Source of the DNA: Desulfobulbaceae bacterium
Lineage (GTDB): Bacteria > Desulfobacterota > Desulfobulbia > Desulfobulbales > SURF-16
NCBI GenBank assembly: GCA_002868945.1
Contig: PKTX01000048.1
Span: 1 to 64,000, forward strand
Length of the DNA stretch: 64,000 nt
Direction of reading: 5' to 3'
Shown here: positions 1 through 64,000 of the stretch, one piece after another
Layout of the letters: every line of letters starts with the position of its first letter
Numbering within the stretch: the first letter of the stretch is position 1
Translations under genes and position numbers: made by a program
Notes under the pieces: model-generated
What the model saw: only the letters and a program-made list of their open reading frames with translations
What the model was told of the DNA's origin: nothing
The model's database searches: none

Positions 1-81
1 ACTCGTGCCCTGTCCCAAATACTTGCAAAACAAAAGAAATAAACTAATTTTGTGGTAAAACTTGACAGGTCAATACATATC

Positions 82-121
82 AGGAGCCTGTCGGACTTAT
101 GTCTAAGTCCGACAGGCTCCT
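82..121. repeat. Perfect 18-bp inverted repeat with 4-nt loop (AGGAGCCTGTCGGACTTA-TGTC-TAAGTCCGACAGGCTCCT)
   Basis: Arms 82-99 and 104-121 are exact reverse complements; located upstream of the TRAP permease gene. Confidence 0.9.
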
Positions 122-200
122 AGACCTGATCTTCCGGGAGGAGGAGAGGGGCCGCATGGATCTTGCCAGAGCGGGCCGCCGGCAGTGGTGATACACAGAG

Positions 201-737
201 ATGCCCATGAACTGCAGAGCCGTATGCAAAAAAATTGCTTTGATTCTCCAGCGCCTTGAAGAGGCCTTTCTCTGCGGTTTGCTGCTGGTGATGATTGTTG
301 TGGCCGTGCTGCAGATTGTCCTGCGCACCTTTTTTTCCGGCGGCCTGCTCTGGGCGGACCCTTTGCTGCGTTATCTCGTGTTGTGGTCCGGTATGTTCGG
401 GGCGGCCCTGGCCACGAAAAGGGGCAAACATATCGCCCTGGATGTTGTCACCTTTGTACTGCCTGCCGACGTGCTCCCCTGGCTCAAGTGTCTTCTGGAT
501 CTCTTTTCATTTCTGGTGGCCCTGGTTCTTGTCTATGCAGCCACTGTTTTTGTCGGTAACGAGGCCCGCTTCGGGGCCTCCGTGCTCTTAGGTGTTCCCG
601 GCTGGTGCTGGAATCTGGTCTTCCCTCTGAGCTTTGGTCTGATTGCCCTGCGTTTTTTGAGTAATGCAGCTGCTGATTTTCTGGTCCTGATCGGCAAAAA
701 AGGCACAAAAAATCTGCACCAGAGGTTCATTCCATGA
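201..737 (+). CDS. TRAP transporter small permease (DctQ-like)
   Basis: 178 aa, four hydrophobic segments, DctQ-like pattern (LRTFFSGGLLWADPLLRYLVLWSGMFGAALATKRGKHIALDV); overlaps the next gene. Confidence 0.9.
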   Translation: MPMNCRAVCKKIALILQRLEEAFLCGLLLVMIVVAVLQIVLRTFFSGGLLWADPLLRYLVLWSGMFGAALATKRGKHIALDVVTFVLPADVLPWLKCLLDLFSFLVALVLVYAATVFVGNEARFGASVLLGVPGWCWNLVFPLSFGLIALRFLSNAAADFLVLIGKKGTKNLHQRFIP

Positions 738-1999
738 CCCTGGCCAAAGTCGTCATCCTCCTGCTGGCGCTGCTGGGCACCCCTCTCTTTATTATAATCG
801 CCGCCCTGGCCCTGCTCTCCTTTTACAGTGAGGGAGTTGACCTCTCCGTGGTCATCATAGAGATGGCGCGCCTGGCCGATACGCCGCTGCTGCTCTCGCT
901 GCCGCTCTTTATCTTTGCCGGCACCCTGCTGTCGGAAAGCGGTGCCCCGCAGCGCATGTTGCGTCTTTCCAGACTCTTGTTGGGGTGGATGCCGGGTGGC
1001 CTGGCCGTGGTGGCCCTGCTGGTCTGCGCCATTTTTACCGCCTTTACCGGTGCCTCCGGAGTGACGATTTTCGCCTTGGGCGGGCTGCTCATGCCTGCCC
1101 TGCTGGCGGATGGCTATTCGGAAAAGTTTTCCCTGGGGTTGATTACCTCCTCCGGCAGTCTGGGGCTCCTCTTCCCACCCAGTCTGCCCCTGATCCTTTA
1201 TGGGGTTATTTCCGAATCACGCATTGATCAGCTCTTTTTGGCCGGTATTGTGCCGGGGGTGCTGATGCTGATCCTGTTAATGCTCTACTGCATGAAAAAA
1301 AGCCCGAAATCAAGGGAGGCATATCGATCGCCGACCAGGGGGGAGGTGGTTGCCGGCTTGCGGGAGGCGGCCTGGGAGCTGCCCCTGCCGATCATTGTCC
1401 TGGGCGGTATTTATGGTGGAATCTTTGTGGCAGGGGAGGCGGCAGCCATTACCGCGCTCTATGTCATGGTGGTGGAGGTTTTTGTCAAGAAGGATGTGTC
1501 GTGGCGCCATTTGCCGACAAGTATGCTGCAGAGTATGATGCTTTTCGGCGGCATCCTGGTAATCCTGGCGGCCTCCATGGCCTCCACCAATTACCTGGTG
1601 GACCTGCAGGTTCCCAGCCGTCTTTTCGAGTTCATCAGCCAATATGTCTCCAGCAAGTATACCTTTCTCCTGCTGCTCAACATCTTTCTGCTCATTGTCG
1701 GCTCAATGCTTGATATCTTTTCCGCCCTGGTTCTGGTGGTACCTCTTCTTATTCCCATTGCCGAGGCGTATGACATTAATCTGGTCCATTTGGGCATCAT
1801 TTTTTTGACCAATCTGCAGATCGGGTACTGTACGCCGCCGGTGGGCCTTAACCTCTTTCTGGCGAGTTATCGCTTTGATAAGCCGGTGGTGCAGCTCTAT
1901 GGCGCTACTCTGCCTTTTCTCTTGCTGCTGTTTGTCACTTTGCTGCTTGTCACCTATTTCCCCTTTTTCAGTCTCTTTCTCGTCAATATGTGGGGATAG
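734..1999 (+). CDS. TRAP transporter large permease (DctM-like)
   Basis: 421 aa very hydrophobic; DctM motifs (GASGVTIFALGGLLMPALLADGYSEKFSLGLITSSGSLGLLFPPSLPLILYG). Confidence 0.93.
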   Translation: MTLAKVVILLLALLGTPLFIIIAALALLSFYSEGVDLSVVIIEMARLADTPLLLSLPLFIFAGTLLSESGAPQRMLRLSRLLLGWMPGGLAVVALLVCAIFTAFTGASGVTIFALGGLLMPALLADGYSEKFSLGLITSSGSLGLLFPPSLPLILYGVISESRIDQLFLAGIVPGVLMLILLMLYCMKKSPKSREAYRSPTRGEVVAGLREAAWELPLPIIVLGGIYGGIFVAGEAAAITALYVMVVEVFVKKDVSWRHLPTSMLQSMMLFGGILVILAASMASTNYLVDLQVPSRLFEFISQYVSSKYTFLLLLNIFLLIVGSMLDIFSALVLVVPLLIPIAEAYDINLVHLGIIFLTNLQIGYCTPPVGLNLFLASYRFDKPVVQLYGATLPFLLLLFVTLLLVTYFPFFSLFLVNMWG

Positions 2000-2119
2000 G
2001 CAACCGGGGGAGAATGGCTTGGGGAAAGGTGGAAAAAAGGAAGCCTGCGATACTCCCAATAGCCTTGGGGTGCTCGTACAGCATCATTGCACCAATGATA
2101 GCTGAGACTGGCTGGTGAG

Positions 2120-2174
2120 AAAAAAAAAGGGCAGAACTGTCGGTGAAGCTTTGCACGGGGTGACAGTTCCGCCC
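2120..2174 (-). terminator. Rho-independent-type terminator downstream of the PilZ gene
   Basis: On minus strand: GGGCGGAACTGTC...GACAGTTCTGCCC followed by a T-tract (run of A on + at 2121-2128). Confidence 0.75.
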
Positions 2175-2202
2175 TGGGGGCACAGGGTATGTGTTGTGAT
2201 GA

Positions 2203-2631
2203 TCAGTGGTGGCAGGTGTCCTGGCCGGTGGAGAACCGGGCGATCAAGTCCTGGACCTGCTCCTGCTGATCTGCTGAAAGATCCATAAAATGGAGGCCGA
2301 CTTTACGGATAACCGAATTGCCATGCTGGGCCGGCGGTTGCATATCCTTGACATAGATGATCCGGCAGGTCAGCTGGTGGAGCATAAATCCTTCAAGGTT
2401 GTTGAGGATATTGATCTCACTCATCTCGTCACAGTCGGTACCGGAGTGGGCCAGGTACTGCAGGCCTATGCCGTTTTCGCTGATGTTGCGGATCTCGCAA
2501 AAGTTTCTGGCGCTATAGGCGACAAAGCCCGGCTTCAGCTGAAAACGCGGCTCTTTTCTGGCCCGCACCTGACCGGAGGAGCCAGCCGAGGCTGCCGTCT
2601 GTCCAACGCATGTCATAACCGCCTGATCCAT
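2203..2631 (-). CDS. PilZ domain protein
   Basis: 142 aa with RKEPRFQLKPGFVAYS...RNISENGIGLQYL, a PilZ RxxxR...(D/N)xSxxG-like pattern. Confidence 0.75.
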   Translation of the reverse strand: MDQAVMTCVGQTAASAGSSGQVRARKEPRFQLKPGFVAYSARNFCEIRNISENGIGLQYLAHSGTDCDEMSEINILNNLEGFMLHQLTCRIIYVKDMQPPAQHGNSVIRKVGLHFMDLSADQQEQVQDLIARFSTGQDTCHH

Positions 2632-2944
2632 GTGTTTTTTTCCTCGGGCAAAAAGGTGTAGGGGCCAAACTCTCCTTCAGTCTTGAGGGACACTGTAAGG
2701 GAATCGAGCCGAAGCGACAATTGGCGCAGTGTTTAAAAAACATCTAGGCAAAACGTTTAGTCGCATTGGCGGCCATCATGGCGGAAAGAAGCGCGGAAGT
2801 GATATGGACACAGGCAGCCGAGGCAGTAGGAGTCGGCCTGGAGCCTGCAACACGGAAGAGCGTTTGCCGGCGGCAAGGGCTGATTCAGGCCGCAAGGAGC
2901 AGGGCAGCGCTTCGAGGCTGGAGGAGGGCGGCGGCAGGGCTCTG

Positions 2945-3625
2945 CTACCCCTGTCTGTCCGCCGGATAGAGCTGTTCACGTAGGCGGACAATAAGCTCGC
3001 TGTTTGTCTTGCAGGAAAGTTTTTTCATGATGTTGGCCCGGTGGACCCGCACTGTTTTGGGGCTGATAAAAAGAATCCGGCCGATTTTGGCGGTATCAAA
3101 GCCCTGGGCAATGAGGTGGCTGATCTCCTGTTCGCGCGGTGTCAGGGTGGTGCCCTGGGGGCCTTCCGTATGGGAGGTCTTGCCGGTGATGATACTGTCG
3201 ATCACCTTGGCAGAAGCGCTGGGACTTAAGTGGTTTTGGCCGGTATGCACCTGACGGATGGCGGTTTCCAATTCCGTGGCCGGATCAAACTTGAGGACAA
3301 AGCCCGTGGCGCCGGCCTGCATGGCCTGTTGGATATAGTCGGCATTTTCGTGCATGGTGTACATGACGATCTTGGTGCGCGGTGACAAGGACTTGATGCG
3401 GGGGATCATCTCAATACCACTGAGCCCCTTCATGGTAATGTCAAGAATGGCAACATCCGGTTTGGTCTTGTCGATCACCCGCAGCCCGGCAATGGCGTCG
3501 CCCGCCTCGCCCACCACCTTGACATCAGGCAGGTCGGAGAGCAGGCTGATAATGCCCTGGCGCAGCAGGTCGTGGTCGTCCACCAGCACTGCCGTGATCT
3601 GGTTGTCGGAGGAGGAATGGCTCAT
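2945..3625 (-). CDS. NarL/LuxR-family response regulator
   Basis: Receiver domain (VLVDDHDLLRQGI...DVAILDITMKGLSG) and C-terminal LuxR HTH (LTPREQEISHLIAQGFDTAKIGRILFISPKTVRVHRANIMKKL). Confidence 0.95.
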   Translation of the reverse strand: MSHSSSDNQITAVLVDDHDLLRQGIISLLSDLPDVKVVGEAGDAIAGLRVIDKTKPDVAILDITMKGLSGIEMIPRIKSLSPRTKIVMYTMHENADYIQQAMQAGATGFVLKFDPATELETAIRQVHTGQNHLSPSASAKVIDSIITGKTSHTEGPQGTTLTPREQEISHLIAQGFDTAKIGRILFISPKTVRVHRANIMKKLSCKTNSELIVRLREQLYPADRQG

Positions 3626-3704
3626 GATTTCAGTATGGTGCGCTATGGTTTGGCAACAGGGAGTGCCGTTCTTCTGGCGGTTACACGCGGCCGGTTCGAC
3701 ATAA

Positions 3705-3920
3705 CAGCTCGTTGAAAAACGTAGCGAGCACAGCTGAGGCTAGGAAAAATGAGGCGAAAAAATGCGCGCCCGGAGGAGGTAAGGGAGCCTGCGACACTCC
3801 GAGTACCCTTGGGGTGCAGTTTACATGGGGTAAATGAGCATTTCGGAGTCTCGCAGGCTCGCTTACCTGAGCCGAATTTTGATGACGCATCAGCAAGCGT
3901 AGTAGTTTTTCAACGGACTG
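3705..3920. repeat. ~216-bp element bounded by imperfect 16-bp inverted repeats (CAGCTCGTTGAAAAAC / CAGTCCGTTGAAAAAC)
   Basis: Terminal arms 3705-3720 and 3905-3920 are inverted repeats with 2 mismatches; related copies at 5650-5756 and 7600-7788. Confidence 0.8.
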
Positions 3921-3991
3921 ATAAGCAAACCATACGGCAAAAAGAAAACTTTGCCACTATTAATTCGTGGCAACAGGCTGTGTCGGTCGGT

Positions 3992-5602
3992 TCAGACGGC
4001 CACGTCCTGCTCCTCTGTTGCGGAGCGGAAGGTGGGCAGGCGGAGGGATATGGTCGTGCCGCGGCCCTCCCTGCTTGCCACATCGATGCGGCCCTTGTGC
4101 TGCTTGACGATGCCGTAAATAACCGACAGGCCGAGGCCTGTGCCTTCCACCTCGTCCTTGGTGGAGAAAAAGGGTTGGAAAATGGCATTCTGGTGCTCCC
4201 TCTTGATGCCGCGGCCGGTATCTTTGACATCAACCTGAACCATGTCGCCCACCTGATGGGTGGTGATGGTGATGGTGCCGCCGGCCGAGCCCATGGCATG
4301 GGTGGAGTTGTTGAAGAGGTTGAGGACCACCTGTTTGAGCTGGTCGGCCACGCCGAGAACCTCGGGCAGGTAGGGGGCATACTGGCGCTCAATGGTGATC
4401 TGGTGCTGGGCGAAGTTTTTATTGCAGAGCAGGATCATGCTGTCCAGCACATCATGGATGTTGACGGCCACCGGTTTGCCGGTGGTGGGGCGATTAAAGT
4501 CCTGCAGGTTTTTGATAAGGCCCTTGATGCGGTCGCACTCCTCAATGGCCATGGCCGCCATTTCGCTGTCCGCCTTGTTGAGGCGGCCCCGTAACAGCAT
4601 GTTGACGATAAAGAGGCGGATGGCAACAATGGGACTGCCGAACTCATGGGCGATACTGGCGGCCAGCTTGCCGATGGCGCTTAGTTTCTCGGCGTGCAGG
4701 AGTTGGTCATAGGTCTTTTTGAGTTCCGCGGTCTTTTCTTTGACGCGGTGCTCCAGTTGGGCATGGGCCTTTTGCAGGGCCAGGCCCACCCGCTGTTTTT
4801 CCGCGATCTCAATCTGCAGCTGGCTGTTGGCGTCGGCCAGGGCGTGGGTACGTTCCCGCACCTCCGTTTCAAGCAGGGTGCGGTGGTTGGCCAGTTCCTG
4901 GTTCAGTTTTTCCAGATCTTTTTGCTGGCTCTGTTCATCAAAGAGTAAGACGGCAAAGATGGTGATGAGGAAAATGGTGTAAAGAAATTCACCGATGAAG
5001 ATATTGTGGATAACGCCCCGATGCACGGCATAGTCGTGTATGCCGCCCAGAAAGGTGCAGAGCAGGGCCAGGCGTGAGAAGAGGCCATGCGCCCCCTTGG
5101 TCTCCACGGTGAGGAGTTTAAAGAGGGTGAAACCGCAAAAGAGGATAACCACCACGGCATAGAGGCTGAAGACCGGTCCCGGCGTGGCGAATCTATAGAC
5201 AAAGTCGATGCCGTAGAGTGAGACGTGTTTCATGGTGACCGGTGCCCGCAGAAAGAGATCAGTGGGCAGGGTCAGGGCAATAAGGGTGTTGATGACCAGG
5301 AAGAGACGGGGGGTGCGGCTGGCGCGAAAATTGATATCGTAGAGGATGGATATCCAGGCCGTAAAACCGAGCATCAGAACAAAAAGCCTGAGTCTGTGCA
5401 GATGGAGGGGATGCGGTTCGGCCAGCGGAAAAGTGAGCAGCAGCCCCAAAAAAACATAGAGACAGCCGCCAAAGGTTGCTATGCAGAAATAGGCATAGTT
5501 GTTAAGTTTTTTATGGACGATGAACACCTTGCCCAAGTGGTAGAGTGAAAAACAGAAAAGAACAGCGGTTATATGTGAGAGGATGAGCTGGTAGGTGTTC
5601 AT
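3992..5602 (-). CDS. Membrane sensor histidine kinase
   Basis: N-terminal multi-TM region, coiled coil, HisKA (HAEKLSAIGKLAASIAHEFGSPI) and HATPase (DTGRGIKREHQNAIFQPFFSTKDEVEGTGLGLSVIYGIV). Confidence 0.93.
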   Translation of the reverse strand: MNTYQLILSHITAVLFCFSLYHLGKVFIVHKKLNNYAYFCIATFGGCLYVFLGLLLTFPLAEPHPLHLHRLRLFVLMLGFTAWISILYDINFRASRTPRLFLVINTLIALTLPTDLFLRAPVTMKHVSLYGIDFVYRFATPGPVFSLYAVVVILFCGFTLFKLLTVETKGAHGLFSRLALLCTFLGGIHDYAVHRGVIHNIFIGEFLYTIFLITIFAVLLFDEQSQQKDLEKLNQELANHRTLLETEVRERTHALADANSQLQIEIAEKQRVGLALQKAHAQLEHRVKEKTAELKKTYDQLLHAEKLSAIGKLAASIAHEFGSPIVAIRLFIVNMLLRGRLNKADSEMAAMAIEECDRIKGLIKNLQDFNRPTTGKPVAVNIHDVLDSMILLCNKNFAQHQITIERQYAPYLPEVLGVADQLKQVVLNLFNNSTHAMGSAGGTITITTHQVGDMVQVDVKDTGRGIKREHQNAIFQPFFSTKDEVEGTGLGLSVIYGIVKQHKGRIDVASREGRGTTISLRLPTFRSATEEQDVAV

Positions 5603-5649
5603 GGCGTTTTTTTAATCTCAACTTTCTACAGGGTATCTTGAAAAATTGC

Positions 5650-5756
5650 TATTTCGGAGTCTGGCAGGCTCGCTTACCTGGTTCGAATTTTGAGGACGCA
5701 TCAGCAGATAGCGAACGAAGAGAGATCTTCGCGCGCAGTAGTTTTTCAACGGGCTG
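5650..5756. repeat. Partial copy of the GTTGAAAAAC-bounded element
   Basis: Shares ATTTCGGAGTCT.GCAGGCTCGCTTACCTG and GTAGTTTTTCAACG with the right half of 3705-3920. Confidence 0.75.
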
Positions 5757-5921
5757 CTAAGGCGTCAGGGGAACCCAAAAAACGTTGAGCAACAGTTTTT
5801 TTACTCCTCACCCCTGAGGCCTCATCCTACACTCACTGACCTAAAAAAGGCGGAGCAGTACAAGTCTATGACGCTATTCCGGCATGATAAAACAACTCAG
5901 AAAGTTGAGTAAGAGTAAACA

Positions 5922-7511
5922 GTGGCCAGGTGGAAGTCAATAACAGTCATGGGTACGGGTATTGATTTTGCAAGGAAGAACAGGGGATTGCTCATCCTCT
6001 GCCTGCTGCTGTCGCTCTTTCTTGGCGGGTGCGCAACCAGGCAGGGGCAGTGGCGGTCCGAGGCTTCTGCGGACAAGGATGATTGTCGGCGCTTCTGGCT
6101 GAACATGGAACAACAGCTCCATGACCACCAGGTGGTTGATGCCGGCACCGTGCGCCTGCCGAGCTTCCCCTACCTGCGCACCAATCGGTTTCTGCAGGGT
6201 CTGGCGGCACAGGCCACCACTGACCGGGAGCGTGGTCAGGTTCTTGAGGAGATGCGGCTTCTTGACCTGGAGCGGCGCCTGCCGGAACTGCGGCGCCTGC
6301 CTGCCGAGGTGTTGTCCGGCCTGGCCCCTGACACCATGCCGGACGGCAACTCTCTGGAGCAACTGGTGCCCCGGTGCTCGGCCCGGTTGTTGGCCGAGGA
6401 TGGCAAGCGTCCGCAACTATGGCGAGAGGTGGAGCAAGGCCTTGGTCTGGATCGTGACTACTCCCTCTGGTTGCGTGGCCTGGGCCTCTATCCGCTCACC
6501 GGTCTGGTGGTGAACCATGTCGCACAAAGGGCCCAGGAGGAGATGGTGGACCGTCTCCGGGAGCCCGTGACGGAAAGCGCACCCCGGATCACTTTGCGAC
6601 CGGCCGTTGGCATCGGCCCTGTCGAGGCTGCCGAGCCGCGGGCAGTGTTGCGGGCCGCCCGGCGGCCGCCCCTGTTGACCTTTGGTCGGCGCGATCCACA
6701 GCTTATCGCTCTGGTGGAGAGATTCGCGCCGCTGTTCTCCGTGGCCGGCCAGGCCCCCTATGATCGTTTTGGCAGGGTTGTCAAGGACCGCCATGGTTTT
6801 GCTGTTGATGGCGCGGATCCCGTGGTTTATTATTATCTGAGCCAGACCTTTGTGCAGAGCGTCCCGGCTCTGCAGATTAATTATCTGATCTGGTTCAATG
6901 AGCGGGCTGAACCGGCCCCCTGGTTTGAACAGGGCGATCTTGACGGCCTCGTTTTCCGTGTTACTTTGGGCTGGCACGGTCGGCCCGTTTTTGTGGATGT
7001 GGCTTTTCACTGCGGCTGTTATCATTTTGTTATGGCGGCCGACGATTTTGTCAAAGGACCGCGCCTGAACGGTAAAGCTTTTCAGCCCACTTACGCTGGT
7101 GCAATGCCGCCTGCTTCGGCGGCAAACCGCCTGCACTTTCAGATAGGTTCGGGCTGGCATCAGCTCGACCGGGTGGCAACGGCTGAAGCTGCGGTGGAAT
7201 ATGCCACCTATCGCCTGCGGCCCTATGAGGATCTTGAGTCTTTCCGGCATAACGGTGAAATCGTCAGCCTCTTTAACAGTGCGGGGCTGGTGCCGGGCAG
7301 CGAGCGGCTGGAACGCTTTTTCCTTTTTCCCATGGGGATTCCAAAGGTGGGTTCCTTGCGGCAGCGAGGCCGGCAGCCCATCACCCTGGTGGGCAGGGCC
7401 TATTTTGATGACCCGTTCCTCTTTGATCGCGCCTTCCACTACCGTACGGCGCCGCCGGAACGTAGCGAGCTGACGGCTCCGACGCCCGCTAGGCGGCGGG
7501 CACAGGAATAG
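5922..7511 (+). CDS. Predicted lipoprotein of unknown function
   Basis: 529 aa, N-terminal signal with lipobox-like LFLGGC; long GC-rich ORF; exact start uncertain. Confidence 0.7.
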   Translation: MARWKSITVMGTGIDFARKNRGLLILCLLLSLFLGGCATRQGQWRSEASADKDDCRRFWLNMEQQLHDHQVVDAGTVRLPSFPYLRTNRFLQGLAAQATTDRERGQVLEEMRLLDLERRLPELRRLPAEVLSGLAPDTMPDGNSLEQLVPRCSARLLAEDGKRPQLWREVEQGLGLDRDYSLWLRGLGLYPLTGLVVNHVAQRAQEEMVDRLREPVTESAPRITLRPAVGIGPVEAAEPRAVLRAARRPPLLTFGRRDPQLIALVERFAPLFSVAGQAPYDRFGRVVKDRHGFAVDGADPVVYYYLSQTFVQSVPALQINYLIWFNERAEPAPWFEQGDLDGLVFRVTLGWHGRPVFVDVAFHCGCYHFVMAADDFVKGPRLNGKAFQPTYAGAMPPASAANRLHFQIGSGWHQLDRVATAEAAVEYATYRLRPYEDLESFRHNGEIVSLFNSAGLVPGSERLERFFLFPMGIPKVGSLRQRGRQPITLVGRAYFDDPFLFDRAFHYRTAPPERSELTAPTPARRRAQE

Positions 7512-7599
7512 ATGGTTCATGACCATGAGCGCTCCTGCTTATTGTGAAAATGTAACTGTCCAGCAAAGGGCAAAAAACTTGAAAAACCCCGGACTGTAA

Positions 7600-7788
7600 C
7601 AGCCCGTTGCAAAAGGTAGCGAGCACAGCTGAGGCTGGGAAAAATGAGGCGAAAAATGCAGTTTACATGTGGTTTAGGAGCATTTCGGAGTCTCGCTGCG
7701 CTCGCTTAGCTCAAGCCGAATTTTGACGCCGCATCAGCAGATAGCGAACGAAGAGAGATCTTCGAGCGCAGTGGTTTCCAACAGGCTG
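7600..7788. repeat. Further copy of the GTTGAAAAAC-bounded element
   Basis: Starts CAGCCCGTTGCAAAAGGTAGCGAGCACAGCTGAGGCTGGGAAAAATGAGGCG, ends GTGGTTTCCAACAGGCTG; near-identical to internal parts of 3705-3920. Confidence 0.8.
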
Positions 7789-7908
7789 GTAACTGTCCAG
7801 ATCTGCCTCGGGTTTGGACAAGCAGGAGCCTCTCTCCGTGAGGAGGCCTGATGGTTTAAAGATGGGGTGCAGCTGGCCAGTTACATGAAAATAACCGGGA
7901 AGAATAAC

Positions 7909-8259
7909 ATGAGTTTTAAACAGTGCACCTCGTGTGCCCATCAGTGGCAGGATCAGGAGGAGTTCCTGGCTGATCCGGATGTGACTCTCCTGGGTCTTCA
8001 GGTCTGTTTTGACAACCTCATGGAAGGTCTTATCCTTTTTAATCACTCCTGCCGGACCACCTTTTCCGTGGAGGTGAGCAGGTTCGGCAATCTCTATCAG
8101 GGACCGGTCTACAGTGAACGGTTAACGGCCGGCGAGGAGTGCCCCGGCTACTGTTTGAACGAACGCGAACTCAAACCGTGTCCGGCGAAATGTGCCTGCG
8201 CCTTTGTCCGTGAGATTCTTCAGGTCATCAAGGCCTATCCAAAAAAAAAGCGGCGCTAG
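7909..8259 (+). CDS. Small cysteine-rich protein of unknown function
   Basis: MSFKQCTSCAHQW...CFDNLMEGLILFNHSCRTTFSVEV...CPGYC...CPAKCACAF; multiple Cys pairs; start chosen inside the longer supplied ORF. Confidence 0.6.
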   Translation: MSFKQCTSCAHQWQDQEEFLADPDVTLLGLQVCFDNLMEGLILFNHSCRTTFSVEVSRFGNLYQGPVYSERLTAGEECPGYCLNERELKPCPAKCACAFVREILQVIKAYPKKKRR

Positions 8260-8520
8260 GCCAGACAGACTCCTCGCGGTTGCTGCCGTGTCGAAGCGGC
8301 AGGCGGTACCGCGGGCGGAAGCCTTGTGGCTGCTGTTGCCGCTATGGTCGACCCCGTGCCCCTGTTGCGGTCTATTGTCGCAATGGGCGTTAAACCGCTG
8401 ATTTTCAGAGAAAATATGGTATTATCAAACTGTTGCTTGTGTCACCCTTGATCTTTGATTCGTCGCGAATCGCCTTGAGGGCCCGACCCTGCGTGAGGAG
8501 TTGGAAATGCGTCACCACCT

Positions 8521-9660
8521 TTGCAGAAGAGTATGATTACCGGAGCGCTGTCTGTCATGGTGGCGGCTGGGCTGGTGATGGGCCTGATTGCCGGATTTGT
8601 CATGCATCGTGCCGACTACTGTGTGGCCGGCATGTTTCGGGACATTTTTCTTTTTGGGCGGCTCGGCATGATGCGTTTTCTGATCCTGCAGGTGGTGGGC
8701 ACCATGCTGCTTTTTGAACTGGCCCGGCTTTTTGGTCTCTTGCCGCTTTACCCCTTTCCCATGCTGTCACCCCCCTCCCTGGCCAATCTGCTGGCCGGCA
8801 CTCTTTTTGGTCTGGGCATGGTCATGGCCGGTGGCTGTGTCTTTGGCACCCTCTATAAGATGGGGGCCGGCAGCGTGATCAGCGCTGTCGCCTTTCTTGG
8901 CCTTGTTCTGGGCAGCGGCCTCTATGCCCTGATCCACCCTTGGTGGAGCGATCTGTCCCGTGTCACCACCTTGGTCGCCGGCCATGTCACTCTACCCCAA
9001 TTGCTGGACATCAGTCCGACCATTTTTGTCTTGCTGCTTGGCGTCCCGGCTCTTTTTTTGTTTTTTAGGTGGCAGCGCCAGGGATTGTGGCAGCGTGGCG
9101 TTGTGGTGGCAGGCTATCTGCAGCCCTGGAAGAGCGCCGTTATTTTGGCCCTGCTCGGCCTGCTTTCCTATGTGTTGATCGGCATGCCCCTTGGGGCCAC
9201 CACCACCTTTGCCAAAGTGGCCGCCATGCTGACGGAGATTGTCGCGGCGCAAGCCGTGGCAGACTCGTCGTTTTTTCAGGCCATAGCCCTGGATCTGCGT
9301 CACCCGTTCAGCAATGCCAGGCTCTGGGGGGGGCCTGGTCCCCAGGTCGATACCATCCTTGCCATTCAACTGCCGATCATTGTTGGAATTGTTTTGGGCA
9401 GCACCCTGTCGGCTTTGTTGCTGCGCGAGTTCAACATATGCTTTAAGCTGCCGCCCAGGCAACTGGTGGGCGCCATGGCCGGCGGTCTTCTCATGGGGCT
9501 GGCGGCCCGCATGACGCCCGGATGTAATATCTGGCATTTGATGGGTGGTCTGCCCGTCATGGCCATGCAGAGCCTCCTCTTTTTGCTGGGGCTCTTCCCC
9601 GGCGCTTGGCTCGGTGGTAAAATAATCAAGACCATGGTGCGCCTCCCGGCACGAACCTGA
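8521..9660 (+). CDS. YeeE/YedE-type sulfur transport membrane protein
   Basis: Polytopic; HRADYCVAGMFRD and GGCVFGTLYKMGAGS / AARMTPGCNIWHLMGGLP motifs; followed by a TusA-like gene. The annotated GTG/TTG/ATG start is not certain. Confidence 0.85.
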   Translation: MQKSMITGALSVMVAAGLVMGLIAGFVMHRADYCVAGMFRDIFLFGRLGMMRFLILQVVGTMLLFELARLFGLLPLYPFPMLSPPSLANLLAGTLFGLGMVMAGGCVFGTLYKMGAGSVISAVAFLGLVLGSGLYALIHPWWSDLSRVTTLVAGHVTLPQLLDISPTIFVLLLGVPALFLFFRWQRQGLWQRGVVVAGYLQPWKSAVILALLGLLSYVLIGMPLGATTTFAKVAAMLTEIVAAQAVADSSFFQAIALDLRHPFSNARLWGGPGPQVDTILAIQLPIIVGIVLGSTLSALLLREFNICFKLPPRQLVGAMAGGLLMGLAARMTPGCNIWHLMGGLPVMAMQSLLFLLGLFPGAWLGGKIIKTMVRLPART

Positions 9661-9673
9661 AAGATGGTGGGGC

Positions 9674-9937
9674 ATGAAAAAGAGAATGGACAAGAAACAA
9701 AAGAACATAGAAATCGATATGCGGGGTCAGGTGTGTCCATCCACCATGCTGGTGGCCCTGGAGGCGATCAATAAGTATGGCGACGAGTTGCATGGCGGCA
9801 TGGAGCAGCTCTGTATTCTCACCGATAATCGCGAGGCCACCAACACCATCCCCGATATTGCCGTCAATATGGGATATGCCGTGCAGGTCGACCGGCAGGA
9901 CTCCTTTTACCGCATCACTCTCAGCTGTGCGGAATAA
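9674..9937 (+). CDS. TusA/SirA-like sulfur carrier protein
   Basis: IDMRGQVCPSTMLVALEAINKY: TusA CPxP-like region (here CPST); 87 aa, adjacent to YeeE-like gene. Confidence 0.85.
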   Translation: MKKRMDKKQKNIEIDMRGQVCPSTMLVALEAINKYGDELHGGMEQLCILTDNREATNTIPDIAVNMGYAVQVDRQDSFYRITLSCAE

Positions 9938-9943
9938 AAAAAA

Positions 9944-12187
9944 ATGACAAAGATAGGGAAAGAGATCACCACCTGGGTGGAGCAGCGCCGCAAAAATCCG
10001 GATCTGCCGTTGCCAAAGACGGACAGCGCCGAAATGCAGCCGTTGTTGGCTCTCATTGATGAGTTAGAGCAGGAGAACAGGAAGCTGCGCTGCCGCCACG
10101 GGGCTGCCATCAGCTATATCCGCGGTAAGGTCGATCAACTTCTTGAGGTTATCGGCACTGTGCCGCTGCGGCCGGAGGAGTTGGATGACGCCACCCTGAT
10201 CAGCCTCGATCCCATCGGCATTGTCTCGGAATCCTTTCGCCGTATTCTTGAGAACTCTCGGGCCACCAACGACAAGCTGCACCTGGCCATGCAGGAAATC
10301 AAAGGGATCCTGGAGTCGGTGGGCGGCGGTGTGCTCGTGCTTGATTGTCACAAGAAGATTGTCTCTTATAATCAACGATGTTGTGAGATGATGGGTTGGT
10401 CGCATGAGAATGGCACGGACCGCAGCTGTCGCGATTTTATCTGCCGGGGTGACCATCCCCAGGGCTGTGTTTTCGATGAGATGATGCGTACCGGCCGGCT
10501 GACCAAGGGCTCCTATTGCGGCGGTGACGGGCAGCGCCACTTTGATGTGGTGGCTTCGCCGATCAGGGACAGCCAGGGAACCATCGTGCGGGCTGTCTTG
10601 CTCTATCACGATATTACCGAGCTGGTGGAGGCCAAGGCAGCGGTTGCCCAGGAGAAGGAGCGCCTCTTTTTTACCTTGGCCAGCATTGCCGAAGGGGTTA
10701 TTGCCACAAACCGGCATGGCCGGATCAGCCTGATGAATCAGGTGGCTGAAAGGCTCACCGGCTGGCGTTCCAGCCAGGCGTTGGGCCGCCCCCTCTGTGA
10801 CGTCCTGCAGGTTTTTAATAGCGAGGATCAGCACATCTGTCTCGATATTCTTGGCAATGTCCTGCTGGAAGAGGATCCTGAGCAGGTTGTCGGCAGTAAT
10901 GCCACCCTGCGTTCCCGCACCGGCGAAAAGCTCTTCTTTGCCATGAGTGCGGCGCCCATTCTCAGCCAGGAGAAGTCGGTGGCCGGCGCCATTGTTGTCT
11001 TTCGCGATATCACCAAGGAAAAGAAGCTGGAAGAGGAGATGGCCAAGTCGTCGCGTATCGAGTCCATCGGCCAGCTGGCCGGCGGTATTGCCCATGACTT
11101 TAATAATCTGCTCACCGCCATGCTGGGCAATGTCTCCCTGGCCAAGATGATGACGGATTGTGACAGCAAGGTGCACCAGCTCCTCAGCCAAACGGAAAAG
11201 GCCTCTGCCCGGGCCAGGGACTTGACCCAGCAACTTCTCACCTTTGCCAGGGGCGGCAATCCGGTGAAATCACTTTCTTCCCTGGGTGAGTTGCTCAAGG
11301 AATCCGTTGATTTTTCCCTGAGCGGCTCCAAGGTCAGGTGCGAGCTCACCGTGGCCGAGGATCTCTGGCCTGCGGAGGTGGATCAGGGCCAGTTCGGTCA
11401 GGTGATCCAGAACCTTATTCTCAATGCGGTACAGGCCATGCCGGAGGGGGGATTGCTGCGCATCAATGCTGAAAACCGTAGCCTGGACGGCCGGTCCCTG
11501 GTCCCGCAGGTTACATCCGGCAACTATGTGCAGATTACCATTCGGGACCAGGGACCGGGCATTTCCAGCCAGGATATCAATAAGATATTTGATCCCTATT
11601 TCACCACCAAGGAGTTAGGCCAAGGTCTGGGTCTGGCTATCTGCTACTCCATCATCAAAAAACATCAGGGCACCATCACTGTTGAATCGGAACCGGGCTG
11701 GGGCACCACCTTTTATATCCTGCTTCCCGCCGCCGGGGCCGATGCAGCCGCCGCTGATACGGCGCCGCAGGTTACAGAGACCTCGGCCGGCAAAGGGCGG
11801 GGCCGGGTGCTTATCATGGACGATGAAGAGGTGGTGCGCGATGTGGCGGCGGAGATGATCAGTTTTCTGGGCTATGAGGTGGTGGAGAGTTGCGATGGTG
11901 AAGAGGCCCTGGTCCTCTATGCCGAGGCCATGGAGAGCGGCCGGCCCTTTGATGTGGTTGTCATGGATCTTACCATTCCCGGTGGCATGGGCGGCAAGGA
12001 GGCGGTGCAGAAGCTGCACGAGCTCGATCCTGCCGCCAGGGTGCTGGCCTCCAGCGGCTATGCCAATGACCCGGTGCTGGCCGATTTCTCCAGGTATGGT
12101 TTTAAGGGGGTGGTGGCCAAACCCTACGGCGTGGAAGGGGTGGCCAAGGCCGTGGAAAAGGCGCTGCAGGAGCAGGAAGAAGACTAG
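9944..12187 (+). CDS. PAS-PAS hybrid histidine kinase with C-terminal receiver domain
   Basis: Two PAS regions, IESIGQLAGGIAHDFNNLLTAMLGN H-box, HATPase (DQGPGISSQDINKIFDPYFTTKELGQGLGLAICYSIIKKHQG), REC (RVLIMDDEEVVRDVAAEMI...DVVVMDLTIPGGMGG). Confidence 0.93.
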   Translation: MTKIGKEITTWVEQRRKNPDLPLPKTDSAEMQPLLALIDELEQENRKLRCRHGAAISYIRGKVDQLLEVIGTVPLRPEELDDATLISLDPIGIVSESFRRILENSRATNDKLHLAMQEIKGILESVGGGVLVLDCHKKIVSYNQRCCEMMGWSHENGTDRSCRDFICRGDHPQGCVFDEMMRTGRLTKGSYCGGDGQRHFDVVASPIRDSQGTIVRAVLLYHDITELVEAKAAVAQEKERLFFTLASIAEGVIATNRHGRISLMNQVAERLTGWRSSQALGRPLCDVLQVFNSEDQHICLDILGNVLLEEDPEQVVGSNATLRSRTGEKLFFAMSAAPILSQEKSVAGAIVVFRDITKEKKLEEEMAKSSRIESIGQLAGGIAHDFNNLLTAMLGNVSLAKMMTDCDSKVHQLLSQTEKASARARDLTQQLLTFARGGNPVKSLSSLGELLKESVDFSLSGSKVRCELTVAEDLWPAEVDQGQFGQVIQNLILNAVQAMPEGGLLRINAENRSLDGRSLVPQVTSGNYVQITIRDQGPGISSQDINKIFDPYFTTKELGQGLGLAICYSIIKKHQGTITVESEPGWGTTFYILLPAAGADAAAADTAPQVTETSAGKGRGRVLIMDDEEVVRDVAAEMISFLGYEVVESCDGEEALVLYAEAMESGRPFDVVVMDLTIPGGMGGKEAVQKLHELDPAARVLASSGYANDPVLADFSRYGFKGVVAKPYGVEGVAKAVEKALQEQEED

Positions 12188-12234
12188 AGCAGTGTATCAC
12201 TTAAAGTTTTGTATATTTATGCAACTATGCCTTT

Positions 12235-12300
12235 AACCACAAAGGCACAAAGGCACGAAGATCTTCTTGTTTTGATGTTTTTCTTTGTGCCTTCGTGGTT
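12235..12300. repeat. Inverted repeat AACCACAAAGGCACAAAG ... CTTTGTGCCTTCGTGGTT
   Basis: 18-bp arms with one mismatch at 12235-12252 and 12283-12300, between convergent genes. Confidence 0.85.
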
Positions 12301-12378
12301 CGTATGCAATATCGAAATTCTACACGTAAATTTAAGTTTTACGGAGTACTATTTCCGATGAGCCGGTTCTTTTAGCTG

Positions 12379-13158
12379 TCAGATCAATTCCCCGCTGCGC
12401 CCCGGAATCCAGCAATGGCGGCCGTCGGCAAGCTCGATATGAAACCAGTAACCCCTTTTCTTGAGCAGGACAAACTCCGTGCCGCTGTGCAGGGGCTGTT
12501 TAAAGGCGGGTTGAAAGTTGCGGCCATCGCCTTGGCGGGCAATAATCTCCCGGGCCACAATGACCCCCTGCCTGGCCGGGGGCTGTAGCAGGTCAAGGCC
12601 CACGGAGGTGGAGGCGACCAGGGTGGCCAACAAAAGGAGGCCGGGAAGCCAGAGGGGCATGGGAAATTTCCGCACATAAAAGAGGCCGGCACTGAGCCAG
12701 AAGGCGACATAAAGGGCCATGAGGATGCGGCTGCGCAGCTCCCGGGACAGGTTCTTGTGCAGGTTGAGGCGCTGCAGCCAGGAGGAGTCGGGCTGCTGTT
12801 CCAGCTGGTCGCGGCGCTCGCTCCGCACCAGGGCCAGGTTGTGCTGCAGGTTGGCGTTGCCGGCCAGTTTTTCTTCGGCCCGGCGATAGCTGACCAGGGC
12901 CCGGCCCAGGTCGCCGAGGCGATAGTAGGTGTTGCCGATGTTGTAGGCCAGTTTGCCGCTTGGCCGGCTTTCATAGACCTGCTCGTAGCGCAGCAGGGCC
13001 CGGCGGTAAAGGTCAAGGGCCGCCTCCTGGTTCTTTTCGTTGTCGGCCGCATGAAAGAGGGCGTCTGCCTCTTGCAGGATATCGCTGTTGTTCTGGGCCT
13101 GAGCCGGGTCGACCAGGCAGAGGAGTAAGCAGAAAAGGGCAGTGGTAATGCGTATCAT
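12379..13158 (-). CDS. TPR protein with SH3-like C-terminus (BatE-like)
   Basis: TPR segment (AYNIGNTYYRLGDLGRALVSYRRAEEK), two TM segments, C-terminal SH3-like tail; last gene of the Bat operon. Confidence 0.75.
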   Translation of the reverse strand: MIRITTALFCLLLCLVDPAQAQNNSDILQEADALFHAADNEKNQEAALDLYRRALLRYEQVYESRPSGKLAYNIGNTYYRLGDLGRALVSYRRAEEKLAGNANLQHNLALVRSERRDQLEQQPDSSWLQRLNLHKNLSRELRSRILMALYVAFWLSAGLFYVRKFPMPLWLPGLLLLATLVASTSVGLDLLQPPARQGVIVAREIIARQGDGRNFQPAFKQPLHSGTEFVLLKKRGYWFHIELADGRHCWIPGRSGELI

Positions 13159-15041
13159 CAGAGTACCTTGGCAACCTTTTTGGCGACCTGCAACAGGTCG
13201 TCTTTTTCCAGGACATGGCCCAGGCCGCCGTACAGGGCGGCCTCGCCCTGGTCAAAGATGCGGTTGATCTCCGCAGCCAACTCAGCGGTGGTGTCATCCT
13301 GGGGCAGACGGGTCAGGACATCGCTGCGGGTAATGGCCCGGGCCGGGATGCCCAGCTTATCGCTGAGAAAGGCGAGCCACAACTCAAAAAAATCGTCCTG
13401 ATCGGCGCTGCGCAATTTTTTGCGCAGGCGCCGGTAGGCCTGTCTGCGTCGATGGCGCAGCTCCCTGCTGTCGTCATGGCAATAGTAATCCACAAAAAGC
13501 ATCAGGCCAAAGAGGAGCGGCGGCACGATTAAAACGGCCAGGTAGAGGAGCTTGTCCGTCCCACCGGCGGTAGTTATCGGATTTTCATAGTTGGGCCGGA
13601 TATCCTGGCGGGCGGCATTGTTGATGGTGGTTGCGCCGGCGTCGTTGGCCGACCTGCCCATATCCCCGACAGCGTCGTCGGCCGTCACCAGGCGGGTGGG
13701 CTTGACGTCCAGATTAATGGCGGCGCTGCGTGCCACCTCGTAGCGTTTGGTCTCAGGGTTAAAAAAAGGCAGACTGAGACCCGGAATGCTCTTGACCTCG
13801 TGGTGGCGGGCCCGGATGGTGGTGGTGAAACTCTTGATCCCATCGTTCACCCTGGCCTGCGGTTTGTCCATGGCGGTTTTGAAGTCGGCGGCAGGCAGTA
13901 CCGCGGTCAGGGGCGGCAGGCTGAGGTTGTCGACAAAGGGGCCGCTGACACGTACGGTGAGTTCAATGGGATCACCGACATTAACCGTGGTGGGCGAGGC
14001 GGTGCTCTCCAGGCTGTAGGCACCCACCAGGCCGGTGAAGTCATCCGGTCTGTTGCGGCTGGGCAGCTCCAGGACCTCCAGCTCCGGACCCCGGGCAGGG
14101 ATAACCACGGTGCGGTAGGTCTTGCGACGGCCATTGCCGAACATGTCAAAGGGGTCCATGCCAAAGGAGTGCTGTTGGGAACGGCGGTAGCCGGCAAAGG
14201 TGGTGATGGCCAGGGTGCCGTCCGGCAGACGCAGGCGACCCGTGCTTTCGGGGATCAGGGTGTGCTGGAAGGTGATGGTGACATAGTCGCGGCCATGGCG
14301 GCGGGCACTCTTCTTTTCGCCAATCACCTTTTGCCCGGCCACCTCCAGTTCCACCAGGTCTTGGCCGGAGGCTGACTGGTCAGGTGGCCGGGGAAAAACG
14401 GTAAAACGCTGGTCGGTGAAGATGGGCAGGTTGAAATCAAACCCCTTGAGATCCTCGGCAATAAACCAGGTGGTGGTCATAATAACGGCTTCGCCACGGT
14501 AGCAGCGTGCCTTGGAGAGAGTGACCTCCACCTTGAATTCTTCCATCTCCTGCGGCTCCTTGACCGTCATGCTGATGGGGCGGCTCTGGTAGCTGACGCC
14601 GTCCACCTCGACACTGATGGCCGGGATGGCATGGTTACCGGCGGTGACGGCCGTGAGCTGGTATTGAAAGATATAGCTTAAGGTCTTGGTGGTCTGCAGC
14701 GTGCCGTTTATGGAGATCTGGTAGCTCTGGCTGCGGTTGCTCGAACCCTGGGACTCCACCTTGAAATTACGGAGATCAAGAGGAGGCTGCTCAACCGCCT
14801 CGGCCCCCCGAACTTCCAGCTGCAGGGTAAAGGGCTGGCCAACATAGACCTCCTGGCTTGCCACTCGGGCCTCTATTGTGACGTCCTCGGCGGCCGGCAG
14901 GGGCGCGACACCGGCCAAGAGGCAGAGCAGCACTATTGCGAGCTGGATGAAGAGATGGTGGGTTCGCAAAAAGTCCATGGAACCGCTTGATGTGGACGCC
15001 ATCAGGCAATGGCGCTGTCTGTGCCTCTGTAAATCAACCAT
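13158..15041 (-). CDS. batD: BatD-like protein (oxygen tolerance)
   Basis: 627 aa; VTIEARVASQEVYVGQPFTLQLEVRGA, repeated Ig-like segments, C-terminal TM; position in Bat operon. Confidence 0.85.
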   Translation of the reverse strand: MVDLQRHRQRHCLMASTSSGSMDFLRTHHLFIQLAIVLLCLLAGVAPLPAAEDVTIEARVASQEVYVGQPFTLQLEVRGAEAVEQPPLDLRNFKVESQGSSNRSQSYQISINGTLQTTKTLSYIFQYQLTAVTAGNHAIPAISVEVDGVSYQSRPISMTVKEPQEMEEFKVEVTLSKARCYRGEAVIMTTTWFIAEDLKGFDFNLPIFTDQRFTVFPRPPDQSASGQDLVELEVAGQKVIGEKKSARRHGRDYVTITFQHTLIPESTGRLRLPDGTLAITTFAGYRRSQQHSFGMDPFDMFGNGRRKTYRTVVIPARGPELEVLELPSRNRPDDFTGLVGAYSLESTASPTTVNVGDPIELTVRVSGPFVDNLSLPPLTAVLPAADFKTAMDKPQARVNDGIKSFTTTIRARHHEVKSIPGLSLPFFNPETKRYEVARSAAINLDVKPTRLVTADDAVGDMGRSANDAGATTINNAARQDIRPNYENPITTAGGTDKLLYLAVLIVPPLLFGLMLFVDYYCHDDSRELRHRRRQAYRRLRKKLRSADQDDFFELWLAFLSDKLGIPARAITRSDVLTRLPQDDTTAELAAEINRIFDQGEAALYGGLGHVLEKDDLLQVAKKVAKVL

Positions 15042-15047
15042 GGTCTG

Positions 15048-16235
15048 CTACCAATCCTTGCCGCCGGTGGGGCGCTGTTGTTGCATGCGCAGGCTACGCA
15101 TTTCATGGAGGGCCTTCTCCCCGTCCAGGATCTCGGAGAGGATGCTTTCTGTTCTTATCAGTGCCGATTGTTCATCCCGGCGCTGCTGGTCATCCGCTCC
15201 GGCCGTCTCACCGACTGCGGTGGGTGAGGCGGTGGGCTCGGCAGTGGTGGCCCGGTCCGGCGCCGTCCCGGTCGACTGCTGCTGGTGTTCGGCAATCTGT
15301 TCTCTTCTGTTCCCGGTCTTTGCCCCGCTGTCCTTGTCCAGGTTGTTTTTCGCCTCTTGCGAGGGGGCCGCATCCTCGGCCATGGGGCTCTCCTCCTGCG
15401 CTCCTTGTCGGCGCAGCTCTTCCTTGATCTCCTCGATGCTCCGGCGAACCCCTTGTTGGGAGGCCATGGCATCCGCCTCCTGCCTGTCCGGCTGCCCGGC
15501 CGAATCAGTGCCGGCAGCCCGGCTTTGCTTAGCCATCTCCTTTAGGCGGCGGTCATCGGCCCGGCGCTGCTCTTTGGCCATCTCCTGGCCATCTTGTTGT
15601 TGCGGCGGCGCTGCCTGTGGGTGGCTGCCCGGCTGCTCCTGCCGGTTTGCCGGTGACGGCTTGTCTGCCTCGGCATAGGCCCGGCGGAACTCTGTAATGC
15701 CCCTGCGGGCCGCCATCAGATGCGGATCGTCACGCAGGGCCTGCAAAAAGGCGTGCTTGGCAGTGAGCAGCTGCTCTTTTTTTTGGGCCGGATTCGGGTT
15801 GTCGGCAGCCGCGCTCAGCAGGGCATGGCCCTGATTGTATGCCGCCTTGGCGCGGGACTCCTGCTGCGGCAGGCCGTTTGCGGCCGCGGCAAAGCTGGCG
15901 GTCGCGGCCGCATAATTGCCCGTCTTATAGAGGGCAATGCCCTGGTTGTACTGGGCACGTGCATCGTCGGGTGCCCGGGCCACGGCCTCACTGAAAAGCT
16001 CCAGGGCCTCTGTGTGGTTGCCCGCTTCATAGGCCTTTATTCCGCGCTGCTGCAGACTGGCAAGGTTTGCGGCTGCAAGGGGCGCAGGCAGGGAAAGGCT
16101 TATGATCAGGAGTATAAAAAAGGTGCTCCAGGGGCCTGCTGATGCGCGGCATAACCACGACGCTCTTTTCCTGTGCACAATGTGGCCTGGCCGGCAAGCA
16201 GCTGGCATGGCTGCTGCTTTCATGGTCACCTCCAC
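15048..16235 (-). CDS. batC: BatC-like TPR protein
   Basis: TPRs (GIKAYEAGNHTEALELFSEAVARAPDDARAQYNQGIALYKTGNY) and low-complexity Gln/Glu/Arg-rich C-terminus. Confidence 0.8.
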   Translation of the reverse strand: MEVTMKAAAMPAACRPGHIVHRKRASWLCRASAGPWSTFFILLIISLSLPAPLAAANLASLQQRGIKAYEAGNHTEALELFSEAVARAPDDARAQYNQGIALYKTGNYAAATASFAAAANGLPQQESRAKAAYNQGHALLSAAADNPNPAQKKEQLLTAKHAFLQALRDDPHLMAARRGITEFRRAYAEADKPSPANRQEQPGSHPQAAPPQQQDGQEMAKEQRRADDRRLKEMAKQSRAAGTDSAGQPDRQEADAMASQQGVRRSIEEIKEELRRQGAQEESPMAEDAAPSQEAKNNLDKDSGAKTGNRREQIAEHQQQSTGTAPDRATTAEPTASPTAVGETAGADDQQRRDEQSALIRTESILSEILDGEKALHEMRSLRMQQQRPTGGKDW

Positions 16236-17269
16236 AGACTCCTCTTGATGGGTAGGTTGTTTATCATTATGTCAAGGATAAGCAACAGCAGGGCTGCTGC
16301 CAGGAAATATTGAAATTTTTCATCATATTTTTCAATGGTTTCTTCGGCAAGTTGCCGCTTGGCATCACCGGCAATAAGGTCGATATAGACCTGGCCCAGG
16401 TCAATGGCGCCGGTGGCCACCGGCAGGTAGCGACCGGCCGGCGTGGCCAGGGCCATACGACGCAGGGTGTCGCTGTCAAGGCGGCTGTGGACCTCCCGGC
16501 CCTCATGCGTGAGGTAGTGGCGCTTCCCCTCCTCATCGACAACGGGAATGGGCTGCCCCTCATTGGCATCGCCCAGGCCGATAACAATGAGGCGGATGCC
16601 CTCATCAGCCAGGGCCTCGGCCGCATGTATCGGCAATGATTCATGATCCTCGCCGTCGGTGATCAGGATGATATCCTTATAGGCCTTAACCTGCCGGTCA
16701 AAGACCTGCTGCTGCACCAGGCGCAGGGTATCGCCGATATTGGTGCCGCCCTTGAGCGGTATGGTGGTGTCGGCCCGCTCCACCATCTGCCGGAAAAAGC
16801 GGTAATCCAGGGTCAGGGGGCAGATGACCTTGGCGGAACCGGCAAAGGCCACCAGGCTGACCCGGTCGCCCTGCAGGCGTTCAACGCAGTCGATAACGGC
16901 CAGTTTGGCCCGCTCCAGACGGTTGGGGGCCAGATCCTCGGCCAGCATGGAGCGGGACACGTCCAGGACAAAGACCACATCACGGCCCTCCCTTTGTACG
17001 GTGGTGGGCTTTTGCTGCCAGGCCGGCCGGGCCAGGGCGACAATGAGCAAGGCCAGCCCGGCAAAGAGGGCCGTCCGGCCAAGGAGGGTGGCCAGTCTGC
17101 CATTGCCGCGCATAATCTGCTCTGAGGAGCTGAAGGCTTCTATCTTTTTGTGGAGCAGACGGCTGAGGTTGATGAGCAGGGCGGCAAGCAGCGGCAGGAG
17201 CCATAAAAGCAGCAGGTAATGACCGGCCAGGAACTGAAATTTCATGGCGCCACCCCCAGGATGGTCCAT
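16226..17269 (-). CDS. batB: BatB-like VWA domain protein
   Basis: VWA MIDAS motif VVFVLDVSRSMLAEDLAPNRLERAK; ALAAPAW..; flanking TM segments. Confidence 0.9.
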   Translation of the reverse strand: MDHPGGGAMKFQFLAGHYLLLLWLLPLLAALLINLSRLLHKKIEAFSSSEQIMRGNGRLATLLGRTALFAGLALLIVALARPAWQQKPTTVQREGRDVVFVLDVSRSMLAEDLAPNRLERAKLAVIDCVERLQGDRVSLVAFAGSAKVICPLTLDYRFFRQMVERADTTIPLKGGTNIGDTLRLVQQQVFDRQVKAYKDIILITDGEDHESLPIHAAEALADEGIRLIVIGLGDANEGQPIPVVDEEGKRHYLTHEGREVHSRLDSDTLRRMALATPAGRYLPVATGAIDLGQVYIDLIAGDAKRQLAEETIEKYDEKFQYFLAAALLLLILDIMINNLPIKRSLWR

Positions 17270-18276
17270 TGCAGGATGAGGGCCAGGCCAAGGAGGCCGA
17301 GTCCGGCCAGAACAAAGATGTGAAAATACTCCTGGTAATCCATGTAGCGCACCGACTCAATTTTACTTTTTTCCAGCTCGTCGATGCTCTGGTAGATCTC
17401 CTGCAGGGCGGCGCCGTCAGAGGCGAGCCAGAAGCGGCCGCCCGTCTCTTCGGCCAGGGCGGTGAGGGTCTTGCTGTCCACCGAAGCTCTCGCGCCCAGG
17501 GAGAAGAAGGAGGGTTGCTCAACCTCGCCGATGCCGATGGTGTAGATCTTGATACCCCACTCCCTGGCCAGGGCTGCCGCCTGACTGGGGCTGTGTTGGC
17601 CGCTGTTGTGGACGCCGTCGGTGAGCAGGATGATGACCTTGCTCTTGATCTGATAGCCGGCCGCATCGTTTTTTCTCCTGTCATCGGCCGCCTGGAGACG
17701 TGCTGCGGCCAGGGCCAGGCCGTCGCCGATGGCAGTGCCGTCCTCATGGCGTTCGGCGCGGCTTACCAGCTCAATCTGTTTGCTGAAATCGGCCAGGGCG
17801 CCGTGGGCCAGGGTCAGGGGACAGATGGTTTCGGCAAAACGGGCAAAGGCCACCATGCCGATAAGGTCGCTGGGACGGCCACGCAGATCCTTGCCGTTGC
17901 CCAGGACAAAGTCGTGAAAGGTCTGTTTGACCGCCGCTAGCCTGGTCATGGTGCGTCCCTGGTAGACAAAGGCCTCGCCCATGCTGGAGGAGCGGTCCAT
18001 GACAATTTCAATGGCGATGCCGTGGTTGATTTGCTCTATCTTTTCAATGCCCTGCTGGGGCCGGGCCAGGCCGATAATCAGCAAAGCCAGGGCCGCCAGG
18101 GTCAAGAGAAAGGGCAGCTGGACAAGGTGCTGGCGCAGGGAGCGGCCGCTGCGCCGCACCTCGCTGAGATCGGCAAAGGCCAGGGCCGGCTCGGCAGCGC
18201 TGCGGCGCAGGCGTCCGGCCACCAGCAGCGGCAGGATAAGCAGGACCCAGAAGGCCCAGGGGCTGGCAAAACTCAT
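17242..18276 (-). CDS. batA: BatA-like VWA domain protein
   Basis: VWA MIDAS motif IEIVMDRSSSMGEAF; terminal TM segments; overlaps batB. Confidence 0.9.
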   Translation of the reverse strand: MSFASPWAFWVLLILPLLVAGRLRRSAAEPALAFADLSEVRRSGRSLRQHLVQLPFLLTLAALALLIIGLARPQQGIEKIEQINHGIAIEIVMDRSSSMGEAFVYQGRTMTRLAAVKQTFHDFVLGNGKDLRGRPSDLIGMVAFARFAETICPLTLAHGALADFSKQIELVSRAERHEDGTAIGDGLALAAARLQAADDRRKNDAAGYQIKSKVIILLTDGVHNSGQHSPSQAAALAREWGIKIYTIGIGEVEQPSFFSLGARASVDSKTLTALAEETGGRFWLASDGAALQEIYQSIDELEKSKIESVRYMDYQEYFHIFVLAGLGLLGLALILQWTILGVAP

Positions 18277-18339
18277 GGCTGCCTATTCATACATGTTTTT
18301 GGGTTCGATTGCTGCGCCATATTTTCTCTACGAGCAGTG

Positions 18340-18665
18340 CTGCGATTGCTTCGAGTCCCTCGCAACGACGCCACCTCACTCCTCCCTCCTCACTCTTCAC
18401 CCATGCCCCTTGCCCTTTGCCCCTTGAAGCTTGTATCTTGCCCCTTGCCCCTTGCCCCTTGCCCCTTGCCCCTTGCCCCTTGGACCTTGCCTCTCGCTCC
18501 CCACGTCACTGCGAGGACCGGAGGGACGCGGCAGTCCAGGAGGCATGACGCGGCACCGAGGCAGCACAACCTCCCTGGATTGCTTCGCGCTGCTCGCAAA
18601 GATGCCCCCTCCCTCCTCACCCCTCACCCCTCACCCCTCACCCCCCACCCCTTGCACCTTGCCCC
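18340..18665 (+). repeat. Composite repeat region: 7-bp tandem tracts (CCCCTTG x6 at 18441-18482; CTCACCC x4 at ~18616-18643) plus ~100-bp GTCACTGCGAGG...GCAATCC-type hairpin repeat (18505-18604)
   Basis: Direct reading; same modules recur at 21.6, 26.6, 56.6 and 61.5 kb. Confidence 0.9.
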
Positions 18666-18708
18666 TCGCACCTCTCAAAAACCATCCACCGGATGGCGGC
18701 ACTCATTG

Positions 18709-19668
18709 TCACCAGCGGCCGCATGTCTTGTCCCCCGGTCCGGCAAGGGGGCAGGCCGCCAAACCCTCTCTGATCTCCTTGGTGAGGCGCTCCGCCTCCC
18801 GGGGCTCCGGTTGACTGTTGGTGAATTTGAGCTGATCGCAGCGTTCAAGCACAGCCAGAAAAAGGGCACGGCTTTCAGCCGGTATCGCCGCGCAGTTGTT
18901 GATGCTCGGCGCATATTCCTCATAGGTCTGTTCCAGGCACTGGAGTTCAAAACGGCTGGCCAGATAGCAGCGCAGGATATAGGCCAGGCGCTCGATGCGT
19001 TGTCGGCCGCTTAGTTCCTCGGCTCGGGCCAGTTCGTTCAGGGCCCGTTGCTTGGGCGGCAGCGGCCGTGGGCCGCGTTTATGGCGGCGCCGCAAGAGCC
19101 AAATAACCAGGGCGGCAAGGCCCAGCCCCAGGCTGCTGAGAATCAGGGGCAGGCGTGATCTCTCTTTCGGGGCCAGGGGCGGCAGGATATCGCCGCCGGC
19201 CGAGTTATCTGCCGCCACAGCATGCACGGTGATTTCCGGTTGCGCCAGGCTCAGCTCAAAGGTCTCGTTGCCGCGGACGGCCCGGATCAGCAGGCCGGGT
19301 AGGCGGTAGGCCCCGGGGTTGTAGGGCTCCACCAGCCATTGTCGTTGATGGACAAGGTCGTTTCCGGTGCGGCGTACCTCCACCTCGCCCTGGTCAAGGA
19401 GGGTGAAGTCGCCAAAAGCGGCGCCGGTCAGGGAGGGCATGGTCACTGCCGTTGTCTCCGGTGCCGTTACGGTCAGGGTGCAGAGTAGTTGGTCGGCAGG
19501 GGTGGGCCAGGGTTCGCCCTGGTCGTTGACCAGCAGGGTGTCGCCGGTGATGGTGAGACGGGCGGTCAGCCCTCCTGCGGCGTCCTCCAGTTCAAGCAGG
19601 GTGGTGGCTGAGGTCATGGCCGGTATCAGGCAGATCAGGCTGAGCAGTGCGGTAAAGAGGCGAGGCAT
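18709..19668 (-). CDS. Signal peptide/TM protein of the MoxR-Bat operon (DUF4381/BatD-like)
   Basis: Signal peptide, beta-rich ectodomain, TM (LILSSLGLGLAALVIWLLRRRHKRG), cytoplasmic tail; between VWA and DUF58 genes. Confidence 0.65.
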   Translation of the reverse strand: MPRLFTALLSLICLIPAMTSATTLLELEDAAGGLTARLTITGDTLLVNDQGEPWPTPADQLLCTLTVTAPETTAVTMPSLTGAAFGDFTLLDQGEVEVRRTGNDLVHQRQWLVEPYNPGAYRLPGLLIRAVRGNETFELSLAQPEITVHAVAADNSAGGDILPPLAPKERSRLPLILSSLGLGLAALVIWLLRRRHKRGPRPLPPKQRALNELARAEELSGRQRIERLAYILRCYLASRFELQCLEQTYEEYAPSINNCAAIPAESRALFLAVLERCDQLKFTNSQPEPREAERLTKEIREGLAACPLAGPGDKTCGRW

Positions 19669-20549
19669 CAGTGTACCCTCCGTCGTTCCCTGGCCCGGAA
19701 GAAGCGGACCAGATCAGCCACATAATTATCACCGGTGATCAGGGGGATATGGTCAACGGCCTGTTGCTTGAAAAGCGTGGCCAGTGCGGCGCGGCGCTCC
19801 CGGGTCAGGCCCTGGTAATGGTGGCGTACCCGACGGCAGCCGGTATCAATGAGCTGCACCTGACCGCTTTCATTGTCGCGCAGCCGGAGCATGCCCGCCT
19901 TGGGAAGACGCAGTTCAATGGGATCGGTGATGGAGATGGCAATAAGGTCATGGCGTCTGCTTGTGGCGCGCAGGGCCTTGCTGAAGTCAGGGGCGCGGAA
20001 GTCCGATATGACAAAGACCACGGCCCGTTTCTTCCGGACTCGGGCCAGGTAGTTGAGGGCAATGTTGAGATCGGTGCCGCGGCCCTGCGGCTTAAGGTGG
20101 AGGATGTCGCGGATGAGGCGCAGGACGTGGCGGGTCCCCTTGCGGGCCGGGATAAAATGTTCAATGGTGTCGCTGAAGGCGATGAGACCGGCCTTGTCGT
20201 TGTTGCGGATGGCGGACAGGGCCAGCAGGCCGCAGACCTCGGCCGCCACCTCCTGCTTAAGGCGGCCGTTTGAGCCGAAAAAACCGGAGGCGGACAGGTC
20301 CACCACAAAGAGGATGGTGAGCTCGCGTTCCTCCACATAACGTTTGACATGGGGCTCACCGGTGCGGGCTGTCACATTCCAGTCAATGGTGCGTACATCA
20401 TCGCCGGGCTGATAGGGACGGACCTCGTCAAATTCCATGCCGCGGCCCTTGAAGACCGAGTGGTATTCACCGGCCAGGATATCGCTCACCGCCTTGCCGG
20501 CCGTGATCTGAATGTGACGGATCTTGTGGCGCAGCTCGCTTTCGATCAT
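19668..20549 (-). CDS. DUF58 domain protein
   Basis: GRGMEFDEVRPYQPGDDVRTIDWNVTARTGEPHVKRYVEERELT is the canonical DUF58 signature. Confidence 0.95.
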   Translation of the reverse strand: MIESELRHKIRHIQITAGKAVSDILAGEYHSVFKGRGMEFDEVRPYQPGDDVRTIDWNVTARTGEPHVKRYVEERELTILFVVDLSASGFFGSNGRLKQEVAAEVCGLLALSAIRNNDKAGLIAFSDTIEHFIPARKGTRHVLRLIRDILHLKPQGRGTDLNIALNYLARVRKKRAVVFVISDFRAPDFSKALRATSRRHDLIAISITDPIELRLPKAGMLRLRDNESGQVQLIDTGCRRVRHHYQGLTRERRAALATLFKQQAVDHIPLITGDNYVADLVRFFRARERRRVH

Positions 20550-21526
20550 GGTACCTCAACCGTGGCCAGCACCTGTTGAATAAGGGCATCAGCGTCGATC
20601 TCCTCGGCTTCCGCCTCATAGGTGAGCAGCAGCCGGTGGCGCAGGACATCCGTGCCGATATTCTTGACATCCTGGGGCGTGACATAGGCCCGCCCGGCCA
20701 GCAGGGCAGTGGCCCGGGCCGCCTGGGCCAGAAAGATGGTGGCCCGGGGCGAGGCGCCGTACTGGATATAAGGGTCGATGGCCAGGTTGTAGTGTTGCGG
20801 GTGGCGGGTGGCATCCACCAGGTTGACGATGTACTCCTCAACAGCCGGGTCAATATAGATGGTGGTGTTGAGACGGCGCAGCTCCAGAATGTCGGTTGCG
20901 GTGATGGTCGGCGTGACGCTGTTTGCCGGATTGACGGCCTGGGCCCGCATAATGGCCAGTTCCTCCTCCTTGGAGGGATAGGTGACCTTGAGTTTGAACA
21001 TGAAGCGGTCCACCTGGGCCTCGGGCAGGGGGTAGGTGCCCTCCTGCTCCACCGGATTCTGGGTGGCCAGGACCATGAAGGGCTCCTCCAGACCAAAACT
21101 CTCCTCGCCGATGGTGATCTGCCGTTCCTGCATGGCCTCCAGCAGGGCACTCTGCACCTTGGCCGGGGCCCGATTGATCTCGTCGGCCAGGATGATGTTG
21201 GCAAAGAGCGGCCCCTTCTTGACGGTGAAGTCACCCTGCTTGGGGTTGTAGATCAGGGTGCCGAGCAGGTCGCCGGGCAGCAGGTCCGGGGTGAACTGGA
21301 CACGGCTGAAGGCGGTGCCGGTGGCCTGGGCCAGGGTGGTGACGGCCAGGGTTTTGGCCAAACCGGGCAAGCCCTCGATCAAGACGTGGTTGTTGCAGAG
21401 CAGCGCAATGAGCAGCCGGTCAAGGAGCTGGTCCTGGCCGATGATCACCTTGTTGATTTCATCCCTGGTCTGCTTGATGAGGGGGGCCTTGGCCCGCACC
21501 TGGTCGCTGACTTCCTGAATGGGCAT
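20546..21526 (-). CDS. MoxR-family AAA+ ATPase
   Basis: Walker A-like EGLPGLAKT, LADEINRAPAKVQSALLEAMQERQ, ATQNPVEQEGTYPLPEAQVDRFMFKL. Confidence 0.97.
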   Translation of the reverse strand: MPIQEVSDQVRAKAPLIKQTRDEINKVIIGQDQLLDRLLIALLCNNHVLIEGLPGLAKTLAVTTLAQATGTAFSRVQFTPDLLPGDLLGTLIYNPKQGDFTVKKGPLFANIILADEINRAPAKVQSALLEAMQERQITIGEESFGLEEPFMVLATQNPVEQEGTYPLPEAQVDRFMFKLKVTYPSKEEELAIMRAQAVNPANSVTPTITATDILELRRLNTTIYIDPAVEEYIVNLVDATRHPQHYNLAIDPYIQYGASPRATIFLAQAARATALLAGRAYVTPQDVKNIGTDVLRHRLLLTYEAEAEEIDADALIQQVLATVEVP

Positions 21527-21599
21527 GGCACACCTGGTATTTGTATGGGGAGCAATCTACCGTAAAGGCCAGAAAATAATAAGAAAGACGATGGGGATT

Positions 21600-22030
21600 G
21601 TCAAGGGGCAAGGGGCAAGGTCCAAGGTTCAAGGCTCAAGGTCCAAGGGGCAAGGGTGAAGAGTGAGGTGAGGGGAGTGAGGTGGCGTCATTGCGAGCAG
21701 CGCGAAGCAATCCAGGGAGGTTGTGCTGCCGCGGTGCCGCGCCGTGCCTCCTGGACTGCCGCGTCCCTCCGGTCCTCGCAGTGACGTGAGGGTGCAAGGG
21801 GCAAGGCCATGGCAGCAGTTTCTGCTTTTTCACCCTCATCCCGACCTTCTCCCTCAAGGGAGAAGGAGATTAAGGGTGCTTCCGTACATGATATTGGGAT
21901 GCACGATGCAAGGATGAGGCTTCCGGAAGTCTGATCGACTGCTTTTCAAGCTTTCCTCCTGCCTCCTGCCTCCTGCCTCCTCACTCCTGCCTCCTCACTC
22001 CTGACTCCTCACTCTTGCCTCCTCCTTTAG
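21600..22030 (-). repeat. Composite repeat cassette (minus orientation), incl. 21685-21785 hairpin repeat and 21828-21862 TTCTCCCT(C/T)AAGGGAGAAGG module
   Basis: Colinear (as reverse complement) with 56460-56825. Confidence 0.9.
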
Positions 22031-22038
22031 CTCTCTCA

Positions 22039-22752
22039 TCAACCGGGTCGGGAGGGCTCGGCAAAGGGACGTGGCCACATGGGTTGGGTCGGCACACTGA
22101 TCAGTCGCATTTCCGGCAGGATAAGGGCCGTGAGGGATCCGCCATAGACGGCACCGGTATCTATGCCTATCTTGTTGGGCCTGAGCAGCGGTTTTTCAAA
22201 GGGGGTGTGGCCGAAGATCACCGGTTTGCCGAAATTATGGTCGCAGTTGATAAATTCGTCCCTGGCCCATAACAGCCACTGCGGCGACTGGTGACTCAGG
22301 TGTATGCCGGGTTCCAGTCCGGCATGCACGAATATGCCGTGCTCGTTTTCAAAAGTGGCGGGCAGGTCGGAGAGCAGGGCCAGATGGTCGGGCGGAAGAA
22401 GGGCGGCGGCATCACCGGCAAAGGGATCTATGTCATAACTTGTCAGGCACTCCAGGCCGCCGGCCCGCAGGAAAAGGTCACGGTTACGGTCGGCCAGAAA
22501 GTCGAGCAGCATCTGTTCGTGATTGCCGCGCAGAATAATGAGGTGACGCAGCTCTTCCCGCAGTTCAAGCAACAGGGCCACGGTGCCTTTGGAGTCGGGG
22601 CCCCGGTTGATCAGGTCGCCGAGAATGATGACGGTGTCCTGTTCGGCATCCGGGGCTATTTGGGCCAACAGTTCCGCAAGCGCTTGGCGGCAGCCGTGGA
22701 TGTCTCCAATGGCAATGGTTCGACGCATGGTGCGGATCAGCTCTTTTGCCAC
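22039..22752 (-). CDS. Metallophosphoesterase / serine-threonine phosphatase-like protein
   Basis: IAIGDIHGCRQAL, VIILGDLINRGPDSKGT, ILRGNHEQMLLDF: PP2A-like/ApaH-like motifs. Confidence 0.92.
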   Translation of the reverse strand: MAKELIRTMRRTIAIGDIHGCRQALAELLAQIAPDAEQDTVIILGDLINRGPDSKGTVALLLELREELRHLIILRGNHEQMLLDFLADRNRDLFLRAGGLECLTSYDIDPFAGDAAALLPPDHLALLSDLPATFENEHGIFVHAGLEPGIHLSHQSPQWLLWARDEFINCDHNFGKPVIFGHTPFEKPLLRPNKIGIDTGAVYGGSLTALILPEMRLISVPTQPMWPRPFAEPSRPG

Positions 22753-25037
22753 TTTTGCAACAGTATCTCGGCATCCTGACGCTCGGGGAATTCCGCCTCC
22801 ACCGTAAGAGAGCGTTGCAGTTCCTCCCTGGCCAGCTCTTTTTTGCCGCCTGCTTCCAGGGCCAGGGCCAGGTGATATCGGATGGTCGGCGCCTCAGGCA
22901 GGGCGTCCAGGGCCTGGCTGAACTGAGGGATGGCCAGGTCGTAGGCGCCGCGTTGATAATGGATCCAGCCCAGGGTGTCGGCAATATAAGGATCTGTCGG
23001 CGATTGTTCCTTGGCGATGAGGGCCAGGCGCAGGGCTTCGCCGAGATCAGCCTTGTCGCCCTCTATCAGGCGCCAGGCCAGATTGTTGGCGGCCGGCGCA
23101 AAGTCGGGCTGCCGTTGCAGGATTCGCCGGTAGGCGGCCTCAGCCTCGGCATGGCTGCCCTTCTGTTCCTGCAAAATGGCCCAGTGCATGCGGGCCGGTG
23201 CAAGATCGGGTTTTTTGTCAAGCAAGGCGCTGTACTCCTCAATGGCCTCTTGCGTCTTGCCGGTTTGCTCCTGAATTCTGGCAATGAGCAGATATGGCCG
23301 CAGGCGTTCCGGGGCAAGCGCCTGCACCTCGCGTAAGACAGCGATGGCCTGCTCGAAATTTTTCTGCCGTAAGTAAAGTTCCCCCAGTATCGTCAAATAT
23401 TCAGCCTGGTCGGGAACCAGGCGGCGCTGGGCTTCCACCCGGCTGATGGCCCCGGCCGCATCGTTGTGCTGCAGGTAGACAGCCACCAGCGAGGCCACAG
23501 CCGGTGGAAAGTCGGGCTGTATCTCCAATATCTTTTCAAAGAGATCTCTGGCCTGGTCCAGTTCGCGGCGAGCCAGCCTGGTAAGGCCAAGTTGCTGTAA
23601 CACCTCGATATTTTCAGGGGCCCTGGCATTCATCTTCTCAAATACCTGGAGGGCTTCGTCGTATTTTTTGTCATACAAAAAGCAGTTTCCCAGAATAATG
23701 GCAGCCCGAAAGCTGTTTGGCCGCAGACGCAGAGCAATCAATGCTTCGTTGCGGGCGCCGGCCAGGTCGCGCTGCTGGAAGAGGAGTTGGGCAAGCAGGA
23801 TGCGGGAGTGGTGGTCGCGCGGGTTTTGGGTAAGCGCTTCGCTGACCTCTTTCTGGGCCAGCGCTGTTTCACCCCGTTTTTGATGCGCCATTGCCTTTAC
23901 ATAAAAGGGTTCATACCAGCGGGGATAGTTGCGCACCAGGCTGCCGAGGATCTCCAGGGCTTCCTGGTTCTTGCCCTTGCCGACCAGCAGTTTGGCCTGG
24001 AGCAGGTTGCCGCGGCCATGCTTGTTGTTTTCGTCCAGAATCTCCCGAGTCAGGTCAGCGGCCTTGTCGGGCTGTCTTCTGCCGATGTAGAAATCAGCCA
24101 GGGTCGCTTTGGTATCCAGATTGCTTTTGTCCTTTGCCAGTGCCTCCAGGTAGGCGGTTTCCGCCTGGTCAAAGCGGTTGCGTGATTGATAAAATCTGCC
24201 CAGATTAACGGAGAGTTGCGGGTCATTGGGGGCAATGCCGACGGCCTGCTGCAGGGCCTCTTCGGCATGACTGAACTCCTGCCGCCCGGCATGGAAGGCG
24301 GCCAGGTCCAGGTAGGGTTGAGGGGAGTCCGGGAAGGCGTCAATGTTGCGCTGCAGTTGGGCCAGGGCTTTTTGCGGCTCTTGCTGGTTCAGGTAGAAGC
24401 TGACCAGGGCCTGGTTTTTGGCTAGATCGTGGGGCGGCAGGGCAACGGCCTGCAGGAGTGCCTGCTCGGCTGCCGCCGGTTGCTTGTTCGCCATGTAGAC
24501 CTGGGCCTGAAGCAGGTGGAGGCGGGACTGCGTGGGGTCCTGGCTGATCGCCCTGGTGATGATCTCTTCCGCCTGGGCCGGCTTGCCCTCCATCAGGAAG
24601 ATGGTGGCCTTGAGGATCAATGCTTCCATGTTTTGCGGCTCGGCTTCCAGGATGATGTTGACCCGCTCCAGGCTTTGCGATTGCTGGTTTGAGGCGAGCA
24701 TGATCTTGGCAAGGTTGAGCTGGGCCTCCAGGTTGGCCGGATCCACTGAGGCGGCCCGCTCGAAATTGCGATAGGCATTCTGATGATCCTGCAGGGCCAG
24801 TTGGGCCAGACCCATCTGCAGGTATGCCTCGGAGAATTTGCCGTCGATGCTGGTTGCGTTGCGGAATTCCAAGATGGCGGCCTGGTGGTTCTCTTTGGCG
24901 GCGTATTCCATGCCCTTCTGGTAATGGGCCTGTTTTTTGGTCTCAGCATCGCTGCAGGCCACAGTGCTGATCATGAGCAGTGCCAGAATAATGGTGGAAA
25001 AGGCGATGGACAGGTGAGGGAAACGCAAGGGGGTCAT
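22737..25037 (-). CDS. prsT: PrsT-like TPR-repeat lipoprotein of PEP-CTERM systems
   Basis: 766 aa TPR array with lipoprotein signal (ISTVACSDAETKKQAHYQKGMEYAAKENHQAAILEFRNA); adjacent to a PEP-CTERM gene. Confidence 0.8.
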   Translation of the reverse strand: MTPLRFPHLSIAFSTIILALLMISTVACSDAETKKQAHYQKGMEYAAKENHQAAILEFRNATSIDGKFSEAYLQMGLAQLALQDHQNAYRNFERAASVDPANLEAQLNLAKIMLASNQQSQSLERVNIILEAEPQNMEALILKATIFLMEGKPAQAEEIITRAISQDPTQSRLHLLQAQVYMANKQPAAAEQALLQAVALPPHDLAKNQALVSFYLNQQEPQKALAQLQRNIDAFPDSPQPYLDLAAFHAGRQEFSHAEEALQQAVGIAPNDPQLSVNLGRFYQSRNRFDQAETAYLEALAKDKSNLDTKATLADFYIGRRQPDKAADLTREILDENNKHGRGNLLQAKLLVGKGKNQEALEILGSLVRNYPRWYEPFYVKAMAHQKRGETALAQKEVSEALTQNPRDHHSRILLAQLLFQQRDLAGARNEALIALRLRPNSFRAAIILGNCFLYDKKYDEALQVFEKMNARAPENIEVLQQLGLTRLARRELDQARDLFEKILEIQPDFPPAVASLVAVYLQHNDAAGAISRVEAQRRLVPDQAEYLTILGELYLRQKNFEQAIAVLREVQALAPERLRPYLLIARIQEQTGKTQEAIEEYSALLDKKPDLAPARMHWAILQEQKGSHAEAEAAYRRILQRQPDFAPAANNLAWRLIEGDKADLGEALRLALIAKEQSPTDPYIADTLGWIHYQRGAYDLAIPQFSQALDALPEAPTIRYHLALALEAGGKKELAREELQRSLTVEAEFPERQDAEILLQKWQKS

Positions 25038-25300
25038 ACGGAATCCTTTTTTGGCATGGATGATTATGGAAAGTGCCGGCCGCGCACCGGCTGAATCAAT
25101 AAGTGGGGCGCAGGAATATCATTACCACCTGCAATGCAACTTGTCACTCCCCAAAGAGCGGCGTTGTCGGTGTGTGCGGATATGTACATCGTGATGGCGC
25201 CGGCGCTGGGCCGGGGGCGTCTCTGGTGCCGGCTGAGGTGGGCATACGCCAAAAAAAGTGATGAGCACCGAATCTCAGCCGGTGTGCACGGTAGTAACCA

Positions 25301-25337
25301 TAAAAAAAGGCAAGGTCGAAACAGCAAACCTTGCCTT
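25301..25337 (-). terminator. Rho-independent terminator of the first PEP-CTERM gene
   Basis: Minus strand AAGGCAAGGT...ACCTTGCCTT followed by T-tract. Confidence 0.85.
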
Positions 25338-25373
25338 GTGTCGGCATGACCGGAAGTCCGCGATTGCGGCGTC

Positions 25374-26018
25374 TCAGACTTTGTGCATGCGGCGCCTCAT
25401 TCCGGCCAGTCCGGCCAGCCCGGCTCCGAAGAGCAGGATGGTGGCTGGTTCGGGAATGGGGGTGGTGTTAACGGTAATGTGTGATATGCACGGGACATTC
25501 TTTTCGTTTGGGGTCAGGAGGTGGGCGGTGGTCCAATCGCCGTACTGCAGGGCCGGGTCAACAAAATAGAGGGCAAATTCCGTGGCGCCTTTTATACTGT
25601 AGAAGGAAACCGTATCAGGGGCGTCCACTTGCCATGTCCCTGATTTGTAATCCGCATCATAGCTTATGGTCAAGGAATCAACGGACTCGTCCGGCTCATC
25701 AACCTTGAGGAAGTTATAGCTGGAATCAGTTCCAAGATAATAGTTCAGTAAAGCGGCGAGAATTTCTTCACTGTCGTTGGATTGGTTGGTGACTGTGCCC
25801 AGATAGTAGCCGGTGAAATTGTCGCCGATATATCCGCCGTAGGTGGCATCCCATGTGTCCGTAGCCTGCTTTCTGTTTGTAAAAGTGTACGCAGTGCCGT
25901 CGATGGTGTAGAAGTAATCAGTGTCAAAGGTGGAATCAGTGGTGAGGAATGGCGCGGCCGAGGCCGGGCTGACCTGACAGCAGAGGAGCGCGGCGATTGC
26001 GAGTAGTAATTTGTTCAT
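25374..26018 (-). CDS. PEP-CTERM sorting domain protein
   Basis: MNKLLLAIAALLCCQVSPASAA signal; C-terminus PIPEPATILLFGAGLAGLAGMRRRMHKV (PEP, TM, basic tail); start at 26018 has upstream CCGGAGAAA. Confidence 0.95.
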   Translation of the reverse strand: MNKLLLAIAALLCCQVSPASAAPFLTTDSTFDTDYFYTIDGTAYTFTNRKQATDTWDATYGGYIGDNFTGYYLGTVTNQSNDSEEILAALLNYYLGTDSSYNFLKVDEPDESVDSLTISYDADYKSGTWQVDAPDTVSFYSIKGATEFALYFVDPALQYGDWTTAHLLTPNEKNVPCISHITVNTTPIPEPATILLFGAGLAGLAGMRRRMHKV

Positions 26019-26160
26019 CAGGTTTCTCCGGATTAACATAAACTCAGCATTTTTTTGTTGGACCTGTCTGGAAGATGGTCGGTGCGCACGGCACCAACGG
26101 TCCCCCTATGGACAGATACCAGGTAAATGACAGAGGCGGTTTGCTCAGCATAACTACCTA

Positions 26161-26175
26161 GCAAGGAGTATGCCG
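26161..26175 (-). promoter_or_regulatory. Candidate sigma-54 (-24/-12) promoter CGGCAT-ACTCC-TTGC
   Basis: GG-N10-GC spacing preserved, ~143-157 nt upstream of the PEP-CTERM start codon. Confidence 0.55.
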
Positions 26176-26599
26176 CCTGCGCGAAAAGATGTGTAGCGGC
26201 TCCCTTGTTTCCGGCATATCTTGTGACAGGTGCGCGATGGGTGATTATGACACGCTATAACTGTTCGAAATGACAGGTGACCCTTTTACGGAGAAGTGGG
26301 GAGGGAAAAAGAATTCTTTGAACAGGAACTGCTGTGTGTTAGGTTGGCCAAGTGTGTCGAGGCAGGATGGGTCAATCCGTATTCCCGGAATTCTGACTGG
26401 TTTTTCCGGAAAAGCGGATTGGGGCCAGGCTGTGGGTTTTGGTTTTTGCTGTCTCGGTAAAAAAAATGACGTCGGGCTTCTGCGGGTTATGGAATGCCGC
26501 CATAACGCAGGGGAAAAGGAGTTTCCGGCAATGCCGTCAAAATTGCTATACTTACATCCGCCTTTGGGCTAGTCTTGCATTTCTGGTGTTTGTGTGGAG

Positions 26600-26960
26600 C
26601 CTGCTCAACCCCAGAGGTGAGAGGCAAGGCTCAAGGTCCAAGGTGCAAGAGTGAAGAGTGAGGTGAGAGGGGTGAGGTGGCGTCTTTGCGAGCAGCGCGA
26701 AGCAATCCAGGGAGGTTGTGCTGCCTCGGTGCCTCGCCATGCCTCCTGGACTGCCGCGTCCCTCCGGTCCTCGCAGTGACATGGGGATGCAAGGGGCAAG
26801 GGTGAGGCTTCCAGAAGGCGGAACGACTGTTTTTCAAGCTTTTCTACTGTTTTCTGAATTCTGATTTCTTATTTCTCGCAGTATCACACGCCCAAAACAC
26901 CCCATAACTCCCTCTAACTCCTTTTAACTTCTTTTAACTTCTAACTTCTTTAATCTCAAA
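26600..26960 (-). repeat. Composite repeat cassette (minus orientation), including hairpin repeat 26681-26780 and ~10-bp-period (T)AACTCC/TTTAACTTCT tract ~26903-26950
   Basis: Same modules as at 56.4-56.8 and 61.25-61.8 kb in opposite orientation. Confidence 0.85.
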
Positions 26961-27120
26961 TTAGGGTATCTTGAATAATGAGATATTTTGTTCGAGTTTG
27001 AGAAGCATAGAAAATAAAACCCGCAGCATATCGAGCATATGTGAGGATTTTTATTTTCGTAGCGACGAAAAAATCGGGCAAAATAGCAATTATTCAAGAT
27101 GGCCATTAGTTATCTCAACT
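26951..27120. repeat. Imperfect long palindrome; best-conserved arms ATCTTGAATAAT (26968-26979) / ATTATTCAAGAT (27089-27100)
   Basis: Reverse complement of ~27045-27120 aligns along ~26951-27030; ORFs on the two strands are mutually similar. Confidence 0.75.
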
Positions 27121-28254
27121 ATGCATAATACCATAATGGAAGAGCAACGGCGCAGCGCTGTTATCCGTGATTTTCAGCGGCAGGTCTTCTGCCTGTTTGG
27201 CCTGCCGGTGGACAACCTCGACCTGGCCGCCACCAAGGCCCTGCTGCGGGACAAGGCCGGAGAGCAGGGCGAGGCGGTTCTTTCCACTATTAATGTCAAT
27301 TGGGTGGTGCAGTCCCGGCGTGATCCTGCCTTTCGGGCCGCCATTCTCAACAGCGAGATGGTCACCCTGGACGGCAGGCCGCTGGTGTGGTTGGCTCGCT
27401 TGCTGGGCTATCCCATGAAAGAGGTGGTGGCAGGCTCAACCCTGATCCAGGAACTTAATGACGATACGGTGGCTGAGGCGCCGCTGGGCATATTTTTCTT
27501 TGGCGGTGATGATCAGGCCGGGCGTCTGGCCGTGGAACAGGTAAACAGGAGCGGGGGCGGGCTGCGGGCACTGGGCGCCCTGAACCCCGGTTTCGGCAGC
27601 ATCGACGAGATGAGCAGCCCTGCAATCATCAAGCGGATAAATGAGGCCAGGCCTGATATCCTGCTGGTGGCCCTGGGCGCCCAAAAAGGCGTGGCCTGGA
27701 TCGAGCACAATCGTCATGTCCTGCAGGCCAAAGTCATCAGTCATCTTGGCGCCACTGTCAACTTTCTGGCCGGCACAGTACGCCGGGCGCCGCGCATATT
27801 TCGCAACATGGGCCTGGAATGGGCCTGGCGCATTTTTCAGGAACCGAAACTCTTCAAGCGGTATGGCGGGGATGGCTTGCTGCTGTTACGGATGTTGCTC
27901 AGTCGCCTGCCGCTGTGGCTGCGGTATCGCTCCTGGCAGAAGCAGTATGGTGGGCAGCAGCAAACCGGCAACAGCACCTGGCAGGACGACGCACAGGGCC
28001 TCACCCTGCTTTTGGGGCCTGTGCTGCGGGCCGAGCACGACCAGTCGCTGCGCGATCTCCTGTGCCGGGCTGCCCTGGCCCAACAGGACCTGAGCCTTGA
28101 TTTTCAGGCCACACGATTTATGGATGGTGCCTTTCTGGGGCTGCTGCTGCTGCTGCAGAAGCACCAGCAGAGGAATGGCAAAAAGCTGACCTTTTGCCAT
28201 ACCAGGGGCAGGGTGGCGCAGATCTTCCATCTCTTCGGGATGCCTCGCACATGA
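27121..28254 (+). CDS. WecG/TagA/CpsF-family glycosyltransferase with C-terminal STAS-like domain
   Basis: STINVNWVVQSRRDPAFRAAILNSEMVTLDGRPLVWLARLLG, FFFGG, ILLVALGAQKGVAWIEHNR, VGATVNFLAGT-like motifs; final ~85 aa (LRDLLCRAALAQQDLSLDFQATRFMDGAFLGLLLLLQKHQQRNGKKLTFCHTRGRVAQIFHLFGM) resembles STAS. Start 27121 or 27136. Confidence 0.85.
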   Translation: MHNTIMEEQRRSAVIRDFQRQVFCLFGLPVDNLDLAATKALLRDKAGEQGEAVLSTINVNWVVQSRRDPAFRAAILNSEMVTLDGRPLVWLARLLGYPMKEVVAGSTLIQELNDDTVAEAPLGIFFFGGDDQAGRLAVEQVNRSGGGLRALGALNPGFGSIDEMSSPAIIKRINEARPDILLVALGAQKGVAWIEHNRHVLQAKVISHLGATVNFLAGTVRRAPRIFRNMGLEWAWRIFQEPKLFKRYGGDGLLLLRMLLSRLPLWLRYRSWQKQYGGQQQTGNSTWQDDAQGLTLLLGPVLRAEHDQSLRDLLCRAALAQQDLSLDFQATRFMDGAFLGLLLLLQKHQQRNGKKLTFCHTRGRVAQIFHLFGMPRT

Positions 28255-29756
28255 CCCCCCTGGTCCCTGTCATGCTCTTTGGTTGGGTGCCATTCACCAT
28301 CCTGCTCTTTATGCGCCTGCCGGCCCATCGGGCAGTATTGGTAGCTGTGATCGGCGGCTGGCTTTTCTTGCCCACTGTCGGTTATAACTGGCAGGGCATA
28401 CCACCCTATAACAAGTATGTGGCCATTTCCCTGGGGCTGATGCTGGGCGGTTGGCTGTCCGGCCAGCGTTTTAAGGCGGATTTTAAGTGGAAGCTGTGCG
28501 ATCTGCCCATGCTGCTCTGGTGCCTGTCGCCCATACCAACCGCACTCACCAACCACCTTGGTCTCTATGACGGCGTCTCCGGCTTGTATGACCAGGTGAT
28601 GACCTGGGGCATCCCCTACCTGGCCGGCCGTATTTATTTCAAGGAGCAGGAGACGATTCGCGATTTATGCCAGGGGATCGTGGCTGGAGGTATGGTTTAT
28701 GCATTATTATGCCTCTATGAAATCAGGATGAGTCCCAGGCTCAACGTTAATTTTTACGGGTTTTTCCCACATGAGTGGCGTCAGCATTATCGCTATGGCG
28801 GTTGGCGTCCCATTGTCTTCATGCAACACGGCTTAATGGTGGCGGTGTGGATGGCAGCCACAGCCACCACTGCCTTCTGGCTGTGGCGCAGCCGCCTTGT
28901 GACAAAGGTCAAGGGCATTGCCATGGGGCCGGCGGCCATACTCCTGATGGTAACGGCCCTGTTGTGCAAGTCTGCCAGTGGCTGGGTTGTCCTGCTCCTT
29001 GGCTGTACTGGCTACTCTGCCTATCGCAGGTCTGCTAAAAACCTCTTTTTTATCATGCTGCTCTTGCTGATCCCGGCTTATATTGGTGTGCGCAGTATCG
29101 GTCTGGTGCCCATGGATGAAGTGGTGGGGCTAGTTGCTGAAGTGTTTGACGAAGAACGTACCGGTTCACTGGCTGTACGGCTCCTGCAGGAGGACCTGTT
29201 TGCTGCCAGGGCCTTGGAGCAACCCGTATTTGGTTGGGGAGGCTACTCCAGGGGTTGGCCGGTGGATCCTGATACAGGTAAAAAAACGATAAAAATGGTG
29301 GATTCCCTCTGGATAATAGTTTTCAGTTCTAAAGGTTTTTTTGGTATAACAACCCTTGTTGCCGGCATGCTCATCGGTCCCTGGCAAGTGTTGCGCTCCA
29401 CCGGCCGACAGTACGGCAGGGTTAGAGAAGAGGGCCTGACCCTCCAGGTTGTCTTGCTGAGTTTCATTGTCATTCTCTTTATGATCGACACCCTGGTCAA
29501 TGCCATGGTCAATCCCATTTACATCATGATCTCAGGCGCGCTTGTCAGCTGGGGTCTGACCGCCAGGCAGCAGGGGGAGAACGATTCAGCCTCTCTACCG
29601 GCAAGATCGTCTCAGGCCCGAAAATCCGGTATACTGGTTACTTCAAAAACCCCTTTTTCATTCGAAGGGAAAAGGCAGGAAAGAACCTGCGTCCACAACC
29701 CCTTCTCCCTTGAGGGAGAAGGTCGGGATGAGGGTGCAAAGAGCGTAAGTCCATGA
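28251..29756 (+). CDS. O-antigen ligase/polymerase-like (Wzy-type) membrane protein
   Basis: Polytopic, O-antigen ligase-like topology with VFGWGGYSRG loop; ATGA overlap with preceding gene; C-terminal ~35 aa lie in a dispersed repeat. Confidence 0.75.
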   Translation: MTPLVPVMLFGWVPFTILLFMRLPAHRAVLVAVIGGWLFLPTVGYNWQGIPPYNKYVAISLGLMLGGWLSGQRFKADFKWKLCDLPMLLWCLSPIPTALTNHLGLYDGVSGLYDQVMTWGIPYLAGRIYFKEQETIRDLCQGIVAGGMVYALLCLYEIRMSPRLNVNFYGFFPHEWRQHYRYGGWRPIVFMQHGLMVAVWMAATATTAFWLWRSRLVTKVKGIAMGPAAILLMVTALLCKSASGWVVLLLGCTGYSAYRRSAKNLFFIMLLLLIPAYIGVRSIGLVPMDEVVGLVAEVFDEERTGSLAVRLLQEDLFAARALEQPVFGWGGYSRGWPVDPDTGKKTIKMVDSLWIIVFSSKGFFGITTLVAGMLIGPWQVLRSTGRQYGRVREEGLTLQVVLLSFIVILFMIDTLVNAMVNPIYIMISGALVSWGLTARQQGENDSASLPARSSQARKSGILVTSKTPFSFEGKRQERTCVHNPFSLEGEGRDEGAKSVSP

Positions 29757-29870
29757 CAGTGATTCACCAGTGCACAGTTTGCCGCACGCGGTACAGCAAA
29801 AGCACACATCGGCTACATGGGCCGGCCCCATCGCCGCAAGATACCCATAAGATAACCCGGGAGGTTTCAA

Positions 29871-31613
29871 GTGAAAATCTATAAGCTGATGGCTATCGCC
29901 TTCGTTCTTATGGCACTGCTCTGTAACTGCAGTAATGATTCAGACCGCGCTGTGAGTCCGGCACAAGCTGCTGATCCCACTGATCCTGCTGCGCCGGATC
30001 CCGGCGTCCACAGTTTTACCGGCCTGCCCCTGACAGAGGATGGTTGGACTGATTTTGCCGCCCTGATCCAAGGGGACGCGGCAGCCGCAGTCCAGGCAAG
30101 CTATGATGATGCCCGGGTGGTTTTTGTGTCAAGCTCAGAGGGTGATGACAGCACTGGCCAGATCTATAGCACCTTAAATATAACGTTTGATGAAAACGGC
30201 ATGTTCCAGCCGCAAGGCCCGGTCAATGCCTTTGCAACCCTGGCAGAAGCATACGAGCAGCTGCGTGATGGCTATCCCGATATTCTTCTTCTGAAACGTG
30301 GGGATGTGTGGGATGAATCATTTGACTCCTGGGATAAATCTGGTCGTGCAAAGGCAGAAAGGATGATATTGGGTGCCTATGGCCTGTCGCATTTAGATAT
30401 GCCTGAAATTATGATGTTCAGGTCATCAGAAACGGTCTCTTTTAGCCACAATATTGTTACGAGTATTAAGATTGCATCGCTGAGTCCTTGGGTGAACGCC
30501 TTTTCAAGGCGAGTTGGAGGGGAAAATTTTTTAGTTGAGGATTGTCTTGTTACCAAGGGGGCTAACACTGGCATAATTATTACGGGTGGGAGTAGTGGCG
30601 ACATTGTGAAAAATGTTGTTGTTCGCCGAAGTGTAGTCGCAGAACGATATCCAACCGACAATACCGGACATACGCAAGGGCTTTTTGCGGCAGGTGCGGA
30701 TGGATTTTTGGTGGAAGAATGTATATTTGACCATAATGGCTGGACTGATAATCCTGAGGAGGGGAATCCAGCGACAATACATAACCATAATACCTATTTT
30801 GACATCAGCGTCTCCAATGCTGTGATGCGTTACAATATTTCGGCCCGTGCATCCAGTAAGGGCTATCAACCAGGCGGAGGTGGCTTGATTGTGGCTAATC
30901 TTTCGCTCATGGACCCAATAGGAATTGAGTCCTCAAGAGTTGAACCGAGTGCCCCTGATGGTTTTGACAGTATCATAAAAAACAATGTCCTTCTGGAAGG
31001 ATGGGATTCAAAAACAAGTAGCGTGACCAGATGGGGAATACGTTTCAATAATGTCTCCAGCTCTTTGGTGGAGGGCAATATTATTGGTTCAGTCACTTCC
31101 GGTGGTGGCGTACAGGCAATGTACTTCGATGTTGTAACAAAGAATGAGGTGAGGTTGGATCTACGCAATATTACTTTGCAGGATAATATTGTGCATAACT
31201 GGCCCATTGTACGGCTGGAAGGAGAGGGAATCGAAAATGCCAAAATTATGGATAATCGAATCCATAATGAAAACTCTGAATATCTTATTCTCTGGGATGC
31301 CACAGTCGCGCCCGAGATTACTTCCTCGGGCAACTCTTTTTATTCTGGAGTAATTGACACCGACGAATGGCTTACTAATTACCAGGCAGGAGTAGGGGAT
31401 ACGACGTCTGTTGTCTCTCAAACAAATCCAACAGGCGGGTATCTGGTTACAGATTATCTGGCCTCCATCGGAGAAACAGCCACTCTTGACGCTTTCTTTG
31501 CCAGGATTCAGCAACAGCGAAGGGGCCATTGGGATGAACGCTATACAGCTGTGCCTGTGATTAACTTTGTGAGAGAGAAGTTTGGCAAAGAGCAAATTGC
31601 TAAAATATACTAG
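29871..31613 (+). CDS. Secreted lipoprotein with right-handed parallel beta-helix-type repeats
   Basis: Lipobox-like ALLCNC; repeated V/I-V-R-N/D-N patterns (GDIVKNVVVRRSVV, LVEECIFDHNGW, IIKNNVLLEGW, ITLQDNIVHNW, AKIMDNRIHNE). Confidence 0.75.
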   Translation: MKIYKLMAIAFVLMALLCNCSNDSDRAVSPAQAADPTDPAAPDPGVHSFTGLPLTEDGWTDFAALIQGDAAAAVQASYDDARVVFVSSSEGDDSTGQIYSTLNITFDENGMFQPQGPVNAFATLAEAYEQLRDGYPDILLLKRGDVWDESFDSWDKSGRAKAERMILGAYGLSHLDMPEIMMFRSSETVSFSHNIVTSIKIASLSPWVNAFSRRVGGENFLVEDCLVTKGANTGIIITGGSSGDIVKNVVVRRSVVAERYPTDNTGHTQGLFAAGADGFLVEECIFDHNGWTDNPEEGNPATIHNHNTYFDISVSNAVMRYNISARASSKGYQPGGGGLIVANLSLMDPIGIESSRVEPSAPDGFDSIIKNNVLLEGWDSKTSSVTRWGIRFNNVSSSLVEGNIIGSVTSGGGVQAMYFDVVTKNEVRLDLRNITLQDNIVHNWPIVRLEGEGIENAKIMDNRIHNENSEYLILWDATVAPEITSSGNSFYSGVIDTDEWLTNYQAGVGDTTSVVSQTNPTGGYLVTDYLASIGETATLDAFFARIQQQRRGHWDERYTAVPVINFVREKFGKEQIAKIY

Positions 31614-31733
31614 TACTATGTGCTCGGCCCTGAAAAACGAATAAGTTCCTGAAAATTCGTTATCAAGTGACAAAGAAAACTCGCTAAAATTGCAGAAGTA
31701 TAACACTGCAATCTTCATTTTCTGGTGATTTGC

Positions 31734-31889
31734 ATGCGACCTGTGAGCAAGAAAGCGGACCAGCAGCGTGACCTGTTTCGGGAGAGGCTGGATAACATTT
31801 TGGACACCCGGCATGAGTTGTGTCGCCTGGCTGGGTTGATCAATTGGGAGTACTTCGAAGAGGCCTTTGGCAACTGGATACCGAGATGA
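31734..31889 (+). pseudogene. N-terminal remnant of an IS5-type transposase
   Basis: Translates MRPVSKKADQQRDLFRERLDNILDTRHELCRLAGLINWEYFEEAFGNWIPR*, matching the typical N-terminus (RHEL..LA..I.W..FE..FG) then stops. Confidence 0.75.
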
Positions 31890-32010
31890 TACGTAAGTAT
31901 GTAAAATACCAGGAAGCGCAATAGCGGAAGCAGGAGCCACAGCAACCGAACTTGTTTTAATCTCAAAGTTGGGGATAGCGACCCCCGCCCCCCTCTGGCG
32001 GCTGATATTT

Positions 32011-32487
32011 ATGTCTTATACAATTCATCCACTTGCAGACGTATCGTGTAATAACATTGGAACAGGTACGCGAATTTGGCAGTTTGTAGTCGTATTGCCT
32101 GAGGCGAAAATAGGTATGAATTGTAATATCTGTTCTCATTGCTTCATTGAAAATGATGTAATAATTGGCGATCGTGTAACTATAAAATCAGGTGTGCAGT
32201 TGTGGGATGGCCTTAGGGTTGGCAATGATGTTTTCATCGGTCCAAATGCTACTTTTACTAATGATCGCTACCCTCGGAGCGGTAACCGTCACTTTCCAAA
32301 GTTGGCAACAATCATAGAATCAGAAGCATCAATTGGAGCCGGGGTTGTTGTCTTGCCGGGTATTCGTATTGGCACTGGGGCCATGGTTGCTGCCGGGGCA
32401 GTGGTAACTAAGGATGTTCCAGCGGGGATGGTGGTAAAAGGAAACCCCGCAAGATGTTGTCTTGAGGTTAAAAATGTCGTTGGCTGA
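32011..32487 (+). CDS. Hexapeptide-repeat sugar N-acetyltransferase (FdtC/QdtC/WbbJ-like)
   Basis: [67 protein letters not shown]; left-handed beta-helix hexapeptides. Confidence 0.88.
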
Positions 32488-32884
32488 TTGCAAACTAATT
32501 GATCTTCCCAAGATTGCTGATCCTAGAGGGAACCTTACTTTTATCGAGGGATTGCAGCATGTCCCTTTCAGTATTCATCGAGTTTATTATCTATATGATG
32601 TCCCTGGTGGTGGCGAACGTGGTGGGCATGCTCATAAGGCCTTACAGCAACTCATTATTGCTATGTCGGGGAGCTTTGATATAGTCTTAGATGACGGAAG
32701 AGAAAAGAAAAGATTCCACCTCAATCGTTCCTATAATGGACTATATGTTTGTCCGATGATTTGGCGTGAGCTGGACAATTTTTCATCGGGGTCAGTTTGT
32801 ATGGTGCTTGCGTCAAATCGCTACAGCGAGGACGATTATTACCGTGACTACAATGAATTTCTGCTTGCGCGGAGGAAGGTTTGA
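32474..32884 (+). CDS. dTDP-4-oxo-6-deoxyhexose 3,4-ketoisomerase (FdtA/WxcM-like cupin)
   Basis: [68 protein letters not shown]. Confidence 0.93.
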
Positions 32885-33993
32885 ATGTTCCTTTTTTAGA
32901 TCTTCGGGCCGCATATCTTGAACTTAAAATCGAGATTGATGCCGCGGTAGCCAAAGTGCTTGACAGTGGCTGGTATATTCTAGGTCAAGAGGTTGAAGCT
33001 TTCGAGGATGAATTTGCCTCTTTTTGTGAAGCCGGATTTGCGGTAGGCGTCGCCAACGGACTTGATGCGATTTATTTGGCATTAATGGCAATGAATGTAG
33101 GCCTAGGAGATGAAGTAATAGTTCCGTCAAACACCTACATTGCAACGTGGCTGGCCGTCAGTCAATGCGGCGCCACTCCAGTCCCCGTTGAGCCACTGCC
33201 TGCTACCTTCAACTTGGATCCTGGGCGTATTGCGGCGGCGATTACTGTCCGGACTAAAGTGATTGTGCCGGTTCACTTATATGGCCAACCGGCAGATCTG
33301 GACCCCGTTATTGCCATTGCCCGCAATCATGGACTGCGTGTCCTGGAGGATGGTGCACAAGCCCACGGAGCTTTTTACAAGGGTAAAAGAATTGGGCGCC
33401 ATGGTGACGCTGTTGCTTGGAGTTTTTATCCAGGAAAGAATCTTGGCGCATTTGGGGATGGTGGGGCTGTTACAACTGATAACCCAGAAATTGCTGACCG
33501 TATCAAGGTGTTGCGCAATTATGGTTCTCGGAAAAAATATGAGAATGAGGTTAAAGGACTCAATAGTCGATTAGATCCAATTCAGGCAGCAATTTTGCGG
33601 GTAAAGTTAAAGCACTTGGACAGGTGGAATCAGCACAGAGCTTTGGTCGCAGAGCAATATCTAAAGGCTTTTTCAGGCCATGATCTGGTCTTGCCCAATG
33701 TGCCAATCTGGGCTACCCCTGTGTGGCATCTGTTTGTAGTGCGCCACAAGGAAAGGGATATCCTGCGCAATCAACTAGAGCAAGCCGGGGTGGAGACCTT
33801 GATACACTATCCAATTCCACCACACAGCCAACGAGCTTATGCCGAAATGTGTTTTTTAGCAAACGATTTCCCCATTGCCACAAAAATGGCAAAAGAGGTG
33901 CTGAGCTTGCCGATTGGTCCACAGCAAACAATAGAACAGGTGCGGCATGTGGTAGATTCCATCTCGCATTTCTTAAATAGAGGCCTTTCGTGA
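32881..33993 (+). CDS. DegT/DnrJ/EryC1 sugar aminotransferase (FdtB/QdtB-like)
   Basis: [81 protein letters not shown] with PLP lysine; TTG start overlapping previous stop. Confidence 0.95.
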
Positions 33994-34886
33994 GCCGTGT
34001 TATAGTCCATATTGGGCTTCCCAAGACAGCGACAACATCGCTCCAGCAGGATTTGTTCCCTCGTCTTGTTGATGAGAGTCTGCTGTATCTCGGCGTCAAG
34101 CAGCCACGAACATCTCATGAGCAGTGCCAAATGTTCACGAATTTTTACCAGGCAGTTATAGGTACCGGCGGGGGAGGCGTAAGGCAAAGAATAGGCGAAC
34201 AGCTAGCCGCTGGGCGTTCAGTTCTAGTATCGGAAGAGCTGCTGACAGTCTCTCAAAAGGGCCTAAGCTGGCGCGAAAAGCTGAAGAGCTTGTCCACACT
34301 CTTGGGTGATTTCGAATACAAGATTTTGGTAACAGTGCGGGAGCCAGTAACTGCATTGTTTTCTTTTTATGTGGAGTTGTATCCATGGTTTTCAAAACAG
34401 GGTAGCTTTGTTAACTGCGCCCTAAATGATGACTATATGCGAATTTATCATTATGGTGAACTTACAGACACACTAGTGAAGATTTTTGGTAAGGAAAAGA
34501 TTCTGGTGTGTCGGTTCGAGGATATCGTAGCAGGAAACATTGCAGCCCTTGTAAAGATGATTAATCCTAGGTTTTCAAGCTGCAATACGCTTACATTGGG
34601 TAGGCAGAACTCGCGATTATCTGAAGGCAACCGCATAATTACGCATCATAATTTTAGTTTAGTCGATCTGGTCCGGTATCCATACAGAAAGTTTGGGTTA
34701 GATAAGCTGGGGTTCGTGGCATTATTGAAAAACGCCGCCGAGCCGGTCACAAAAATGCTTCGCCGCGCCTCAATAGCGCATGTATCTGTGCCGCGGCCGA
34801 CGAGTGATGATATGGAGCTGATTCGAGATCGGCTGCGGCCAGAGAACCTAATAATGAAACGGGAGTTTCAGGTTGGCTATGACTGA
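33990..34886 (+). CDS. Sulfotransferase family protein
   Basis: [20 protein letters not shown] (5'-phosphosulfate-binding loop-like) and [19 protein letters not shown] (3'-phosphate motif-like). Confidence 0.8.
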
Positions 34887-34970
34887 TACTTCAAACTTTA
34901 CCATCCTCGATATTGTCGCATCTTGTCGGGGTGAATACCGAGATTGATTCAGCTGTAGTGGAGCATATAC

Positions 34971-35948
34971 ATGACTGAGCCCCCTTTTGTGACGTTCGCC
35001 ATTTTAGCCTATAACCAGGAAGAATATATTCGGGCTGCGGCAGAAGCCGCTTTGGCTCAGGACTATCTGAACCTTGAGATAATCTTTTCTGATGATTTTT
35101 CTAAAGATGCTACCTTCAATATTATGCAGGAAATTGCCTCATCTTACAATGGGGCACACCATGTCATAGCCAGACGTAACCCCCATAATCTAGGTTTGTC
35201 GCAGCATTTCAATAAAGTGATGGCCCAAGCGCAAGGGGAGATAGTTGTGGTTGCTGGGGGTGATGACATTTCTTTGCCTAACAGAGTGAGCCAAACAGTT
35301 GAACTGTTTGTTGCGGATCCTGAAGCTACTTTTGTGTCGCTCGGCTTCGAAGAAATTGACCAGAAAGGGGATTTCATACAAAAGGGCAACACAAAAACGA
35401 CAGGGTTACCGCAACGCTCAACGCTTGAGTCAACTCTTGTCGCTGGTGGGCCAGGATTCCATGGAGCTTCCAGTGCTTATAAAAGAATGCTTTTTGATAT
35501 CTTTGGGGATCTTGATAAATCATGTCCATTTGAAGATGCTCCATATGTATTAAGGGGTCTAATCTTAGGTGCAGGTTGGTCTTCACCAAAAAAGGGGGTA
35601 TTTTATCGTAAACATAGGGAAAACTTGTCATCTGGTTTGTATAAATTAAATTTAGATGCCTTGAGAAATCAGTATGAAGCAGATCTTGAAGTAGCACGTA
35701 AGAATGGTTTCCTTGATGAGCGGCTCTGCTTAGTCGTAGAAAAGTGGATAGAAAAATGGCATTATTATCATACATTAATGCGTAATTTTAATGAAACAAA
35801 ATCAAAATCAATATTCTTTTTAACAAAAATACTACCTAGTAAATACATTAGCAAAATCCATTGCTGGAATCTATGTAAATTGGCGATCAAGAATAAATGT
35901 AAAATGTTTTTTGATAAATTCTTGAGCAGGGAACGATTAGTAAAATGA
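34971..35948 (+). CDS. Glycosyltransferase family 2
   Basis: VTFAILAYNQEEYIRAAAEAALAQDYLNLEIIFSDDFSKDAT...GDDISLPNRVS. Confidence 0.92.
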   Translation: MTEPPFVTFAILAYNQEEYIRAAAEAALAQDYLNLEIIFSDDFSKDATFNIMQEIASSYNGAHHVIARRNPHNLGLSQHFNKVMAQAQGEIVVVAGGDDISLPNRVSQTVELFVADPEATFVSLGFEEIDQKGDFIQKGNTKTTGLPQRSTLESTLVAGGPGFHGASSAYKRMLFDIFGDLDKSCPFEDAPYVLRGLILGAGWSSPKKGVFYRKHRENLSSGLYKLNLDALRNQYEADLEVARKNGFLDERLCLVVEKWIEKWHYYHTLMRNFNETKSKSIFFLTKILPSKYISKIHCWNLCKLAIKNKCKMFFDKFLSRERLVK

Positions 35949-37153
35949 TGAACCCTTTTGGGGTATGTAAGAATTGGAGAGAAAAAGGACTAATGGGCAA
36001 AAGCGTCGGAGAATTTTTGGTTATACCTTCCTTGAAAGCCCATCGGTCCTCGTCGGGTAATTTTGTGTTGACAGAGAAATTTTTAAGCGGCATGCGTGAA
36101 TATGCTGCCCGATGGCCGGGAACGGTCACTGCCATGGTTGCAGTGCGTGATCATCCGGACAGTAATTTGGATCATGTTGAGGTTAAGCCAGGAGAACAGC
36201 CGTTTAACGTGGAAGCAGTACCAGTCGAACAGAAAGAAATTGTACGCCGAATGAAACAGGCGGATCTTGTTTTTGGGGGACCACTGGGTATCAGTGGTGT
36301 GCGGCAGGCAACTGTAAAAGAGTATGGGTTAATGACGCGTTTGCAGATAACGGCTGCTGGAGCCCCGCATTTATTGAGACGGTGGAAAAGGTTAGCCTTT
36401 GCCACTGCTGCAGAGTTAAGGTGGCGTCGCGCTGCGCGCAAGTTGGCAGGCATCCAGTGTAATGGCGTTCCTGCCTATAATGAGTGTAAGAGCCTTAATT
36501 CAAATGTAATGCTCTTTTTTGACAATCGGATTGCCGCTGAAGACTTGATCCAAGATGAAGAGCTGCAGCAGCGACTAGAACGGCTTCTGTCCGGCGCCCC
36601 ATTGCGCTTGGCCTTTACCGGGCGCTTGTTAAAGATAAAGGGAGTTGATCACCTGCCAATAATTGCGGCTGAATTGAAACGACTCGGTGTTCGGTTTGAA
36701 ATGAGTATCTGCGGTGGCGGTGAATCGGAGCAGCAGCTGGTGCGGATGATTCAGGAGGGTGATTTAACGGATCAGGTCTGTTTGCGAGGAATCTTGAACT
36801 ACCGGGACGAGTTGCTGCCGCTACTCAGAGAGGATGTTGACTTGTTTGTTTGTACCCATACGCAAGGTGATCCTGCCTGTACATACCTGGAAACCATGGC
36901 CTGCGGTATTCCCATTGTTGGGTATGCCAATGAGGCGTGGGCCGGCCTGGCCCCGTTGAGTCGGGCCGGTTGGGTGACACCTTTTAAAAAGCCGCTTCTG
37001 ATTGCCGCCAAGATAGCTGAACTGGATCAAAATCGTACAAATTTAGCTAATGCTTCCAGGGCTGCCCGTGATTTTGCCGCGCAGCATACTTTCAAACTGA
37101 CCATGGATCGGCGCGTCCAACACTTGCTGACCTGTCTCAGTCAACTGAGTTGA
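35945..37153 (+). CDS. Glycosyltransferase family 4-like
   Basis: LAFTGRLLKIKGVDHLPIIAAELKRLGVRFEMSICGGGESEQQL...VCTHTQGDPACTYLETMACGIPIVGYANEA. Confidence 0.9.
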   Translation: MMNPFGVCKNWREKGLMGKSVGEFLVIPSLKAHRSSSGNFVLTEKFLSGMREYAARWPGTVTAMVAVRDHPDSNLDHVEVKPGEQPFNVEAVPVEQKEIVRRMKQADLVFGGPLGISGVRQATVKEYGLMTRLQITAAGAPHLLRRWKRLAFATAAELRWRRAARKLAGIQCNGVPAYNECKSLNSNVMLFFDNRIAAEDLIQDEELQQRLERLLSGAPLRLAFTGRLLKIKGVDHLPIIAAELKRLGVRFEMSICGGGESEQQLVRMIQEGDLTDQVCLRGILNYRDELLPLLREDVDLFVCTHTQGDPACTYLETMACGIPIVGYANEAWAGLAPLSRAGWVTPFKKPLLIAAKIAELDQNRTNLANASRAARDFAAQHTFKLTMDRRVQHLLTCLSQLS

Positions 37154-37188
37154 AGCTGTTGATGTGTTTGTGTGTTTAGAGCGAATTA

Positions 37189-38229
37189 ATGCCGATAACC
37201 ATAAAGCAAAGTGTAAGAAGGTTACTAGGCCCAACTCTGCAATTAGTTGGGTACAAGACTGGCCTCATGCGGCTTGCGGCCGGCAGGGGACAGATTCAGG
37301 GCGCACTGATTTTGATGTATCACAGTGTTGGCGATGCCCAGAATGCCAAGTGGCTAGACCCGGCCAATCATGTCCCTGCGGCCATTTTTTCTCGACAAAT
37401 GGAGTTCTTGGCCAGGGAGCGGAAAGTTGTTGCTCTGGATGAATTGGTGTCAACCCTGCAAAAAGGTATAACGCCCGCTGCAGGCACGGTGGTCATCACC
37501 TTTGATGACGGCTATCTTGATAATCTCACTGTTGCCGCCCCGATCCTTCAGCGTTACAAGCTGCCGGCCACCCTTTTTCTGCCCATCGGCTATATTGATC
37601 GGGCGGAAACCCAGTGGGTGGATCAGGCCTACAGCGCCTTCAAGTTTCGCAGCAACTCCAGGCTGGTCTGGGGCGCAGGAGTTGCAACCACTTTTAACCT
37701 TGATGATAGGGCAGAACATCAGGCCGGCTACCTGGCTGTCTGCGAACAGCTGTTACAGGCCGGCGCCCGTAAGCGCCGGGAGCTGCTGGACGAATTGTTT
37801 GGGCAGCTCCACCCCACCAGCTTGCCGCCGCGTCTTACCATGAACTGGCACGAGGTGAAAAGCCTGCTGCGCTCATATCCCTGTTTTGAGATCGGGGGGC
37901 ACACACTGGAGCATACTGATCTCAGCAATGTGTCCGGAGAAGAGGCCCAGAAAGAACTGATTACCTGTGCCCAACGGTTAGAAGAGGAGTTGGGTGTGCA
38001 GCCGCACCCTTTCTCCTTTTGTTACGGGCGAACTTCCGATTCTTTGCGCCGCATGGCTGCGACTGCCGGTTTTGAGGCAGCCTGCGGCGGTGAGGGGTTG
38101 GATCCGGTAATCAAGGCCCCGGCCGATCTTTTTCGCCTGCCGCGCGTAGCCGGGCCTGCCTCCATGCGGCGTTTTGATCTGTTGACCAGTTCGGCAAATA
38201 CCGGCATCTGGCGGAGGCTGGGAAGATAA
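37189..38229 (+). CDS. Polysaccharide deacetylase (NodB family)
   Basis: LILMYHSVGDA, VVITFDDGYLDNLTVAAPILQRYKLPATLFLP, EIGGHTLEHTDLS. Confidence 0.95.
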   Translation: MPITIKQSVRRLLGPTLQLVGYKTGLMRLAAGRGQIQGALILMYHSVGDAQNAKWLDPANHVPAAIFSRQMEFLARERKVVALDELVSTLQKGITPAAGTVVITFDDGYLDNLTVAAPILQRYKLPATLFLPIGYIDRAETQWVDQAYSAFKFRSNSRLVWGAGVATTFNLDDRAEHQAGYLAVCEQLLQAGARKRRELLDELFGQLHPTSLPPRLTMNWHEVKSLLRSYPCFEIGGHTLEHTDLSNVSGEEAQKELITCAQRLEEELGVQPHPFSFCYGRTSDSLRRMAATAGFEAACGGEGLDPVIKAPADLFRLPRVAGPASMRRFDLLTSSANTGIWRRLGR

Positions 38230-38298
38230 CCGCGTTGTGGATGAATAATCGGGATGCCGTGGTAGGTGGCCCGGGCTTGACTTTAGGAGGCAAAGAGC

Positions 38299-39312
38299 TT
38301 GGAAGATTGTGAGTGGGATGCTTTTCTGAAAAACTGCCATTATTGCCATCATGAGCAGTCCAGCCAATATGCTGCCAACCGGGCCGCATATGGCTATCAC
38401 TGCGACCGGGTGGTGGTTGGGAATGGTGACAGGATTGTCGGTGGTGCGCAAGTTCTGATACAATCTACGCCGCTGGGCAAGTTGGCCCATATCCAGCGGG
38501 CACCCCTTGCTGTTGATGATGATCCGCAGGTCTTGCGCCAGGTTGTCCAGAAACTGGAAGAGATGGCCATAGCAAAGGGTTACAGGTCGGTACGGGTCGA
38601 TTTGTTTCCTCATCAAACTGCGGCTTTTAAAGTTTTGGAAGAGGCCGGGTTTGTCTGTTCAAACCTTTGGTCCAGTGGGATGGGTTCTGTTGTGGTTCCG
38701 TTGAATTATACGGACGAAGAACTTTCGGCAAGAATGCATAAAAAAGTTGCCTATGAAGTCCGGCGGGCCCGCAATAAAGGGGCACTAGTGTTGACTAATA
38801 GCGAGAATGCGGTTGACGAATTTTACGAACTGCATCAGGCCACGGCCTCTTATCAGGAGTTTCCGATTTTCCCTCGGCATTACTTTGTTTATCTTTGGCG
38901 GACTTTTAGACAGACAGGTATGGTGCAACCATTTATTGCCTATTACAACGACAAACCCATCGCGGCCCTGTTCAATGTGATTGTTGGTGACCATATGTAT
39001 TTTGGATGGGGCGGCATGAGCCGGGATTCTGATGCTAAAAAAATAAGAGTCAACTATCTGCTGCATATGACGGCGATGGCCTGGGCGCGTGAGCATGGTT
39101 GCACGAGGTATGACTTTGCCGGAACTCAGCCCTTTAAGCAATGGTTCGCGGTGGAAATCGTCCAGTGGCCCCACGCCTTGCGCAAAGTGTACGGACCTGC
39201 TGCGGCCTGGCGTTGGAACATGATGAACATGAGCAATAACAGCCCCTTTATAAAACGGCTTGTCCAAAAGGCATCTCGTGAACTCGGTTTATCTCAAAGG
39301 ATGCCTGTATGA
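38299..39312 (+). CDS. FemAB/GNAT-like acyltransferase, paralogue 1
   Basis: Strong similarity to 42496-43551 (EWDAFL..C..CH.EQSS.YAANR..YGY.CDRVVV; KKVAYEVRRARNKGA; YFGWGGMSRDSDAKKIRVNYLLHMTAMAWAREHGCTRYDFAGTQPFKQ). TTG start. Confidence 0.85.
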   Translation: MEDCEWDAFLKNCHYCHHEQSSQYAANRAAYGYHCDRVVVGNGDRIVGGAQVLIQSTPLGKLAHIQRAPLAVDDDPQVLRQVVQKLEEMAIAKGYRSVRVDLFPHQTAAFKVLEEAGFVCSNLWSSGMGSVVVPLNYTDEELSARMHKKVAYEVRRARNKGALVLTNSENAVDEFYELHQATASYQEFPIFPRHYFVYLWRTFRQTGMVQPFIAYYNDKPIAALFNVIVGDHMYFGWGGMSRDSDAKKIRVNYLLHMTAMAWAREHGCTRYDFAGTQPFKQWFAVEIVQWPHALRKVYGPAAAWRWNMMNMSNNSPFIKRLVQKASRELGLSQRMPV

Positions 39313-40280
39313 TGTTGCCAACCGGTAAACAATCGGACACCGGGCGAAATCCACAGGTCACCGTGGTGATCGTGACCTATAATTCCCGTGAAACCATCGG
39401 CGCTGCTCTGGATGCGTTGCAGGAATCTTACGCTGCCGGCCTGGCTGATATCGTGGTGGTGGATAATGCCAGCCATGACGGCACTGCCGATTTTGTAGCG
39501 GAGCATTCCCCCTGGGCAACGCTGGTGCGCAATTCCGGTAACGTCGGTTTTGGCCTGGGGTGTAATCGGGGCTTTGAGTGCGTCGCAACCCCGTACGTTT
39601 TGCTGTTGAATCCCGATGCGGTGATCACCGCCCAATCATTGATGACGCTGGTTGATTTTATGGAGCGGAACCCGCGGGCAGGCATCTGCGGCCCGGCGGT
39701 GCAGGAAATTTCCGGCGCCTTACAACCGGCCGGTGCCCTGCCGAACCCTTGGAAAATTATGTTGCGGCCCTTGTTGCCGGGATGGGCCTCGAAGGGGTTG
39801 CGCCATGTGGTGCCAGGTGAGGCGCCGGCGCCGGCGGACTGGATTTGTGGATCCGTGATGCTGCTGCGCTGGCGGATGCTGGAGGAGATCGGTTGGTTCG
39901 ACCCCCGTTTTTTTCTCTATTTTGAAGAGACGGATCTGTGTTATCGGGCCCGCAAAGTCGGCTGGCAGAGTTGGACCGTCGGAGAAGCGGTTGCCGGACA
40001 TGTAAACGCGGCCTCTGCCAAGACCACCAAGGCCCCGATGATGCGGGGCACTATTTCAGAGCATTATTTTAGAAGCCGTTTCTATTATATGATCAAACAC
40101 CATGGCTGGCCGACGGCGGTGGTAGCTGAACTCGGTGAACTGCTTCTTATGATGGCGCTGGCAGCCGGTGAACGGGTGAGAGGAAGGTCTTGTAAAAACC
40201 TTGGTCCGCGTTTGCGAGCGCCGATTCTGCAGCGACCCGCTACACCCGGCGAGCACGACGGGGTACCCCCTCATGCCTGA
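39309..40280 (+). CDS. Glycosyltransferase family 2
   Basis: VTVVIVTYNSRETIGAALDALQ...VVDNASHDGTADFV...GFGLGCNRGFE...LLLNPDAVI...FFLYFEETDLCYRARKVGW. Confidence 0.95.
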   Translation: MMLPTGKQSDTGRNPQVTVVIVTYNSRETIGAALDALQESYAAGLADIVVVDNASHDGTADFVAEHSPWATLVRNSGNVGFGLGCNRGFECVATPYVLLLNPDAVITAQSLMTLVDFMERNPRAGICGPAVQEISGALQPAGALPNPWKIMLRPLLPGWASKGLRHVVPGEAPAPADWICGSVMLLRWRMLEEIGWFDPRFFLYFEETDLCYRARKVGWQSWTVGEAVAGHVNAASAKTTKAPMMRGTISEHYFRSRFYYMIKHHGWPTAVVAELGELLLMMALAAGERVRGRSCKNLGPRLRAPILQRPATPGEHDGVPPHA

Positions 40281-41397
40281 AGCGTTAAACTGCCTGGGGG
40301 ATAACGCTATTTTTTTTGGCAGACGGCCCGAAAAGCTTCTGGAATTTGGTACCTCCAGACGGTTGGCCATTAACAACACCCCCCCATATAAATTCGCTTA
40401 CGCGAGAACGGCCCTCAAGTATGGCTTAAAGGCCAGAGGGTTTAAGCCGGGTGATGTTTTGTTGGTCCCGGACTTGATCTGTGAATCGGTGTTGGAGCCG
40501 CTGGATGCTTTAGGGTTTAGTGTGACGTACTATCCGGTTGACCACTCTCTGGAGCCGGAATGGGGCCGAATGAAAGGGCTGCTGACTCCCCAAACCAGAG
40601 CCTTGCTGCTGGTTCATTATTTTGGGCAACCGCGATCGATAGCGCAATCGCTTGCATTCTGCCGTGAAAAATCGCTGTTGTTGATTGAAGATAACGCCCA
40701 TGGCTTCGGGGCTACATACAATGGCCAACTGCTGGGAACTTTCGGAGAGATTGGCATCAGTGCGCCGCGCAAAAGTTTCCCGATTCAAAATGGCGCTCTT
40801 CTTCATCTGGCCGGCAGCCAAAGGCCGGACGTCACCTCCCTGCAGCTGCAGCCGTCCGCCGACAGATCCTTTTGGAGAAGGGTTAAAAAATGGCTTCAGC
40901 TGTTGGCCCCGGCGGCTCTGCTTGGCCACCGTCGGGCCGGGGTCGAGTTTCGCCGCCGGCTGGGGCAGCCATTACCTTATGCTTCCCAGGAAGCCTTCCG
41001 GGACCTGCCATTGGCTCGGGATTATGGTATGGATGCCGACGTTGAAAGTTTTCTGGCTGAGCAGAATTTGGCTTATGTGGGTACGATACGCCGGCGCATC
41101 TATCGAATATGGGAGAAATGGACTAAAACTCAAGGATTGGTTCCTGTTTTTCCGGAACTTGCAGCCGGGGCCGTTCCTCTGGTTTTTCCGGCCTGGGCGA
41201 AATCAGCCGCCGACAGCCTGCAATGGTATGAGCGGGGGCATCGGGCCGGAGTGGACATCCACTCTTGGCCTACATTACCGCAGACCATTGTCAAAGAAAA
41301 CGGCGGAGCGATGCGGTGTTGGGAGCGTCTGGTCTGCTTTCCCATCCACCAGGAAATGGATATGCAGATGCTGGAAAGGCGTCTGACGCTACTTTAA
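40273..41397 (+). CDS. DegT/DnrJ-type PLP-dependent aminotransferase-like protein
   Basis: PDLICESVLEPLDALGFSVTYYPVD, LLLVHYFGQPRSIAQSLAFCREKSLLLIEDNAHGFGA, APRKSFPIQNGALLHL (candidate PLP lysine). Confidence 0.75.
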   Translation: MPEALNCLGDNAIFFGRRPEKLLEFGTSRRLAINNTPPYKFAYARTALKYGLKARGFKPGDVLLVPDLICESVLEPLDALGFSVTYYPVDHSLEPEWGRMKGLLTPQTRALLLVHYFGQPRSIAQSLAFCREKSLLLIEDNAHGFGATYNGQLLGTFGEIGISAPRKSFPIQNGALLHLAGSQRPDVTSLQLQPSADRSFWRRVKKWLQLLAPAALLGHRRAGVEFRRRLGQPLPYASQEAFRDLPLARDYGMDADVESFLAEQNLAYVGTIRRRIYRIWEKWTKTQGLVPVFPELAAGAVPLVFPAWAKSAADSLQWYERGHRAGVDIHSWPTLPQTIVKENGGAMRCWERLVCFPIHQEMDMQMLERRLTLL

Positions 41398-41429
41398 CAG
41401 TAGGCAGATAAACACCTAAGAGATTATCC

Positions 41430-42503
41430 ATGTACTATTCCGTTATTCCGGGTCGGAAGTTGACTTCGGAACTGACGGCCCGCTGGAGTGCCATTCAGCG
41501 AGCCGATCCGACCTTGGCCAGTCCTTATTTTCGCCCTGAATTTACCCAGGCGGTGGCCGCAGTGCGTGACGACGTCTTTGTTGGTCTACTGGAAGATAAC
41601 GGCGAGGTGGTCGGTTTTTTCCCTTTTCAGCGCAGCCGTGGCGGGATGGCCCGGCCGGTGGGGCTTGGGCTTTCCGATTATCATGGGGTTATAGCCCGTT
41701 CTGATGCCCAGTGGACTGCCAGCGAGTTGATGCAGGGGTGTAAGTTGATTCGCTGGGAGTTTGATCATCTGCCCACGAGCCAGCAGCAGTTTGCTGCCTG
41801 TTATAACGATGTTTCCGAATCGCCGATTATTGAAGTTTCCCGGGGGATGGCGGCTTATGAAGCATCACGCGACAAATCCGGTCGCAAGCAACTGCGGGAA
41901 GCACGCCGGAAAAGTGAGAAGCTGGCAACAGAGGTTGGACCGCTCAGCTTCACCTTGCATTCCGCGCATCAGGATATCCTGCAACAGTTGCTGACCTGGA
42001 AATCGGAACAGTGTCGGCGAACCGGTACAGTTGATTTCTTTGCCCTTGATTGGTGCGTTAAGCTGATATCACGTATTCATGCCACCCGAGAGTCTGACTT
42101 TGGTGGGATGTTGGCCTGTCTGCATGCCGGCGAGACTTTAGCCGCAGTCCATTTTGCCATGTATTCCCGACAGGTCTGGCATTCATGGTTCCCGGCCTAC
42201 AATCATGAACTGCAAGAGTATTCGCCAGGTTTTGTTCTGTTGCTTGAGTTGATCCAAGCGGCATCCGGGCAGGGGATCAAATATATAGATCTGGGTAAGG
42301 GCCTTTCGTTATACAAGAAAAGAGTCATGACCGGCCGAATTCCGGTGGCGGAAGGTTGCCTGGCCATTCCCTCGGTTTATAACCGGTTGCGCGCGTTTCG
42401 GGAAAAGCTTGAATCGTGGGGAAAACACTCCCGTTTAAAGCCACTGCTGCGGTTCCCTGGGCGGATTGTCAGAAATATGGACAGGAAGAAGCGGTATGAA
42501 TGA
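41430..42503 (+). CDS. GNAT/FemAB-like acyltransferase (distinct subtype)
   Basis: REARRKSEKLATEVGPLSFTLHSAHQDILQQLLTWKSEQCRRTGTVDFFA...LAAVHFAMYSRQVWHSWFPAYNHELQEYSPGFVLLLELIQAASGQGIKYIDLGKG. Confidence 0.8.
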   Translation: MYYSVIPGRKLTSELTARWSAIQRADPTLASPYFRPEFTQAVAAVRDDVFVGLLEDNGEVVGFFPFQRSRGGMARPVGLGLSDYHGVIARSDAQWTASELMQGCKLIRWEFDHLPTSQQQFAACYNDVSESPIIEVSRGMAAYEASRDKSGRKQLREARRKSEKLATEVGPLSFTLHSAHQDILQQLLTWKSEQCRRTGTVDFFALDWCVKLISRIHATRESDFGGMLACLHAGETLAAVHFAMYSRQVWHSWFPAYNHELQEYSPGFVLLLELIQAASGQGIKYIDLGKGLSLYKKRVMTGRIPVAEGCLAIPSVYNRLRAFREKLESWGKHSRLKPLLRFPGRIVRNMDRKKRYE

Positions 42504-43551
42504 TGGTTGCGGTGATTCGGCAGCTCATGTGGCCACTGACGATGAATGGGATGCGTTTTTACAGCGCTGCTTTCTTTGTCATCCTGAGCAGTCGAGTCCG
42601 TATGCGGCAAATCGGGTCGAGTATGGATATCGATGTGATCGAGTAGTGGTGCGGGAAAAGGGGGGCATCGTCGGTGGCGCACAGATCCTGGTGTGGCCGA
42701 CCCCCTTTGGGAATCATGCCCGTATCTTCAGGGGGCCGGTAGTTCTGGATGACGACCCCCGTTTGATGCGTGAGGTTGTCAGGCGGGTGGACCAGGAAGC
42801 CAGTGCCTATGGCTATACTTCGGTACAGGTTGATCTTTTCCCGGAGCATAAGGTGGCGCATCAGGCTTTACAGGAGGAGGGATTTTCTCCGGCACCGGAT
42901 GGGGCGCAGTCAAAAGAATCCTTTCGCATTCCTCTTGCATTTTCCAATGAAGAGCTGATGAGCCGTATGAACAAAAATGTTGCATACTCTGTCCGACGCG
43001 CTATCCGCGATAAGATTACCGTTCGGGCTGGAGGTGATGCCCCGCTTGAGGATTTTTACAAGATGCACGAAGCAACAGCCCGGCACCAGGGGTTTCTCCG
43101 ATTTCCGCAGGAGTATTTTACTGATTTGTGGGGTCTTCTAGGCAAAAGGGGTAAGGTTCAATATTTTGTCGCCTATTGTGATGATGTCCCCCTGGCCGGG
43201 ATCTACAATGTGATCGTCGGGCGCACAATGTATTACAACTGGGGAGGAATGCGATGGGAACCGGAGGTGAAAAAAATGCGGGTGAACTATCTCCTGCATA
43301 TGACCGCAATGGCCTGGGCCCGGACGCATGGTTGCACCTTTTATGACCTGTCCGGCATTCAGCCGTTTAAAAAACAGTTTGCCATTGAAAAGGTTTTTTG
43401 GCCACGTCCCCTCCTTAAATGCTATGGCTCACTCAGGGGGCTACGCTGGAAAATGCATGAATTAACTGCCTCTGGACCTCGGATGCGGCGCATGGTCAAG
43501 AAAGCGGCAAGGCTTTTGGGCGGACGTCAGGAAAAGAAGATGCCCTGGTGA
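42496..43551 (+). CDS. FemAB/GNAT-like acyltransferase, paralogue 2
   Basis: See 38299-39312; NKNVAYSVRRAIRDKITVRAG, YYNWGGMRWEPEVKKMRVNYLLHMTAMAWARTHGCTFYDLSGIQPFKKQF. Confidence 0.87.
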   Translation: MNDGCGDSAAHVATDDEWDAFLQRCFLCHPEQSSPYAANRVEYGYRCDRVVVREKGGIVGGAQILVWPTPFGNHARIFRGPVVLDDDPRLMREVVRRVDQEASAYGYTSVQVDLFPEHKVAHQALQEEGFSPAPDGAQSKESFRIPLAFSNEELMSRMNKNVAYSVRRAIRDKITVRAGGDAPLEDFYKMHEATARHQGFLRFPQEYFTDLWGLLGKRGKVQYFVAYCDDVPLAGIYNVIVGRTMYYNWGGMRWEPEVKKMRVNYLLHMTAMAWARTHGCTFYDLSGIQPFKKQFAIEKVFWPRPLLKCYGSLRGLRWKMHELTASGPRMRRMVKKAARLLGGRQEKKMPW

Positions 43552-44609
43552 AGGTGATGATGTTTTCCGACCGCAAGCGGATTAAATACGGGCTGCGTTC
43601 GATGCTGGATCTGTTGGCAGCTGCCACTGGTCTGCTGCAATGGCATGAACGGTGCATGCGACAGGGGCTGACCATCCTCATGTATCACCGAATTTTGCCC
43701 GCTGCTCAGTGCCGTGCCTATCCTCTTGCCTCTTTGGTTATCCCCATTGATGTTTTCCGGCAGCAGCTGCGCTGGCTGGCTGCCCGCTGCCGGGTGGTGC
43801 CGGTGCGTGACGCCCTGGCCGAGATCTCCGCTGGTGGAACCCGTGCCAAACCATTGGTGGCGGTCACCTTTGATGACGGCTATAATGACAATCATAGCCT
43901 GGCAGCACCGATTCTGGAGGAGTATGGGTTGCGCGGCACTTTTTTTGTAACCAGTGGTTTTGTGGCAGAGGGCAGGCCGCAATGGTATGACAGGGCGGCA
44001 GTGGCCTGGCAGCATGCAGGGCGCCAACAACGTCGCCTTTTGTTGCAGGCCTTGCCGGCAATGGCTGATGGCCGACTTGCTGAAAATGTTGACGGCAGGG
44101 GCATACAGACCTGGATGGAAGGGCTGAAGCGGACGGCTGCTGCTGAGCGTATGAAACTGGTGATGAAAGCGGAAACTCTGGCCGGCAAATTTTTAGATCT
44201 TTCCGGTTATCAGCCCATGAGCCCTGAGCAGGTAAAGGATTTACATGGCAGGGGACATGAGGTTGCCTCGCACACGGTTTCCCATCCGATTTTGCCGCAG
44301 TTGTCTGATACGTCTTTGGCTGCGGAGCTACGCGATTCGGCAGCGCAGCTTAACGCCTGGACCGGGGCAGCGGTAAGCGGTTTCTGTTATCCAAACGGCG
44401 ATTACGACCTTCGGGTGGAAGAGGCTGTGTTAGAGGCCGGCTATGGCTATGCCTGTACAGTTGAAGAAGGCAGGAATCAACATGACGTCTGTCCGACCCG
44501 CCTGGCTCGCCTGCCGATGACCATGCAGCGAATCATGTCCGGCTGTTCTCACGACCATTTGGGTTTTCGTGCTGAGCTGTGCCGGGTAAGGGCTTTGTGG
44601 CGCCGGTAA
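43548..44609 (+). CDS. Polysaccharide deacetylase (NodB family)
   Basis: LTILMYHRILPA, VAVTFDDGYNDNHSLAAPILEEYGLRGTFFVTSGFV, EVASHTVSHPILPQL. Confidence 0.95.
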   Translation: MKVMMFSDRKRIKYGLRSMLDLLAAATGLLQWHERCMRQGLTILMYHRILPAAQCRAYPLASLVIPIDVFRQQLRWLAARCRVVPVRDALAEISAGGTRAKPLVAVTFDDGYNDNHSLAAPILEEYGLRGTFFVTSGFVAEGRPQWYDRAAVAWQHAGRQQRRLLLQALPAMADGRLAENVDGRGIQTWMEGLKRTAAAERMKLVMKAETLAGKFLDLSGYQPMSPEQVKDLHGRGHEVASHTVSHPILPQLSDTSLAAELRDSAAQLNAWTGAAVSGFCYPNGDYDLRVEEAVLEAGYGYACTVEEGRNQHDVCPTRLARLPMTMQRIMSGCSHDHLGFRAELCRVRALWRR

Positions 44610-44651
44610 AGGTGGTTGGCGATACTATTTCAAAAAGGGACTGGTAGGAAG

Positions 44652-45602
44652 ATGGCAAAAGCAAAATATCTGGTTATTTCACCCTGCCGCAATGAGGCGG
44701 AATATATGCGCCGGACCCTGGACAGTATGGTTGCTCAGACTGTTCCACCTGATCTGTGGGTGATTGTTGATGACGGTTCCACGGACCAGACCCCGGCCAT
44801 TCTGGCCGAGTATGCCGAGCAACACGATTTCATCAAGGTGGTCCGGAAAGAAAATAGGGGCCATCGCAGCGTGGGGCCGGGGGTGATAGAGGCCTTTTAT
44901 GTCGGTTACCGGGCTGTGCATGCCGATGAATTCGACTATATCTGCAAGCTGGATCTTGATCTGGAACTGCCGCCCCGCTACTTTGAGATCTTGATTCAAC
45001 GGATGACGGAAAATCCTCGTATCGGCACTTGCAGTGGCAAGCCCTATTTTCTGGACAAGAAGAGTGGCACCTTGGTCAGTGAAAAGTGCGGTGATGAAAA
45101 TTCAGTGGGCATGACCAAGCTTTTTCGCAAGCAATGTTTTGATCAGATCGGCGGCTTTGTCCAGCAGGTCATGTGGGATGCCATTGACGGCCACCGCTGT
45201 CGGATGCTGGGCTGGCTTGCCGTAAGCTGGGATGAACCGGAGCTGCGTTTTGTTCACCTTCGTCCCATGGGTTCCAGCCAGCAGAATATGCTCACCGGTC
45301 GCATGCGCCACGGCTTCGGTCAATATTTCATGGGCACCGGTTTGGCCTATATGACGGCATCCGCTCTCTATCGCATGACCCGCCCCCCTTATCTGGTTGG
45401 TGGTGCAGCCATGTGGTGGGGGTATGTAAAGAGTATGCTCACCGGGCAGGAGCGCTTGACTGATTCGGCCTTCCGGATGTTTTTGCGCCGTTATCAATGG
45501 TCCTGTCTCTGGCGGGGGAAAAAAGCAGCAACAGCAAGACTTAATGACCAGCAGGCTGATAGCTGGGTTTGTGACTCTGGTCGGTGGGGCACAGATGAGT
45601 GA
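44652..45602 (+). CDS. Glycosyltransferase family 2
   Basis: YLVISPCRNEAEYMRRTLDSMVAQTVPPDLWVIVDDGSTDQTPAIL. Confidence 0.95.
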   Translation: MAKAKYLVISPCRNEAEYMRRTLDSMVAQTVPPDLWVIVDDGSTDQTPAILAEYAEQHDFIKVVRKENRGHRSVGPGVIEAFYVGYRAVHADEFDYICKLDLDLELPPRYFEILIQRMTENPRIGTCSGKPYFLDKKSGTLVSEKCGDENSVGMTKLFRKQCFDQIGGFVQQVMWDAIDGHRCRMLGWLAVSWDEPELRFVHLRPMGSSQQNMLTGRMRHGFGQYFMGTGLAYMTASALYRMTRPPYLVGGAAMWWGYVKSMLTGQERLTDSAFRMFLRRYQWSCLWRGKKAATARLNDQQADSWVCDSGRWGTDE

Positions 45603-47076
45603 GAAATCTCTTAAATCAAAAGCCCTTATGGGCTCTGCCTGGACCCTTGGCGCTTTTGGCGCCAGCCGGGGGCTTCGGTTGGGCAGTCACTTGATTCTGG
45701 CCTGGCTACTGACCCCGGCTATCTTCGGGCTCATGGCCCTGGTCAAAGTATTCATGCAGGGATTAGAGATGTTTTCCGATGTCGGCATCGGTCCCAGTAT
45801 TATTCAGAACAAGCGGGGTAATGATCCGATCTTTCTCAATACTGCCTGGACTATCCAGATTATTCGAGGTTTCTCGCTGTGGATTATTACCTGTCTGCTG
45901 ACCTACCCTTTTGCCTGGTGGTATGCTCAGAACGATCCGGCTGCCTGGCAGCTTACCGCATTGCTGCCGGTGGCAGCCTTTACCACGGTTATTGCTGGGT
46001 TTAATTCCACATCGTTGTTCACCCTGAATAAAAAAATGAAATTCGGTCGGATAACGATAATTTTCTTGGGTACTCAAGTGGTTTCTCTTGCGGTGATGAT
46101 TGGCTGGGCTTTAGTACATCCGACCGTCTGGGCCATGGTGGCAGGTGGCTTGGCCGGGGCTCTTTTTAAGATGATAGCCAGTCACTTTTTAGTGCCGGGG
46201 GGGCGAGTGCGTCTGCAATGGGACCAAGAGAGTAGTAGGGAGCTGTTCACGTTTGGCAAGTGGATATTCTTAAGCACGGCTTTTACCTTTCTGGCCTTGA
46301 ACCTGGATAAACTGGTACTGGGTAAGTTGTTGACTTTGTCGGAATTGGGGCTCTATGGCATTGCCTTGGTTTTTGCCAAGGCAGCCTTGGATGTGGCAAA
46401 TCGATTGGGTAGTTCGGTGATGTTTCCGGTTTACGCCGAGTTTCAGGATCAACCAGACAAGCTGATGTCCGTGGCCTTACGGGCCAGGGAGGTGGTGCTG
46501 TGGGTGGGGACGGCAGTCTGCATCTGCTTTGCAGTGGGCGCGCCGCTCTTTTTTGAGACCTTGTGGGATCCGCGTTACCACCGGGCAGGTGTGCTTGCTC
46601 AATGGATTGCAATATATATGTGGACACGAATTCTGCTTGACACCATGGGACGTATTCCCTTGGCCCTGGGTAATTCTCGGGCCCTTTTTTTCTCCAACAT
46701 GATCCAGTCCGCTGGAATCATGGCAGCGCTGGCTGGTTACCTGCTTGTCGGCCTGCCCGGCTTTATTCTGGGGTTGGCGGTTGGCCCGGTGGCATCGCAT
46801 TTGTTTCTTACGCTACACATCCCCTCTCGACAGGGCGAGATGCTGCGGCAAAGCGCCCGCTTTACTTCCATGGCTGGGCTTACAGCATTTGCCTTGGTTG
46901 GATTCACACTATGGCTGCGTGATATGGCAACGACCTGGATATGGCTGGTGGCGGTTCTCCTGTGCGCACTGCTGCCGCTGCTGGTGGCGGCCAGGGTAGC
47001 CTATCATAAGGTGTGGCCTGATGGTCGCCGCAAAAACACTATAATTGTGGTGCCGGAAAGGAGTGAGACGCGGTGA
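45595..47076 (+). CDS. Wzx-type oligosaccharide flippase
   Basis: Polytopic; SLKSKALMGSAWTLGAFGASRGLRLGSHLILAWLLTPAIFGLMALVKVFMQGLEMFSDVGIGPSIIQNKR. Confidence 0.93.
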   Translation: MSEKSLKSKALMGSAWTLGAFGASRGLRLGSHLILAWLLTPAIFGLMALVKVFMQGLEMFSDVGIGPSIIQNKRGNDPIFLNTAWTIQIIRGFSLWIITCLLTYPFAWWYAQNDPAAWQLTALLPVAAFTTVIAGFNSTSLFTLNKKMKFGRITIIFLGTQVVSLAVMIGWALVHPTVWAMVAGGLAGALFKMIASHFLVPGGRVRLQWDQESSRELFTFGKWIFLSTAFTFLALNLDKLVLGKLLTLSELGLYGIALVFAKAALDVANRLGSSVMFPVYAEFQDQPDKLMSVALRAREVVLWVGTAVCICFAVGAPLFFETLWDPRYHRAGVLAQWIAIYMWTRILLDTMGRIPLALGNSRALFFSNMIQSAGIMAALAGYLLVGLPGFILGLAVGPVASHLFLTLHIPSRQGEMLRQSARFTSMAGLTAFALVGFTLWLRDMATTWIWLVAVLLCALLPLLVAARVAYHKVWPDGRRKNTIIVVPERSETR

Positions 47077-47855
47077 AGATTTGTTTCGCGGAGATAGAGC
47101 CGCTCCTCAATCGGTATTTAAGGGATGATGCAGCCAGTGGTGTTGAAACTATTCATACCCGCAGCGGGGAGCGTGGGGGCTTGCTGCGTCTCTTCCTGAG
47201 TGGTGGTTCTGTTGTGGTTAAGTTCTGGCGTATCCGCAACATCAAGGAGCGATTCAAAGCGGTTACCCATATCAGTAACGGTCGGCGGGAATGGCGAATG
47301 CACCGGCTGATTCACCGAGCTGGTGTCAAGGTGGCAGAGCCCCTTTTTTTCAGCCGCTTCTTCATGCCTGGTTTGGGACCATGCGAAATAATGGCAATTG
47401 AAGATGTCGGTGAAGTCGAGAGCGGAGTTGCCTACTTGAAAAGATTGATAACAACGGGACTCGACAGCGAGATAACCTCGTTTGAGGATCGAATGATCGA
47501 TACCACCATTGAACTGCTGGAATTAAAAATTCTTGATATGGACAATCAACTTAACAATTTTCTGATTGACTCGACCGGCCGGGTCATCCGGGTAGATTTT
47601 GAATGCGCTCGCAGGCCCTGTTGTTTTGCTTTACGGCGACGAAAGTATGCTACGATGCTCGAACGGCTTTTGCGGAGCCACCTGCACGCGGCCTATCCTG
47701 AAATCGAACGGACCAAACGTTTTATGGCTCGGGTGGCGACCAGGTTGTCTGTTCCGACTGATATCCGGCAGATGGTAATTGACATCAGCGCCAAAGAGTT
47801 AACAAAAGAGAACAAACAGAGTGGGATAGGTTATGCCAGTAATCTTGAATGGTAA
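47073..47855 (+). CDS. LPS/sugar kinase-like protein (protein-kinase-like fold)
   Basis: VVVKFWRIRNIKERFKAVTHISNGRREWRMHRLIHRAGVKVAEPLFFSR...LDMDNQLNNFLIDSTGRVIRVDFECAR: catalytic-loop-like region. Confidence 0.65.
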   Translation: MKICFAEIEPLLNRYLRDDAASGVETIHTRSGERGGLLRLFLSGGSVVVKFWRIRNIKERFKAVTHISNGRREWRMHRLIHRAGVKVAEPLFFSRFFMPGLGPCEIMAIEDVGEVESGVAYLKRLITTGLDSEITSFEDRMIDTTIELLELKILDMDNQLNNFLIDSTGRVIRVDFECARRPCCFALRRRKYATMLERLLRSHLHAAYPEIERTKRFMARVATRLSVPTDIRQMVIDISAKELTKENKQSGIGYASNLEW

Positions 47856-47873
47856 AATTGTTCGGCTTTTATT

Positions 47874-48458
47874 ATGACGATGGACTCCAAAGAACCAGAC
47901 AGCGAATCCAACGCTAAGGAACGCTATATGGAGCGTTGGCAAAAGATATCTGCCGAAGCTCCGGACTGGAGTCGCGAAAAGAGCACGCGTTATTGGGAGC
48001 CGGGGAAGCAGCTTATCGCCACCATTAGAAGTTATCAGCACTGGCAAGACAGACGCGGCCCTGTTGCTTTCTTTATGCTCAAAGCCGCCGTGCTGAGGCA
48101 TCGATGGTGGTCTATTGTGGCGGGGGCACATATCCCGGTTAACTGTAATCTTGGCGGTGGTCTGTTGCTCACCCATCCCAATGGTGTAGTTATTCATCCT
48201 GCCAGTGTTATAGGGGTTAACTGTCTGATTTTTCAGCAGGTAACCATTGGCGCGGGTGGCAAGAAACCAGGCTGCCCCATTATTGGCGGTCATGTCGATG
48301 TCGGGGCTGGTGCAAAAATATTGGGTGGTGTCCGAATTGGTAATTGTGTCCGTATTGGCGCCAATGCCGTTGTGCTGGATGATGTACCGGATCACAGTAG
48401 TGCAGTGGGCGTTCCGGCCCGGGTTATCAAGCACCGGAACAAGCAGGAGGATACCTGA
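47874..48458 (+). CDS. Serine O-acetyltransferase-like hexapeptide transferase
   Basis: GAHIPVNCNLGGGLLLTHPNGVVIHPASVIGVNCLIFQQVTIGAGGKKPGCPIIGGHVDVGAGAKILGGVRIGNCVRIGANAVVLDDVPDHSSAVGVPARV. Confidence 0.92.
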   Translation: MTMDSKEPDSESNAKERYMERWQKISAEAPDWSREKSTRYWEPGKQLIATIRSYQHWQDRRGPVAFFMLKAAVLRHRWWSIVAGAHIPVNCNLGGGLLLTHPNGVVIHPASVIGVNCLIFQQVTIGAGGKKPGCPIIGGHVDVGAGAKILGGVRIGNCVRIGANAVVLDDVPDHSSAVGVPARVIKHRNKQEDT

Positions 48459-49449
48459 TGACCTTGGCCAAGAAAAACAACGAGCATATACCTGTCGACG
48501 TTTTAGCACGTCTGCTGGCTGAGGAGCTGGCCGCCATTGAAGGTGACGTAGGTAGCCGTGTCGTCCTGGAGTCGCTCGGTAAGCTGAAAAGCGGGGCAGA
48601 TAACACCACCATGGCCCTGGTCAGATCCGCAACAGGACAACCCAAGGCGGTGATAAGCTGTTCTCGACCTGCTGCCCCGGATTTAATCAAAAGGGGAGTG
48701 GAGGAGGCCGAGGCCATTCGAGGTTTGATCGGCGAACCATTGGGAGCCGCCATCATCAAGCCGATTGCCAGCGGTTATGTTGATGGCCGCAGTTATGTTA
48801 TTCTCCCCTGGTATCGAGAGCTTGCCGGCTGGAAGCCCTTTTGGTTAATGCAACGCCTTGCCTTGCGGCGGCCGCTTCTGCGCTGGCTCAGCCACAGTAC
48901 GGCAGTTGCGGCATCCGCGCATGGCTCTTCAGAAAAACAAGCCAAACATACAAGACCATGCTTACACATCTCGCCCAACAATCTTTTATTGATGGAGAGA
49001 TCGGTACAGCCTTGGAAAAAGCTGTCCGGAGGCTGGAGGGTGGCACATGGCAACCGGTGCACACTTTTGACCACAATGATCTGTGGCTGGGGAACGTCTT
49101 GTTGACCGCCCATACCGGTCATGTCTGCAAACAGTCTTCTCCTTTTGTCCTTATTGACTGGGCAGGAGCCAACCAGTACGGTTACGGGATCTATGATTTG
49201 ATTCGCCTGGCACGGGCCCTGAAGTTGTCGCCTGCATCTTTGCGGCGGGAGTTGATTACGCACAGCAAGGCATTGCAGTGTGAGCCGCAAGACACCCGGG
49301 GGCACCTGCTGGCTACTTTCGGTCGTCTGCATCAGCATCTTGAATGTTTTCCGGAAGAGAGATTTGTAGAGACCTTGCGGGCATGCTTGGGGACGATGGA
49401 GAGGGCCTTACCGGCATCAAACTGCGAGGTGGGCTGGAGAGGAAGATAA
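48458..49449 (+). pseudogene. Aminoglycoside phosphotransferase-like kinase interrupted by a frameshift near 48905-48945
   Basis: N-terminal half in frame 2 (48458-~48915) and catalytic half in frame 1 (HTFDHNDLWLGNVLL, FVLIDWAGANQYGYGIYDLIRLA) from ~48920-49449. Confidence 0.8.
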
Positions 49450-49520
49450 CCGTTTTTAGCCTTTGTCCAATTAGTGTGTAAGATTCATAATAGTGACACT
49501 ACGTTATTGCGGCATATAAT

Positions 49521-50786
49521 GTGCCGATGAATATGAGGAGTGATATGGATAAAGATGCCGCTGTTTATGTGCTGGGCATGACCTGTAACGGTCTGTCGGT
49601 TGTCAGAAGTCTCGGCAGGCAGGGGCTGCGGGTTTATGCGGTTGATTGCTACCTGGACCGGGCCGGACTACGCTCTCGTTACTGTCGGGTCATTGCCGCG
49701 CCATCAAATATTATTGATGATGAAGGCCCCTGGCTTGATTTTCTTATTGGCCTTGCTGGTCGGGAAAAAAGCAAACCCGTGCTTTTTCCCACCGAGGACG
49801 CCTATGTCCTCTATCTTGCCAAGCATCGGGAGACCCTGAGCAAATATTATCACTTCAATGTACCTCCGGACGAGGTCGTCGATGCCTCAGTGAGCAAGCT
49901 GGGCACCTATCAGTTGGCGGTTAAGAGTGATATCCCCACCCCCTGGACCTATTTGATCAAAACGGTGGCCGACTATGAAAAAATCGCTGACAAGGTCACC
50001 TTTCCCTGCGCCCTGAAACCATCGTATGCCCATGTCTGGCTGAAAAATTATACCCACGAGAAATTGTTGGTTATTGAGCAGCCCCGTGAACTTGAGGTGA
50101 GGCTTCACGAGTTGGATGAGCTCGGCATTGAGGTCGTCTTGCAGGAGATTATTCCCGGTGGCGACAACCAGGTTTATGTGTTTACGGTCTATGTCAGTCG
50201 GGCCGGCAGGGTGCTGGGCTATGCCAATTTGCATAAGATCCGGCAGCAGCCGGTTGATTTCGGGGTAGGGGCCTTTGATATCAGTGTCAATGAGCCCAGA
50301 TTGACGGAAACCGCCCTGAAGATGATCGAAAATTCCGGGTATTGCGGTATGGCGTCCACCGAATACAAGCTGGACCCTCGCGATGGCCGTTTTAAGCTGA
50401 TTGACATTAATCCCAGAACATGCATGATCGGCGAATTGGCCATTGCCAGTGGCGTTGACCTTCCCTATATCTATTACTTTGATATGATTGGTAAAGACGT
50501 TGAATCGGTAACCCCGTCCCGAACCGGTATCAAGTGGTTTTGTTTCGAGTGGGATTTTCTGAGTTTCCTTGAATATCGGCGCCGAGGCCTGTTAACCTTT
50601 GCCGACTGGCTTTCTTCCTTAAAAGGTGAAAAAGTCTATGCCTATTTTGCCAAGGATGACCTGAAACCTTTTGTGGCGGCCTGTTATAAATTCGTTTTGC
50701 GGGTTTTTAATTTTGGATTGAAGAAGCTCAATCTGAAAAAGGTCAAGCGCTCGGCTATCGGCGGAGGCAATACACGGTCCAGATGA
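49521..50786 (+). CDS. ATP-grasp domain protein (carboxylate-amine ligase type)
   Basis: N-terminal Rossmann-like region, FPCALKPSYAHVWLK, VVLQEIIPGGDNQVYVFTVYVS, YCGMASTEYKLDPRDGRFKLIDINPRTC. Confidence 0.88.
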   Translation: MPMNMRSDMDKDAAVYVLGMTCNGLSVVRSLGRQGLRVYAVDCYLDRAGLRSRYCRVIAAPSNIIDDEGPWLDFLIGLAGREKSKPVLFPTEDAYVLYLAKHRETLSKYYHFNVPPDEVVDASVSKLGTYQLAVKSDIPTPWTYLIKTVADYEKIADKVTFPCALKPSYAHVWLKNYTHEKLLVIEQPRELEVRLHELDELGIEVVLQEIIPGGDNQVYVFTVYVSRAGRVLGYANLHKIRQQPVDFGVGAFDISVNEPRLTETALKMIENSGYCGMASTEYKLDPRDGRFKLIDINPRTCMIGELAIASGVDLPYIYYFDMIGKDVESVTPSRTGIKWFCFEWDFLSFLEYRRRGLLTFADWLSSLKGEKVYAYFAKDDLKPFVAACYKFVLRVFNFGLKKLNLKKVKRSAIGGGNTRSR

Positions 50787-51859
50787 GCAAAAACGGTGCA
50801 CGAGATAACCAGCCAGCCGCTTCTGTCGGTGTTGTTATTATCGGCCGTAATGAAGGCAAACACCTGCGCCGGACATTTGCGGCACTGCCGGAAGATAAGA
50901 AGACAGTGGTCCTTTATGTGGACTCGGGCTCCACTGACGGCAGTGTTGAGCTGGCCGAAACCATGGGTGTCCAGGTTCACAAGCTCGACCCGTCTCGGCC
51001 CTTTTCTCCGGCCCGGGCTCGTGGCGAGGGTGCGACACGACTCATCAAGCAGCACCCGGAGTTGGCATGTCTCCAGTTTGTCGATGGTGACTGTGAACTG
51101 GTAGACGGTTGGCTTGCTGCGGCCATGAATCATCTTGCCCAGCATTCTGAAGTCGCCATTGTCTGCGGAGGACTCCAGGAGCGTGAGCCGGAGCGTTCGA
51201 TCTATAATTGGCTCAGTGCCAGGCAATGGGCTCTGCCGCCGGGCATGATCAGCAATTGCGGCGGGATTTTTATGATTCGGCGCAGCGTTTACCAGAATGT
51301 CGGCGGTTTCAATGAGATCCTTGTCACACTGGAAGAAAAAGATCTGTGTGACCGGGTGCTGGCTGCAGGCCACCGGATTGTCCGGCTGGATACGGCCATG
51401 GCCCGGCACGATTCCGGCCTGCACCACTTCAGTCAATGGTGGCAGCGTGCTGTCTGGGGAGGTTTTGGGGCCGGAGTACAGTGGGCGCAGGGAGGATCAG
51501 AAAGCTGGCTTACGCTCCTCCGCCGCTATCTCTTCTGGCCGGTAGTTGTTCCCTTTGCCATGGTCGCTGCGCTGATCGGCTCATTTTGGGCGGCATGGCT
51601 GATCTGGCCGGCTGTGGCATCTCTTGCCGCTTACGGCGTACTCCTTGCGAGGATCAGTAAAAGCCGCCGACGCCTTGGTGATTCATGGCAAGATGCCCTG
51701 ATCTATTCCTTTATGATCATTGTGCGCAAGTTTCCCGTTGCCGTTGGTTTTTTGTTGTACCTGTTGCGTCGGGGGGATACGTCGGGATGTCCTGACCCAC
51801 ACGCAGCTCAGGAAGGAAACAGGAGTTCCATCAAAAAAGAGACAGGTTCACAGAAGTGA
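50783..51859 (+). CDS. Glycosyltransferase family 2
   Basis: VGVVIIGRNEGKHLRRTFAAL...VLYVDSGSTDGSVELAETMGVQVHKLDPSRPFSPARARGEG. Confidence 0.93.
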   Translation: MSKNGARDNQPAASVGVVIIGRNEGKHLRRTFAALPEDKKTVVLYVDSGSTDGSVELAETMGVQVHKLDPSRPFSPARARGEGATRLIKQHPELACLQFVDGDCELVDGWLAAAMNHLAQHSEVAIVCGGLQEREPERSIYNWLSARQWALPPGMISNCGGIFMIRRSVYQNVGGFNEILVTLEEKDLCDRVLAAGHRIVRLDTAMARHDSGLHHFSQWWQRAVWGGFGAGVQWAQGGSESWLTLLRRYLFWPVVVPFAMVAALIGSFWAAWLIWPAVASLAAYGVLLARISKSRRRLGDSWQDALIYSFMIIVRKFPVAVGFLLYLLRRGDTSGCPDPHAAQEGNRSSIKKETGSQK

Positions 51860-52926
51860 CACAATGTATAAAGACCGCCATCATCGGCGGCGGCAAAATT
51901 TCCGAGCAGCACCTGGGGTCGCTACGTGCCATAGATGGGGTTGAGGTCGTGGCGATCTGCGATTTGTCGCCGGTGTTGGCCCGCTTCACGGCTGAGCGCT
52001 TTGCCCTGCCGCATTGGTTTACGGATTATCGCGAAATGCTGAGCCAAACCGGGCCGGATGTCGTCCATGTCCTGACTCCGCCGGCCACCCATGACCGTAT
52101 TGTGCGCGATTGCCTGGCTGCCGGTTGTCATGTCATTGTTGAAAAACCGGTGGCCCTGTGCCATGCCGGTTTTCGGGACCTGTGGCAAGAGGCTGATTCG
52201 CACGGCTTGCAACTGGTGGAAAATCATAACTATCGCTTTAACGAGCCGGTTCGTCTGCTGGAAGAGGCGGTAAGCGGCGGCCGTATCGGCCGGGTGGAAG
52301 AGGTTGAGGTGCGCATTGCCCTGGACATTCGCGGCGGCGGCCGCTATGCCGATGAAAACCTGCCCCACCCCAGCCATAAATTGCCGGCCGGCATTATCCA
52401 TGAGTTTATCACCCATCTGGCCTACCTGCTGCTCCATTTTCTGCCTGACGGTTATGAGGCGGACATTGATTCAATCGCCGCCCATTGGCGCAATCATGGC
52501 GGCGGTAACCTCTTCACCTATGATGATCTTGATGCCACTGTTCTGGCCGGCACCACCCATGGCCGTTTGCGTTTTTCCTGCCGCCAGTGGCCTGATAATT
52601 TCACCCTGCAGGTGCGCGGCTCGGACGGTATTGCCACGGCAGAGCTCTTTTATCCCTTCTTGCAGGTGACACCGCGCCGGCCGGTGGGGCAGCACCTGAC
52701 TCCCCTGGTCAATGCCCTTGGTGGGGCCTGGTCTCAAGTGGGTTCCGGCTTTGGCGGTATCTGGAGTAAAATACGCAACCGTGGCGCCTATGAGGGGTTG
52801 TCCCGTTTTCTGGAGCTTACCTATGCCGCCCTGCAGAGCGGCCAGGAGCCGCCGGTGGGTTTCCGGCAGATGGATGCCACCAGTCGGCTGGTGGACCGGC
52901 TGCTGGCCGAGGAGAACCGCATATGA
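51856..52926 (+). CDS. Gfo/Idh/MocA-family oxidoreductase
   Basis: IKTAIIGGGKISEQHLGSLRAIDGVEVVAICDLSPVLA...VHVLTPPATHDRIVRDCLAAGCHVIVEKPVA. Confidence 0.96.
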   Translation: MTQCIKTAIIGGGKISEQHLGSLRAIDGVEVVAICDLSPVLARFTAERFALPHWFTDYREMLSQTGPDVVHVLTPPATHDRIVRDCLAAGCHVIVEKPVALCHAGFRDLWQEADSHGLQLVENHNYRFNEPVRLLEEAVSGGRIGRVEEVEVRIALDIRGGGRYADENLPHPSHKLPAGIIHEFITHLAYLLLHFLPDGYEADIDSIAAHWRNHGGGNLFTYDDLDATVLAGTTHGRLRFSCRQWPDNFTLQVRGSDGIATAELFYPFLQVTPRRPVGQHLTPLVNALGGAWSQVGSGFGGIWSKIRNRGAYEGLSRFLELTYAALQSGQEPPVGFRQMDATSRLVDRLLAEENRI

Positions 52927-53963
52927 AGCTGCTGGTCACCGGGGCTGGAGGTTTTCTGGGTCGCCATGTGGTAAAGGCTGCCGTGCAGCGCGGCCATCAG
53001 GTCCGGGCGCTGCTGCGTCCGGCTGCCAAAAGCGTGCCGTTGGGCTGGCAGGAGCATCCGCAGGTGGAGATGGTTCGGGCGGATCTCCGGTCACGGCGCG
53101 GTCTGGATGAGCTGCTCACCGGGGTGGACGGGGTGGTTCACCTGGCAGCGGCCAAGGCCGGTGATCTTTATGAGCAGTTGGGCGGCACAGTGCTGGCCAC
53201 GGAAAACCTGCTTGATGCCATGCTGCTTGGCAAGGTTGATCGCCTGGTGGCCATCAGTTCCTTTTCCGTCTATGAATATCTGCAGCGCCACGCCTGGAGC
53301 CGTCTGGATGAATCCTCGCCCCTGGCTCGTGACCCTTTCTGTCGTGATGAATATTGCCAGACCAAGCTTGTCCAGGAACAGTTGATTCTTGATCAGGCCA
53401 CAAACCATGACTGGCGCTGTCTGGTGTTGCGACCGGGGGTGATTTACGGCCGCGATAATCTGTGGACCGCCCGTCTCGGCATGCAGGCCGGTGAGCAGTG
53501 GTGGCTGCGCACTGGTGCCTTTGCGCCACTGCCCCTTTCCTATGTGGAAAATTGCGCCGAGGCCGTTATCCTGGCCGCCGAACATGAGGGGCCGAAGCGT
53601 CGTCTGGTGTTGAATGTGGTTGATAATGAGACGCCGAGCCAGCGCGCCTATGGTAATGAGTTGCGGCGCCATATGCATCCCCGCCCTCGGGTGATCCCGA
53701 TTCCCTGGACCCTGATGCGGCTGCTGGCCCGCCTGGCCTGGCTGACCAACCGCATCTTCTTTAAGGGGACAGCCAAGGTGCCCGGCTTGCTGGTGCCGTC
53801 GCGCCTCCATGCCCGCTGCAAGCCATTGCGCTACACGAACCGACCGATCAAGGCGGCTCTGGGCTGGCAGCCGCGCTATACATGGCAGGAGGGAGTCGAG
53901 CGTTCCCTGGCTGCCGGCGACACCGCAACCTTGCCGGCGGATCAGGAGAAAACGGCCCCATGA
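52923..53963 (+). CDS. NAD-dependent epimerase/dehydratase (SDR)
   Basis: MKLLVTGAGGFLGRHVVKAAVQRGHQVRALLR; VHLAAAKAGD; YCQTKLVQE. Confidence 0.95.
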   Translation: MKLLVTGAGGFLGRHVVKAAVQRGHQVRALLRPAAKSVPLGWQEHPQVEMVRADLRSRRGLDELLTGVDGVVHLAAAKAGDLYEQLGGTVLATENLLDAMLLGKVDRLVAISSFSVYEYLQRHAWSRLDESSPLARDPFCRDEYCQTKLVQEQLILDQATNHDWRCLVLRPGVIYGRDNLWTARLGMQAGEQWWLRTGAFAPLPLSYVENCAEAVILAAEHEGPKRRLVLNVVDNETPSQRAYGNELRRHMHPRPRVIPIPWTLMRLLARLAWLTNRIFFKGTAKVPGLLVPSRLHARCKPLRYTNRPIKAALGWQPRYTWQEGVERSLAAGDTATLPADQEKTAP

Positions 53964-55198
53964 AGCAGATTTCCCTGGCCTATCTCTGCGGGGAATATCC
54001 TCGCGCCACCGACACCTTTATTCAACGGGAGGTGGCAGCCCTGCGGCGGGCCGGGTTAACGGTGGAGACCATTGCCGTCCGTCGTCCGTCGCTCCGGGAA
54101 CAGGGCACGGCAGAACAGGAAGAGGAGCGGCGCCGTACCCACTACCTGCTGCCCTCTCCTCCCTGGAGGCTTCTGGCTGATCATCTGGGCCTTGTATGGC
54201 AAGGGCCGGGCCGCTATCTGCGGGCGATTCGACTGGCTCTTGGCGTGCGCGCCCCTGGTGTGCGCGCCCTGATCTACCAGCTCTTTTATTTTGCCGAGGC
54301 CGGCATGGTGGCGGCCCGCATGCGCCGTCTTGGTTTGCGCCATGTCCATAACCATGCCCCGGACTCCAGCGGATACGTGGCCATGCTGGCCGCGGAACTG
54401 GCTGATCTGAGCTATAGTATGACCATTCACGGCTTCGGCATTCTGGCCGAGCCTGGTCGTTGGCGTTTGCGTGAGAAGATTGAACAGGCCCTGTTTACCA
54501 TCTGTATCAGTGACTATGCCCGCAGTCAGGCCATGCTCTGGTCGCAGCGCTCCTGCTGGCCGCATCTGCATGTTGTTCATTGCGGTATTGAGCCGCACTC
54601 AGTGACGGCGCGACACCATGAGGGCCGGGGGCAGCGCCTGCTCTATGTCGGACGCTTTGATCATGTCAAGGGCTTGCCTCTCTTGCTTGAGGCCTTTGCC
54701 ACCCTGGCTGGCGATGATCCGGCTCTTCATCTGGATATGGTGGGGGATGGTCCGGAACGGCAGGATCTTCTGGCAATGGTGGCTGAGTTGGGGCTGCAGG
54801 AAAGGATTACCTTTCATGGCTATCATTCCCAGGCGCAGTTACAGGACGACTATGACCGGGCTGATCTTTTTGTGCTGACCAGCTTTGTAGAGGGGATTCC
54901 CGTGGTACTGATGGAGGCCATGGCCCAAGGCGTGCCGGTGGTGGCGCCGCGTATTACCGGGGTTCCGGAACTGGTCGACGATGGCGTCAACGGTCTGTTA
55001 TACACGCCGGGCGTTGTGGAGCAACTGGTGGCCCGGTGTGAAAAAGTGCTGGCCGACCCGGACCTGCGCAATAGCTGCGCCGCAGCGGCCCGGAAAACCG
55101 TTCAGCACCACTTTAACCTGGATAGTGAAACCAGCCGTTTGGCTGAAATTATGCAGCACTATCTCCAGGAAGGCCCGGATCAGGCGGAGGCGCCATAA
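53960..55198 (+). CDS. Glycosyltransferase family 4
   Basis: MKQISLAYLCGEYPRATDTFIQREVAALRRAG; LLYVGRFDHVKGLPLLLEAFATL; FVLTSFVEGIPVVLMEAMAQGVPVVAPRITGVPELVDDGVNGLL. Confidence 0.96.
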   Translation: MKQISLAYLCGEYPRATDTFIQREVAALRRAGLTVETIAVRRPSLREQGTAEQEEERRRTHYLLPSPPWRLLADHLGLVWQGPGRYLRAIRLALGVRAPGVRALIYQLFYFAEAGMVAARMRRLGLRHVHNHAPDSSGYVAMLAAELADLSYSMTIHGFGILAEPGRWRLREKIEQALFTICISDYARSQAMLWSQRSCWPHLHVVHCGIEPHSVTARHHEGRGQRLLYVGRFDHVKGLPLLLEAFATLAGDDPALHLDMVGDGPERQDLLAMVAELGLQERITFHGYHSQAQLQDDYDRADLFVLTSFVEGIPVVLMEAMAQGVPVVAPRITGVPELVDDGVNGLLYTPGVVEQLVARCEKVLADPDLRNSCAAAARKTVQHHFNLDSETSRLAEIMQHYLQEGPDQAEAP

Positions 55199-55369
55199 GC
55201 CATCACCTGCTTCGGTTCGAAGAAACCGATGTGTCGCTGGCTCATCAAGTTTGCCGATCAGGACCTGATGACATTCTGTAGTTTTTGTTTTAGTGGCTAT
55301 AGTTGCTGATTGGTTGCCTGGGGACCGGTTTTGTTATAATGATTTTGCTCAATTCCAACCCATAGAAGC

Positions 55370-56320
55370 TTGAAGAACAAGGTAAAAGGGACAGAACTCA
55401 TGAGCCACCGGAAAACAGGCAGGGAGTTGACTACTGTTTTAGTCTCAAGGGCACCACGTTTTGTTTATGACATTGCACGGATAGGACAAAATATTGTCGA
55501 CCGTTGGGTGATTAGCAGAGCCGTTCAAAACGGAACCCCCGTGGTCTTGATATATCAGTACGGTCGTGTGGCATCGACCAGCCTTTATACTTCCTTGTTG
55601 GCCGCAAATTTAGAATTTCCCGTTTATCATGTACATACCTTGTCACAGTACCGGGCAAATCAAGGGATTTATAAAGCAAAAGAGCATGGTCGCCGTGTAG
55701 CTCGATATTTGGTTCTTGGGAAGATTGTTGGGGAGAAAATAATTTCCCTCAGGGACAGTCCACCTCCGCAGCCGTGGAAAATTGTCACCGTGTTCAGAGA
55801 TCCTGTGAGCGTAATGATTTCTCTTCATTTCATGAATGTCAGCCGGTATTTTGCGGGCAGTCTGAAGAAAAATGGTGAGTTAGATAAGCATAAGGCCATA
55901 GAACATTTTCTAGAAATACTGGAAAAGGATGATCCTTCCGGTTGGGCTCTTTCTAATTGGTTTGATGATGTTTTTTATAATGAATTAGGAGTAGATGTTT
56001 ATAAGCATAAATTTGATAAGGACCGTGGTTATACAATAATTAATGATTCTATTTTTGATATTCTTCTGCTGCGTTTTGAAAATCTTGAGACAGGATTTAA
56101 TGAGGGAGTGGCAAAGCTTTTTAATGTAGATAAACAAAGGGTGAAGTTGTTGCATTCACATTTACACAAAGATGATAAGTATGCAGATTTGCAAAATTAT
56201 GTCAAAAATAACTTGAAGTTATCAAAGTCATCTTGTGATAAAATTTATGCCACCAAGTTTGCGAAACATTTTTATTCCGATGAATTGATATCAAAGTTGA
56301 CAAAAAAATGGTCTGGATAA
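55370..56320 (+). CDS. Putative capsular-polysaccharide-type sulfotransferase-like protein
   Basis: VVLIYQYGRVASTSLYTSLLAANL and WKIVTVFRDPVSVMISLHFMNVSRYFAG; AT-rich gene; TTG 55370 or ATG 55400 start. Confidence 0.65.
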   Translation: MKNKVKGTELMSHRKTGRELTTVLVSRAPRFVYDIARIGQNIVDRWVISRAVQNGTPVVLIYQYGRVASTSLYTSLLAANLEFPVYHVHTLSQYRANQGIYKAKEHGRRVARYLVLGKIVGEKIISLRDSPPPQPWKIVTVFRDPVSVMISLHFMNVSRYFAGSLKKNGELDKHKAIEHFLEILEKDDPSGWALSNWFDDVFYNELGVDVYKHKFDKDRGYTIINDSIFDILLLRFENLETGFNEGVAKLFNVDKQRVKLLHSHLHKDDKYADLQNYVKNNLKLSKSSCDKIYATKFAKHFYSDELISKLTKKWSG

Positions 56321-56399
56321 GCTCCTGCCAAGTGTATTGGGCGGCATTTTTCCGATCAGGGACAAGGGGATGGTTACGTTCATGATTCAATTTGCTGTG

Positions 56400-56825
56400 T
56401 TGAGATAGCTATTTTGATATAAAGGAGTTAGAAGGAGTTTTGGACGTGTGGTGCTGCGAGAATTCAGGAGTCAGGAGTCAGAAAACAGTAGAAAAGCTTA
56501 AAAAGCAGACGTTCCGACTTCCGAAAGCCCCATCCTTCCACCGTGCATCCCAATATCATGTACGTAAGCACCCTTAATCTCCTTCTCCCTTGAGGGAGAA
56601 GGTCGGGATGAGGGTGAAAAGCTGAGGACATGGCCTTGCCCCTTGCCCCTCCCTCTGTCACTGCGAGGACCGGAGGGACGCGGCAGTCCAGGGGGCATGG
56701 CGCGGCATCGAGGCAGCACGACCTCTCTGGATTGCTTCGCGTTGCTCGCAATGACGCCACCTCTCTCCTCACGCCTAACTCCTCACTCTTCACCCTTGCC
56801 CCTTGAACCTTGCCCCTCAGACCTT
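56400..56825 (+). repeat. Composite repeat cassette (plus orientation), incl. hairpin repeat 56657-56755 and TTCTCCCTTGAGGGAGAAGG module ~56583-56617
   Basis: Module order identical to the reverse complement of 21600-22030. Confidence 0.9.
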
Positions 56826-56832
56826 GCCCAAA

Positions 56833-57486
56833 TCACGAGTTGCTGTTGTCCAGGTAGTCGATGAAGCGGGGCAGAAAGGCCTGGATGAAGTGGCGGGTCG
56901 CCTCCTGCGCCTGGTCTCTGGTGTTGGTGGTAAAGGGTACGGAGACGCGGATAAAGGCGTGCGATTCGTCCTTGTTGCGGATCTTGTTGTAGGCCATGTC
57001 TATTTTGTTGCGATAGACCTGGGTGCTGCTGCGGTCGTGCGCCTGATACCAGTATGTGACCAGCTCCCGCTGGTCGTTGTAAGAGGTGACGATCTCTTCA
57101 TAGTTGACCACGTATGGCCCGACGTCAAGGGACCTTTTGGCGGGCCTGTTCTCTATCTCCCAGCCCTGGCTGGGATAGCAGACCAGCGGTGAATGGGCGG
57201 CGTATGCCTGGGCAGCGCTGTAGTAAAGCCCGATGTAGAGATTGATCACCTGGTTGTTGCCGCTGTAGTCGGCAAACAGGTAGTCGTCCAGGCGCAACAT
57301 GGCGTAGGCCTCCGGCGCAAGGTCGATCTGCTGTGTGAGCTGATAACCCTCCAGTCGGGTGAAGGAAGCAAGCAGGGGTGGTTTCGGCCCCGGCGCCGAG
57401 TCGGTGCCGAAGCTGTAAGCGATGAGGGCGGTGAGCAGAAGCAGCCCGGCCAGAATCGCCAGTTTCAGTTCTTTTTTGTTTCCCAT
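56833..57486 (-). CDS. EpsI-family protein (exosortase-associated)
   Basis: MGNKKELKLAILAGLLLLTALIAYSFG... LRLDDYLFADYSGNNQVINLYIGLYYSAAQAYAAHSPLVCYPSQGWEIENR; directly follows exosortase with overlap. Confidence 0.9.
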   Translation of the reverse strand: MGNKKELKLAILAGLLLLTALIAYSFGTDSAPGPKPPLLASFTRLEGYQLTQQIDLAPEAYAMLRLDDYLFADYSGNNQVINLYIGLYYSAAQAYAAHSPLVCYPSQGWEIENRPAKRSLDVGPYVVNYEEIVTSYNDQRELVTYWYQAHDRSSTQVYRNKIDMAYNKIRNKDESHAFIRVSVPFTTNTRDQAQEATRHFIQAFLPRFIDYLDNSNS

Positions 57487-58316
57487 GCTTCCAGTCCTTG
57501 CTGCACGATAAAGAGGATGAGCAGGGCCACCAGGAAAACGGCCAGGCCGGTTATGGTATGCAGTGTGCCCTCGGTAAGATCCAGGTTGAAGAAGTGATAG
57601 AGCAATATCATGGTCACCACCCGCACCAGGTTGACCAGGATGGCGGCCGGAATGCTCCAGGCAAAGAGTATGAGTTTGCCGGCAGTGCGCCGCAGCATGA
57701 AGTAGCCCATGATGACACTCAGGGTCATCAGGGTGATGACCGAGCGCAGGCCGCTGCACGCCTCCACCATCTCAAAGCTTTTGCCGGGTATATGCATGAC
57801 ATTGCCCTCCCGGAAGATGGTGACGCCTGCCAGTCGGACAATGACCTCGCTGGCCTGGGACATCATGAGCTGCAGAGGAAAGGTCAGCTGGGTATAGAGT
57901 TGATCCGGTACGGGAATCAGCATGGCAAACAGAATCAGCGGAACGGCCAGCACGTGCAGGGCCTGGATGCCCAGTAGATACGTGGTGATGCCGAGGATGG
58001 CAAGGTACATGGCCAGGGCGATAAGGGTGTGGACCTGGGTAAGCAGGGCAAAGAGATAGAGCAGCGTGGCAAAGAGAAAGAGCAGCAGGCCCGGGGTGGT
58101 ACAGGTGGGCCGGGAATCCAGAAGGGTATGCCGTTTACTCCACACTATGTAGATGATAATGGGAAGCGTCAGAAAGGCATGGTTGTACTCTTCGGAGGCA
58201 GACCATTTTTCAAAGAGAATTCGCCATACCGGTAAGTAGGCCACCGTAAAGAGTGCCAGGGCCATCAGGGCTATTGCCGAGCTTCGACTATGTGTGAAGA
58301 GCACGCGATCAGCCAT
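57465..58316 (-). CDS. Exosortase (XrtA/EpsH family)
   Basis: Polytopic; MVEACSGLRSVITL (Cys), AAILVNLVRVVTM (Arg), TLHTITGLAVF (His) triad motifs. Confidence 0.95.
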   Translation of the reverse strand: MADRVLFTHSRSSAIALMALALFTVAYLPVWRILFEKWSASEEYNHAFLTLPIIIYIVWSKRHTLLDSRPTCTTPGLLLFLFATLLYLFALLTQVHTLIALAMYLAILGITTYLLGIQALHVLAVPLILFAMLIPVPDQLYTQLTFPLQLMMSQASEVIVRLAGVTIFREGNVMHIPGKSFEMVEACSGLRSVITLMTLSVIMGYFMLRRTAGKLILFAWSIPAAILVNLVRVVTMILLYHFFNLDLTEGTLHTITGLAVFLVALLILFIVQQGLEAWETKKN

Positions 58317-58331
58317 GGCCGGTCAGTTCTC

Positions 58332-59747
58332 CTATACCGCGCCTTTGCCGAATAACACGGCAGGGATGGTTTTCAGTAGAATTTTTACATCCAGCCACAG
58401 GGACCACTTTTCAATATACTCCAGATCAAGTTCCAGCCACTTGTGAAAGGGCAGGTCGCTGCGGCCCGATATCTGCCAGAGACAGGTGATGCCCGGTTTG
58501 ACGCTGAAGCGTTTACGCTGGATTCCCCGGTCAAAGAGGTCCACGTCGCGGATGGACATGGGGCGGGGGCCCACCAGACTCATCTCGCCCCGCACCACAT
58601 TAAAGAGCTGCGGCAGTTCATCCAGGCTGGTTTTACGCAGAAAACGCCCCACCCTGGTCACCCGGGGGTCATTGCTGATCTTGAAAATCGGCCCTTCCGC
58701 CTCGTTCAGGTGCTCGATCTCCTTTAATTTTTCCTCTGCATTCTGATGCATGGAGCGAAATTTAAACATGGGAAAGAGATGTTTGCGTAAACCGACCCGC
58801 TGCTGAATAAAAAGTGCCGGACCCGGAGAGTCGAGCCTGATGGCCAGGGCCACCACCGCCATCAGGGGCAGAAGTACAGGCATAGCCAAAAGGGTCAGGG
58901 ACAGGTCAAAGAGGCGCTTGGCGAACAGGCGGCCTTCATCATGGGCCACCGGTTCCATGGTCAGCAGAGGGATGTGGCCGACATGGTCCAGGCTGATGCG
59001 GGCAACATGGACGTTGAACAGATCAGCCATGAAGCGTAGTTTGACGCCCTCCTCCTCACAGGCGTGGGCAATGGGGTCTGCGTCTTCCAGGAGGGAGCGG
59101 GGAATGGCGATGATCACCTCGTCCACCACGTTGTTCTTCAAGCATTCGTTTATGTTGTGAACCGTGCCGAGCACGGGTGCTCCATCAATCGTGTCGCCCA
59201 CCCGCTGGGGGTCAGGGTCCAGGTGACCGACAATTTCAATGCCCCACTCTGCTTGCACCTTCAGGGAACGGGCTGCTTCCCTGGCGCGTTCACCGGTGCC
59301 GATGATCAGGATGCGCAGAAAGGCGGCACCGTCTTGGATGGAGTGTAAAAAGTATTGCTTGCCCCAGACCCGAATCAACAGGAGGGCAAAGAACTGCAGG
59401 GTGGCAAAAAGCAGGATAACCACCCGGCTGACATATTGAATCTCCAGAAAGAAGATCAGGGCAAGAAGGACGCCGATGGTCAGGGCCATGCCCCGGAAAA
59501 CCGCCCAGGCATAGCTGAGCAGAGTGGCATATCTGGGGCTGCGATAGCCGCCGAAATAGGAGAGAAAGAGAGTCAGCAGGGTAATGAGCAGCGGCAGGAG
59601 AAAGAGGTGCGAATAGATATCAAGTATTCCCTCGCCCAGTAGAAAAAAGTTCCTGAGCCAGAATGAGGCAAGAAAGGTGGCTATGGTGCTGGTGATATCC
59701 AAGAAAAAAATAGTCCGATGCAGCTCTTTACTGCGTGAATCATACAT
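58332..59747 (-). CDS. Undecaprenyl-phosphate glycosylphosphotransferase (priming glycosyltransferase)
   Basis: N-terminal TMs, CoA-binding-like region, C-terminal [43 protein letters not shown]...[14 protein letters not shown]...[26 protein letters not shown]. Confidence 0.96.
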
Positions 59748-59869
59748 ATGTTTTGCAAGGCCTTTGTGGGTTCGGGTGGGAAAAGTAGGATAGGCTGCCG
59801 GGCAATGGCTGGGATTCCTTAAAATACCCCGTGGCCGGTGTTTGTTGCAAGGGAATTCATTTCATGAGA

Positions 59870-60035
59870 ATCCAGAATTCAGGAGTCAGGAAACAGAAGA
59901 AAAGCTTAAAGAGCAGTCGTTCCAGCATCTTTAATTCCGGCAGATTCCCTTGCAACTTGCATTTCAACACCATCAACCTGAGCATCCTTAATCCCCTTCT
60001 CCCTTGAGGGAGAAGGTCGGAATGAGGGTGAAAAA
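59870..60035 (+). repeat. Partial composite repeat cassette (AATTCAGGAGTCAGG...AAAAGCTTAAAGAGCAGTCGTTCC...TTCTCCCTTGAGGGAGAAGG)
   Basis: Shares the first modules with 56460-56620 and 61350-61430. Confidence 0.8.
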
Positions 60036-60060
60036 AGCTGTGGTTTGCGGGGGATCAGAA

Positions 60061-60099
60061 TAAAAAAAGCCCTGCTGTCTTGAACAGGCAGCAGGGCTT
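60061..60099 (-). terminator. Rho-independent terminator of the second PEP-CTERM gene
   Basis: Minus strand AAGCCCTGCTG...CAGCAGGGCTT + T-tract. Confidence 0.9.
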
Positions 60100-60134
60100 T
60101 AAACAGCTCTTTCCGGAAAAACGGAAAGGATACC

Positions 60135-60857
60135 TTAGATTTGCTTACGGCGGCGGGCAACCCCGGCCAGACCGGCAAGACCGGCGCCAAAGAGCAGCAT
60201 GGTGGCCGGCTCGGGAATGGGGTCCGTGCCGATGACATCATTGGCACAATATGGGGCGTAGGCGATCATATAGTTGGTACCCAGAGCAATTTTAGCCAGT
60301 GAAAAATTCTTGTAAAGATAGCTGAAGTCGTAGGTTAATTGGGTGCCGTCATATGAGATAAAACTACCGCTTGTTCCAGTATAGAGATCGGCGACCAGGT
60401 AATCATCGTTAATGGCATTGGGATGGCCTGTGCGTTGGTCAGTTGCAGTGACTAAGTTATAGAAATCCGAATTGTCGGAGGCAGAGGCATCCACCGAGAA
60501 CAGGGTGCTTGTGTTATTCTCCGTGTCGTCAGATGCCATGTAGTCCCATTCATCGTAGGTCGCCCAGTCCAGATCCCAGTCCGTGTTGATGAACAGATTG
60601 TCCGGATCAAGACGATTGGTCATGTTGATAACCACGGTATGGAGGGCACGGTTGTCTGCGGCATCATAGGTGACATGAATACTGTCAATTTGAGGGTTGC
60701 CTACTTCATCATCGGGGTAATATTTCGTATCCTCCCATCCTGGAAAGGTTACCCAGTAATCTGAGTAAGATTCGGTGATGAGGGCTGCTGTGGCCGGGGT
60801 GGATGCCAGGCCGCAGAGCAGTGCTGCGCAGGCGAATGCGGTGGTTGTCTTTTTCAT
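60135..60857 (-). CDS. PEP-CTERM sorting domain protein
   Basis: Signal MKKTTTAFACAALLCGLASTPATAA; C-terminus DPIPEPATMLLFGAGLAGLAGVARRRKQI. Confidence 0.96.
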   Translation of the reverse strand: MKKTTTAFACAALLCGLASTPATAALITESYSDYWVTFPGWEDTKYYPDDEVGNPQIDSIHVTYDAADNRALHTVVINMTNRLDPDNLFINTDWDLDWATYDEWDYMASDDTENNTSTLFSVDASASDNSDFYNLVTATDQRTGHPNAINDDYLVADLYTGTSGSFISYDGTQLTYDFSYLYKNFSLAKIALGTNYMIAYAPYCANDVIGTDPIPEPATMLLFGAGLAGLAGVARRRKQI

Positions 60858-60958
60858 GATTTTTCCTCTCTCGTGGTTTTCTTGGCAACTGGTTGACTAG
60901 TGCCTGTCCGGATGTGGCCATTCCGAAAAGACACTTGTTGGCCTTTTTATCTATTTCG

Positions 60959-60974
60959 CCCACCCTATGGTGGG
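60959..60974 (-). promoter_or_regulatory. Leader hairpin CCCACC-ATAG-GGTGGG
   Basis: Perfect 6-bp stem with 4-nt loop in the putative 5' leader of the PEP-CTERM gene. Confidence 0.55.
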
Positions 60975-61006
60975 TAAAGCTATCAGTAACTCCAGCCTAA
61001 GGATAT

Positions 61007-61021
61007 GCAACCGGTGTGCCA
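61007..61021 (-). promoter_or_regulatory. Sigma-54 promoter TGGCAC-ACCGG-TTGC
   Basis: Exact match to TGGCAC-N5-TTGC, ~150-164 nt upstream of the PEP-CTERM start codon. Confidence 0.85.
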
Positions 61022-61254
61022 AACACCTTCTTTTTGTTAATATGCCGGAATTACAGCAGAAAGCCTGAGGAGGGGGTGTTGTTGGTGTTCCCGGGCGCAA
61101 GGCGGTTTCCGGGAAACTGAACTGGTCGAAATAAAATCTTATGATATCGAGAGGTTGCTTGCTGTTCTGGATTTCGGAAATGGGGACTCGGAGAATGGTT
61201 TGCGCTACTGCTTCTAAGGGACTTCAGCTAACTATCTGAGTTGAGATAATTTGA

Positions 61255-61810
61255 TGTTAAAGAATGTTAAAAGAAGTTAGAGGGAGTTATGGGGAGTTAT
61301 GGGAAGTTATAGGGAGTTATGCGGAGTTATGGGGGGCGTGTGATGCTGCGATAATTCAGGAGTCAGGAGTCAGGAGAAAAAAGAAAAGCTTAAAGAGCAG
61401 TCATTCCAGCATCTTTAATTCCGGTCCTGAATTCAGGAAGTCCTCCTTGCCGCTTGAACCTTGCCCCTCCCTCTGTCACTGCGAGGACCGGAGGGACGCG
61501 GCAGTCCAGGGGGCATGGCGCGGCATCGAGGCAGGACAACCTCTCTGGATTGCTTCGCGTTGCTCGCAATGACACCACCTCACACCTCTCACCTCACTCT
61601 TCACTCTTCACCCTTGCCCCTTGCACCTTGTATCTTGCCCCTCCCTCTGTCACTGCGAGGAGCGGAGGGACGCGGCAGTCCAGGAGACATGGCGAGGCGC
61701 GGCAACAGCGCAACCTCTCTGGATTGCTTGGCGTTGCTCGCAATGACGCCACCTCTCTCCTCACTCCTCACTCCTCACTCTTCACTCTTCACTCTTCACC
61801 CTTGAACATC
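61255..61810 (+). repeat. Composite repeat cassette with six 10-bp tandem units (61271-61330) and two hairpin repeats (61475-61573, 61649-61747)
   Basis: Direct reading; RGGRAGTTAT units and GTCACTGCGAGG(A)..CCGGAGGGACGCGGCAGTCCAGG repeats. Confidence 0.9.
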
Positions 61811-61864
61811 GCCCGCAGGGGCGGGCTCCCACGGCAAAAAAGAAGCGGTGGAAGGGGTGAGGGG

Positions 61865-62404
61865 TCAGCTCGGGGGCAGGTATTCCTGCAAGGGCAGGCT
61901 GTTGGCCGCATCGGTGAAGCGGAGTCCGTACTGTTGGAAACCGGCATGGCCGGCCGGCCGGCGCCAGCGTATTTCGGCCGTGCCGGTGCAATCAAGGAAA
62001 GGGGAACCCTGTGCAAAGGTAAAGGTTATTCGGCTGTTCTGGGGCAGGGCGCAGGCGGTTTCAATGCGCATGCCGCCCGCACTCAGGTCAATGGTCCTGG
62101 CCCGCGCTTCCCGACGTTGATTGTCAAGGGCGGCAGCAACCAGAAAGAGCTGGTGATGTCTGGAAAAACGCCGGTGGCGGCGGCGCCCCTCTTTGTCAAC
62201 GTGCTGCGTGCTCCGTTGGAATGGCCGCAGGGGATCACCTTGGCTGACATAACGGGGACAGAGTCGCCAGCTGCTGGTGTCACAGAAGCGGAGGATATGT
62301 TCAGGGAGCGGCAGGTAAAGACCTCGACTGGTGAGTGAACATGCCTGGTTGCAGGTCGGTAGCCAGAAGGGACAGTGGGTTTGACAAGATCTGCCTTTGA
62401 TCAT
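61865..62404 (-). CDS. PilZ domain protein
   Basis: NQRREARARTIDLSAGGMRIETACALPQNSRITFTFAQG: PilZ D/N-x-S-x-x-G pattern. Confidence 0.75.
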   Translation of the reverse strand: MIKGRSCQTHCPFWLPTCNQACSLTSRGLYLPLPEHILRFCDTSSWRLCPRYVSQGDPLRPFQRSTQHVDKEGRRRHRRFSRHHQLFLVAAALDNQRREARARTIDLSAGGMRIETACALPQNSRITFTFAQGSPFLDCTGTAEIRWRRPAGHAGFQQYGLRFTDAANSLPLQEYLPPS

Positions 62405-62488
62405 GTGGTTCTCCGCTGGATGGATTGGAATGCTGTTATGGTCCTGAGCGGAAATTTAATGCAAAAAAAGTACCCGGCGGAGGATTTA

Positions 62489-63982
62489 TTATTTTTTTCC
62501 GGCAGAAAGGCCGTGACGTTTCATCTTTTCATAAAAGGTGGTTTTGCTCATTCCCAGAACCCGGGAAATTACCTGGGGGTTGCCGCCGAACTTGTCCAGG
62601 GCCGAGGCAATGATTTTACCCTCAAGTTCAGCCACTGATTCCTTGAGCGGCTGCTCCAGAAGTCTTTTTTCCAGAAGTCCGCTGGGCTGGTTGTGGCCGG
62701 CGCAGGCAATAGTGTTTTCGAGGCAGAGTTCCTTTTCCGTAATAACATTACTTTTGGCCAGCAGGACCGCCCGTTTAATGACGTTTTCAAGCTCCCGGAT
62801 GTTTCCGGGCCAGTCGTGGTTGAGAAGGCGGTCGAGAATGCGGTTGGGGATGTAGTCGATTTCTTTCTGAAATGCGGCTCGATATTTTTTAATAAAATGG
62901 GTGATGAGCGGCACGATATCCTCCTTGCGTTGCCGCAGGGGGGGAAGGTGGATGTTGATGACATTGAGCCGGTAATAGAGGTCGCGTCTGAAGTTGTTTT
63001 CTTCCACGGCAGTGGAGAGGTCCACATTTGTGGAGGTGATCACCCGTACGTTAACATGCACTGACTGGTTGCCGCCGACCCGCATGATTTCACCGTTCTG
63101 GAGCACCCGCAGCAAGGCTGCCTGCATGCGGGGGCTGATGTCGCCGATTTCGTCGAGAAAGATGGTGCCTTTGTCGGCAATTTCAAATTTGCCCATTCTG
63201 CGGGCGTTGGCGCCGGTGAAAGAGCCCTTTTCATAACCGAAGAGATCACTTTCCAGCAGCGTTTCGGATACGGCGGCACAGTTGAATTTGAGGAATGGAT
63301 TGTCGTGGCGTTGGCTGCGTCTGTGGATGGTGTCGGCCACCAGTTCCTTGCCTGTCCCTGATTCGCCGGTGATGAGGATGGTTGCATCGGAATCGGCAAC
63401 GTGGTTGATCATCTCCCGCAGTTCCCGGAACTGGCGGGATTGACCGACCATCTCATCCTGCGGGCTGCTGTGGATATCAAGGGTTTGTTTGAGGATGTTG
63501 ACCTCGCGGTTGAGTTCCAGGCGCACCCGCTCGCTTTCCCGGAGTTCCTGAATCTTTTGTTGGAGGAGGGAGTCAATATCGTTATGTATCTTGGCCAGTT
63601 CCGCCTCCTGTTTTTTGCGCTGGGTAATGTCGCGCATGACCAGCATGACCAGTTGCTCATCCCGGTAGCCGTGAAAGGAGATGAAGTTGTATTCCACATC
63701 TACCTTACCGATCCGGCGTTCAAAAAGGCCTTTTGCCTTTGCGCCGGTCAGAGAGAGTTGCACCGGGCAATCTCGGCAGGACTGCTCGCCGCACTTGAGG
63801 GCCTCGCGGCAGGCCATACCTTGCAGGTCGCCGAAGATGGTGCTGGCTGCCGGATTCATATATTCGATGATATAGTCGCTGCGAATCAGGAGGATCATGT
63901 CCAGCATGATATCCAGCAGGGCGACGCGATTCTTGCTGAGCCGTTGGACCTCCTTGCGGGCCCGGCTCAGTTCCGTGTGCAT
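62489..63982 (-). CDS. PAS-containing sigma-54-dependent transcriptional activator (possibly continues beyond window end)
   Basis: PAS with Cys cluster (CREALKCGEQSCRDCPVQL), AAA+ (LITGESGTGKELVADTIHRRS, GANARRMGKFEIADKGTIFLDEIGD), Fis HTH (NPQVISRVLGMSKTTFYEKMKRHGL); upstream codons to 64000 are open. Confidence 0.95.
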   Translation of the reverse strand: MHTELSRARKEVQRLSKNRVALLDIMLDMILLIRSDYIIEYMNPAASTIFGDLQGMACREALKCGEQSCRDCPVQLSLTGAKAKGLFERRIGKVDVEYNFISFHGYRDEQLVMLVMRDITQRKKQEAELAKIHNDIDSLLQQKIQELRESERVRLELNREVNILKQTLDIHSSPQDEMVGQSRQFRELREMINHVADSDATILITGESGTGKELVADTIHRRSQRHDNPFLKFNCAAVSETLLESDLFGYEKGSFTGANARRMGKFEIADKGTIFLDEIGDISPRMQAALLRVLQNGEIMRVGGNQSVHVNVRVITSTNVDLSTAVEENNFRRDLYYRLNVINIHLPPLRQRKEDIVPLITHFIKKYRAAFQKEIDYIPNRILDRLLNHDWPGNIRELENVIKRAVLLAKSNVITEKELCLENTIACAGHNQPSGLLEKRLLEQPLKESVAELEGKIIASALDKFGGNPQVISRVLGMSKTTFYEKMKRHGLSAGKK

Positions 63983-64000
63983 CTGGCGGTCTGTGGTACG

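Follow-up and report, generated by a model that had tools for sequence, protein, structure and literature searches.

The sigma-54 promoter that precedes a PEP-CTERM gene near the end of the 64,000-nt stretch of Desulfobulbaceae DNA analysed here (the window) probably belongs to an exosortase system and is driven by a neighbouring PAS-AAA+-Fis activator, which would act through an upstream palindrome, TTCCGGAA, present at this gene as TTTCCCGGAAA. Input of c-di-GMP may come through a PilZ protein encoded next to the activator, and the leader of the gene appears to play no conserved role. The computed evidence behind this model comprises the match to the promoter consensus, the enrichment and spacing of the palindrome, the conserved gene neighbourhood, the lack of any PrsR above cut-off in the source genome, and the MITE origin of a sequence block in the leader.

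Predicted sigma-54 promoters precede both PEP-CTERM genes

The window contains two PEP-CTERM genes on the minus strand: gene 1 (25374-26018; 214 aa), which matches PF07589 with 29 bits, and gene 2 (60135-60857; 240 aa), which does so with 31.3 bits (cut-off 20.7). A search with one protein recovers the other over the C-terminal 37 residues only, in agreement with the preliminary description of this DNA, according to which the two differ outside their ends. The same strand encodes an exosortase of the EpsH family that is closest to the XrtA model (57465-58316; TIGR02602, 178.9 bits, cut-off 105.6), an EPS sugar transferase (58332-59747; TIGR03025, above cut-off) and a PrsT-type TPR protein (22737-25037; TIGR02917, 360.9 bits, cut-off 312.2).

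The exact -24/-12 element reported in the preliminary description was confirmed: TGGCAC-ACCGG-TTGC at 61021-61007 (minus strand; TGGCACACCGGTTGC) is the sole zero-mismatch match in a scan of the window. The GC of its -12 element lies 149 nt from the ATG of PEP-CTERM gene 2 (60857), which agrees with Haft motif 2, a GG-N10-GC element located 23-221 nt before the start codon. Across the source genome we counted 26 exact -24/-12 strings, compared with 3 for a control in which the pattern was read backwards. PEP-CTERM gene 1 also has its own -24/-12-like site, CGGCATACTCCTTGC, which a pattern scan placed at 26175-26161 (minus strand) and which is absent from the preliminary description.

The generality of this arrangement was assessed in 78 PEP-CTERM genes whose upstream DNA could be read, drawn from genomes of the SURF-16 family. 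A sigma-54 score of 16 or higher no more than 250 nt from the start (the score weights being our own and the start codons chosen automatically) was found for 79.5% of these genes and for 5.3% of mononucleotide shuffles. Because most PEP-CTERM genes of related genomes have the same arrangement, the assignment of a sigma-54 promoter to both window genes is supported. Such promoters have been known at PEP-CTERM genes since 2006 (PMC1569441): proteobacterial PEP-CTERM genes were described as having a -24/-12 motif and an upstream motif ending in TTTACA, and these motifs match PrsK, PrsR and PrsT in phylogenetic profile (Haft et al. 2006, PMC1569441). The pepA promoter mapped in Aquincola is RpoN-dependent (PMC9850573). 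Judged by its sequence, the promoter before PEP-CTERM gene 2 is a known kind of sigma-54 switch and is predicted to be active.

A palindrome is enriched upstream of the promoters

We searched for enhancer motifs in the 200 nt before the promoter of the 61 family genes with a good promoter. The palindrome TTCCGGAA, allowing at most one mismatch, occurs at 47 of these 61 genes, compared with 5.7 expected, and TTTCCGG (37 versus 2.0) and TTCCGGA (28 versus 1.2) are among the most enriched 7-mers. The palindrome is mostly positioned 90-130 nt, and up to about 170 nt, before the -24 element. The candidate enhancer (UAS) of PEP-CTERM gene 2, TTTCCCGGAAA, is located at 61106-61116 (minus strand), centred about 89 nt before the -24 element. 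The closest ortholog of this gene found outside the genus (in genome G213; 46% over 254 aa) has kept both the promoter and TTTCCCGGAAA at a similar distance. At PEP-CTERM gene 1 we identified a candidate pair on the minus strand, TTTTCCGGAAAAA (26413-26401) and TTCCGGGAAT (26390-26381), which lie about 230 and 210 nt before the promoter; the palindrome at about 230 nt is farther away than usual, which counts against the explanation we favour. Overall, the part of the region that appears to be conserved is the enhancer-like upstream palindrome, not the leader.

The exact string TTTCCGGAAA was rejected as a genome-wide sigma-54 enhancer: many of its 11 sites lie inside long ORFs, and the site at PEP-CTERM gene 1 is the only clearly intergenic one with a convincing, correctly oriented sigma-54 site. 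A perfect TTTCCGGAAA at 60110-60119 lies just beyond the PEP-CTERM gene 2 stop codon and before the sugar transferase and exosortase genes. It was dropped as an enhancer of the EPS/exosortase operon, given that no promoter above background and no good sigma-54 site is found downstream of it.

A PAS-type activator and a PilZ protein adjoin PEP-CTERM gene 2

The candidate regulator is a sigma-54 activator of PAS-AAA+-Fis architecture encoded at 62489-63982 (minus strand; Sigma54_activat E 4e-71, HTH_8 1.7e-7, weak PAS), in which the domain search reported no receiver domain. It combines a sigma-54 interaction domain that has a GAFTGA-type loop, here GSFTGA, with a Fis HTH, as expected of an enhancer-binding protein (EBP). 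The middle gene of the triad, at 61865-62404 (minus strand; start codon as in the ORF list), encodes a PilZ-domain protein (PF07238, E 1.9e-12). Its sequence contains the c-di-GMP signature RxxxR plus [D/N]xSxxG (as RxxxR...DxSxxG), which is kept in 36 of the 41 PilZ proteins examined. The DNA that separates PEP-CTERM gene 2 from the PilZ gene includes dispersed-repeat-like sequence of the CATTGCGAGCAACGCGAAGCAATCC type, seemingly repeated (61454-61780), and, upstream of PEP-CTERM gene 2, a series of degenerate tandem repeats resembling ATAACTCCC (61260-61345).

One strong match to the activator per genome was found in 17 of 22 family genomes, while the match in G011 (46%) lacks the neighbours; within the class, 114 of 263 genomes have one strong match. 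The order activator, PilZ gene, PEP-CTERM gene is present in all 11 family genomes with enough contig, the last gene being inverted in two of them. Of 40 loci sampled outside the family, most have the PilZ gene next to the activator, and in about ten a PEP-CTERM gene comes next. At many of these outside loci no PEP-CTERM gene lies within 8 kb, and PilZ is missing from some, so the activator may govern something broader, for example EPS genes. In the literature searched, which excludes most subscription journals, we found no earlier description of the activator-PilZ-PEP-CTERM triad. With its counterparts in G213, G214 and G216, three genomes from a different family within the order, the activator shares 68-70% identity, compared with 53-57% for those of its own family, and PEP-CTERM gene 2 is likewise closest to G213. 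Since both proteins are closest to those of another family, the activator-PilZ-PEP-CTERM gene 2 locus may have been acquired horizontally.

In the mechanism that we propose, the element at 61021-61007 would serve as a sigma-54 promoter of the exosortase (PEP-CTERM/EPS) system, with transcription of PEP-CTERM gene 2 starting just downstream of 61007 and depending on an AAA+ activator bound upstream. This role would fall not to PrsR but to the PAS-AAA+-Fis protein whose gene (62489-63982) lies two genes away. Perhaps gated by c-di-GMP through PilZ, this protein would bind TTCCGGAA/TTTCCCGGAAA, some 90 nt before the -24 element, and reach the polymerase by DNA looping, and the PilZ protein encoded between the activator and the PEP-CTERM gene would probably render the output c-di-GMP-dependent. 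Promoter activity, binding of the activator to the palindrome and the role of PilZ are the steps of this scheme that we infer.

The palindrome and the activator tend to occur together: TTCCGGAA is present in 41 of 50 promoters of activator-positive genomes versus 4 of 11 elsewhere (Fisher p 0.0045, a test that is not independent per gene because the genomes are related). Three of the four exceptions come from the fragmented genome G010, in which no activator ortholog was detected above threshold. These promoters, together with the wide distribution of the activator at loci with no PEP-CTERM gene nearby, are what one would expect if TTCCGGAA were the site of another regulator, be it a repressor or a different EBP, and the neighbouring activator controlled different genes. 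We consider that assignment unlikely in view of the conserved triad, the co-occurrence of palindrome and activator, and the enhancer-like spacing of the palindrome.

The palindrome differs from the PrsR motif

The upstream motif published for PEP-CTERM genes (Haft motif 1) is 17 nt long, ends in TTTACA and has a mean spacing of 62.8 nt (Haft et al. 2006, PMC1569441). TGTCG followed by a T-rich stretch that ends in TTTACA occurs 62-64 nt before the promoter of five genes (in G007, G008, G013, G018 and G021), a pattern that fits Haft motif 1 as described in the text of that paper. All five lack TTCCGGAA, and four of the five belong to genomes in which a PrsR exceeds the cut-off. In the source genome, by comparison, no protein does (TIGR02915; best 427 bits versus 502.6), and at neither window gene is a motif ending in TTTACA found about 63 nt before the promoter, where a PrsR site would be expected. 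On these grounds, two classes of enhancer seem to coexist within one bacterial family, and the TTCCGGAA palindrome differs from the published PrsR motif.

The same observations bear on whether a PrsK/PrsR-type system drives the promoter by way of a divergent PrsR encoded elsewhere in the genome. The source genome does encode many NtrC-type response regulators, including the one that scores 427 bits, and PrsT is present. Nevertheless, we regard this explanation as quite unlikely, in that no regulator reaches 502.6 bits, the window lacks the TTTACA motif at the appropriate distance, and the genes that have this motif lack TTCCGGAA.

The leader contains a MITE relic and a private hairpin

In the preliminary description, the leader of PEP-CTERM gene 2 was held to match that of PEP-CTERM gene 1. 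Its components are present as written. The hairpin CCCACC-ATAG-GGTGGG (60974-60959, minus strand) folds well by itself (z -3.4) and less clearly when the full leader is folded (z -2.5); the GACAGG block, GGCCACATCCGGACAGG at 60919-60903, lies 45 nt from the ATG, nearly the same distance as that of GACCATCTTCCAGACAGG (26080-26063) from the ATG of PEP-CTERM gene 1 (26018), 44 nt. The octamer CCATAGGG, proposed as the shared core of both leaders, was dropped; it occurs at chance level, 2 times in the window versus 2.5 expected.

The GACAGG block corresponds to the terminus of a mobile repeat. A search of the source genome with the leader returned about two dozen partial copies, all of exactly the GACAGG segment. 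When read out, each proved to be the right-hand end of an element of 141-318 bp that is bounded by terminal inverted repeats (TIRs) GTGTCTGTCCAGAAATAGGTC ... GGCCATTTCCGGACAGGCAC and 6-bp target duplications, the latter matching in nearly all of the 13 elements read. TIR-like sites number 164 in the source genome, compared with 0 for a reversed control pattern. Members of this MITE family (e.g. L104-L123 and L154-L183; 141-318 bp, TIR GTGTCTGTCCAGAAATAGGTC) are internally mosaic, and no full-length transposon was found between TIR pairs in 30 loci of about 3 kb each, a span that might not have captured a larger one. The genome also has, at other sites, minimal TIR-TIR palindromes of 37 bp, one of them read with its duplication. 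At locus L005 (G000:C25:103722-103819), a perfect TGGCAC-N5-TTGC is followed 46 nt downstream by an intact palindrome of this type (37 bp) with TAGTTA duplications.

Within the leader, the block is part of a diverged 35-nt palindrome of the TIR-TIR type, GTGTCTTTTCGGAATGGCCACATCCGGACAGGCAC (60934-60900, minus strand), whose ends match the family TIR. The right arm agrees with the TIR at 18 of 20 positions (22 of 24 with flank), and none of 2000 shuffles did as well; the left arm is a weak match (15 of 2000 shuffles). Most other copies have a target-site duplication, whereas this one has none (CAACAA versus TAGTCA). What had been read as a leader element is the right TIR of a dispersed MITE family, left as a relic. 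The leader hairpin of PEP-CTERM gene 1 (26050-26125, minus strand; z -4.0) resembles the TIR weakly (right arm 2 of 2000 shuffles, left arm 50 of 2000), and no further copies of it were found in 359 kb of DNA from the source genome. It is possibly a degenerate TIR relic, and apart from this the likeness between the two window leaders is weak.

In other genomes, the leaders beside the same activator measure 60-139 nt in well-parsed cases (the start in G021 is doubtful) and precede genes for orthologous or related PEP-CTERM proteins (27-50% identity, pairs aligned full-length). Both the CCCACC hairpin and the GACAGG block are absent from these leaders in about ten genomes, G001 and G213 included, so that neither conservation nor covariation was observed; a lack of conservation in orthologous leaders was the refuter that the preliminary description had set beforehand. 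An Rfam scan of the window likewise gave zero matches at gathering thresholds. A regulatory leader common to both genes is not supported. The CCCACC hairpin is private to PEP-CTERM gene 2, and the leader of this gene would have no conserved role. Half of the original finding is thereby ordinary, a known promoter type, and the other half is explained away by a MITE relic and a private hairpin. The case illustrates that a mobile palindrome may be mistaken for a conserved leader.

The hairpin derived from the MITE could have been recruited to a leader role after insertion, a possibility compatible with the promoter model. The stem has been kept (z -3.6), some changes in the left arm preserve pairing via G-U, and a second possible relic lies in the leader at 26 kb. 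We judge recruitment to be very unlikely, however: the palindrome was not found in relatives, its left arm has decayed, and with so many TIR-like sites in the genome, the presence of one close to a promoter calls for no particular explanation. A structured RNA common to both leaders, made up of hairpin and GACAGG block and regulating translation or stability, can draw on hairpin parts that fold better than shuffles in both leaders and on blocks equally far from the start codon, but is highly improbable given the absence of both elements from related leaders, the lack of an Rfam match and the MITE origin of the block.

Implications and comparison with known systems

In the activated-sludge bacteria studied so far, PEP-CTERM proteins are needed for holding exopolysaccharide in flocs, and the control circuit in the literature searched is PrsK/PrsR with sigma-54. 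Further regulators and DNA motifs were expected by Haft et al. 2006 (PMC1569441). The window points to one such regulator, with a candidate activator, a DNA site and a possible link to c-di-GMP. The surroundings of PEP-CTERM gene 2 probably represent a new variant of PEP-CTERM regulation, and the activator-PilZ pair together with TTCCGGAA looks like an apparently undescribed control of biofilm-matrix proteins. As a more tentative proposal, which might or might not hold, a second, PrsR-independent control of exosortase cargo may operate order-wide, with a PAS-type activator and a c-di-GMP-binding PilZ protein turning on PEP-CTERM genes via TTCCGGAA and at times occurring alongside PrsR in a genome, with the PEP-CTERM genes split between the two.

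The repeats resemble bacterial MITEs in being short (141-318 bp) and having TIRs, 6-bp target duplications and many copies, whereas the copy in the leader is a 35-nt TIR-TIR palindrome only and lacks the target duplication. The activator has the PAS-AAA+ (GSFTGA)-Fis architecture of NtrC-family enhancer-binding proteins with a PAS sensor, but it scores below every curated NCBIfam equivalog cut-off among the 25 matches listed (363 bits against the NifA model, for which the cut-off is 529). The closest parallel in arrangement is the PrsK/PrsR PEP-CTERM system (PMC1569441, PMC9850573), which likewise combines -24/-12 promoters of individual PEP-CTERM genes with an activator site upstream and with PrsT. 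In contrast to that system, no PrsR above cut-off is found here, the candidate activator has a PAS instead of a receiver domain, and a PilZ gene adjoins; the upstream site there is a motif ending in TTTACA at about 63 nt, and here it is TTCCGGAA at about 90-170 nt.
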